Virus record (IMG/VR): IMGVR_UViG_3300025238_000051
Location: 1-33,851 of that record
Source of the DNA: a virus
DNA: 33,851 bases
Direction: 5' to 3' (one strand)
Under the pieces are notes generated by a model that saw only the letters and a list, made by a program, of their open reading frames with translations, was not told the DNA's origin and did no database searches. This document shows positions 1 to 33,851 of this stretch, one piece after another. The position numbers were made by a program, and so were the translations under genes. Within the stretch, counting starts at the first letter, position 1. Every line of letters starts with the position of its first letter.

Positions 1-255
1 ATGATACGCGTTGAAAAGTTTCATCCAAAGGATGACATTGGAACCGACCACATCGAGGTTAAATTCGATGCCAAAAACGCCCATATTCGCGTCGTGAATC
101 GTTTTAGTGAATCTTTGCCGGCAATCATAGTCGAACATCTAGGAAGCCTTCACAGAGTCCTTAAAATCGCTCTGCATACCGCCCAAAGGAACAAGATCGA
201 TCTGGTTGCGCTAATTTCTGATAAATACGACCGCCATGCCGGGCTTTTTTACTGA
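1..255 (+). CDS. Hypothetical protein, possibly 5'-truncated
   Basis: This 84-residue reading frame begins at the first base of the window, so no ribosome binding site can be seen and the true start may lie further upstream. The protein is mixed and soluble-looking, with no signal peptide or membrane segment. A central helical stretch (about residues 40-65) is rich in Leu, Ala and Ile. I recognise no family. It is the only rightward gene at this end. Its stop overlaps by 7 bases the stop of the leftward o-spanin gene, so the two are convergent and tightly packed, which argues for phage rather than host DNA. Confidence 0.5.
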   Translation: MIRVEKFHPKDDIGTDHIEVKFDAKNAHIRVVNRFSESLPAIIVEHLGSLHRVLKIALHTAQRNKIDLVALISDKYDRHAGLFY

Positions 256-464
256 CAGAGTTCTAGCCAGACCACGTTATTTTCATCAATCTGGCTCTTT
301 GTCTTTTCTGTATCATCAGCATGACTGTACACAGGATTATAAATAAGGCAAAAGTCACTTGTCGGACCGTGTGAACAGCTTGCGAACATCGTCACGCTTG
401 TCAGGATCAGAAAGGGAATCACGGGCCTTTTTAGCTTTCTCGAGATTATTGAGAGTTTCTTCAT
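249..464 (-). CDS. Rz1-like o-spanin lipoprotein
   Basis: This small 71-residue protein has a basic N-terminus, a hydrophobic segment (about residues 14-28) and a lipobox-like F-A-S-C with the modifiable cysteine at residue 30. The predicted mature part is about 42 residues. It carries a C-terminal D-x-N-N-x-V-W-L-E-L-C pattern that I associate with small phage Rz1-like proteins. It would be an outer-membrane lipoprotein that pairs with the inner-membrane spanin to fuse the two membranes at the end of lysis. It overlaps the i-spanin gene by 110 bases in another frame, the usual Rz/Rz1 architecture. The Phe at -3 of the lipobox is not the commonest residue, so acylation is likely but not certain. 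Confidence 0.7.
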   Translation of the reverse strand: MKKLSIISRKLKRPVIPFLILTSVTMFASCSHGPTSDFCLIYNPVYSHADDTEKTKSQIDENNVVWLELCQ

Positions 465-588
465 ATTGGTCCGCCCTTTCCTCTTTCTTGCCCTGATTAG
501 TAAAATAACGAATGGCCCAGATTAAGCCGATGGCAACGGCGATGATATAAACCACCAGCCGTGCCAATTCGGATAAAATCAAGCTCAT
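355..588 (-). CDS. Rz-like i-spanin
   Basis: This 77-residue protein has one N-terminal membrane segment (about residues 8-28). After it comes a charged, helix-forming tail rich in Glu, Lys and Asp (about residues 33-77) that probably forms a coiled coil in the periplasm. This is the layout of an inner-membrane spanin subunit. The gene starts with an ATGA overlap on the upstream holin-like gene and contains the start of the o-spanin gene within it. Sequence identity to known Rz proteins is not obvious by eye; the call rests on topology, size and the overlapping lipoprotein partner. Confidence 0.65.
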   Translation of the reverse strand: MSLILSELARLVVYIIAVAIGLIWAIRYFTNQGKKEERADQYEETLNNLEKAKKARDSLSDPDKRDDVRKLFTRSDK

Positions 589-782
589 TTATCGTCTGCG
601 TTCTTTGCTTTACCAACATTAAGCGCAATGACGTTCAAGACGCGCAGAATCTTGTTTAGCCATTCGTCGTCTGTTTTCGTTGGCGTTAATGTTGTAATAG
701 CTTTAGCCGCTGTCATAACGGCCAGAACGGCCGCAACCCAATCAGGGATTGCAGCACCAATTTGTGCAATAGTTTCAATCAT
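585..782 (-). CDS. Small membrane protein, holin candidate
   Basis: I start this gene at the ATG at 782, not 842, because a good GGAG ribosome binding site lies just upstream and the longer frame would run into the endolysin gene. The product is 65 residues with one hydrophobic, Ala-rich helix (about residues 5-29) and a charged C-terminus. It lies directly between the endolysin and the spanins, where a holin or pinholin is expected. With a single membrane segment it would be a class III-like holin or an accessory. Function is inferred from position only; the 94-residue protein at 2263 is a competing candidate. Confidence 0.6.
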   Translation of the reverse strand: MIETIAQIGAAIPDWVAAVLAVMTAAKAITTLTPTKTDDEWLNKILRVLNVIALNVGKAKNADDK

Positions 783-783
783 T

Positions 784-1182
784 TTATTCTCCTTCGATTT
801 CTTCTGGGTAATATTTCCAAGGCAGCTGATAATGCGGGCCATCTTTTAGCGTGGTCCAATGACCGCCCCATTCAATGGGTGTGCCCAATTCCTGTGATGC
901 CGCCGCCATAGCATCATAGATTTTGTAATAAAGGGGCCAGTCCCAACGGACCTGACCATTCAAATACGCCCCAAGATCAACAGCATGGCCTGTTAAATGC
1001 CTGCTATTCATTGTTTGTGATGCGCCGGACCTAACAAGTTGGGCCTGACGTTCCTTTGAGCGCATACCTTCTAAGACTGTAAAATCGACCTCGGTGAGTT
1101 CTATCGCGCGTTCAACGACCTTCTTCAGGTCAGGATGAACGTTTGCAAGTCTCAATTGCGAGCGAGCTGAAAGCTTGTACAT
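784..1182 (-). CDS. Endolysin, peptidase M15 family (L-Ala-D-Glu type)
   Basis: This 132-residue, single-domain zinc peptidase should cut peptide stems in peptidoglycan at the end of infection. The metal-binding pattern of the VanY/M15 family is visible: S-R-H-L-T-G-H-A-V-D (His62, Asp69) and a later D-G-P-H-Y (His117), with a typical G-M-R-S-x-E-R-Q segment at residues 39-46. There is no signal peptide, so export would depend on a holin. Length fits the compact T5-type endopeptidase endolysins. The ATG follows GGAG by a few bases, and the next gene starts 2 bases beyond the stop codon, indicating one lysis transcript. Confidence 0.88.
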   Translation of the reverse strand: MYKLSARSQLRLANVHPDLKKVVERAIELTEVDFTVLEGMRSKERQAQLVRSGASQTMNSRHLTGHAVDLGAYLNGQVRWDWPLYYKIYDAMAAASQELGTPIEWGGHWTTLKDGPHYQLPWKYYPEEIEGE

Positions 1183-1971
1183 TTATCTTATCTCCACTGG
1201 TGTTCTGATTAAGTTTTTACGCCCTGATGACCATGACCCGCAGTCTTGGCACTGGTAACGCTGATATTTTCCCGCTTTAGTGCGTCTATATCCCCTTGCT
1301 TGAAGGTTTCCTGAACCACAATTGCAGAGCATGCCACCCTCGATAAAGGTGTTAAGGTTTGGATGCGACTTCATAAACGGGCGTAATTTGTAATAAAGCG
1401 CTTCTAAGGGCGGAATATCCCCGCGGCCATATGTCACTACGTCCTTAATCGCTTTTACATCACCCAAGCCCGCTTTTTGCATTGTTCCGGGCTTTAGTTT
1501 TCTTTTCTGTGCCGGGAATCCGAAGTACTCGCCAAGATAAGCAAGTGAATTACTTGAAATGGCAGAGACTTTACGCGCTTCTTTAAGTGTATCGACAGTC
1601 GGTATGTTTGGAATTGGCTTTAAACCGTGGTACAAGGCCCTAGCATTGAACTTCTTAACATCGAACTTATCGCCATTATGATGAACAAGTATATCAGCTT
1701 CAGACAGTACGCCATGCAGAGTTTTAACAACCACGTAATCGTCAATATGCAAATCACGCACATCCCATGAATTGTTTAGGAATCTTGGCATATCATCTAA
1801 CAGGCTGACTGTTTCAATTCGCTTTTTATCTAACCACTTCCACTGTCCGCAGATCATGAACCAGTCATGAAGAATATTTGAATGCGGAACGTTTATTTTC
1901 CAAAGGTCGTAATGTTGAGAAATAATGTGCGAAATTTCTGTATCCCATAGCAGGATTTTAGGCTCGCTCAT
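1183..1971 (-). CDS. DEDD-type 3'-5' exonuclease with C-terminal zinc ribbon
   Basis: The start is the ATG at 1971, with GGGGGAG upstream and an ATGA overlap with the preceding gene. The 262-residue product has an RNase H-like exonuclease core. Exo I D-T-E is at residues 10-12, Exo II N-G-D-K-F-D with Asp104 lies after a hydrophobic V-H-H, and Exo III Y-G-R-G-D has Tyr181 and Asp185. The C-terminus (about residues 214-250) is a four-cysteine zinc ribbon (C-x-C at 216/218 and C-x-x-C at 241/244) like those of transposases and DNA-binding proteins. It would degrade or trim single strands of DNA or RNA. Its place inside the lysis block is odd; it may act on host DNA or mRNA late in infection. 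Confidence 0.72.
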   Translation of the reverse strand: MSEPKILLWDTEISHIISQHYDLWKINVPHSNILHDWFMICGQWKWLDKKRIETVSLLDDMPRFLNNSWDVRDLHIDDYVVVKTLHGVLSEADILVHHNGDKFDVKKFNARALYHGLKPIPNIPTVDTLKEARKVSAISSNSLAYLGEYFGFPAQKRKLKPGTMQKAGLGDVKAIKDVVTYGRGDIPPLEALYYKLRPFMKSHPNLNTFIEGGMLCNCGSGNLQARGYRRTKAGKYQRYQCQDCGSWSSGRKNLIRTPVEIR

Positions 1972-2249
1972 ATCGGCTCCCCCGCCCAAATCCAGACAGG
2001 GCCGGTTGATATAATGCAGGATGTTTCGCCTAAATCCCTAGCCCATGTCATTACATAGCCATCAATCGGCGATACAAACAACTGCAATACAATTCCCTGT
2101 CTAGCTGTAAAGGTAGATGTAAATGCAAAGCCGTGGCTTATAAGTTCGGCGGCAAGTTCTTTTGTACTTGCGCACAACCCCACATTTGCTTTGGCTGGTT
2201 GCGCCCATAAAAAAACGGCCACTAAGGCCGCTAAAATCGCTATTCTCAA
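1968..2249 (-). CDS. Small exported protein, unknown function
   Basis: The start is a TTG at 2249 with AGGGGG just upstream. Residues 1-21 form a clear signal peptide: a short basic start, a hydrophobic Ala/Leu/Val core, then A-K-A as a likely signal peptidase I site. About 72 residues follow with two cysteines that could form a disulphide in the periplasm. The mature part looks beta-rich. I do not recognise the family. It is translationally coupled to the exonuclease gene by a 4-base overlap and lies among lysis genes, so a role in envelope breakdown or exclusion is possible but unproven. Confidence 0.6.
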   Translation of the reverse strand: MRIAILAALVAVFLWAQPAKANVGLCASTKELAAELISHGFAFTSTFTARQGIVLQLFVSPIDGYVMTWARDLGETSCIISTGPVWIWAGEPI

Positions 2250-2262
2250 ACTACCCCCTATT

Positions 2263-2547
2263 TCAGATGTTTATCCATGGCCTGCCATAAATAACAAGAT
2301 ACCCAACCACCCCTAGCAGCATGGATATAAGTGAAATAGCGCACCACCAAATTATCGACATTAATTTGTCGAATCTTTCATCGAGCTTTTTGTATAGCTC
2401 GGCATCTCCCTTAATAATTTCATCCCTAATCGCTTTAAATTCCTTGTTGTTTTCTTTTTGCTGTTCCCAAAGTATTTGAAGCGTTTCATCTCTATGTGGC
2501 ATAGGCATTGACCGTGGAGGTAAGATTTTCAATTTTATTTTTATCAA
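2263..2547 (-). CDS. Coiled-coil, single-membrane-segment protein, holin-like
   Basis: The 94-residue frame has a charged helical part (about residues 20-62, rich in Glu, Lys and Asp) followed by one strong C-terminal membrane helix (about 63-88, W-W-C-A-I-S-L-I-type). This layout resembles XhlA-like and other phage holin accessories. The start is uncertain. A TTG at 2547 has a good GGAG in front but overlaps the receiver gene by 56 bases; the ATGs at 2508 or 2502 have no clear ribosome site. It sits among the lysis genes, and a holin or antiholin role is inferred from topology. Confidence 0.55.
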   Translation of the reverse strand: MIKIKLKILPPRSMPMPHRDETLQILWEQQKENNKEFKAIRDEIIKGDAELYKKLDERFDKLMSIIWWCAISLISMLLGVVGYLVIYGRPWINI

Positions 2548-2848
2548 TCACTCCAATAGCGCCATGCCTTAAAGCGGCCTCCTGCATTTTCTTATTACAG
2601 ATGCCGGAAATGACCAACACAGGAGCATACTTTTTAAGTTTTTGAATAATATCCAAGCCAAATGAATCCGGCAGTGAAACATCTGTAATAATCAAATCGA
2701 AATGCGTTGTTTTAAGTAATTTTTGCGCGTTCTTTAAATAATGTGCCACCTTGATTTCATGGCCTTCCGCATGTTCGCAGACTAAGTACGCATCAGACTC
2801 GCTGTCATCAATCAGTAAAATTTTTATGGGTTTTATCTTTTGTGCCAT
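2492..2848 (-). CDS. Stand-alone response-regulator receiver domain protein
   Basis: Starting at the ATG at 2848, with AGGAG about 10 bases upstream, the product is 118 residues and consists only of a CheY-like receiver domain. Key residues are visible: acidic pair Asp14-Asp15, phospho-acceptor Asp56 in I-I-T-D-V-S-L-P, the switch Ser81 in V-I-S-G, and Lys103 in I-D-K-N-K. There is no DNA-binding or enzymatic output domain, so it would act by binding a partner or by competing for a host kinase. It is embedded between a membrane protein and a holin-like gene in the same transcript. A receiver domain in the late block is unusual. All catalytic residues are kept, so it is probably functional. 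Confidence 0.85.
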   Translation of the reverse strand: MAQKIKPIKILLIDDSESDAYLVCEHAEGHEIKVAHYLKNAQKLLKTTHFDLIITDVSLPDSFGLDIIQKLKKYAPVLVISGICNKKMQEAALRHGAIGVIDKNKIENLTSTVNAYAT

Positions 2849-2850
2849 AA

Positions 2851-3447
2851 TCAAATAACTCCTGTAGCCCATAAGAATGTTAAAACAGATACGGCATAAG
2901 CAATGCCATCGCCCGTGAACTCAGCATGGAACCATCTGTCACCCGGTAAAAGCTTCCAGACACGGCTTGCCAGTTCTTTACCCAATGGCAGGAACAACAT
3001 GCCCGTGCCGCCTAAAGGTAATGTAATGATAAAGCCCTTTGTGGCTGCCCATATCCATGAATAACCTTTATCGCCTAGCTTATAGCCCAGCAATTTGCCT
3101 ATAGCGTCGTTTAAAGGACGTAGGGTGCTTTGTCGCGTTTCTTTTGGTTTTCCATACCCTTCCCACTTTAGATATGCCCATGTGGCCGCCTGTATGCCCG
3201 CATACGATATAGCAGAACCTGCGACAAATATGATGCCCTTTGCCAGCCATGATAGGTCGAACTTATCACCCCAGCCGATTGCAGCTGATAAACCTATACT
3301 TAGCGCGAGTATAAATTCAGGAACCGAAGACAGCCAATTAGCTTTATCTTGCCACGCTGTCCATTTCTTAGGCATAGATCGTCCAGCTTGAACAGCCCAA
3401 AAGCCCATCCAGATAAACAGGGCCACAAATTGTGCAAGGGTTGTCAT
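2851..3447 (-). CDS. Polytopic membrane protein, unknown
   Basis: This 198-residue protein has about four hydrophobic stretches (near residues 3-20, 43-60, 68-90 and 135-158, perhaps another at 180-198) separated by charged loops, so it is probably an inner-membrane protein. I recognise no motif. It overlaps the preceding tail-associated gene by 4 bases and is followed closely by the receiver gene, so all are co-expressed late. Candidate roles are a holin-like pore, superinfection exclusion or a sensor partner for the receiver protein; none is supported beyond context. Confidence 0.6.
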   Translation of the reverse strand: MTTLAQFVALFIWMGFWAVQAGRSMPKKWTAWQDKANWLSSVPEFILALSIGLSAAIGWGDKFDLSWLAKGIIFVAGSAISYAGIQAATWAYLKWEGYGKPKETRQSTLRPLNDAIGKLLGYKLGDKGYSWIWAATKGFIITLPLGGTGMLFLPLGKELASRVWKLLPGDRWFHAEFTGDGIAYAVSVLTFLWATGVI

Positions 3448-3776
3448 TTCTTTGTTTCTGGCTTAGGGTGTTTTTTCTTTACGGCTAGTATTTTACCCAG
3501 CATATCATCTGCGTCTTGTGTTAGGTTTTTACCGTTAAGTCTTTGCTCGTTAATCTCTTTCCAGATTACATCAAGCTGATCGCCGATGTCTGGATATTCT
3601 TCTTTTCTATCACGCTGATATTGCGTTTTTGCAAGCTCGGCTTGTTCGGCTTTGAACTGTTTATCACGTTCTTTAGCTTCTGCCTTTTCCACATCCGTCA
3701 AAAGATAGCGTTTACCGTTCTTCATTTTGGTTGGAGTGTCTAAAGATACTTCTGTTCCGTCGTGTAGTTTTCTCAT
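3444..3776 (-). CDS. Tail-fibre-associated small protein
   Basis: The 110-residue product has a charged, helical middle (Lys, Glu, Asp and Gln rich). Its C-terminal segment, Y-P-D-I-G-D-Q-L-D-V-I-W-K then D-M-L-G-K-I-L-A-V-K-K-K-H-P-K-P, is a pattern I know from many small phage proteins encoded just after tail-fibre genes. The precise role is not established in those phages; fibre assembly or fibre-tip function is usually supposed. It begins at the last base of the fibre gene's stop region and overlaps the next gene by 4 bases. Confidence 0.6.
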   Translation of the reverse strand: MRKLHDGTEVSLDTPTKMKNGKRYLLTDVEKAEAKERDKQFKAEQAELAKTQYQRDRKEEYPDIGDQLDVIWKEINEQRLNGKNLTQDADDMLGKILAVKKKHPKPETKK

Positions 3777-5272
3777 TATCTGCTACCTTTGTGTATAAAT
3801 GTTCCGCTTGTGATATTGCCAGATCCCATTAATAAACGAACATTGTCAATAGAATCTGTATCCGCACCCCATGAGCCAGAAACTCTATAATTTACCAAAA
3901 ATCCACTGCCATTAATTGAAGTGACAATCCCCGAAACATGGCAATAGTCACTGGTTGTTTGCCGTATCTCTAAAAATCCATAACAGCTTTCGCCAGCAGC
4001 GTTACCCACCGCAGGCGCAATGTTAATATTTGTCTGCCCAAATCCCCCCGTTCCTGTCGGTGTGGTTGCGTTTGTATTATTTGTTATTGATGCATATTGA
4101 TAACTTCCTGTTTTATAAGAAGACCCACCGTTAGCAGAATATTGCAAGTTGAATCCAGAACCATCCGTTGCAGGAGTCACCCCGCTAAACTCAATTCTTT
4201 GTGTGGGGAATTTTGAAAAGTCAATATCAAAAGAAACATCCGCATCATTGCTTGCTGTTGTCGTGCTCAACGTTATAAAATCCAAATGTGCAGGAGTGAC
4301 CGACTTATCCGTTGCCGTTCCTGTGACGATGTCAGAAGCATCAGCAAATGTAGTCGGCTTAGACAGCACAATCCACTTTGACAAGGTGTTATCATATATC
4401 AAGACGGCTGATAGATTGCTGTCGTCTAGGGTTATGTCATTTGCAATATCGATATTGCCCGTGGATTTTAATACAACCGTTCTTGCATCGTTTGCCGGTG
4501 AAATAATTAAAAACTGACCGTCTGCCCCCCCATTTATTGTTTCCAAATCATCGCTGGCCGCATCGCTTTCAGTATCAACAGTATGTTTGGTACCTGTAAT
4601 CGTAATAGCACCACTAGAAACAGTTAATTCTCCATCGTCCTTAAAGGCTGTTTTGCCCGCAAAGCTGTTGTTGCCCGTGAAAGAATTATTCTTATCGCTG
4701 GCGACCGTTGCGTTAAACAAAACATTCCATGAAGTACCGTTACACCGCACAATCGCGGAACTGCTCGCGGCAATTGACGCTGTACTTGCGCCATCAACCT
4801 GCTCAGATGAATCCGGATCAATTGTAACTGTGCCGGAACCTGTGTTATTGACAATGAAATAAAAGCCGTCTTCAGCCGTTGCCACATCAAGCAGAGATAG
4901 CGTTAAAGTGTCCGTGCATTCGATATAGGTCTTATTATATACGGATGTAACATTCAGGTTTGCGGCCGTGGTCGTCGTACTGCCACCAAATCCTGTTGTC
5001 GTATCGCCCAGAATGTCGTCAATCGTCCAAACATCTACATCAGCAGACGTTTTCAAAACAAACTTATACGAACCCGAACCCAGCCATACATCTGCATAGC
5101 CATTGGCATCCAGAATAACAGGATTTGCATTGGCAATATCGCCATCTGCTGTCGTGTAAGTATCTTTTTCCGTCGTTGTGCCAGCTTCATAGGTGTAAAG
5201 CTTACCACCAGACAAAGGGTTTCCATCCCCGTCCAGCGCTCTGAACGGGCCATAAGGTGCTAGTTTAGCCAT
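3776..5272 (-). CDS. Tail fibre / tailspike-like receptor-binding protein
   Basis: This 498-residue protein has an N-terminal segment (about 1-90) with the pattern D-G-N-P-L-S-G-G-K-L-Y-T-Y and V-I-L-D-A-N-G-Y-A-D-V-W-L, the usual virion-attachment module of podovirus fibres and spikes, related in style to the P22 tailspike head-binding domain. The rest is Thr/Ser/Asp/Gly-rich and beta-rich, as in trimeric fibres, with no recognisable lytic active site. The C-terminal third probably binds the receptor. It lies directly after the ejection proteins, matching the gp9 slot of P22. Host receptor and any enzymatic activity cannot be read from the sequence. Confidence 0.8.
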   Translation of the reverse strand: MAKLAPYGPFRALDGDGNPLSGGKLYTYEAGTTTEKDTYTTADGDIANANPVILDANGYADVWLGSGSYKFVLKTSADVDVWTIDDILGDTTTGFGGSTTTTAANLNVTSVYNKTYIECTDTLTLSLLDVATAEDGFYFIVNNTGSGTVTIDPDSSEQVDGASTASIAASSSAIVRCNGTSWNVLFNATVASDKNNSFTGNNSFAGKTAFKDDGELTVSSGAITITGTKHTVDTESDAASDDLETINGGADGQFLIISPANDARTVVLKSTGNIDIANDITLDDSNLSAVLIYDNTLSKWIVLSKPTTFADASDIVTGTATDKSVTPAHLDFITLSTTTASNDADVSFDIDFSKFPTQRIEFSGVTPATDGSGFNLQYSANGGSSYKTGSYQYASITNNTNATTPTGTGGFGQTNINIAPAVGNAAGESCYGFLEIRQTTSDYCHVSGIVTSINGSGFLVNYRVSGSWGADTDSIDNVRLLMGSGNITSGTFIHKGSR

Positions 5273-5275
5273 GTT

Positions 5276-7792
5276 TTAGTCTCCTGGATTAACAGTGCCG
5301 GCGGCTCCTACACCACCAGCAGATGCGCCGTAAATTTTGGCAGTTGATTTGGATTCATTTATCAATTTGTCTTTGATGTCTTTCAGGCTTTGCTCGAATA
5401 ATATTTTCTTACCTTTGGTGCGAGTTAGGTTTTCGGCACCTGAATCAATTGCCCCCGCAGCTGGCCTTAAAATAAGATTGCCCGCCCCGGTCGGTATCAT
5501 GCTTAGTTTTTGAAGTATTGCGCTGGCATAACGTGCAACAGCAGGCGCAGATGGCGCATATACGTCTTTTCGCGACTGTGCTTTGATGTATTTCTCAAGA
5601 TTAAAGGTCAATTCGTTTAAATCTTGTTTCATTTGACCATTGGCTAAATACCTATGAAACGCTTCATTCTTCTTTAGCTTAACAAGCTCTGATTTTAACT
5701 TGCCCAATTTAATATTGCCCATTTCATCTGTTGAATCCTCAAGGACTGATGCAAACAAACCTTTGCGTAAGTCAGTTTTAAACGCTTCTTGACGGGCTTC
5801 AGGTAAAGTATTAATCAAACGCTTAACAACTTGCCCAGATGTTGCCTTGCCCTTGCTAGAAGCCCCCATAATCATTGATTTAAGCTGATAAGGTGTTAGT
5901 TCGTCTTTTTGCAGAATATCTTCTAGAATTTTAGACTGACCGCGGAATTTATTTGTGCCGAATGTTTCTTTGAAATCCTTGTACGCTTTATTCGCTTTAA
6001 AGATTTTATCGACCAGTTCATCATCCCCAGCTTTAATCGCATTGCGGTTGATATTTTCCAGCCAATTATCATAGGCGGCTCGGATAGGCTTGCTGATCTG
6101 ATATTCGGGGCTTGCAGGGTTGATTTTACCCAAGGCAGAGCGCCATCCGGCAAGGTCTGCAAAGCGAATTGAATCACCGTCTTTTTTCAATATATCATTT
6201 AAAAATACTAAAGACTTTTTAATGGCATTTTCATCGCCGGCCATCGCCATAGATGCGCTGAACTCTGGATCCGTTGTGATTTCTTGCACATCTTTCAAAA
6301 GTGTAGATTGTGTATAACCCTTATAGACTTTGGAACGGCCTATTGCATCATTGCGGGCATTCATTAGTTTGTTTTGTAATGCTTTTTGGGCATTAAAGCG
6401 GCGTCTGACTTGGTTTGTGGCTTTCGCTATGATGTCATCACTTAATTCATCGCTATTACCCGCAAAACCTTTAACAGCTTTTTGAACCTGATCTTGAAAC
6501 TGCTGGTCAACTTGTGTAATAGCTGCTTGCGCTTCCTGACCTAAATTACCTTGTCTGGCCGCTTCCTCAACACGCATTAAATCAACATCTTCAGTTGCGG
6601 CGCCTTTTGGTAATGTATAACCATCAGGAGTGGCTTTTTGTATTTTCGTAGGTGTGTTTGGATTAGATGTAGGTGCCGGTAAGTTTTTCTTACCGATTAA
6701 GTTTTGAACACGTTCTGTTAAAGTGAATTTACGATTTAAAGCGTTTAAACCCTTGCCTGCTACTGCGCCAACACCAGCACCAGCAAGGCCCCCAGCGGCA
6801 CCATAACGTCCCAGAACCAATGCGTTTTCTGCTCTTTCTCCAAGAGTTCCTTCGCCCGTTCCGGCTCCATATACACCCCCCGATATTCCACCAGTTCCAA
6901 GGGCTGTTGCTGCTGTCTGTGCTTTACCTTTTTTCGCAAAGTTTGCTAGTCCTTTTACAGCTCCGGGCGCTGCTTTTGCAACCCCACCAAATCCTGCCAA
7001 GTTGCCGACGATCTCGCCAGTTAAATAGGATCCGGGATTTTGTTCTTGTGCAGATTGTAGCGCATTCTGGCTTTCTTGCATAGCATCTTTATAGCCTTGA
7101 ATGCCAGCATCCACGCTTAAATTTGTCACGCCATCGTATAAACCTTTAGCATAAGAGCCGACTTCATCGGCAAAGCCCCATGATGCGCCTTGCGCCAAGC
7201 CTAAACCAGCGGATTGTAGCGGGCTGTATTGTTCTTGTTCTCTGCGCTCGATCTCGGCCAGAATTTCATCTTGTGAATATGGCATTTCCTGCGGTTGTTC
7301 TTCGCCCTCGCGTCTTGCAATCTCTGCCAAAATATCCTCTTGGCTATATGCAGGGGCATCACTTTCTCGCAAGCCATCAATTCGGTTTCTCCAGCCATTT
7401 TGAAATTCAGCCTGTGAAGGGTCGTTTTCAATTATCTGATTCACAAATTCCTGCCTTTTGTCTAAGAAATCATTTGTAGATGATGCGTTTTGCAAAAGCT
7501 CTTTTGCCTTTCCAATCCCGCTATTAACTGCCGTATCAAAGTAGGCTAATTGCAATGACGGGTTGCCAATGTCTTCAGCACCAGATGCATCCCAAAACTC
7601 GCGCTTGTAAAATCCGCGCACGTATTCTGATGGATCTTGTCCAGAATCCACCATGCGTTTTATATTACGTACTTCATTGGGGTAGTATTTTGATGAAATG
7701 CCATAGAATGTCTCGCCACCGCGGTCATGCTTACTGTTTGCATAGCCACCTTCAGCCTGCATTAAATGTTCGAAAGCTTTATTGAATGACAT
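5276..7792 (-). CDS. Virion ejection protein with N-terminal GH108 muramidase domain
   Basis: At 838 residues this is the largest virion gene. Residues 1-100 look like a glycoside hydrolase 108 lysozyme: E-G-G-Y with the likely catalytic Glu14, then D-x-G-G-x-T-x-x-G-I-S. A peptidoglycan-binding-3-like stretch follows (N-P-S-L-Q-L-A-Y-F-D, about 77-100). Two near-identical copies of Y-S-Q-[ED]-[DE]-I-L-A-E-I occur at 149 and 172. A G-A-S-W-G-F-A-D-E-V motif (about 203-212) and a Gly/Ala-rich, membrane-active region (about 255-345) come next, then a long helical C-terminus. It probably enters the cell with the DNA, as P22 gp16 does, and locally opens the wall. It is the third of three adjacent ejection genes. 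Confidence 0.8.
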   Translation of the reverse strand: MSFNKAFEHLMQAEGGYANSKHDRGGETFYGISSKYYPNEVRNIKRMVDSGQDPSEYVRGFYKREFWDASGAEDIGNPSLQLAYFDTAVNSGIGKAKELLQNASSTNDFLDKRQEFVNQIIENDPSQAEFQNGWRNRIDGLRESDAPAYSQEDILAEIARREGEEQPQEMPYSQDEILAEIERREQEQYSPLQSAGLGLAQGASWGFADEVGSYAKGLYDGVTNLSVDAGIQGYKDAMQESQNALQSAQEQNPGSYLTGEIVGNLAGFGGVAKAAPGAVKGLANFAKKGKAQTAATALGTGGISGGVYGAGTGEGTLGERAENALVLGRYGAAGGLAGAGVGAVAGKGLNALNRKFTLTERVQNLIGKKNLPAPTSNPNTPTKIQKATPDGYTLPKGAATEDVDLMRVEEAARQGNLGQEAQAAITQVDQQFQDQVQKAVKGFAGNSDELSDDIIAKATNQVRRRFNAQKALQNKLMNARNDAIGRSKVYKGYTQSTLLKDVQEITTDPEFSASMAMAGDENAIKKSLVFLNDILKKDGDSIRFADLAGWRSALGKINPASPEYQISKPIRAAYDNWLENINRNAIKAGDDELVDKIFKANKAYKDFKETFGTNKFRGQSKILEDILQKDELTPYQLKSMIMGASSKGKATSGQVVKRLINTLPEARQEAFKTDLRKGLFASVLEDSTDEMGNIKLGKLKSELVKLKKNEAFHRYLANGQMKQDLNELTFNLEKYIKAQSRKDVYAPSAPAVARYASAILQKLSMIPTGAGNLILRPAAGAIDSGAENLTRTKGKKILFEQSLKDIKDKLINESKSTAKIYGASAGGVGAAGTVNPGD

Positions 7793-8874
7793 TATTTAAC
7801 CATAGCTTTCAGTTCTTCTAAGCTGTACTGGCTTAGGTCTTTTCTAGTCTGGCTAGGGTTTGACGACTGTTCAGTCTCTTGTGGAATAGAGGCGGCAAAA
7901 TCTATATCTGTACCGTATTTCTTTTTATAGGCATCCGCTACACGCTCAAAGCTTTCACGGCGAACCCTTTTGTATTTTTTCAAATTAAATCTTAGCTGTT
8001 CGGGGCTTTGTGATTGTGTTAGGCCAGTTATTGCGCTACCAAGTAAGGCCAATTCTTTTTCACTAACAGCGCCAAGCGTTCCACCCTCTTTTTTAAGCTC
8101 TGCCAAACGCCCAAGGGCAGCATCACTTGTGATTGTGTTCAGACGGGCTTCCAAATCAGCTGCTGGCGTTCCACCAACCATGCCTGTGAAGCTTGCCGCG
8201 CCTGCACTTTTCCAATCTGTCTGCTCAATTGCTCTGTCAATTTCTTCATCCAGGCTATCAAGTTGAGCGGCTTGATTTTCCAAAGAAAGTTTTTCCTTAC
8301 CAGCCTCTGCTTCGCGTTCACGGTCAGCTTTTCTTTCATCCATAATGATATCTTTTTGAATGTCTAATTCGTTCTTAAAAGATTCCATCTGTCCGGCAGG
8401 CGTTTGCGCCATTGGATTCAATGATTGATAAACACCAGATTGCGGCTGAACATCTTGAATGGGCATGTCATTAGGAACAATTGGTGGTGTGCCTGCAACA
8501 GCGCCAAAAGTGTTGCGGCCCTGTGAAACTATGTCAGGCGTTTGGCTGGGCAAAACTGATCTATTAGCTTGATAAGTACGCCCCCATTGATCTTGTCCCA
8601 TTTTTGAGGTATTCATTTTATCCCACGCCTTTAATCGGGCCATGCGATCTGGCGAAACATCTTTGCCCATTTCAATATCGGCTAAGATGGTTTGCGGGTC
8701 CATCGCCTGTGCCGCGGCATCTTTCGCCTCTGCACGTGCAATCGCATCCTGTCTAATTTTATTTTGTTGCATTCCGTATAATAAGCGCGAAAAGTTATTC
8801 ATCAGGTTTTGGCGGTCTTGAATCTGCATATTTGCGCCTTGCAGGAAAGCACTACCATCAAATGTTGCAACCAT
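7792..8874 (-). CDS. Ejection / internal virion protein (P22 gp20-like position)
   Basis: The 360-residue product is helical and Gln/Ala/Met-rich at its N-terminus (M-Q-I-Q-D-R-Q-N-L-M-N-N-F). A Pro-rich hinge lies at about 108-160 and a long charged coiled-coil at about 170-215. The segment G-T-L-G-A-V-S-E-K-E-L-A-L-L followed by a Q-S-P-E-Q-L stretch (about 265-300) is typical of podovirus DNA-transfer proteins. It lies between two other ejection-type genes with one-base junctions, matching the gp7-gp20-gp16 cassette of P22. No enzymatic motif is visible. Assignment to gp20 rather than gp7 is by order only. Confidence 0.68.
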   Translation of the reverse strand: MVATFDGSAFLQGANMQIQDRQNLMNNFSRLLYGMQQNKIRQDAIARAEAKDAAAQAMDPQTILADIEMGKDVSPDRMARLKAWDKMNTSKMGQDQWGRTYQANRSVLPSQTPDIVSQGRNTFGAVAGTPPIVPNDMPIQDVQPQSGVYQSLNPMAQTPAGQMESFKNELDIQKDIIMDERKADREREAEAGKEKLSLENQAAQLDSLDEEIDRAIEQTDWKSAGAASFTGMVGGTPAADLEARLNTITSDAALGRLAELKKEGGTLGAVSEKELALLGSAITGLTQSQSPEQLRFNLKKYKRVRRESFERVADAYKKKYGTDIDFAASIPQETEQSSNPSQTRKDLSQYSLEELKAMVK

Positions 8875-10016
8875 TATCCGATCTCCTTCATCTGTAATCC
8901 TAAGCGCCCATAATCAACCGTATAATGCCCGTCACGCATAACAACGCAATCTGGGCGGCTTTCCATGACCTCTTGTGCCATAACACCTTCAAAGCGTTCC
9001 TTGCGCCCTTTATAGTTAAATTCATAGATATTCTGGCCTTTCTCTTGGCGCAGATATTTAATGTTTTCCTTTAAGTCTCTGTCTGAAAGCGCTGTTGCCA
9101 TCATGTAAGAGCTACCAAGGTTTGCACCCATACCCAGCAAAGAATTAAACATTGAACCTTTATTGGCTGCATCTGCCTGTGCTGCGGCCGCTTGTGCGTT
9201 TGCAAGGCTCGAGTTTGTCTGACCGACTGCATTGGCGTAATTTTGGCCCAGTCCAGCCATCTGTCCTGTTTGCGTCTGGCCGATGCCGGCAATTGATGCA
9301 AGGCGGTTAAATGTATTGCCCTGATCCATGTTATAGCGGTTATAGGCATTGCCGTATTCTTGGCTTGCCATGCCCTGATTGTACCCCATTAAAGCTTTCG
9401 CAGCTTCGGGGCTAAATGTTTTGCCCTGTGCGGCCAATCTGCGTTCCAAAGCCTTTTGACCTTCATCCAAACGGAATTGGTAGCCCGGATCAGCTTGATA
9501 ATCATCCATAGAGAACGGCTTCAATAATGAGCCGTAATAATCAGGCTCGCTACCCTCTTGGCCTGCTAGGCGGGCATCAATGGCGGCGTTTAATCCATCG
9601 TAATCAACTTGATCAGTTTGAGTTGCTCCTGGCGTAAGCATTTTTGCAAAATGGTTCATTCCGTTTGCGTAGTACATTTTCTTGTCACTACCGCCCGGAT
9701 CATCTATAAGCTTATCAGCACTAATAATTCCACCGCTATTATTATAATAGACAGGATCAGTGCCCGCATTATTCGTGATTGAAGTCGTATATTCAGGCAA
9801 TAATTCTTCACGGATTTGACCACGCGTTTGCATTGATGCACCGCCCGGCACACCCATATAATCCATAAGCATATCAAAGCCAGCTTTTCCGCCCTTATAG
9901 AAGGGCATGCCACGCTCAACGCTTTCATTGTAAATTCTTTCCTGCAATGCGTTTGATTCACGCGCTGCCGCTTCCATGCCTGATGTATCAACGCCGCCGC
10001 CTTTGCCACCGCCCAT
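8874..10016 (-). CDS. DNA-transfer protein with C-terminal S74-type chaperone domain
   Basis: The 380-residue protein starts with a Gly-rich leader. Its central Gln/Asn/Ala-rich helical region (about 170-305), with repeats such as Y-G-N-A-Y-N-R-Y and G-Q-N-Y-A-N-A-V-G-Q, is characteristic of podovirus ejection proteins. The last 70 or so residues are L-S-D-R-D-L-K-E-N-I-K-Y-L, then I-Y-E-F-N-Y-K-G, then G-V-M-A-Q-E-V. This is the intramolecular chaperone/peptidase S74 signature usually found at the ends of trimeric fibres and spikes. The Ser of L-S-D is the expected self-cleavage nucleophile region. It is the first of three ejection genes. Confidence 0.75.
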   Translation of the reverse strand: MGGGKGGGVDTSGMEAAARESNALQERIYNESVERGMPFYKGGKAGFDMLMDYMGVPGGASMQTRGQIREELLPEYTTSITNNAGTDPVYYNNSGGIISADKLIDDPGGSDKKMYYANGMNHFAKMLTPGATQTDQVDYDGLNAAIDARLAGQEGSEPDYYGSLLKPFSMDDYQADPGYQFRLDEGQKALERRLAAQGKTFSPEAAKALMGYNQGMASQEYGNAYNRYNMDQGNTFNRLASIAGIGQTQTGQMAGLGQNYANAVGQTNSSLANAQAAAAQADAANKGSMFNSLLGMGANLGSSYMMATALSDRDLKENIKYLRQEKGQNIYEFNYKGRKERFEGVMAQEVMESRPDCVVMRDGHYTVDYGRLGLQMKEIG

Positions 10017-10469
10017 TTAGTACTCTCCTTTATATGTCAGCATAAAGCCCTGAATATCGAAACCCATGCCCCGCATAAGTCTCTGTCTGGCTTCAATCCT
10101 GTCTGTTGCTATGTAATCATCGACATATAAAAGCTCCCATTCGTCTGCATACTCCTGAATGGCTTTATATATCGCTTTAGTGTGTTTTAAACTTCTGTGT
10201 GCTTTTTGGATGTAGACCATAAATGGCGCCAAAATCACCTGTTTTGACCATCCAAAGCTTGTTAATGTCAGGCTGGCACATCCGACAATCTTGCCATCAA
10301 TTTCCATGACGAAGCACGGGGCCAGCATATAATTCTTATAAACCGTATCTGCGACCACATTGATATCCGGCTTTGGAAAGTTCATAAACTTGAACTCTTT
10401 CGCCCGTTCCATTATCAATGCCACAACCCGCGGCAAGTCGTCGCGTTCGGCCACTCTAATAGAGGCCAT
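10017..10469 (-). CDS. GNAT-family acetyltransferase-like protein
   Basis: The 150-residue product has the GNAT layout: an N-terminal I-R-V-A-E-R-D-D-L-P-R-V strand and helix, a central C-F-V-M-E-I-D-G-K-I-V-G-C-A-S-L beta pair (about 52-68), then a helix and the C-terminal M-R-G-M-G-F motif (about 132-137). It would use acetyl-CoA on an unknown amine. It lies between the gp10-side genes and the ejection proteins, the slot of P22 gp14, where other podoviruses also carry GNAT-like genes. It overlaps the 81-residue gene by 14 bases. Substrate unknown; it may be structural or modify virion or host proteins. Confidence 0.7.
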   Translation of the reverse strand: MASIRVAERDDLPRVVALIMERAKEFKFMNFPKPDINVVADTVYKNYMLAPCFVMEIDGKIVGCASLTLTSFGWSKQVILAPFMVYIQKAHRSLKHTKAIYKAIQEYADEWELLYVDDYIATDRIEARQRLMRGMGFDIQGFMLTYKGEY

Positions 10470-10701
10470 TCACCGTCCCCCCGCTGTCTTTGTAAACCAG
10501 CTTTGCTTGATCTGAACTGTAGTAAATCGAATTATTCTCTGCCTGTGCATCGGTTAAGGTGACAGGCTCAATTGTGCCATTATTGCGTATACGTGCCAGC
10601 AATCGGACGATTGATGCATACCATTTAACCCATACCGTATTAGTATAGCCCGTTTTATCGTTTATCGGTTTGGCCTGTATCGGTGCTTTATTAAGTGGCA
10701 T
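10456..10701 (-). CDS. Small virion-region protein, unknown
   Basis: This 81-residue protein overlaps the gp10-like gene by 11 bases and the GNAT gene by 14, so translation is coupled. It has an N-terminal Pro/Lys-rich part, a central W-V-K-W-Y-A-S-I-V-R-L-L-A-R-I helix (about 24-38), and a C-terminal beta-like part ending in Y-K-D-S-G-G-T-V-N-G-L-Y. This pattern resembles small tail-region proteins encoded after gp10 in other podoviruses. It occupies the slot of the P22 tail needle gene 26 but is far too short and lacks heptad repeats, so it is not a needle of the usual kind. Confidence 0.6.
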   Translation of the reverse strand: MPLNKAPIQAKPINDKTGYTNTVWVKWYASIVRLLARIRNNGTIEPVTLTDAQAENNSIYYSSDQAKLVYKDSGGTVNGLY

Positions 10702-12106
10702 TTAAATACGCCTCGTTAATTTGTATAAATGTCGGATCCGAATACTGGATTTTGTAAACCCTATCGCGTGATTGACCCAATTGACGCCAATCTACACGCG
10801 TTGAATACTGGCCTTTTTTGCCAATTGAGCGCCATAGCTCGTTTGAATAGGTTGAACCCTGATCGTCGCTATATTGCATCATGATTTGCGGGTCGGAACC
10901 TTGACCGGATGTCAGGCCAACGCCAACTTCCATGTCCAATTCAAAGCATGAATGCTCGATAACACGCTTTTCGTCTTGAATATGCGGGCAAATACGCTCG
11001 CGAATGATTTCATCGCCGTTATCTGCATAGATATTCAGCGCCATGTTATAAATCTTGCCCGTTTCCGTATCACCAACCAGATTCTTTTGGTTGAAAAAGA
11101 AATGACATGCCCCACGGTCTTGTTTACGTGCGTTTAGGCTTGCATCCTGATATTGTCTTTCGTGCCATAAGCCTGTTGAGCCGTCATATACGAAAGTCGT
11201 ATCAAGCCCTTTAATTTGCAGAACATAAAAAATATGTCCCTGTTGGTGATATACCCACGCATATGACCCGTCAAAGCTTTCAACAGAGTTAATTTTACTT
11301 TCAATGGCCTGTGTTGATAGGCGTCTGGCCTGATATCCTTCAGCTTTCCAAACAACGCCGCGACCTTGTTCGTCAACGCCCAGCCATGCGATTGTGTTAT
11401 CGAATTTCTGTACTGTGAAGCCAGCCGCGCATCCAGTCTGGATGATGGCCCCGCCAATACGTTCAAACGGGAAATCAACGTTTCCTGTATTTTGGTAAAC
11501 CTCAACTGATCTGTTGCCGAACAGCCAGACGTTACCGTTATCAGATATGATGCCCGTTAAATCATCAGGCGAACTTTCAACGCTTGTAAAGTCCAGCGGG
11601 TCCCAGCTTGTGCCATCGTTTAGCGCAGAGATATAAAACTTTTGTGATCCGTCTTCAAACGTCAGGAAATACCCGTCTTGATAGCTGATAATCGAACAGG
11701 TCGGAAAGTCTACATCGACAATCTGCGCCCATGTGTCCGTTGCCTTGGTAAATATCCAGCCATCTTGACCATCAACGATGATGATCTGCGTACTATTTTC
11801 GGCAATGCTGACACGATTTGTTTGCGTATTCAGTGACCCATGATCTGTTGAAGTGCCGTCGCTTAAAATCTCGTAAAAACTATCACCCGACACGACAAAG
11901 GCACGGCCAGACGTTGAACTGATGCAACCCCGTATCGGCCCGCCACCAACTGTTGCGAACAGTTCCCTGCCCGGTGTGCCGCGCAATGCTGTTACCGCTT
12001 TAGTTCCTTGAACCTCGGCCATTAACGGATAAAGATTTACTGTACGCTGTACGTCAAAAGAACGGGCATCCATCTGATAGGATGGCCCGACAAAGGGAAT
12101 ACGCAT
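10691..12106 (-). CDS. P22 gp10-like packaged DNA stabilization / tail hub protein
   Basis: The 471-residue length matches P22 gp10 closely, and the N-terminal M-R-I-P-F-V-G followed by R-T-V-N-L-Y-P is the family's opening signature. The rest is rich in beta strands with W, G and D turns, as in a propeller-like hub. After DNA packaging it would bind the gp4-like ring and close the portal channel. It is followed by the small 81-residue gene and preceded (3 bases) by the gp4-like gene, the same order as in P22. I see no frameshift or truncation. Confidence 0.86.
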   Translation of the reverse strand: MRIPFVGPSYQMDARSFDVQRTVNLYPLMAEVQGTKAVTALRGTPGRELFATVGGGPIRGCISSTSGRAFVVSGDSFYEILSDGTSTDHGSLNTQTNRVSIAENSTQIIIVDGQDGWIFTKATDTWAQIVDVDFPTCSIISYQDGYFLTFEDGSQKFYISALNDGTSWDPLDFTSVESSPDDLTGIISDNGNVWLFGNRSVEVYQNTGNVDFPFERIGGAIIQTGCAAGFTVQKFDNTIAWLGVDEQGRGVVWKAEGYQARRLSTQAIESKINSVESFDGSYAWVYHQQGHIFYVLQIKGLDTTFVYDGSTGLWHERQYQDASLNARKQDRGACHFFFNQKNLVGDTETGKIYNMALNIYADNGDEIIRERICPHIQDEKRVIEHSCFELDMEVGVGLTSGQGSDPQIMMQYSDDQGSTYSNELWRSIGKKGQYSTRVDWRQLGQSRDRVYKIQYSDPTFIQINEAYLNAT

Positions 12107-12109
12107 AAC

Positions 12110-12808
12110 TTAGTACCCCCGATATATATTATAATCGCTGTAATTCTGTAATAGCGCTGTATCGACTGATGATATGAATTTGTCGTTGCGCGTGTTGGAT
12201 GTGAATATGATTGATTTAGATTGCTCGGCAACGCTTAAAACCGTTCCTGTAGGCTCTTTGCTGTAATCAGGCGCCAATTCAACCGCCAAGTTAAAGACAA
12301 GCGCCCTGTTGTAACCTGGGGGCAAATTGACGGTATTTGATAGCCCCGCAAAAGATGTTAAGGGCTTATAGCTGTTCAGGGTCAATGTATTGGCCGCACT
12401 TGGTACGGGATAAAGCTTAATATTTGCAAGCGGGTAATTATTGTCAAAGTAAAGCTGGTCAGGAACGCCGGCAATCGTCTTATTACTAATCCGTGAATAT
12501 TCTTTCTGGTCAATCAACATCAGCGGGTAATCCGTCGATGCATCCGATACATAAGCGCTGACAATTTCAAACGGGCGATCTGTATCAAAATCCCCCCCGC
12601 TGCCAATTGTATAACTGGCCGCAGATGTCAGGTTGAATGTCTCTGTTGTCTCGGTAAAGACATAACCGCCCTCAACAGACCATGATGCCAGCATATCGTT
12701 TAATGCTGTCAACGCATCTTGCGCTTCATCGTTTTGCAACGACTGTCCACGCCCTAGAACGTGGATTTTACGCAGTGCGATTTCTATGATGTCGCGGGCG
12801 GTTGTCAT
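12110..12808 (-). CDS. P22 gp4-like head completion / tail accessory factor
   Basis: The 232-residue protein opens with T-A-R-D-I-I-E-I-A-L-R-K-I, then D-E-A-Q-D-A-L-T-A-L-N-D-M-L-A-S-W, the helical N-terminus characteristic of gp4-type adaptors. A beta-rich middle is followed by N-L-P-P-G-Y-N-R-A-L-V-F-N-L-A-V-E-L-A-P. It would bind the portal ring and start tail assembly. P22 gp4 also has muramidase activity; no such active site can be confirmed here. Position between the coat-side small gene and gp10 agrees with P22. The longer length than P22 gp4 (about 166 residues) lies mainly in the C-terminal half. Confidence 0.82.
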   Translation of the reverse strand: MTTARDIIEIALRKIHVLGRGQSLQNDEAQDALTALNDMLASWSVEGGYVFTETTETFNLTSAASYTIGSGGDFDTDRPFEIVSAYVSDASTDYPLMLIDQKEYSRISNKTIAGVPDQLYFDNNYPLANIKLYPVPSAANTLTLNSYKPLTSFAGLSNTVNLPPGYNRALVFNLAVELAPDYSKEPTGTVLSVAEQSKSIIFTSNTRNDKFISSVDTALLQNYSDYNIYRGY

Positions 12809-12810
12809 GA

Positions 12811-12957
12811 TTATTTCTTGCCTTTCTTAGGCGCTGGCTTGTCTTCAGCCTTTGGTTTATCTTGTGATTTTGCTGGGCTATCTGCCCAGCCTTTTGGAAC
12901 GTCTTCTTTGTTCTCGAACAGCTTTGCTTCGCCGTCTTTGTACATCCAGATAGACAT
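12811..12957 (-). CDS. Small Lys/Glu-rich protein between coat and gp4 genes
   Basis: The start is the ATG at 12957 because AAAGGA lies just upstream and the longer frame would overlap the coat gene. The product is 48 residues: M-S-I-W-M-Y-K-D-G-E-A-K-L-F, then V-P-K-G-W-A-D-S-P, then a low-complexity Lys/Pro/Asp tail. Similar tiny proteins with a Y-K-D-G start and G-W near the middle occur beside coat genes in other phages, where their role is unknown. It ends 2 bases before the gp4-like gene starts. Confidence 0.6.
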   Translation of the reverse strand: MSIWMYKDGEAKLFENKEDVPKGWADSPAKSQDKPKAEDKPAPKKGKK

Positions 12958-12973
12958 TGAAAATCCTTTCGTT

Positions 12974-13003
12974 GAAAAGAAAGAGAGGGCATAAAGCCCC
13001 CTC
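12974..13003 (-). terminator. Hairpin with T-rich tail after coat gene (attenuator)
   Basis: On the minus strand an 8-bp stem (one G-T pair) with a 5-base TTTAT loop is followed by a T-rich run interrupted by one C. It lies just past the coat stop codon and before the next small gene. It probably lets a fraction of transcripts end there, so that coat is made in excess over downstream tail genes. Confidence 0.55.
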
Positions 13004-13015
13004 CCCTTAATTGAT

Positions 13016-14230
13016 TTATGCAGTAATACGGCAGGCCAACTCTGGTCGCAGAGTCGCGTAACCGTAAAGAACATCAGCGCGAGTGATGAACTCGTCTGTG
13101 CGTGCATCGTATTGACGCAGAATACGCAATGACAATCCGTCATATTGTTTCTGCGCGCCGAACTCGACACTACCTTTTGGATTAACCAGATCAGCAGTCA
13201 CAAACGCAAAGGCATCTTTGTGGAATGCAAGGTTTTGTGCATAGCCTGTGCTGGCTGAACCTGACTCCAATGTGATTGCCGCGTTATCGGCTGGCAATGC
13301 ATTGATTGTCTTGAAGTTGCCTGTTGATTGCAGCGTTGGCCACACAGGAACATCAGCTTCACCCGCTGTAAACGTTGCGTCGGCTGTTACAACAAACTGT
13401 TGCAATTTACCTGTAGAAACGCGCGTTTCAGGGTGAACAGCGTATACGCCTGCGATTGTAAAGACAGTACCTTCAGTCCAAGTATTGCCGGCAGTAACAC
13501 CATCAATGTGGATTGTGGTGTCGCCGTCAGCTGCAGCCGCAGTATCAACCAAAGGAGTGCCGCCCTGTGAGCCGTTGGTGTGAACAGGAATCATCGTATT
13601 TTCAAAGATGTTCTTGAAACCACCTGTCTCATTGACGATAAGGCCTTTTTTGTAGTTGTCACCGATTTGCTTCGATGGATTTTGCAAGGCTTTCAATGCA
13701 TCAGACATCTCGACATGCGCATCCGTATTCAGGATAGCTGTCAGACTGTCATCATTAACAAGGCCGTTTTGACGGATTTTACCCGCAGCTTCAGCCAAGA
13801 CTTTGAAAGTTGCCGGAACCGTACCAGCCGTACCAACTTGCGCAGATACATCTTTGTACATGTTCATGGCATCAGATTCCATGTCAGCTGCCAACTGTGC
13901 CATTGCGGGCTCCAGGAACTCATCAGCAAACTTGTCGATGTCCAGTGTCAGTTCTTTAGATGTAAAGTCCATACCAACGTGGCGCTGGGTAGAACATGGA
14001 ACGTTCACATAGTTCTCAACAGTGTTGTTTGCGGAATATGTCGCACCTGTTGCCGATGTATAGCGAGGTGGCAGTTTAACGCGTAGATTTGAGCCAATTT
14101 TTGCACCTTTTTTCGCAAAAGAGTCGTCATATTGGCGGTTAATCGAGCCTACAAAGTTCAGCTTCTGGTGCAGAATACGCAGAGCTTCATTTGTGACCTG
14201 ATCGATGGTCAAAAGTGTATTTGAAGTCAT
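13016..14230 (-). CDS. P22 gp5-type major capsid protein
   Basis: The 404-residue length is close to P22 coat (430). The N-terminus, T-S-N-T-L-L-T-I-D-Q-V-T-N-E-A-L-R-I-L, then I-G-S-N-L-R-V-K-L-P-P-R-Y, is the typical opening of P22-type coat proteins. Typical motifs follow: M-D-F-T-S-K-E-L-T-L-D-I-D-K-F and L-N-T-D-A-H-V-E-M-S-D-A-L-K. An Ala/Thr/Gly-rich insertion (about 230-300) may correspond to the I-domain or a telokin-like insert. It forms the HK97-fold shell with the portal. It directly follows the scaffold gene, as in P22. Confidence 0.9.
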   Translation of the reverse strand: MTSNTLLTIDQVTNEALRILHQKLNFVGSINRQYDDSFAKKGAKIGSNLRVKLPPRYTSATGATYSANNTVENYVNVPCSTQRHVGMDFTSKELTLDIDKFADEFLEPAMAQLAADMESDAMNMYKDVSAQVGTAGTVPATFKVLAEAAGKIRQNGLVNDDSLTAILNTDAHVEMSDALKALQNPSKQIGDNYKKGLIVNETGGFKNIFENTMIPVHTNGSQGGTPLVDTAAAADGDTTIHIDGVTAGNTWTEGTVFTIAGVYAVHPETRVSTGKLQQFVVTADATFTAGEADVPVWPTLQSTGNFKTINALPADNAAITLESGSASTGYAQNLAFHKDAFAFVTADLVNPKGSVEFGAQKQYDGLSLRILRQYDARTDEFITRADVLYGYATLRPELACRITA

Positions 14231-14233
14231 TTA

Positions 14234-15112
14234 CTATTTCCTTTTAGCTTGACGCCACTTCATGTATTCCTCTGTTGACATCTCGTTCGGGTTTGGCGAA
14301 CGGTTGCCGGAACCTTTCAGCGGCTTGATTGGTTTAGGTTTGGTTTCAGTGTCAGGCTTAGGTGTTTGAGAAAGGGTTTGCTGTAATTCGAACAATGCAA
14401 AGGCAACTTGAACTGGCGTCTTTGTCACCAATTCATCAACCAGATCAGCGTTGCCGCCTAGGTGATGGATTAATGCCGGCCCCATATCAGTCTCCGCTAT
14501 GACTTGACCGATGGCATTCAATGTCGGGTCTTGTGCGCCGCGTTTATCGACATACATGTTCCGCATTTCAATAAATGCATCTGCCTTTTCTTCATAGTCG
14601 GCATGCTCTTGTCTGAAAGCCTGTTCACGTTCTTGGAAATTGCGCTCGGCTGCGGCATACTGTTCGTATTGCTTTTGTGCCAATTGCTTTTGCTTTTCAG
14701 CGGTTTCCTTTTCACGTAAACGCTGTTCGGCTTTATGCTCGACAAGTGCGTCCTGATATTCTTCCCAAGTATCGAAATCATCCTCTTTCGGGGTATTGTC
14801 TTCCTGCTTGGGTTGAAGCTTTGATAGTTGTTCCGTTAGCTCACGGATTTTCTCTTGTGACTCGTTATAAGCAGCTGTTTGACGGGCAACGCGTTTCTCG
14901 AGGGCATAAGCTTTCTTTTCGGCATCTGTCAGCTCTTTTTTCGGCTTATCCTTCGGCTCCGCTTGTTCGTCAGCTTCGGGCTGTTCATTTGAATCCGATT
15001 CCACCGCCTGATCTGTGGTGTCATCTTGCGCAGTTTGTTCTTTTACGTCCTCAACAGGTTCGGACACAGCAGAAGTCTCGACGACTTCGCCTTGCAATGA
15101 TTCATCGCTCAT
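14234..15112 (-). CDS. Scaffolding protein (P22 gp8-like position)
   Basis: The 292-residue protein is strongly acidic in its N-terminal quarter, then forms a long charged coiled coil (about 65-190, with L-R-E-K-E-T-A-E-K-Q-K-Q type repeats). A helical domain at about 195-250 and a Lys/Pro-rich C-terminus with M-S-T-E-E-Y-M-K-W-R-Q-A-K-R-K follow. A basic C-terminal helix is what P22 gp8 uses to bind coat. Position between portal and coat fits. Sequence identity to gp8 itself is not evident; the call rests on composition, coiled coil, basic tail and synteny. AGGAGAA lies before the ATG. Confidence 0.78.
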   Translation of the reverse strand: MSDESLQGEVVETSAVSEPVEDVKEQTAQDDTTDQAVESDSNEQPEADEQAEPKDKPKKELTDAEKKAYALEKRVARQTAAYNESQEKIRELTEQLSKLQPKQEDNTPKEDDFDTWEEYQDALVEHKAEQRLREKETAEKQKQLAQKQYEQYAAAERNFQEREQAFRQEHADYEEKADAFIEMRNMYVDKRGAQDPTLNAIGQVIAETDMGPALIHHLGGNADLVDELVTKTPVQVAFALFELQQTLSQTPKPDTETKPKPIKPLKGSGNRSPNPNEMSTEEYMKWRQAKRK

Positions 15113-15146
15113 TGTGCGGTTCTCCTATGTGGTAAATGCAGGCGGA

Positions 15147-17228
15147 TTAAACAGGCTCGCCAGTAGCCCCTTCCATTTCCTGTGCGGAAAGAAAAGCATC
15201 GAAAGCCCCTTCAATATCAATTGTCCGGGCATTCAAATCTGTGATTGCGCTGGCAAGGTCTTGCATGACCTCTGCCGGTATTTGCGCTTGTGTTTCTGTT
15301 TTGATTTTCTCGATATCGGCCATGGTTTTGGCGATGTCGGCTTGTGTTTTCTGCGCTTCAAGTTCTAGCTTTTTGGCTTCTAACTGGTTTTCAAAGGCTT
15401 GATTGTTCTTTTTGGCGTCTAAGGCCGCTTGTGTCTCAGCAAGGCGCTGTTCAAGCTGCTGCATACCCTGCGTCATCATTTGCAAGCGTTTGGCTTCAAG
15501 ATCTTCGCCCAGCAATGCAGGATCCATTGTGGCACGTATACGGTCTGCCAGTTCTTGCGCGTGTGGTACATCCAGCGACTTGATTAAGATATCGCCAGCA
15601 ACATCCAATAATTCAGGGCGCACACGTGCAATTTCAATCAATGCATTCGCCGCTTCCTGACGTTTGGTTGCATATGCGGGACCAACTTCAACCACGACAT
15701 CATACTTGCCTGCTTTCAGGTCAAAAACGCCTGCCATCTGCATACCTTGCCCCAAGGGTACGCGGTCGCCGTTTTCGTTCTTGGCATAGGGCTGGTTAAT
15801 CGGAACCATTTCTTCTGTGCCGTCTTCGCCCAAAATGCGTAAGATACGGCGTTCGGTATAAACCTTCGGGATCAGGTCAATCAGAATGCGCCCAACCTTT
15901 TTCATGGCCGTTGACAGGTTATCGATAAAGTGGAATGTTGCGTTATCCCCTTCCATCTGACGGGCGATAATAGCCTTGCCGGAAATATCATTGGTTTGAT
16001 TGCCCAGTGACGCGTCATACATGCCCAGTGACGCCTTGATGCCATCTGCGGCCGCCATAGCTTCCTGCAACTGTGCGCCTGTTGATGATGGCGGGGCTTG
16101 TCTTTGTGGTGGTGGTGCGGGAACCCCTGATTTGGGGTCAATCACCATGTCATATTCTAAAAATGGATAATTCTCTCGGTTGGCGTTCTGCCATGCGCGG
16201 GGGTTTGATTTAAACTGACCCTTTGCACCAATAAACGGCGCTTTGGGTTGTAATGCGATAACCTCTGTTGATGCTGTTTTCCAAAAGTTGAACATCATCT
16301 GCGGGTCTTTGGCTTGGTGTATCAGGCTATAAAGCTGGCATTTGCCATCTGCCCACGTTTCAAAGCCCTTGACGGGAACCAAAGGAATAAAATTGCCCAG
16401 AACTTCGGTTTCTTCTAAAACTTCAGCGGCAGTCAATTTGCAGTATTTGATTTTCGGTATTTCAACTGTGCGCTCTTGGATGATTTCGGCGCCTTCTGGT
16501 ACGTCTTCAGAATAGGAAATAACATTTTCCATCTGAATACCGCCCGACCATTCAACAAGCGTCTTTGTCTCGTAATCCTTGTAGTAATATTCAGCAATGC
16601 GAACCTTGTCATCTTGCAGCCAGCTTGCATGTTTGTCGTTCAGCTCAAAGCCTTCAGCCTTGGCGTTTGGATAGGCCGCTTCAAAGTCGTCCTTGTCCAT
16701 GTCATCGAATACAAAGCCATACTCGCCATCAGGATCAAGATACACGCTGAAAGGGTTCATAACTTCTTCAATGCGGATTTCTTGCTCAAAGCTGTCCTGA
16801 TCTGCATAATCCGTGACAATGCGGATCCAACCGATACCCGCTGAAACGGCGTTATAAGCTGCCCGGTCGTAAACACTTTCGGCATCTGACACGGTTTCAA
16901 TATTGCGAATAATGCCCGCTAAGATGTCGGCGGTTTCAACATCGGCCGCATCATCAACGGGTTTCGGGCGAATTGCCGGACGGGCTTGGCGGATCTGGTT
17001 GACCACCTGATGCACAAATGGCAGCAAACGGTTTTCGGTCAGGCATGGACGCCCTTGTGACAGGCGTTCATTCTTAATTTGCTCGGGCCACTGGTCGCCC
17101 AGTACAAATTCCACGTCCTCTTCACCGCGCTTGTAATTTTCATCGTTCAAGTCTTCCAGGCACTTGAATCGATCCAAAGCGGTCTTAATCACGGAATCAT
17201 CCGTGTTTTCTGTCTTGTCGTCTGTCAT
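15147..17228 (-). CDS. P22-type portal protein
   Basis: The 693-residue length is close to P22 gp1 (725). Recognisable features are W-P-E-Q-I-K-N-E-R, P-C-L-T-E-N-R-L-L-P-F-V-H-Q-V-V-N-Q-I-R-Q-A-R-P near residues 47-82, and the conserved D-I-S-G-K-A-I-I-A-R-Q-M-E-G core (about 410-425). A long C-terminal helical barrel-like region (about 560-660, rich in Gln, Glu, Lys and Ala) follows. It forms the dodecameric DNA channel and binds terminase and the gp4-like adaptor. It lies between large terminase and scaffold. No break in the frame is seen. Confidence 0.9.
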   Translation of the reverse strand: MTDDKTENTDDSVIKTALDRFKCLEDLNDENYKRGEEDVEFVLGDQWPEQIKNERLSQGRPCLTENRLLPFVHQVVNQIRQARPAIRPKPVDDAADVETADILAGIIRNIETVSDAESVYDRAAYNAVSAGIGWIRIVTDYADQDSFEQEIRIEEVMNPFSVYLDPDGEYGFVFDDMDKDDFEAAYPNAKAEGFELNDKHASWLQDDKVRIAEYYYKDYETKTLVEWSGGIQMENVISYSEDVPEGAEIIQERTVEIPKIKYCKLTAAEVLEETEVLGNFIPLVPVKGFETWADGKCQLYSLIHQAKDPQMMFNFWKTASTEVIALQPKAPFIGAKGQFKSNPRAWQNANRENYPFLEYDMVIDPKSGVPAPPPQRQAPPSSTGAQLQEAMAAADGIKASLGMYDASLGNQTNDISGKAIIARQMEGDNATFHFIDNLSTAMKKVGRILIDLIPKVYTERRILRILGEDGTEEMVPINQPYAKNENGDRVPLGQGMQMAGVFDLKAGKYDVVVEVGPAYATKRQEAANALIEIARVRPELLDVAGDILIKSLDVPHAQELADRIRATMDPALLGEDLEAKRLQMMTQGMQQLEQRLAETQAALDAKKNNQAFENQLEAKKLELEAQKTQADIAKTMADIEKIKTETQAQIPAEVMQDLASAITDLNARTIDIEGAFDAFLSAQEMEGATGEPV

Positions 17229-17241
17229 GTAAAGATTGTCC

Positions 17242-18516
17242 TTAGTTCATCCATGAACCCGCGCTGTAATGATTTTGCGCGTATGGTGTAGATTCTGTTT
17301 CCGGCTGATGACTGTCTAATGCCATAGCAAGGTATCGCATTGCATCACTTGCGTGTGATGACCAGTCATGCTCGGGCTTGTCTTTAAACCGCCCCTTGTT
17401 TTCATCGTATTTAAAGTGGTAATGGTGAAGCGCGTGAAGACCTTCAGCGCAGTTTTGTTTATCTATCCAGCACTCGTTCAAAAGCGCTCTGGTTAACTCT
17501 ATCCCCGCATTTAACGTCATTGGTGGCAGGGTTTCACATGGTACGCCCATTTCTGCAAGCTGGTCCTTGATTGAACCCTGCATGCCCAAACGTTCATGTC
17601 TGCCATCGTGCGGCAAGTAATGCGTGTCATAGCTGTACGGCTTCTCACGGATGATATCGGCAAAATGCGATAACGGCTGATGATTGGCTTCATAAAAATC
17701 AATAACCCTTATTTCAAGCCCTATCTTTTGCGCGAACCATATTGACGTTGAATCGCTGTGACCCAAATCCCACGCTGTGATGACGGGTATGCCTGCCTTG
17801 AACGGCACTGTGCTAATGCGCCCTGCCTCTTGGCTTTGTTTAAGGATTTCGGCGTATACCGAACCATGGAATCTTTCGTCAAACTCCCCTTCCCAAATAT
17901 GGGCATATGCAACAGGGTCAAGCTTTTCCAGCCTTTTGCGCTCTTGTTCCAGAACATCCGGGAAATACGGGTTATCGCGCCAGCTAACCTTTTTGACCAG
18001 CATATCGTCGTCAGCATTTGCCACGAACCTGATATACGTTGGATCAGTCGGGTTTTTCGGGTTGAATGATATCCAGATTTCCGAACCGGCTTTACGGATG
18101 GTCGGTATCAAAACTTCCCAGCTATTGTCTGAAACCTTCTCCGCTTCCTCTACCCAGCAGTAATCAATCCCCTCGGTTGACTTCACCTCGGTTGCGTTGT
18201 GTTTCAGCCCCTTGAATATAAATTCCGTTCCGTTGCGGCCGAATATCGTCGCCTTTTGCACGGTGTAAAAGCTTTCAAGCCCATGGCTGTAAATGATATC
18301 TGCCAGCAGCTTGTGAACGGAATCCGTGATACTGTTTTGCAATTCCCTTGCACAAAGCACCCTGATTTTGCCCCGCATGCCAAGCACCAGCAAAGCCCGT
18401 GCAAAGTTATGGCTTTTTGCCCCGCCGCGGCCGCCATAGAAAACCTTAAAGCGGTATGGATCGAATAAGCCCTTAAAGGCTTCGGGGATGTTAATCCTTA
18501 TCTTTCGCTGTGACAT
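17242..18516 (-). CDS. Terminase large subunit (ATPase-nuclease)
   Basis: I start at the ATG at 18516, which overlaps the small-subunit gene by 26 bases; the longer frame begins at an unlikely codon inside that gene. The 424-residue product has a Walker A-type G-G-R-G-G-A-K-S (28-35), a Walker B Y-C-W-V-E-E-A-E (119-126), and the nuclease domain with A-W-D-L-G-H-S-D-S-T and a C-terminal H-D-W-S-S-H-A-S-D-A-M-R-Y. It packages DNA into the procapsid and cuts the concatemer. This is the terminase_3/large-terminase type used by headful-packaging phages, though packaging mode cannot be proven from sequence alone. Confidence 0.92.
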   Translation of the reverse strand: MSQRKIRINIPEAFKGLFDPYRFKVFYGGRGGAKSHNFARALLVLGMRGKIRVLCARELQNSITDSVHKLLADIIYSHGLESFYTVQKATIFGRNGTEFIFKGLKHNATEVKSTEGIDYCWVEEAEKVSDNSWEVLIPTIRKAGSEIWISFNPKNPTDPTYIRFVANADDDMLVKKVSWRDNPYFPDVLEQERKRLEKLDPVAYAHIWEGEFDERFHGSVYAEILKQSQEAGRISTVPFKAGIPVITAWDLGHSDSTSIWFAQKIGLEIRVIDFYEANHQPLSHFADIIREKPYSYDTHYLPHDGRHERLGMQGSIKDQLAEMGVPCETLPPMTLNAGIELTRALLNECWIDKQNCAEGLHALHHYHFKYDENKGRFKDKPEHDWSSHASDAMRYLAMALDSHQPETESTPYAQNHYSAGSWMN

Positions 18517-18889
18517 ATCCGACTTCAACAATCTCAACAGGATTGCCAGCCTGCCCGCCAAGATCGATTTTGTCTGTGAATAGTTTCAGGTGCTTGCCCA
18601 GCAATTCAGCGCCCTTGTAGGTGTTTGGCAAATCACTTGCATTAACAGCCTTTTCCATCGTTTCTTTGATGGTTTCCAGAACGTACTCTGCCGTGATTTC
18701 AGTCTTTGCCGACCGCTTGGCCATCTGTTTTTCCAGATATTCTTGTATGTTAGGTTTTGTTAAGTTTTCACAACCGATTTCTTTGGCTGAATTTTCAGAG
18801 TACCCGGCACGTATTGCGGCTTGTGTTGCATTCAGGTCGACCATGTATTCCTTGCAGAATAATTTCTGTTTTTCGGTTAGGTCTGCCAT
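18491..18889 (-). CDS. Terminase small subunit
   Basis: The 132-residue protein has the Terminase_2 pattern: L-T-E-K-Q-K-L-F-C-K-E-Y-M-V-D-L-N-A-T-Q-A-A-I-R-A-G-Y-S (about 4-31), then A-K-E-I-G-C-E-N-L-T-K-P-N-I-Q-E-Y-L, a helix-turn-helix used to bind the packaging start site. The C-terminal part probably oligomerises and contacts the large subunit. It is the first gene of the late operon, about 80 bases past the second of two terminators, so its expression should depend on read-through. Confidence 0.9.
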   Translation of the reverse strand: MADLTEKQKLFCKEYMVDLNATQAAIRAGYSENSAKEIGCENLTKPNIQEYLEKQMAKRSAKTEITAEYVLETIKETMEKAVNASDLPNTYKGAELLGKHLKLFTDKIDLGGQAGNPVEIVEVGYVTAKDKD

Positions 18890-18934
18890 TGTCTCTCTGC
18901 TGTTTGGTTAAAGTTGCCCCACGGGGGAGATCTG

Positions 18935-18945
18935 GGAGTTACTCC
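18935..18945. other. Short palindrome near small-terminase gene, possible packaging site
   Basis: GGAGT-T-ACTCC is an 11-base inverted repeat about 45 bases before the small-terminase start, in a G/C-rich stretch. Small terminases bind sites near their own gene in several phages, so it could be a terminase recognition site. It could equally be a minor RNA hairpin. Weak support. Confidence 0.2.
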
Positions 18946-18968
18946 GCACCCGCAGGGCTTGGGGGAAT

Positions 18969-18997
18969 AAAAAAAGGCCAGCTCGCTAGAACTGACC
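18969..18997 (-). terminator. Intrinsic terminator 2 of the late leader
   Basis: On the minus strand a 9-bp stem (two G-T pairs) with a 4-base TAGC loop is followed directly by seven T. It lies about 170 bases downstream of the predicted late promoter and about 80 bases before the small-terminase gene. It would stop both early leftward transcripts and unmodified late transcripts. Confidence 0.8.
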
Positions 18998-19103
18998 TGA
19001 AATCGCGGCCCGGTACGCATCGTAGAGCGGCCTACCGAGCTAATCATTGACCGAAGACGCTGGGCGTCACGGTAACCTTTTCTACATCATGGTAGATAGG
19101 CAT

Positions 19104-19134
19104 AAAAAAAGCGCCCCTGTCTCCAGACGCACTT
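19104..19134 (-). terminator. Intrinsic terminator 1, promoter-proximal
   Basis: On the minus strand an 11-bp stem with one mismatch and a GAGA loop is followed by seven T. It begins only about 10 bases after the predicted transcription start of the late promoter, so the prematurely ended RNA would be roughly 35-40 bases. Confidence 0.72.
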
Positions 19135-19148
19135 CTAAGCTTGATAAT

Positions 19149-19178
19149 ATCATACCACTTTTGTTACCCGATTTGCAA
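19149..19178 (-). promoter_or_regulatory. Predicted late promoter, extended -10
   Basis: On the minus strand: -35 TTGCAA (19178-19173), an 18-base spacer, TGG then TATGAT as an extended -10 (19154-19149). The expected start is near 19142. It is the best promoter match in the gap and points at the packaging, virion and lysis genes. Two terminators follow immediately, as in lambda pR'-tR'. Confidence 0.65.
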
Positions 19179-19238
19179 GTAAAAATTCAAGTTTTTTCTC
19201 GTTTTCGTCTCTTTTTGTTCTAAGCCTTTGATTTTGAA

Positions 19239-19430
19239 TTAAACTTTTTTTGCCATTTTGAATATTTCCTTGATGTCTTTCAGTCGGAAAAGCAATTCAC
19301 AGCCGTTACACTCGACCAATATCTCCCCGCCCAGCTCGATAATCGAAAATATCTGGCTATCACACTCACACAGCAGAACATCTTCTTTGCTGGCTTTCGC
19401 ATCCCCAAAGTTAACAACATTGTCAGTCAT
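19239..19430 (-). CDS. Small cysteine-containing protein, possible zinc binder
   Basis: I choose the ATG at 19430, which overlaps the upstream stop as ATGA and has GGAAG upstream. The 63-residue product has Cys pairs C-x-C (L-L-C-E-C-D) and C-x-x-C (V-E-C-N-G-C) spaced like a small zinc ribbon, then a basic C-terminus (L-K-D-I-K-E-I-F-K-M-A-K-K-V). I know no family. It is the last gene of the early leftward operon, right before the late promoter, so a regulatory role is possible. Confidence 0.55.
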   Translation of the reverse strand: MTDNVVNFGDAKASKEDVLLCECDSQIFSIIELGGEILVECNGCELLFRLKDIKEIFKMAKKV

Positions 19431-19903
19431 CGCTTCCATCCTCTCATTTTGCAGTACAGGTCAAGGGCATCAATCAGGTTTGACTTTGCCGTTCCTGTCC
19501 GTTGTCGCCGGTCATGGTCGATCTGGCGCAAGGACTTGCCGTACGCAACTGAATCCATCGCCATTGCGTGTGATACGCGCTCAACCTGGCAAAGCTTTGA
19601 CCATTGCACGTACAACCCCTCCAGCTCCATCATGCGTGATCCGGTGCTGTAAGACTTGTCTACGCGTGGCCCGTACGATCCAACCTTTACCCCCATGCCT
19701 CGGGTCAAACCCTCAAAGCCTAGGATAATATCAACCATCGCGTCCTGTTGCGTCATGTCGAGCGCATCCAACAGTTTCGCATGAATGTTGCACATGAAGC
19801 CCTCGTGCGCTTTGCGTTCCCCTGACAGCTTGACCATGCGCTTGCACACTCCCTCGCCCTGTGTGTTGCGCCTAGCCAATACTTCGAAATCAATCTCACT
19901 CAT
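19427..19903 (-). CDS. Candidate late antiterminator (Q-position protein)
   Basis: The start is the ATG at 19903, preceded by AGGGG; the longer frame overlaps the upstream gene. The 158-residue product is basic and helical. Its C-terminal stretch, G-K-S-L-R-Q-I-D-H-D then R-T-G-T-A-K-S-N-L-I-D-A-L-D-L-Y, looks like a nucleic-acid-binding helix pair. I do not recognise the family by sequence. Length is close to phage Q antiterminators (about 160-207 residues). The gene is the second-last of the early operon, about 250 bases before a promoter backed by two terminators, where Q lies in lambda and P22. The assignment is by context only. Confidence 0.45.
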   Translation of the reverse strand: MSEIDFEVLARRNTQGEGVCKRMVKLSGERKAHEGFMCNIHAKLLDALDMTQQDAMVDIILGFEGLTRGMGVKVGSYGPRVDKSYSTGSRMMELEGLYVQWSKLCQVERVSHAMAMDSVAYGKSLRQIDHDRRQRTGTAKSNLIDALDLYCKMRGWKR

Positions 19904-19919
19904 CCCCTGCCCCTTTCGC

Positions 19920-20543
19920 CTATGCCACACTTTGAATTTTTTGATCCAACCACTCACCAAACGGAACGCTTGGCACTTCCTCTGCCATCTTTTCCAAAAT
20001 CCAGATACCGGGCTTTTTCACCAGCAGCGCGTGAATCTTTGGAATAACCTCAATCACGCTGTAATCTTTGTTCGGGTATGCTGTGCAAAGGTCTTTCACC
20101 CACTGCGAATTATCCTTAGGCTTAACCTCGGTCTGTTCTGGTCTTTGCATCGGCTTGCCACCCTTAACGCGAATTGAACCGACCAGGCTTTGTAGATCAG
20201 ACGCCCTTTGCACAAAATCGCCCACGGTTGGAAAGAACGGTGACGGATCGTGGCGGTAATCATCACAAACCTTTTTCACGACCCACTCGGACACGCCTTG
20301 CAGATCACGGGCTAGGTCTTCGGTGATAACCTTAATCCGTGAATTGCCCCCATCGATGCGCTTGTGAACCGCCAGACGCGTAATCGCCCCAAGGATCAGA
20401 TCACGGGATGCCGGCTGATTAGCGTGTTGATAAAAGCTTTCCAGTTCCTTCGTCATTTCCTGCACCTCGATTATCGGGTTGCTGCCAATGGTGTCATATC
20501 CGTATTCAGTGGAAATCGCTCTCTTGTCCGCATAGCGCTTCAT
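19920..20543 (-). CDS. Replication protein, helicase-loader-like
   Basis: The open frame reaches 20744, but the first 67 residues lie inside the upstream DUF1376 gene and are low-complexity Pro/Thr. I prefer the ATG at 20543, with GGAG only 3 bases away. A GGGAG also precedes the ATG at 20744, so the long form cannot be excluded. The 207-residue product has D-L-I-L-G-A-I-T-R-L-A-V-H-K, V-S-E-W-V-V-K-K-V-C-D-D-Y and F-F-P-T-V-G-D-F patterns that I associate with phage DnaT/primosomal or loader-type proteins. No ATPase motif is visible. It follows the DUF1376 gene, the usual place for a replication partner. Confidence 0.5.
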   Translation of the reverse strand: MKRYADKRAISTEYGYDTIGSNPIIEVQEMTKELESFYQHANQPASRDLILGAITRLAVHKRIDGGNSRIKVITEDLARDLQGVSEWVVKKVCDDYRHDPSPFFPTVGDFVQRASDLQSLVGSIRVKGGKPMQRPEQTEVKPKDNSQWVKDLCTAYPNKDYSVIEVIPKIHALLVKKPGIWILEKMAEEVPSVPFGEWLDQKIQSVA

Positions 20544-21348
20544 AGGCTCCAGCTGTTCCCATTGCGAGTTCATCCATGTAGCTTGTTTTTCGGTTAGGGG
20601 TTGGGCTGGCTTGCCTTGGATTAGCTGTCCAGTCTTCGCTCCAGAATTGCTTGTCGGGGTTAAGGAACGTTGCGGCGTGTTTGTTGTAGGTGTCTGTGGC
20701 TTCGCAGTAATTCCGATATCTTCTTGCGCCTTCGATGATGTCATTTGCTTTTACTCCCTTCGTGATCAGTTTCTTGAATTTTGTTCGGGCTTCGGTTTTT
20801 GCCCCCTTGCCCCCAGTGGCTGTGTTTGGGTATTCAGACCAAAAGATTTCAAAATCATTTTCCGTCTGTTCGTCTTTTCTTTTTTTTGTATTTTTTTCTT
20901 TTATATCTTGGTTATTGGTTATTGGTTTTTGGTTTGTTTTTTGGGAATCGTTATTTTTCAATGACTTATTTTTTAGTTGGGATTCCGAAGTCGTGCATTT
21001 TTTGACCGACTTAGTGTTCCCCAAGTCATCATTTTTTTTATGAACTTGTGGACGACCCGGCCCTGCTTTGGACTTAATTTTTTCAATTTCATCCATCACT
21101 CTTTTGTGTTTCCAATACCCATTTTCGAGGTAGAACTTTGCCAGAATTGTGTCCTTGATTTTATTCCAAGTCTTACGGTCGCACTTGGTTATCGTGCGCA
21201 GCTTTTCTTCATCATCGAGCAAGCCTTTTTCACCCGCATTGTAATGCGCTGTGATCATCATCATATAGCCACCGATCTCTGCCGTATTCATAGACATTGT
21301 GCCGGATAAAAAGTCACCGATATGAAACTGGACGTAGTTAATGCTCAT
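20506..21348 (-). CDS. DUF1376-type phage replication initiator
   Basis: The start is the ATG at 21348 (GGTGGAGAA upstream, ATGA overlap). The 280-residue product has an N-terminal DUF1376-like domain (Y-V-Q-F-H-I-G-D-F-L then T-A-E-I-G-G-Y-M-M-M-I-T-A-H-Y, about 1-90), a winged-helix type found in phage O-like replication proteins. A 60-residue Lys/Asn/Thr-rich linker (about 100-160) follows. The C-terminal domain has F-W-S-E-Y-P and A-A-T-F-L-N-P-D-K-Q-F-W, typical of phage initiators and helicase loaders. It probably binds the origin, which in lambda-like phages lies inside this gene. The linker DNA is strikingly A/T-rich with long T runs on the plus strand. Confidence 0.75.
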   Translation of the reverse strand: MSINYVQFHIGDFLSGTMSMNTAEIGGYMMMITAHYNAGEKGLLDDEEKLRTITKCDRKTWNKIKDTILAKFYLENGYWKHKRVMDEIEKIKSKAGPGRPQVHKKNDDLGNTKSVKKCTTSESQLKNKSLKNNDSQKTNQKPITNNQDIKEKNTKKRKDEQTENDFEIFWSEYPNTATGGKGAKTEARTKFKKLITKGVKANDIIEGARRYRNYCEATDTYNKHAATFLNPDKQFWSEDWTANPRQASPTPNRKTSYMDELAMGTAGAYEALCGQESDFH

Positions 21349-22667
21349 TTCTCCACCTGCCACATTGTTAAGACGGTTGTATTTATGTTTGTGCCGCTTT
21401 CACGGAAAGAACCAACAGGCAAATCATGCCAGCGATGCTTAAAACCCATTCCTTCAATTAAATCGTGGTCATATCTCGCTGTAATGGGAAGTATTGAACG
21501 CAGCTCGCCACCAGGTTTTAAAAACTTCATGGCATGCTTAATGTGCTTAGCGTAATGCTTGCCGTAGAAAGGCGGGTTCATAACAACGCGGTCATATTCT
21601 TGCGTTGGAATGGTTTCAAGGAAGTTCGCAACCAGAACATTGTGGCCCTTAGCGCGGCATTCATTTGCACGACCCTGATCAAATTCAATACCAAAGACTT
21701 TAGCGCCCTTATCGCGCAAAGCGTCCATAAATCGACCGCACCCGCATGATGGCTCAAGGATTTTATCACCCTTAACTTGATACATATCGTCTAAAACACG
21801 ATCCACGACCTTTTGCGGTGTAGGATAATATTGCAGATCCTTGGACACCTCTGTACTTTCACGTTTCTTTTCAGGTTTCGCTTCATGGCAATCCGGCAAC
21901 ACATCACCGTAATATTCGGCTAAGGCGCGGTTAATATCTTTCAGCGTTTCAGGCTCAAAGAACAGATGCCCATTGCCGTTTTGAAATGTTTTTAACCACA
22001 CGCCACGGGCAGGAAACCTAATGTGTTTACCCCTGTAATCTTTGTAATCCCATTCATTTAAAAGAGCGTCACCATTCTCAATAAGGGCTTGAATTTCAGC
22101 TCTTTCCGTCAATGACTTACCTTGATAGGCGGCTAAAGCATTTAGAACGTCACGCAGACGATCTTCACCAGAACTATAAAATGATTTTACACCATTAATA
22201 ATTATCCGCTTAGGCAGGCCCTTTACGCCGATCTTCACTTTTTCATGTGATTTGTATGCAGGATCCAATCCCGCAAAAACTTCAGCCAAGCCCCGCAATA
22301 TATTACCCCATGGGTCTGCCACATAATCGCCAAAGACGTCTTTTATGTCCGTCATGGTAAATGGCGGTGGATTTTCTAATAACTGCTCAAAACGCTTTTT
22401 ATCATTCGCAGGTGCAATCGTATCGATGTTTAATCCGTTATAAACATGCCACCATGCAGACTTGAGCAATGCCATTTTCATGGTTTCAGCATGCAAGCTA
22501 CCAGTATCAATTCTGGTTCGGTTGTAAGTGCCGCCGATTGTTGTGGCTAAACTAACTTTCTTACCGGCAGCCTCAAAAGCTGATTTTTCACTTTCGATTG
22601 CGTCAAACTTTTCAGTGTATTCATCTACAATTTCTGAAAGTTTTCTTTTTAGCGCTGGTAATGTCAC
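21345..22667 (-). CDS. DUF4942-like N-terminus plus adenine-type DNA methyltransferase
   Basis: The gene starts with GTG at 22667, in a GTGA overlap with the upstream stop and with AGGGAG 8 bases before it. The 440-residue product has an N-terminal helical DUF4942-like region (about 1-280). A class I methyltransferase follows: motif I L-E-P-S-C-G-C-G-R-F (about 304-313), a G-I-E-F-D acidic loop (326-330), and catalytic N-P-P-F at 364-367, as in N6-adenine enzymes. It would modify phage DNA, perhaps against host restriction, or control replication timing. No restriction partner is nearby, so it is an orphan methyltransferase. Confidence 0.8.
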   Translation of the reverse strand: MTLPALKRKLSEIVDEYTEKFDAIESEKSAFEAAGKKVSLATTIGGTYNRTRIDTGSLHAETMKMALLKSAWWHVYNGLNIDTIAPANDKKRFEQLLENPPPFTMTDIKDVFGDYVADPWGNILRGLAEVFAGLDPAYKSHEKVKIGVKGLPKRIIINGVKSFYSSGEDRLRDVLNALAAYQGKSLTERAEIQALIENGDALLNEWDYKDYRGKHIRFPARGVWLKTFQNGNGHLFFEPETLKDINRALAEYYGDVLPDCHEAKPEKKRESTEVSKDLQYYPTPQKVVDRVLDDMYQVKGDKILEPSCGCGRFMDALRDKGAKVFGIEFDQGRANECRAKGHNVLVANFLETIPTQEYDRVVMNPPFYGKHYAKHIKHAMKFLKPGGELRSILPITARYDHDLIEGMGFKHRWHDLPVGSFRESGTNINTTVLTMWQVEK

Positions 22668-22888
22668 CCCCCATACTCCCTTTTAGTTTCGTCCTTGAAA
22701 TACGTCTTTTCCAGCTCCTCAATGAAAAGCTTTAAAATTATTGGATTAAAGTTTTGAAAAGCTGGATCGAGAAAGTTCAGAAAAGCGGCTTGTTTTCTGC
22801 TTTTGTAATAGATTTCATTGGCCTGTTTTCTGAATGATTTTGATGTTAAATCGATTTGGTTTAATGGATACGGCAGGGTCTGGGTCAT
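22664..22888 (-). CDS. Hypothetical early protein
   Basis: The 74-residue frame is linked by 4-base overlaps to both the resolvase gene before it and the methyltransferase gene after it, which supports it being translated. It is basic in the first half (S-K-S-F-R-K-Q-A-N-E-I-Y-Y-K-S-R-K) and has a Leu/Phe-rich second half (about 36-62). No family is recognised, and there is no membrane segment or cysteine motif. Confidence 0.55.
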   Translation of the reverse strand: MTQTLPYPLNQIDLTSKSFRKQANEIYYKSRKQAAFLNFLDPAFQNFNPIILKLFIEELEKTYFKDETKREYGG

Positions 22889-23337
22889 GCCAACCCCACC
22901 ACTTCGATATATTTCAACAGTGCCAGCGCATCGGCTTCATTATCGTCTTTTGGATCAAAGCCTTGCGCTTTCATTGCGGCGACCATATCGGCCTTTTTCG
23001 CATTACCTTTGCCTGTTGCATGTTTCTTGATTGTTCCGACTGGCACACCCTCGATTGGAAGGTTTAACTCTGCACAATAACCCTTTACAATCGCAGCATA
23101 TCCACCGCGCATTTCTGTTGCTTTGCGGAACTTCATAAAACCTGGTTCTTCAAAGAAAATCTTTTCAGGTTTGGCGTCTTTCAGAATAGTATTGAACCAC
23201 ATGTAAAATTTTCGAAACGGCTCGCCTTCGTGGTCTTTCTTCTTGCGTTTAAAATCTGTAACGCCTGAATAAACTTGACCATCCAGCATATAAGCCCAGC
23301 CTGTTCTCGTTGCTAAATCTAAAGCTAGAAAATTCAT
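22885..23337 (-). CDS. RuvC-like Holliday junction resolvase
   Basis: The 150-residue product has the RuvC-type RNase H fold signature: L-A-L-D-L-A-T-R-T-G-W-A with Asp7, I-F-F-E-E-P-G-F with the acidic pair 62-63, and K-D-D-N-E-A-D-A-L-A-L-L with Asp131 and Asp135. G-V-P-V-G-T-I-K-K-H-A-T-G-K-G-N-A-K-K is the expected basic loop. Phage enzymes of this type cut branched DNA before packaging and may also debranch replication intermediates. It sits between two unknown early genes with 4-base overlaps. Confidence 0.85.
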   Translation of the reverse strand: MNFLALDLATRTGWAYMLDGQVYSGVTDFKRKKKDHEGEPFRKFYMWFNTILKDAKPEKIFFEEPGFMKFRKATEMRGGYAAIVKGYCAELNLPIEGVPVGTIKKHATGKGNAKKADMVAAMKAQGFDPKDDNEADALALLKYIEVVGLA

Positions 23338-23663
23338 ACTCCCCCCTTAAAATGATATTTTTCTGGTAGATACTGGTTGCACTCTGTCATGACGTTAATC
23401 ACCATCTGGCGCACATGATCCGGGTCAAACCCTGCCCATTCGCAGACAAGGCGAAAATCCTTGCTGTTGCCTGTGAACCAATGACGCGCATTATGTGCAT
23501 CTAGGGCCGTTGTCATACTTGTTGCTTTTGAAGGGTTCCACTTTTTCGGCTTAGGCTTTTGCGTTTTAACTGTGCCGAATGTGGCGTCGTAAATGGCTTG
23601 TTTAATGACGTACATCCAGACTTGCTGGCACTCGTCTACCTCGATATTGTTTGTAAATGTCAT
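23334..23663 (-). CDS. Hypothetical early protein with conserved W-F / D-P-D-x-V-R segment
   Basis: The start is the ATG at 23663, with GGGGGAT upstream. The 109-residue protein has an N-terminal helical part, a Lys/Pro-rich loop (about 35-45), and a conserved-looking segment A-R-H-W-F-T-G-N-S-K-D-F-R-L-V-C-E-W-A-G-F-D-P-D-H-V-R (about 62-84). I have seen similar patterns in uncharacterised phage and bacterial proteins near replication genes. It is the second gene after the leftward promoter. Function unknown; the pattern suggests a small DNA-binding helical domain. Confidence 0.6.
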   Translation of the reverse strand: MTFTNNIEVDECQQVWMYVIKQAIYDATFGTVKTQKPKPKKWNPSKATSMTTALDAHNARHWFTGNSKDFRLVCEWAGFDPDHVRQMVINVMTECNQYLPEKYHFKGGV

Positions 23664-23721
23664 GCAAATATCCCCCGACATTTGAAACACTTACACAGAA
23701 CTGTTGACAAACAGCTTTAGA

Positions 23722-23955
23722 TTATGATAAGTGTTGGTTGTTATGTTTATTTTTTGCTGATATCTCGATCAAAAGCTCAGCATTAATAGATGAAAGATGT
23801 CGTTTCTTTGCGCTGGACAACAAATCTGACCAGTGCTTTGAATCGACGCTATTTCGCATATGCCATTTATGAACCACCTGCTCTGAGACCTGACAATCTT
23901 TTGCGAGCTCGGTTCTGGTTGGCCACATATCTATAACGTCTCTAAAACCTTCCAT
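23722..23955 (-). CDS. Cro-like helix-turn-helix regulator, probably leaderless
   Basis: I choose the ATG at 23955. The longer frame would contain the operator and promoter. The 77-residue product has a helix-turn-helix pattern, R-T-E-L-A-K-D-C-Q-V-S-E-Q-V-V-H-K-W (about 14-31), then a basic helical tail, as in Cro/DicA-type proteins. It is divergent from the repressor gene across an 83-base operator region. The predicted start of transcription (near 23956) practically coincides with the ATG and no ribosome site is present, so translation is likely leaderless. It would shut repressor synthesis and favour lytic growth. Confidence 0.75.
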   Translation of the reverse strand: MEGFRDVIDMWPTRTELAKDCQVSEQVVHKWHMRNSVDSKHWSDLLSSAKKRHLSSINAELLIEISAKNKHNNQHLS

Positions 23956-23962
23956 GTTTAAG

Positions 23963-23991
23963 AGCGTACAATTTGTACACTTTAAAATCAA
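23963..23991 (-). promoter_or_regulatory. Leftward early promoter (PR-like)
   Basis: On the minus strand: -35 TTGATT (23991-23986), a 17-base spacer, -10 TACGCT (23968-23963). The operator 23966-23978 covers the spacer end and the first half of the -10. The promoter reads into the Cro-like gene and the replication operon. The start is expected at about 23956, one base from the ATG. Confidence 0.65.
23966..23978. promoter_or_regulatory. Operator site 1 (GTAC-N5-GTAC)
   Basis: GTAC, five bases, GTAC; the right side extends to GTACA. This overlaps the leftward early promoter, so a bound dimer of the S24 repressor (or Cro) would block it. The same element occurs three more times around the immunity region, one copy degenerate. 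Confidence 0.7.
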
Positions 23992-24016
23992 GTAAAAAAG
24001 TTGCGATTTGTACACT
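23988..24016 (+). promoter_or_regulatory. Putative repressor promoter (PRM-like)
   Basis: The -10 TACACT (24011-24016) has a very poor -35 (TCAAGT, 23988-23993) at 17-base spacing. Transcription would begin near 24023, leaving a short leader with AAGG before the repressor ATG. The weak -35 suggests activation by repressor bound next to it, as at lambda PRM. Confidence 0.4.
24001..24013. promoter_or_regulatory. Operator site 2 (degenerate half)
   Basis: TTGC-N5-GTAC: one perfect and one degenerate half-site. Its centre is 35 bases from that of operator 1. It overlaps the likely -10 of the repressor gene, so it would serve autoregulation. Confidence 0.5.
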
Positions 24017-24038
24017 ATTTTTTTTGTAAGGTTTAGAT

Positions 24039-24743
24039 ATGACAGAAACACCCGCAGATAGACTCACAAAATGCCGAATAGCGGCAGGATTCAAGACGCA
24101 GACATCAGTGGCTGAAAGGTTTGGCTGGAGTTTGGACACATACAAGAGTCATGAAAGCGGGCGCCGTGAATTTGCTAAAAAGTCAGAAGAATATGCAAGG
24201 GCGTTTAAAACGACCCCAGAATATCTGATGTATGGCGTAAAGCGAGAAGATACAGTTAAGAAAGTTGACTTGAACTATATTGAGGTCATTGCCCCTGTCC
24301 AGGCTGGTGAATGGCGTGAATCTGTGGAATACCCTGAAGATGACCGTGAAAAAATCCCCGTTCCGGAAGAATACGCGGGGAACGATAATATTTTTGCCGT
24401 GCGGGTTGTCGGTGATTCTATGAACCGTAAATTTCCAGAAAGTACGATTTTAATCTGTATCAACCCCTATCAATTGAATAGTCCAATAATGGACGGTGAT
24501 TGTGTAATCGTTCAACGTGTTCGCAATGGGGAATACGAAACAACTGTTAAATGCCTTAGCATAGAGGAAAAGACTGGCAGAGCTTTTCTAATGCCCAGCA
24601 GCGACAATCCAGCACACCAAGCCCCTATAATTGTTCCTTGGCCTTATATGGGCGATCCTTGCCCCTCTACGGGCATGGAGAAAGTGGAGATCATGGGTGT
24701 TGTATTGGATAGCATTAAAAAGAAAAAATTGAGGGATATATAA
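24039..24743 (+). CDS. CI-like lysogeny repressor, XRE plus S24 peptidase
   Basis: The 234-residue protein has an N-terminal helix-turn-helix (about residues 8-45: T-S-V-A-E-R-F-G-W-S-L-D-T-Y-K-S-H-E-S-G-R). A LexA-like C-terminal domain follows: the cleavage bond Ala89-Gly90 in V-Q-A-G-E-W, nucleophile Ser127 in V-V-G-D-S-M-N-R, and Lys171 in T-V-K-C-L. All parts needed for RecA-stimulated self-cleavage are present, so lysogeny should end on DNA damage. It is divergent from the Cro-like gene. Four GTAC-N5-GTAC operators at both ends of the immunity region are the likely targets. Confidence 0.9.
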   Translation: MTETPADRLTKCRIAAGFKTQTSVAERFGWSLDTYKSHESGRREFAKKSEEYARAFKTTPEYLMYGVKREDTVKKVDLNYIEVIAPVQAGEWRESVEYPEDDREKIPVPEEYAGNDNIFAVRVVGDSMNRKFPESTILICINPYQLNSPIMDGDCVIVQRVRNGEYETTVKCLSIEEKTGRAFLMPSSDNPAHQAPIIVPWPYMGDPCPSTGMEKVEIMGVVLDSIKKKKLRDI

Positions 24744-25102
24744 TGGATAGCAATATTTTAAGTGGGATTTACTTTATAATATTAGCCTGCGCTATTTGGT
24801 GGGCCGTAACAAATTATGAGATTATCAAACAAGATGAAGTGCCATTACTGCAAAAAACAGTTATAGCGGACAGGTTTAAAATACAGAATATCGATTACGT
24901 AGGTACAATTTTACTCGATACATCTACTGGTCAAACGTGGCAATATAGAACCTTGGTCGGCAAAAATGGCAAAGAACTTAAGGATGCAAATGGCAGATAT
25001 TGGGAAAAGATGGCATTTTTTGGCGATGATAAACATGAAGAGCGCAATTGGGTTAGTGATCAATTCAAAATTCAGGAATATGTAGACAATAATTCGGAAT
25101 AA
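24743..25102 (+). CDS. Membrane-anchored immunity-region protein
   Basis: The 119-residue protein begins at the last base of the repressor stop (TAATG), so it is co-expressed with the repressor in lysogens. Residues 6-25 form one membrane helix, and the rest is a soluble domain with a L-L-D-T-S-T-G-Q-T-W-Q-Y-R stretch (about 57-69), a pattern seen in other small membrane-tethered bacterial proteins. Expression during lysogeny suggests superinfection exclusion or lysogenic conversion, but this is inference. Confidence 0.6.
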   Translation: MDSNILSGIYFIILACAIWWAVTNYEIIKQDEVPLLQKTVIADRFKIQNIDYVGTILLDTSTGQTWQYRTLVGKNGKELKDANGRYWEKMAFFGDDKHEERNWVSDQFKIQEYVDNNSE

Positions 25103-25379
25103 CCCTCTTAAATTAGACTCCAGCACAGGCAAGATGTAGAATAAAAGCTACTTACTCGATTCGCATGTTCAACTGGCCCATACGTGGACACCCAGATGCG
25201 ATGAAAGTTTGCAAGGCAGATGTTTGAACCATCTAGCCGCTCGGTGCGAGGGGTATATTTTATAAGCTTTACCCAAGAACCGACCTGAGATGCTATGTGC
25301 GCAGGGTTGTAACGCACACTAGCCGCGATTTCCTCAACCTTATGGCTGAAGGATCCGACAGTCAGTAAGGATTAAACGC
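25103..25379 (+). other. Unassigned stretch with several hairpins between immunity gene and peptide
   Basis: I find no convincing gene here. Visible structure: AGATG/CATCT around 25217-25233, a TCGGT/ACCGA stem (25240s to 25280s) enclosing a GGGTA/TTACCC stem, and TGTGCG/CGCACA near 25295-25320. A minus-strand frame stays open from 25371 to 25108 (88 codons) but has only GTG/CTG starts, so it may be a remnant. The stretch could be a structured leader for the small peptide at 25380 or a decayed gene. Confidence 0.4.
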
Positions 25380-25454
25380 ATGTTTAATTTAAATCTGACA
25401 ATTAAAATTGACTATCGGCTGGCGATTGCCATTGCAACGCTTCTGATATCATGA
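25380..25454 (+). CDS. Possible small hydrophobic membrane peptide
   Basis: A 24-residue frame (M-F-N-L-N-L-T-I-K-I-D-Y-R then L-A-I-A-I-A-T-L-L-I-S) has AAGGA about 9 bases before its ATG and a strong terminator 6 bases after its stop. The C-terminal half is a short hydrophobic helix. Size and build resemble type I toxin or other small membrane peptides, with the gene squeezed between a structured leader and a terminator. No homologue is recognised. An antisense reading frame overlaps it on the other strand. Confidence 0.4.
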   Translation: MFNLNLTIKIDYRLAIAIATLLIS

Positions 25455-25543
25455 TTTTCCGGGCTGCCTATATGGTGGCCCGTTTTTTTATTCCACATCT
25501 TTACCTGTTCTAAAACCCGCAGAACCGTGTCTGCAAATCCCAT
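25412..25543 (-). CDS. Possible 43-residue antisense gene
   Basis: On the minus strand a 43-residue frame (M-G-F-A-D-T-V-L-R-V-L-E-Q-V-K ... A-M-A-I-A-S-R) has AGG about 5 bases before ATG. It lies downstream of a weak leftward promoter candidate at operator 3 (-10 TACACT, 25581-25576). Its DNA overlaps the peptide at 25380 and the terminator stem, so both strands cannot be under full coding constraint. It may be real, or only the transcript may matter as an antisense RNA. Confidence 0.3.
   Translation of the reverse strand: MGFADTVLRVLEQVKMWNKKTGHHIGSPENHDIRSVAMAIASR
25460..25489 (+). terminator. Intrinsic terminator of the repressor operon
   Basis: A 9-bp stem (two G-T pairs) with a 5-base TATAT loop, then G and seven T. 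It lies after the repressor, membrane-protein and peptide genes and before the rightward early promoter, so it isolates immunity expression from the early operon. Confidence 0.8.
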
Positions 25544-25578
25544 TATACCTAGAAAAATAAAAGAATACAGAAAAAAGT

Positions 25579-25591
25579 GTACTTTTTGTAC
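25579..25591. promoter_or_regulatory. Operator site 3 (GTAC-N5-GTAC)
   Basis: A perfect GTAC-N5-GTAC. Its centre is 35 bases from operator 4, the same spacing as operators 1 and 2. It lies upstream of the -35 of the rightward promoter and overlaps a weak leftward -10. Confidence 0.7.
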
Positions 25592-25600
25592 TTTTTCTTA

Positions 25601-25629
25601 TTGACTTATTGGTGTACGTATTGTACATT
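25601..25629 (+). promoter_or_regulatory. Rightward early promoter (PL-like)
   Basis: The -35 TTGACT (25601-25606), a 17-base spacer and -10 TACATT (25624-25629) form a strong sigma-70-type promoter. Operator 4 covers the spacer end and the -10. It would drive the small genes, recombination genes and xis/int. Confidence 0.75.
25614..25626. promoter_or_regulatory. Operator site 4 (TGTAC-N5-GTACA)
   Basis: A perfect 15-base inverted repeat (25613-25627 with the flanking T and A), lying across the -10 of the rightward promoter. Binding would block RNA polymerase directly. Confidence 0.75.
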
Positions 25630-25662
25630 AAATTTATAAGATGAAAAACAGAGGTAACTCAA

Positions 25663-25923
25663 ATGAACAACTACGAACAATCAGTCGATCAAATCACGAC
25701 AATCCTAAAAGCCGCTAAAGGCTTTCAAAATACACTTAACGAAATGTGTTACGACATCACAGATCAAGACGCTAAAGAGGGCATGATCGAAACGCTCGAC
25801 AGCATCTTCGAAGACCTGATGTCTGACGCTAAACACGAGCTGACCAAGCTGGAGGACAAAGCGCCATCAGACGGTAACGAGCCATGGCGTATGCGTCGCT
25901 GGCATAACGCTCGCACACTTTAA
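25663..25923 (+). CDS. Hypothetical early protein
   Basis: This is the first gene after the rightward promoter, with GAGGTAA upstream. The 86-residue acidic, helical product (Q-S-V-D-Q-I-T-T-I-L-K-A-A-K-G-F-Q-N-T-L, then D-S-I-F-E-D-L-M-S-D-A-K-H-E-L) has no recognised family. First position suggests high early expression, as for host-takeover or anti-defence proteins. Confidence 0.6.
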   Translation: MNNYEQSVDQITTILKAAKGFQNTLNEMCYDITDQDAKEGMIETLDSIFEDLMSDAKHELTKLEDKAPSDGNEPWRMRRWHNARTL

Positions 25924-25936
25924 TCTGGGGGAAATC

Positions 25937-26110
25937 ATGAAGACTATTTTTGACACATTTGTGGATGACGCCTGCCATTTGCAAGACAACTACCCTGCCG
26001 AATATAAGGCATGGGTCGATGAAGAAGAAAGAAAACTGGACGAAACGCTTTTTGCTAAAACCGAAGACCTTTTTGACCGCATGGATCAACTTGAATGGAG
26101 TTTTAACTGA
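25937..26110 (+). CDS. Hypothetical early acidic protein, 57 residues
   Basis: A short frame with GGGGGAA 4 bases before its ATG, ending in TGATG so that the next gene starts on its stop. The product is acidic (F-V-D-D-A-C-H-L-Q-D-N-Y, then D-E-E-E-R-K-L-D-E-T-L-F, then D-L-F-D-R-M-D-Q-L-E-W). Strongly negative small phage proteins can be DNA mimics, but this is only compositional. Confidence 0.6.
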   Translation: MKTIFDTFVDDACHLQDNYPAEYKAWVDEEERKLDETLFAKTEDLFDRMDQLEWSFN

Positions 26111-26361
26111 TGACATACGGGAAAGAAAACAGCGCGGTCTATTGGAAAACAAGATATCGGTTGCGTAATGAAGCTGTAATAGAGGCTGTAGATACGTTTT
26201 CAAAGCTTTTGAAGTGGCTGGATGACTACGATCTTTGGTCTGCTATGGATGATGTTGATATTAACAGCGAGGGGTTTAATTGGCCTGAAGATTTGGCTTC
26301 TGTTCAATCAGAAAACGCAAACTACGTTTTAAAGAAGCTGAAAGAAATGGTGGAATCATGA
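26110..26361 (+). CDS. Hypothetical early protein, 83 residues
   Basis: Translationally coupled to both neighbours (TGATG before, ATGA after). The product has a basic N-terminus and an acidic, Trp-containing middle (L-K-W-L-D-D-Y-D-L-W-S-A-M-D-D-V-D). No known family. Confidence 0.6.
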   Translation: MTYGKENSAVYWKTRYRLRNEAVIEAVDTFSKLLKWLDDYDLWSAMDDVDINSEGFNWPEDLASVQSENANYVLKKLKEMVES

Positions 26362-26555
26362 TCCGCGGAATCTTGATAGGTCTGGTTGTGGGTTATATCG
26401 CGGCACTGTTTGTCGTGTCGGTTCATGAGGCTAAGGCAACGGACATCACACAATGTGATAAGCAAAAGTTTTTAACCCAACACTACGCGCAGTTGATTGA
26501 CGACATGGGGATTATTCCCGTTGCGCCGATGCCGAGTGTTAAGCCTTGGAATTAA
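26358..26555 (+). CDS. Small membrane or exported protein
   Basis: The 65-residue product has an N-terminal hydrophobic helix (residues 4-22, I-L-I-G-L-V-V-G-Y-I-A-A-L-F-V-V-S) followed by A-K-A, a possible signal-peptidase site. A short tail with one Cys and several Pro follows. It overlaps the gene before by 4 bases. Envelope function or exclusion is possible. Confidence 0.55.
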   Translation: MIRGILIGLVVGYIAALFVVSVHEAKATDITQCDKQKFLTQHYAQLIDDMGIIPVAPMPSVKPWN

Positions 26556-26560
26556 CTTAT

Positions 26561-26614
26561 GGGGGCGTATCACGTTAGCAGGTACTGCCAGTTCGACTCT
26601 GGTATGCGCCCCCA
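26561..26614 (+). ncRNA. tRNA-like element: acceptor-type stem plus T-arm, no D or anticodon arm
   Basis: A 54-base element folds into a 9-bp stem (26561-26569 with 26605-26613, starting with five G-C pairs). Next comes a 6-bp stem (26586-26591 with 26599-26604) closed by the seven-base loop TTCGACT, the T-loop consensus of tRNA. The two stems abut exactly on the 3' side, as the acceptor and T stems do in tRNA. An A follows as discriminator, then CCC instead of CCA. The 16 bases between (26570-26585) are too short for D and anticodon arms. It lies in the untranslated gap between a small gene and the Erf gene. Confidence 0.5.
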
Positions 26615-26648
26615 CCCGAACAAAGTAGGAAACCCGAAGGAGAAGTAG

Positions 26649-27341
26649 ATGAGTAAAGAATTGACGACGCAGACAGAAGACCCGTTTTACGGCTTAATTG
26701 AACAGGCAATGCAACAGGAAAATGGCATTGACGTTGTTGAGCGCATGCTGGATGCACAAGAACGCGTCATGAATAAAAACGCCGAAATTGCATTTAACAA
26801 AGCAATGAACGCGGCACAAAATGAAATGCCGGTTATCGCAAAAACAACCAAGGCGCACAATTCAAAATACGCCAAGTATGAAGACATTGATAAGGTGGCC
26901 CGTCCGATTTACTCAAAGCATGGGTTCGGTATTTCCTACGGCACAAAGCCAAGCCAAGTTGACGGCTTCACGGTTTACTTTGCTGAGGTCACGCACGATG
27001 CAGGCCATACGAAATACTATGAACGCGAGTTCCCATCTGATGCCAGCGGTTCTAAAAACGCTATTCAGGCCAAGGCGTCTGCTGAAAGCTATGCCAAGCG
27101 ATACCTGCTGATCGGTATCTTTAACATTGTCACCTGCGATGAAGACGATGATGGCAACATGGCACGGGTTGCGCGTATCGATGAAAATCAGGTTAAGCAG
27201 CTTGAACGCCTGCTGGAGGCTAGCCAAGCCGATAAGAGCGGTTTCCTGAATTACATGGAAGTTGATGCGCTGGAAAATATCAGCTCAGCAGACTTCCAAA
27301 AAGCCAGAGTGGCCCTGAACAAAAAGGCGGCGCAGAAATGA
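26649..27341 (+). CDS. erf: Erf-family single-strand annealing recombinase
   Basis: The 230-residue product follows a GGAG ribosome site. It has the ERF-family core: E-I-A-F-N-K-A-M-N-A-A-Q-N-E-M-P-V-I-A-K, then K-Y-A-K-Y-E-D-I-D-K-V-A-R-P-I-Y-S-K-H-G-F-G-I-S-Y, and A-S-A-E-S-Y-A-K-R-Y-L-L-I-G-I-F-N-I-V-T (about 133-155). It anneals complementary single strands made by the neighbouring exonuclease, which allows circularisation and recombination, as P22 Erf does. A C-terminal region of about 60 residues is variable. The next gene overlaps by 4 bases. Confidence 0.88.
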   Translation: MSKELTTQTEDPFYGLIEQAMQQENGIDVVERMLDAQERVMNKNAEIAFNKAMNAAQNEMPVIAKTTKAHNSKYAKYEDIDKVARPIYSKHGFGISYGTKPSQVDGFTVYFAEVTHDAGHTKYYEREFPSDASGSKNAIQAKASAESYAKRYLLIGIFNIVTCDEDDDGNMARVARIDENQVKQLERLLEASQADKSGFLNYMEVDALENISSADFQKARVALNKKAAQK

Positions 27342-27946
27342 TTGCGCACGATGTAGAACAAGGCACGCAGGAATGGTACGACCTGCGCAGGGGCATCCCT
27401 ACAGGATCAGGATTTTCCCGTATCATCACGCCAACGGGACAGCAAAGCAAACAGGCTGATGAATATATCCATGAGCTACTGGGAGAAGTGCTGTGCAGCG
27501 ATGAAGATAATGTTCTGGATAATCTGTACTGGATTGCACGGGGCAAGGAATTAGAGCCAAAAGCGGCGGCGTTGTACGAACTGCAAAACGATGTGAAGAC
27601 GTTCAAGACAGGCTTTATCACAAACGACGATATGACCGCAGGCGTGTCACTGGACCGAATTGTTGGTAATGATGGCGCAATCGAAATCAAATGCCCCTGC
27701 CCTAAAACACACCTATCAGCGTACTTCGCGAAAGAGATAGACGCGAAATACAAGCCGCAGGTGCAAGGCCAGATATGGATTGCCGAACGTGAATGGGTTG
27801 AGTGGATTTCCTACCACCCTGAACTGCCAATGGCGCAAATACGTGTTTATCGGGATGAAGACTATTTGAAGAAATTCGAAAAATATCTGACCGAATTTAA
27901 CGAGAAACTAATGGAAAAGCTTAACCAATTAAAAGGAGAAATATAA
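27338..27946 (+). CDS. YqaJ / lambda-exonuclease-type recombination nuclease
   Basis: The 202-residue protein opens with Q-G-T-Q-E-W-Y-D-L-R-R-G-I-P-T-G-S, the YqaJ/lambda Exo signature. The PD-(D/E)XK core has E71/E73 in G-K-E-L-E-P, Asp106 in V-S-L-D-R-I-V-G, and Glu116-x-Lys118 in A-I-E-I-K-C-P. It resects double strands 5' to 3' to feed the Erf annealer. It forms an exonuclease-annealer-SSB block with its neighbours, overlapping Erf by 4 bases and the ssb start by 1 base. Confidence 0.9.
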   Translation: MIAHDVEQGTQEWYDLRRGIPTGSGFSRIITPTGQQSKQADEYIHELLGEVLCSDEDNVLDNLYWIARGKELEPKAAALYELQNDVKTFKTGFITNDDMTAGVSLDRIVGNDGAIEIKCPCPKTHLSAYFAKEIDAKYKPQVQGQIWIAEREWVEWISYHPELPMAQIRVYRDEDYLKKFEKYLTEFNEKLMEKLNQLKGEI

Positions 27947-28395
27947 TGGCTAAATCACTAAACCGCGTCGATCTGATCGGCAGACTTGGAAAAGACCCAG
28001 AGCAAAGAGCGATGCAGAGTGGCGACACTGTTGTTAGCTTTTCACTGGCGACATCCGAAACATGGAAAGACAAGCAAGGCAACAGACAAGAGAAAACTCA
28101 ATGGCACAATTGTGTGTCGTTTAACCAAGGTCTGAACAAGGTTTTGACAAGCTACGTCAAGAAAGGCTCGCAGATCATGGTTACAGGCGCGCTTGAACAC
28201 AGCAGTTACGAAAAGGACGGGGTGACAAAGTACAAAACTGAAGTTGTTTTGCGCCCGTTTGACTCATTTTTGCAACTCTTAGACAGCAAGTCTGAAGCGA
28301 ATGAGGGGGCGACTTCTTCCCAGAGTTCACAACAAGCCCCCTCAACCTCGGATTGGCAGGCGCCGGATGATTTTTCGGACGAAGTGCCCTTCTGA
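27946..28395 (+). CDS. ssb: Single-stranded DNA-binding protein
   Basis: The 149-residue product has the SSB OB fold (N-R-V-D-L-I-G-R-L-G-K-D-P-E, then W-H-N-C-V-S-F, then V-K-K-G-S-Q-I-M-V-T-G), a short Ser/Gln-rich linker, and the classic acidic tip D-D-F-S-D-E-V-P-F, which recruits partner proteins. It protects single strands during recombination and replication with the Erf and YqaJ proteins. Confidence 0.95.
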   Translation: MAKSLNRVDLIGRLGKDPEQRAMQSGDTVVSFSLATSETWKDKQGNRQEKTQWHNCVSFNQGLNKVLTSYVKKGSQIMVTGALEHSSYEKDGVTKYKTEVVLRPFDSFLQLLDSKSEANEGATSSQSSQQAPSTSDWQAPDDFSDEVPF

Positions 28396-28457
28396 TTAAA
28401 CCCCAACATGGCCGCTGAAATCCTCTGTTTTTCATCGAATATAGGACGCCAAAACCA

Positions 28458-28493
28458 GCCCGGTAAAGCCAGCGATAAAGTCCGGGCAATTTT
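28458..28493 (+). terminator. Weak hairpin after ssb, possible attenuator
   Basis: GCCCGG and CCGGGC (6 bp) enclose an 18-base loop, followed by AATTTT. The stem is short and the T run poor, so partial termination at most. Confidence 0.3.
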
Positions 28494-28505
28494 AAAGGAC
28501 AAGGA

Positions 28506-28733
28506 ATGAACAAGAATTTAGCAGACAGATTAAACAAGTTTATTGATGACTGTAACGCGCGAATTGACGCAATTGAGTCACAAGTCAAATCAAAGGAATT
28601 TGTTTATCAGGAAACCATCAGGGAACTTAAACAGGAGCTAAAAAATGCTAATGCTGAAATCAACGCACGAAAAGATTGCAGAACAATTCCAATCACAGTT
28701 GTTGAAAGCAAACGAAAGATTGAAGCTCTATGA
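28506..28733 (+). CDS. Small coiled-coil protein
   Basis: The 75-residue, highly charged helical product (N-L-A-D-R-L-N-K-F-I-D-D-C-N-A-R-I-D-A-I-E, then Y-Q-E-T-I-R-E-L-K-Q-E-L-K-N-A-N-A-E-I) looks like one long coiled coil. AAGGA precedes the ATG. No family recognised. Confidence 0.55.
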   Translation: MNKNLADRLNKFIDDCNARIDAIESQVKSKEFVYQETIRELKQELKNANAEINARKDCRTIPITVVESKRKIEAL

Positions 28734-28806
28734 CGAAATCTTTGAACGTCAATCCAGTTACAACAGGATAGCGCGAGAGAATAAGAAAAAGGCAGCAAAG
28801 AAATGA
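28645..28806 (+). CDS. Small basic helical protein, 53 residues
   Basis: Overlaps the end of the coiled-coil gene in another frame, with AGGAG 6 bases before its ATG and an ATGA overlap with the next gene. The product is basic and helical (K-S-T-H-E-K-I-A-E-Q-F-Q, then N-R-I-A-R-E-N-K-K-K-A-A-K-K). The good ribosome site and coupling support translation. Confidence 0.5.
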   Translation: MLMLKSTHEKIAEQFQSQLLKANERLKLYDEIFERQSSYNRIARENKKKAAKK

Positions 28807-29000
28807 ACAAAGAACTTACACATCCACCAAGAAGACAGCAGGAGATAATAGATGCGTTACGGGGAACCGCATTGCAAAACTGGAACATCGATGACGAACT
28901 TGCCACGCGCTGCAAATTACAAGCGGACCGACTGGAAGCCGAGCTTGAAGCCCACCGAGACAATAATAATGGCGGTTGGAAACTGGCAACTGATATTTGA
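28803..29000 (+). CDS. Hypothetical small protein, 65 residues
   Basis: Coupled to the gene before by ATGA. The product has P-P-R-R-Q-Q-E-I-I-D-A-L-R near its start and a helical acidic middle (L-Q-A-D-R-L-E-A-E-L-E-A-H). No family recognised. Confidence 0.5.
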   Translation: MNKELTHPPRRQQEIIDALRGTALQNWNIDDELATRCKLQADRLEAELEAHRDNNNGGWKLATDI

Positions 29001-29154
29001 CAGGGCCGAGCCAATATTGCCTTGGTGCTGGTTTCAGGATTACACAGACGAAGGGTTTAGGGCAGACATGAGAAATGATGGCCGGATATATATGAGTGGT
29101 CACAGAACGCAATTAGACGCCGAAACATGGGCAAAAGGGAAAGGGATAATTTGA
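28969..29154 (+). CDS. Hypothetical small protein, 61 residues
   Basis: I choose the ATG at 28969 because the earlier start at 28852 would overlap the previous gene almost completely. The ribosome site is weak (GAGA). The product carries W-C-W-F-Q-D-Y near residue 17. No family is known. The next gene begins on its stop (TGATG). Confidence 0.4.
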   Translation: MAVGNWQLIFDRAEPILPWCWFQDYTDEGFRADMRNDGRIYMSGHRTQLDAETWAKGKGII

Positions 29155-29657
29155 TGACAAACCTAAGCAAAGAAATAAAAGAGCTAGAAGAAAAACTAGC
29201 GGAACTGAAAGAAAAGCACGATGCCGCGCAGAAGGAGCCTGTGGAGGTCGTGGGGCAGTATAAGGCCGAAATCTACCAAGACTATTTTTCTATTCACGAG
29301 TTTGGTTTTATAGATGATAAAGCAAATTACCATCAAGAAATATTAGATAAAGCAGTCTTAATAGGCAACTCCTTCCGCACCCGCGAACAAGCCGAGCGTC
29401 GATTAGAGAGCATCAAGACGCATGAAGAATTGCGTAGGTTGGCGCATGAGGCTTGGGGTAACGGGATTATTAACTGGTGTAGTCATACTCAACATAAATA
29501 CTATGTCGAACTTCACTTTGACGATTTTTTGGTTGATTTTGATCTGACGTACAAGCGCGCAAATACCGTCTACTTCCCAACCAAACAATCAGCACAAGAC
29601 GCAATCGAAAAGATCGGTGAGGAACGGATTAAGCAGTATATAGAAGGTGATCAGTAA
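29154..29657 (+). CDS. Hypothetical protein with N-terminal coiled coil
   Basis: The start is the ATG at 29154 (TGATG overlap, AAAGGGA upstream). The 167-residue product begins with a clear coiled coil (about 2-30, K-E-I-K-E-L-E-E-K-L-A-E-L-K-E-K). A mixed domain follows with N-S-F-R-T-R-E-Q-A-E-R and F-P-T-K-Q-S-A-Q-D-A-I-E-K-I-G-E-E-R-I patterns, suggesting two related helical segments that pack against a beta sheet. Not recognised. Confidence 0.6.
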   Translation: MTNLSKEIKELEEKLAELKEKHDAAQKEPVEVVGQYKAEIYQDYFSIHEFGFIDDKANYHQEILDKAVLIGNSFRTREQAERRLESIKTHEELRRLAHEAWGNGIINWCSHTQHKYYVELHFDDFLVDFDLTYKRANTVYFPTKQSAQDAIEKIGEERIKQYIEGDQ

Positions 29658-29887
29658 TGGATAAAACATTAGAAGACGCAATGAAAATAGTCGATTGGTC
29701 ACGCAAGGATAAAAACAATGGCGTACCTCTGCGCGACTGGTTTGCTGGTCAGGCTTTACAATCTTACACCGCGGCTTTTTACAGCAGTAGCGTGTCGGCC
29801 ATTACGAGCGAGAGTGATGCACGTGAAATAGCAGAAGGTTCTTACATGATAGCAGACGCGATGATGAAAGCGAGGGGTGATGACTAA
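29657..29887 (+). CDS. Conserved small phage protein (R-D-W-F-A-G-Q-A-L type)
   Basis: The 76-residue product has G-V-P-L-R-D-W-F-A-G-Q-A-L-Q-S near residue 22, then I-A-E-G-S-Y-M-I-A-D-A-M-M-K-A-R near the end. This arrangement is known from many prophage early regions; its function is unknown there. Confidence 0.65.
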   Translation: MDKTLEDAMKIVDWSRKDKNNGVPLRDWFAGQALQSYTAAFYSSSVSAITSESDAREIAEGSYMIADAMMKARGDD

Positions 29888-30056
29888 CATCATAAAACTC
29901 ATACACGAAAACAAAGCCACCATAGAGCTACACACAGGCCACACGTTCAACACAGATGCAGAACACAAGGCGTTTGTTGCAGGCGTTAAGCATGCGGTGA
30001 ATTCATTGGGTTTGATGGCAGATAATATTGTTAATAATGCGGAGATTAAGCAATGA
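29880..30056 (+). CDS. Hypothetical small protein, 58 residues
   Basis: Overlaps the preceding gene by 8 bases in a different frame and couples to the next (ATGA). The product has H-T-G-H-T-F-N-T-D-A-E-H-K-A-F-V-A-G-V-K-H-A-V near its middle. The frame uses its codons evenly with neighbours, and overlaps at both ends are as in the rest of the operon. Confidence 0.5.
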   Translation: MTNIIKLIHENKATIELHTGHTFNTDAEHKAFVAGVKHAVNSLGLMADNIVNNAEIKQ

Positions 30057-30241
30057 AGAAAGATAGTAACATATGTGATACCAAATGCAGGTCTGCTTTT
30101 GAGGAGTGGTATGAAGATGGTTGGTCATCTTACAACGTAAAACTTGAAAGAAGTGGTGATGGTTACGCTCAAACGTTGGCAGAAGACCAATGGGAGGCAT
30201 GGCAAGCCGCATGGAAAGCGAGAGGAGAGATTGATGATTAA
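30053..30241 (+). CDS. Small phage protein with W-x-A-W-Q-A-A-W motif
   Basis: The 62-residue product has A-F-E-E-W-Y-E-D-G-W near residue 15 and Q-W-E-A-W-Q-A-A-W-K near residue 46, a pattern common in small phage proteins of unknown function. Coupled to both neighbours. Confidence 0.6.
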   Translation: MKKDSNICDTKCRSAFEEWYEDGWSSYNVKLERSGDGYAQTLAEDQWEAWQAAWKARGEIDD

Positions 30242-30479
30242 TATTGAAGAACATACAAAAGATATTAGAAAGAGGCAATTTGAAAGTATGGCAGAACATT
30301 TCTTTGATAGGTGGCAACCAGCAGACCCCCGTGAAGCCAGTCGTTTTAGTGCCGATTTATTCAGCTTGGTAAGACAAATTTATATTGACGCACTTGAGCC
30401 GCAACAAAAACTGGCGCGTGATCTTTTGTCTGTGCAAATTTCACCGCATTTTTTAAAAGGAGAGATTGATGGGAAGTGA
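30234..30479 (+). CDS. Hypothetical protein, 81 residues
   Basis: The start is the ATG at 30234 with GGAG upstream. The product is helical (R-Q-F-E-S-M-A-E-H-F-F-D-R-W-Q, then A-D-L-F-S-L-V-R-Q-I-Y). No family. It overlaps the endonuclease gene by 11 bases. Confidence 0.5.
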   Translation: MINIEEHTKDIRKRQFESMAEHFFDRWQPADPREASRFSADLFSLVRQIYIDALEPQQKLARDLLSVQISPHFLKGEIDGK

Positions 30480-31158
30480 ACTTAAGCGTTGCCCGTTTTG
30501 TGGGTCAAAACTAGGCATAAGAGAATTTGTTGGATACCATGATGCGTATTGCACGAACAATGATTGTATTTTTCGGATTGGATATATCTATCACTATGAA
30601 AAGACAGCAGATGAATTTCGTGAATGGCTAAACACCCGCGCCCCTGAATGGCAGGATGTTAAAGGTTGGGAACAGCACTATGAAATTAACAACAGTGGCG
30701 TTATTCGCAAAAAAGCCTGCAAGACAGTATTAAGGCAATGGCTTTCAAAAGGCACCTATAGGTTGGTTAGGCTTTCAAGCCCCAGAAAAGTAGAATCGGT
30801 TCATAGATTGGTCGCTCTATCTTGGCTAGATAAACCAATTGATAAGAATGTGGTCAATCACAAAGATTTTAATACCGAAAATAACCATGTCACAAACCTT
30901 GAATGGGTGACGCAGGCAGAGAATGTTAAACATTCAAAAAAAGCTGGCAGATACCCCGAGAAAAACTATTGGTACGGGAAAACTGGCCCGAATACAAAAC
31001 TGGATTTTGAAACGGCTGAACTTATCAGAAAAGAACGTAAAGAACTGGGTACGTCTTATAGAAAACTGGCTGAAAAGTACGGTTCAAATCATAAATCTAT
31101 ATCAGCGATATGTAACTATAAAAGCTACCTCCCCACCCCGCCACAGGAAGGTGAATGA
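30469..31158 (+). CDS. Lar-like zinc ribbon fused to NUMOD4-HNH homing endonuclease
   Basis: The start is the ATG at 30469 (AGGAGAG upstream). Residues 1-59 look like a complete Lar/restriction-alleviation-type zinc ribbon: K-R-C-P-F-C-G (Cys8, Cys11), Y-C-T-N-N-D-C (Cys28, Cys33), ending in W-L-N-T-R-A-P-E. From residue 61 a homing endonuclease begins: NUMOD4 (W-Q-D-V-K-G-W-E-Q-H-Y-E-I-N-N-S-G-V-I-R), then HNH (V-H-R-L-V, N-H-K-D-F-N-T-E-N-N-H, N-L-E-W-V-T) and a C-terminal helix-turn-helix region (about 178-217). The last residues, P-T-P-P-Q-E-G-E, could be the host gene's own end. Confidence 0.8.
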   Translation: MGSELKRCPFCGSKLGIREFVGYHDAYCTNNDCIFRIGYIYHYEKTADEFREWLNTRAPEWQDVKGWEQHYEINNSGVIRKKACKTVLRQWLSKGTYRLVRLSSPRKVESVHRLVALSWLDKPIDKNVVNHKDFNTENNHVTNLEWVTQAENVKHSKKAGRYPEKNYWYGKTGPNTKLDFETAELIRKERKELGTSYRKLAEKYGSNHKSISAICNYKSYLPTPPQEGE

Positions 31159-31325
31159 TGTTTAAGTTTAAAATATTCATTCTGGATTTAGTTCCCATGT
31201 GGTTTCGAGACAAATGGCCTTTAAAGAGGTTTTATTGGCAGAAAGAAGAATTGGAAGATGCTACATTGCGCGCACGGGAAATGGCAGAAAAATTATTTAA
31301 GGAACTACAAAATGACCAAGACTGA
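31158..31325 (+). CDS. Small basic amphipathic protein, 55 residues
   Basis: Starts on the last base of the endonuclease stop. The product has a hydrophobic N-terminus (F-K-F-K-I-F-I-L-D-L-V-P-M-W-F), then basic and acidic helical parts. It overlaps the next gene by 14 bases. The N-terminal helix could associate with the membrane. Confidence 0.45.
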   Translation: MFKFKIFILDLVPMWFRDKWPLKRFYWQKEELEDATLRAREMAEKLFKELQNDQD

Positions 31326-31674
31326 CGCAACCCAACGGGCTTTGGATGATCTTGATGATGCTGTCAACTACAAAAAGACAGATGCTTACTACGAAAAGTT
31401 GCGCCATTATATTTTAAAGCACGAACAAACCATCCGCACCGCCCTCGAGACAGCGCAAAAGCACAAGGATTTTATAGACGCTCTACCAGAAGAGACCACA
31501 GCTATCGGCATTGATAACGCCCCAACCCGCTCAGACAATGAGGTGATCAGGGAGGTTGTTGAATTGCTAATGTGTATTCAAAAAAATCTAGAAATAGACA
31601 AGTTTGACATTGCTGAATTATGCACTGAACAAGCCCTCGAAAAACTGAAAGAACTGGAGGGGCGGGATGTTTAA
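31312..31674 (+). CDS. Hypothetical helical protein, 120 residues
   Basis: The start is the ATG at 31312, with AAGGAA upstream. The acidic, helical product contains R-T-A-L-E-T-A-Q-K-H-K-D-F-I near residue 40 and K-F-D-I-A-E-L-C-T-E-Q-A-L-E-K-L-K-E-L near its end. No known family; coiled-coil character. Confidence 0.5.
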   Translation: MTKTDATQRALDDLDDAVNYKKTDAYYEKLRHYILKHEQTIRTALETAQKHKDFIDALPEETTAIGIDNAPTRSDNEVIREVVELLMCIQKNLEIDKFDIAELCTEQALEKLKELEGRDV

Positions 31675-31870
31675 GTGGTTCAGTAAGCCAAAGAAATGCG
31701 CCCATGAATTTTACGGATATGACATGGAGTCAAGAGATGAGAATGGAAATGTTCACTGGCCATGTTCAAAATGCAAAAAGGTCTTTGTGGCTGAATGCGG
31801 GCTAGATATTTTGCGTCACGGTAAAGCTATGGGTGGTTGGGGATTGAAAGACAGGAGAGAAACAAAATGA
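31667..31870 (+). CDS. Small zinc-ribbon-like protein
   Basis: The 67-residue product has a GGAGGGG ribosome site and one C-x-x-C pair plus single Cys (K-K-C-A-H-E-F, W-P-C-S-K-C-K-K-V-F-V-A-E-C-G-L-D-I-L). This pattern occurs in small phage proteins with a zinc-ribbon look. Possible nucleic-acid or protein-binding role. Confidence 0.6.
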   Translation: MFKWFSKPKKCAHEFYGYDMESRDENGNVHWPCSKCKKVFVAECGLDILRHGKAMGGWGLKDRRETK

Positions 31871-32115
31871 CAGACGCGATTGATGATGCGATTACATTTT
31901 TTAAAGCGTGTATTGATGCTGGTGAATACCCAAAGACTATGAGTTATTGCCACTTACAACTTCAAGCCCTACAACAGCAAAAAGAAACACATATATCCAT
32001 AGCGCGGGATGATGTTAAAGATTATCTCGTTGAACCATACGGCAGCTTTGTGCCAGAGCAAGACGATTTAGAAAATGTGTTTCTGTTGGTTCAAAACAAA
32101 ATGAAGGAGGGGTGA
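31867..32115 (+). CDS. Hypothetical protein, 82 residues
   Basis: The start is the ATG at 31867 (ATGA overlap). The acidic product has D-A-I-D-D-A-I-T-F-F-K-A-C near its start and E-Q-D-D-L-E-N-V-F-L near its end. Unrecognised. Confidence 0.5.
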   Translation: MTDAIDDAITFFKACIDAGEYPKTMSYCHLQLQALQQQKETHISIARDDVKDYLVEPYGSFVPEQDDLENVFLLVQNKMKEG

Positions 32116-32307
32116 ATGGTAAAAACTTTAAAAATTACAGTTGAAATTGAATATGATCCAGATGTTTGGTATGGCGATTCCGAAGATGGAAAACAGTGGT
32201 TTTTTGAGCAGGTTCTTGCGCCTGAAAACATCGGAATATTTAGCAATGATTGTGGCGATTTTATTGTTGAAAAAGTGAAATCAATTAATGTTGAGGCTCT
32301 AAAATGA
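32116..32307 (+). CDS. Hypothetical protein, 63 residues
   Basis: Starts right after the stop of the gene before, with GGAGGGG upstream. The acidic product has a beta-strand-rich start (T-L-K-I-T-V-E-I-E-Y-D). No family. Confidence 0.5.
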   Translation: MVKTLKITVEIEYDPDVWYGDSEDGKQWFFEQVLAPENIGIFSNDCGDFIVEKVKSINVEALK

Positions 32308-32681
32308 AACAACGCGATTTTAATAAAGTTAAGAAGCTTGTCGATGTCGCGCTTAAAGGTGATCCGCTAGACTATTCGTTTAATCAAGGTGCGCTAGAAA
32401 CAATCCGCAAAGCCCTGATGATTGCGGATAGGGTTATGGGGGAGCCTGATGTAAATATTTGGGGCGGTTTACCAAGAGATATTGTCATGGCTAGAGATAT
32501 GCGGTGTATGAAAGGTCATGAGGTTAGAAAGCATCTTGAAATGATTGAGCGCGATATACCGCATTGGCTAGATGCTGAAATGAAACAAGATAAGCACGTA
32601 GCTAAAGGTGATATGGTAGTATGGATTTTTAAAACAGCTAGGGATGCGATGCTAAAGGAGGTTGATGATGCTACTAAATGA
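32304..32681 (+). CDS. Hypothetical protein, 125 residues
   Basis: Coupled by ATGA to the gene before and overlapping the putative excisionase by 14 bases. The product is helical with L-E-T-I-R-K-A-L-M-I-A-D-R-V-M near residue 30. Function unknown. Confidence 0.5.
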   Translation: MKQRDFNKVKKLVDVALKGDPLDYSFNQGALETIRKALMIADRVMGEPDVNIWGGLPRDIVMARDMRCMKGHEVRKHLEMIERDIPHWLDAEMKQDKHVAKGDMVVWIFKTARDAMLKEVDDATK

Positions 32682-32958
32682 AGCTGATATTGCAGAATTG
32701 CTTGGCGCCGATCGCTATGTTAATGTCGAGCCCTCTATTCAGAAAAGACGCGTTAGAAAGCTCGCCAAGACAGTAGGAATTAACCCCGTCATTAAAGAAC
32801 ATGACGAATGGCTTTACGCAAAGGATGATATAGACTACATAAAGGTTCACAGATGTCACTCAAAGCAACAAAGCGCAAAGGCTCGCCATATTACCAGATC
32901 ACAGGATCAATCAAAGGATTTGGACGTGTACGAGAGACTACAGAAACGACTGTCTTAG
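32668..32958 (+). CDS. Putative excisionase / recombination directionality factor
   Basis: The start is the ATG at 32668, 6 bases after AGGAGG; an ATG 3 bases earlier is possible. The 96-residue basic product has an N-terminal winged-helix-like segment (N-E-A-D-I-A-E-L-L-G-A-D ... R-R-V-R-K-L-A-K), then a D-E-W-L-Y-A-K-D-D-I-D-Y-I segment as in AlpA/MerR-type excisionases. The last 35 residues share DNA with the integrase start (106-base overlap in another frame), the kind of overlap seen for xis-int pairs. Confidence 0.65.
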   Translation: MLLNEADIAELLGADRYVNVEPSIQKRRVRKLAKTVGINPVIKEHDEWLYAKDDIDYIKVHRCHSKQQSAKARHITRSQDQSKDLDVYERLQKRLS

Positions 32959-33851
32959 CAGTCGCTGAAAAGTTGGCCTTTGAGCGTGAAAAAGAAATAC
33001 GTGGCTTATTAGATAAGAAACAGACAGGCGTTAAAACTGTTGCCCATGCAATTGAACAATACATGGATAATGGCGGTGAAGACCGCTATCTAAAGCAGAT
33101 ATTGCAACAGCTTGGAAAACTCCCCCTAACCAGTATTAATCAGGAAGTGATAGATAAAGCTGCCCGTGCCGCCTATCCTGGCTATCAACGGCAAAAAGGC
33201 GGGAAAGTCTACAAACACTCAAAAAGCACAATAAAGCGCCAGTTCTATGTGCCGTTGGCCGCTATCCTACATTATGCCCATGATTTAGATTGGATGCCTT
33301 ATATACGCATTAAGATGCCAAAAACCAAGCGGCCCGCTCCTAAATGGGCAAACAAGGAGTGGTTCAGCAAGTTTAACGCTGAAGCTGAAGACGAGCTAAA
33401 GGCCATTGTGGCATTTTTAGCTGGCACAGGATCGCGAATTTCTGAAGCCCTTAACTTGCGGCCGGCAGATGTAAACCTAAATACACAAGAGGCTTATCTG
33501 CGCACAACAAAAAACGGAGACCCGCGCATGGCATATTTGCCAGATTTCGTTATTGAAGCTATTAAGCCTTATATGGATAGGGAGAAAGTTTTTAGCTTTA
33601 TCGATCGACATGCTGTAAATAAACGCTTAAAGAAGACTGCTGAACGGGCGGGAATTGAATATCTAAGCAGTCATAAGGTGGGGTCACACACGTTTGCAAC
33701 AAACTTAGCAAAATATCGGGGGATGGATGCAAAAGCACTGACAGCAACGGGCCGTTGGAAAGATCCAAAATCGACTTATCACTATACGCATTACCTTAGC
33801 CAAGAGCAGGCCAAAAATGCCGATTCACTTGGCGAATTATTCAAAGATTAG
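32853..33851 (+). CDS. int: Tyrosine integrase, variant catalytic motif
   Basis: The 332-residue protein has an N-terminal arm-binding part (about 1-60), a core-binding domain (about 60-155) and a catalytic domain. Visible catalytic residues are Arg195 (G-T-G-S-R-I-S-E-A-L), Lys220 (T-T-K-N-G-D), His274 (S-S-H-K-V-G-S-H-T-F), Trp302 in G-R-W-K, and nucleophile Tyr311 (Y-H-Y-T-H). The second catalytic Arg, expected before H-T-F-A-T, is replaced by Gly277-Ser278. I recall other bacterial phage integrases with G-S-H-T-F-A-T, so this may be a clade trait. The gene ends at the last base of the window, so the att site is not shown. Confidence 0.85.
   Translation: MSLKATKRKGSPYYQITGSIKGFGRVRETTETTVLAVAEKLAFEREKEIRGLLDKKQTGVKTVAHAIEQYMDNGGEDRYLKQILQQLGKLPLTSINQEVIDKAARAAYPGYQRQKGGKVYKHSKSTIKRQFYVPLAAILHYAHDLDWMPYIRIKMPKTKRPAPKWANKEWFSKFNAEAEDELKAIVAFLAGTGSRISEALNLRPADVNLNTQEAYLRTTKNGDPRMAYLPDFVIEAIKPYMDREKVFSFIDRHAVNKRLKKTAERAGIEYLSSHKVGSHTFATNLAKYRGMDAKALTATGRWKDPKSTYHYTHYLSQEQAKNADSLGELFKD

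Follow-up and report, generated by a model that had tools for sequence, protein, structure and literature searches.

The window analyzed here, a stretch of DNA of 33,851 nucleotides, corresponds to an integrated prophage (prophage contig G000:C9; about 34.3 kb) whose ends share 51 bp belonging to the 3' part of tRNA-Thr(GGT), giving an attachment core of about 51 bp. The prophage-host junctions were located on host contigs C6 (G000:C6:140170-140242) and C2 (G000:C2:441886-441940). In addition, an 8943-base metagenomic viral contig, L005 (IMGVR_UViG_3300001587_000004), is 100% identical to positions 21282-30224 of the window. The putative immunity region, summarized in Table 1, runs from a leftward cro-like gene across a first operator block (OR) to a rightward S24-type repressor gene, ORF119, a second operator block (OL) and the left operon, which is the order of lambda in mirror image. 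After its first gene, the left operon encodes an Erf-like protein, an exonuclease and SSB, with an integrase at the far end.

Table 1. Predicted features of the immunity region and their positions in the window.
Feature	Position	Strand	Description
cro-like HTH gene	23722..23955	-	First gene of the right operon; PHROG 2856; weak carph-isopro and YdaS matches
PR	23963..23991	-	TTGATT, 17 bp, TACGCT; serves the cro-like gene; from sequence
OR1 GTACAATTTGTAC	23966..23978		Intact GTAC-N5-GTAC; across the PR -10; matrix rank 2, 14.6 bits
OR2 TTGCGATTTGTAC	24001..24013		Degenerate, one GTAC half only; 35 bp from OR1; over the presumed cI -10
PRM, presumed -10	24011..24016	+	TACACT; putative cI promoter without a good -35; from sequence, by inference
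cI-like repressor	24039..24743	+	HTH + S24; PHROG 4, E 2e-29; PF00717, E 4e-12
ORF119	24743..25102	+	Overlaps the cI stop with its start; position corresponds to that of lambda rex; from ORF list
Terminator stem	25460..25482	+	Before OL/PL, predicted to end the cI transcript; terminator scan
OL2 GTACTTTTTGTAC	25579..25591		Intact GTAC-N5-GTAC; matrix rank 3, 11.9 bits
PL	25601..25629	+	TTGACT, 17 bp, TACATT; promoter scan
OL1 GTACGTATTGTAC	25614..25626		Intact GTAC-N5-GTAC; across the PL -10; matrix rank 1, 15.0 bits
First left-operon gene	25663..25923	+	Predicted to be driven by PL; from ORF list

The GDSM motif of the repressor was invariant, and by inspection A89-G90, S127 and K171 fit a cleavage site and a catalytic pair. 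Among solved structures a LexA chain was the sole match (E 0.003); what is shared with lambda CI is the S24 fold only. Family searches gave no match for ORF119, nor did they place the first gene of the left operon in a known family. ORF119 and a protein encoded by the distant phage L106 (L106:7786-8067) are both small, start with a hydrophobic segment, lie between cI and OL, and share an LLDT-x-TG-x-x-W stretch. Proteins of this type are possibly lysogeny-stage products whose genes occupy the position of lambda rex. The interval from ORF119 to the terminator (25103-25459) is a long stretch without a clear gene, with a minus-strand open frame at about 25108-25371 that has no good start. Positions 25103-25490 matched no Rfam family, and their folding was barely above that of shuffled sequences (z -1.8).

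The initial annotation had described the two blocks flanking the immunity region as related over 54 ungapped bases with about 35 identities, and the count is exactly 35/54 when the minus strand of 23963-24016 is aligned with 25576-25629 on the plus strand. When the two intergenic stretches were shuffled 300 times with dinucleotides preserved, the score was at most 35, and a free search found a best 54-mer in the same register with 36 identities. The identities are divided among the GTAC positions (14/16), the -35 box (5/6), the N5 spacers (4/10) and the remainder (12/22). Outside GTAC, 21 of 38 positions agree (shuffle P = 0.007), and outside the operators and the -35 box 12 of 22 (P = 0.05). 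On this division, the likeness is mostly one of the same parts in the same places; the blocks may possibly go back to a duplication. The strong promoter with an intact operator across its -10 was recovered in both blocks; at the other site, TACACT can be read directly from the DNA of the opposite strand. Two GTAC-N5-GTAC sites had been assigned to each block, which is correct for OL, where both are intact; the OR block holds one intact site and a second that matches 6/8 motif positions, a score equalled by 0.24% of window positions. The 35-base distance between site centres was nevertheless found in both blocks, so that each carries two operators 35 bp apart, and the starts of OR1 and OL2 are separated by 1613 bp.

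A search for the same pairs in relatives, suggested alongside the initial annotation, found that the module recurs in many other phage contigs. In IMG/VR, two GTAC-N5-GTAC sites 35 bp apart were identified in 56 stretches, and sites with spacings of 20-50 bp in at least 119; 86 loci from the operator scans were excluded as repeats, either codon-level or GC-rich. Among the matches listed, a repressor homologue lay near 23/37 loci with 34/35-bp spacing and 7/12 with 26-bp spacing, against 2/25, 0/62 and 0/24 in the other match classes, counts that are partly circular since the queries L064, L106 and L077 came from such loci. The window repressor alone, used as query, already recovers many of the loci found operator first. 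In 18 loci that were examined, one intact site precedes cI and spans the -10 of a cro promoter of the TTGC/TTGAC kind, and an OL pair, mostly with a spacing of 35 or 26 bp, precedes the next operon at 0.67-3.34 kb from OR. OR2 was found at +35 in 15 of the 18, at 34 in L083 and at 49 in L080, and was not found in L074. In most relatives OR2 matches 7/8 positions and is thus stronger than the 6/8 site of the window. A third OR site, close to the start of cI at +58, was also found in most of the 18 loci, but it is absent from the window and from L074. Four AT-rich contigs (L106, L046, L053 and L077) encode repressors only 15-18% identical to that of the window and have the same operator core, with site spacings of 34/35 and 24 bp. 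The IMG/VR contigs are partly near-duplicates and represent roughly eight distinct lineages by repressor identity. The named carriers of the module are Rhizobium and Sinorhizobium. A scan of genome contigs with a TTG-anchored pattern returned four loci, against about two expected by our own estimate, and two of the four carry repressors.

As the relatives were found partly by the motif, the supports least exposed to this selection are a matrix test on the window, a repressor-first sample and the fixed positions of the sites. An operator matrix was built from 54 sites of the 18 other phages, with the window left out. Its three highest scores in 33.8 kb fall on the window sites at 25614, 23966 and 25579, in that order; the next best position reaches 6.7 bits, 5 bits below the three intact sites. 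The OR2 of the window has a weak matrix score (-2.8), yet it stands at the position predicted from the relatives.

In the repressor-first scan, the L064 repressor retrieved 54 contigs that share the S24 domain and often differ in the N-terminal half; L216 and L256, with truncated or odd N-terminal halves, were not counted. All 13 contigs with an INKNTLIS-type HTH have GTAC at OR together with a 7/8 site at +35, and 12 of them have a downstream OL pair, spaced by 35 or 26 bp and in L209 by 22 bp; the remaining contig ends early. Where other HTHs are joined to the same S24 domain, GTAC was found at OR in 0/39 (P = 1.6e-12, which overstates the independence of the data because the contigs are related). 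The 14 contigs with an HPSAINK helix instead have TGCGA-N3-TCGCA upstream and downstream of cI without exception, with OR sites 34 bp apart and an OL pair at 35 bp (34 in one); most of their second and third sites depart from this motif at one or two positions. A third class, with a DSINKYL helix (L219, L229, L231, L235, L237, L246, L251 and L253), seems to use weaker GGATT-N3-AATCC-like operators, present as 40-bp pairs downstream of cI and, in part of the contigs, upstream as well. For the AHPQITQ helix class, no operator common to both ends was found. The recognition helix of the window repressor, SLDTYKSHESGRRE, differs partly from that of its relatives, NKNTLISHENGNRA. In the stretches fetched for S24 relatives from the family, order and class of the host there were no GTAC sites, and a second query added nothing; the GTAC code thus holds for particular HTHs only and not for the whole S24 family.

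The presumed -10 of PR ends 7 nt ahead of the cro ATG (23955-23968 in the window). In nearly all phages examined (L034, L064, L074, L080, L083, L192 and L217-L240) this distance is 6-9 nt, and it is just as fixed in the TGCGA class. Because the -10 ends so close to the ATG and the distance is conserved, the cro message is predicted to be leaderless.

Based on these comparisons, it is highly probable that the two blocks represent the OR and OL regions of a temperate phage and that its S24 repressor binds GTAC-N5-GTAC at both. The gene order, the conserved module and the change of operator together with HTH make it very probable that both early operons are under the control of a single repressor. 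A repressor dimer at OR1 would cover the -10 of PR and turn off cro and the right operon, and a dimer at OL1 would in the same way cover the -10 of PL and turn off the left operon with its recombination and integration functions. Occupancy of OR2, over the presumed cI -10, would damp cI. Following DNA damage, RecA-stimulated self-cleavage of the repressor would release both operons. Operator binding, cooperativity across 35 bp, cI autoregulation and SOS induction are what we infer for this system.

It is very improbable that the likeness of the blocks reflects chance or the sites of a host regulator, for example LexA. The GTAC half is a palindrome in its own right, and six further GTAC-N5-GTAC places occur in the genome, one of them within this prophage. 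However, the window contains four such sites where 0.09 are expected, three of them inside the two blocks, and these three are among only nine places in the whole 2.28-Mb genome; position and spacing are also kept in diverged phages. The alphaproteobacterial LexA box, GTTC-N7-GTTC, differs from GTAC-N5-GTAC. The evidence is evenly balanced on whether the Cro-like protein is the main ligand or shares the sites with the repressor, each with different preferences. In lambda, Cro and repressor both bind the same operators. The cro-like genes are homologous and occupy the same place in all GTAC-class relatives, and in the swapped class they change along with the repressor HTH, which makes Cro possible as a second ligand. 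With Cro as the sole ligand, however, the early promoters would be left without a lysogenic repressor, and the operator tracks the repressor HTH exactly; this tracking is compatible with shared use, since Cro co-varies.

A further proposal is that OR and OL are joined by a loop of about 1.6 kb, which would strengthen repression and let OR2 shut down cI, as in lambda. The two-ended layout is conserved over the range of OR-OL distances given above, paired sites occur at both ends in many phages, and the S24 domain is of the kind found in lambda CI. Two promoters that need the same repressor would, however, account for the two blocks without any loop, and the OR-OL distance is as short as 0.67-0.75 kb in three relatives, where OL comes directly after cI. 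We consider looping rather unlikely, and control of both operons by the S24 repressor is the reading that we retain.

A broader interpretation is put forward tentatively, as we judge it slightly less probable than its opposite. These phages may constitute a family outside the lambdoid group with near-fixed 34/35-bp operator pairs at OR and OL, in which the spacing would be set by the S24 domain or by promoter geometry and not by the operator. Exchange of the HTH would have changed OR and OL together while the spacing was kept, the C-terminal domain would carry cooperativity and OR-OL bridging, and a leaderless cro, not cI, would underlie the lytic choice. The observations themselves extend the two-ended operator layout known from lambda to phages whose operators are unrelated, and they provide natural HTH exchanges in which the sites on both sides of cI, kilobases apart, changed in concert while their spacing was kept. 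Because such exchanges exist, it becomes testable which part of the repressor sets the operator spacing and how new immunity specificity arises.

The DNA of the region showed no similarity to known phages, and a tblastn search with cro gave no match in the phage collection. In phiLM21, Caulobacter DMCA and Nostoc Nsp-JY10, the perfect palindromes that recur did not form a clear OR/OL pair. No report of a GTAC operator was found in a literature search for which most subscription journals were out of reach. Phage 16-3 of Sinorhizobium meliloti resembles the present phage in being a temperate phage of an alphaproteobacterium, and its operators are of another type, ACAA-N4-TTGT. Apart from the C repressor of phage 16-3, no regulator is known to act on PL as well as PR of that phage (PMC3694467). 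The gene order recurs in the Rhizobium phages RHph_N28_2 (MN988516) and RHph_TM3_3_3 (MN988468), where a cro-like gene, an S24 repressor and the left operon are ordered as in the window, with repressors about 27% identical to that of the window. RHph_N28_2 has GTAC-N5-GTAC before cI and a pair before the left operon; it differs from the window in a 26-bp spacing of the OL pair and in an OR2 that matches 7/8 positions. The record of RHph_N28_2 carries no such annotation, and an operator annotation is now at hand for rhizobial phages whose records lack one.

Lambda has three operators per block, about 24 bp apart, with OR and OL separated by about 2.3 kb, and its cI message from PRM is leaderless. 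As in lambda (OL-rex-cI-OR-cro), cI and cro of the window diverge from shared operators, the position of rex after cI is taken by a gene, a second operator block precedes the left operon with PL in the same direction as cI, and the repressor is of the S24 type with an HTH, self-cleavage being predicted from the motif. The window differs in its operator, GTAC-N5-GTAC, in having two OR sites (three in relatives) with a spacing about one helical turn longer, in the 1.6-kb distance from OR to OL, and in that cro, not cI, is predicted to be leaderless. Because OR2 of the window sits on the presumed cI -10, it is the counterpart of lambda OR3, the shut-off site, and not of lambda OR2, the activating site, in whose place the window has none. 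The equation of the two blocks with lambda OR and OL under one repressor, as first proposed, is supported by gene order, by the recurrence of the module elsewhere and by the change of operator with HTH, whereas the number of sites, their spacing and the role of OR2 set this phage apart from lambda.
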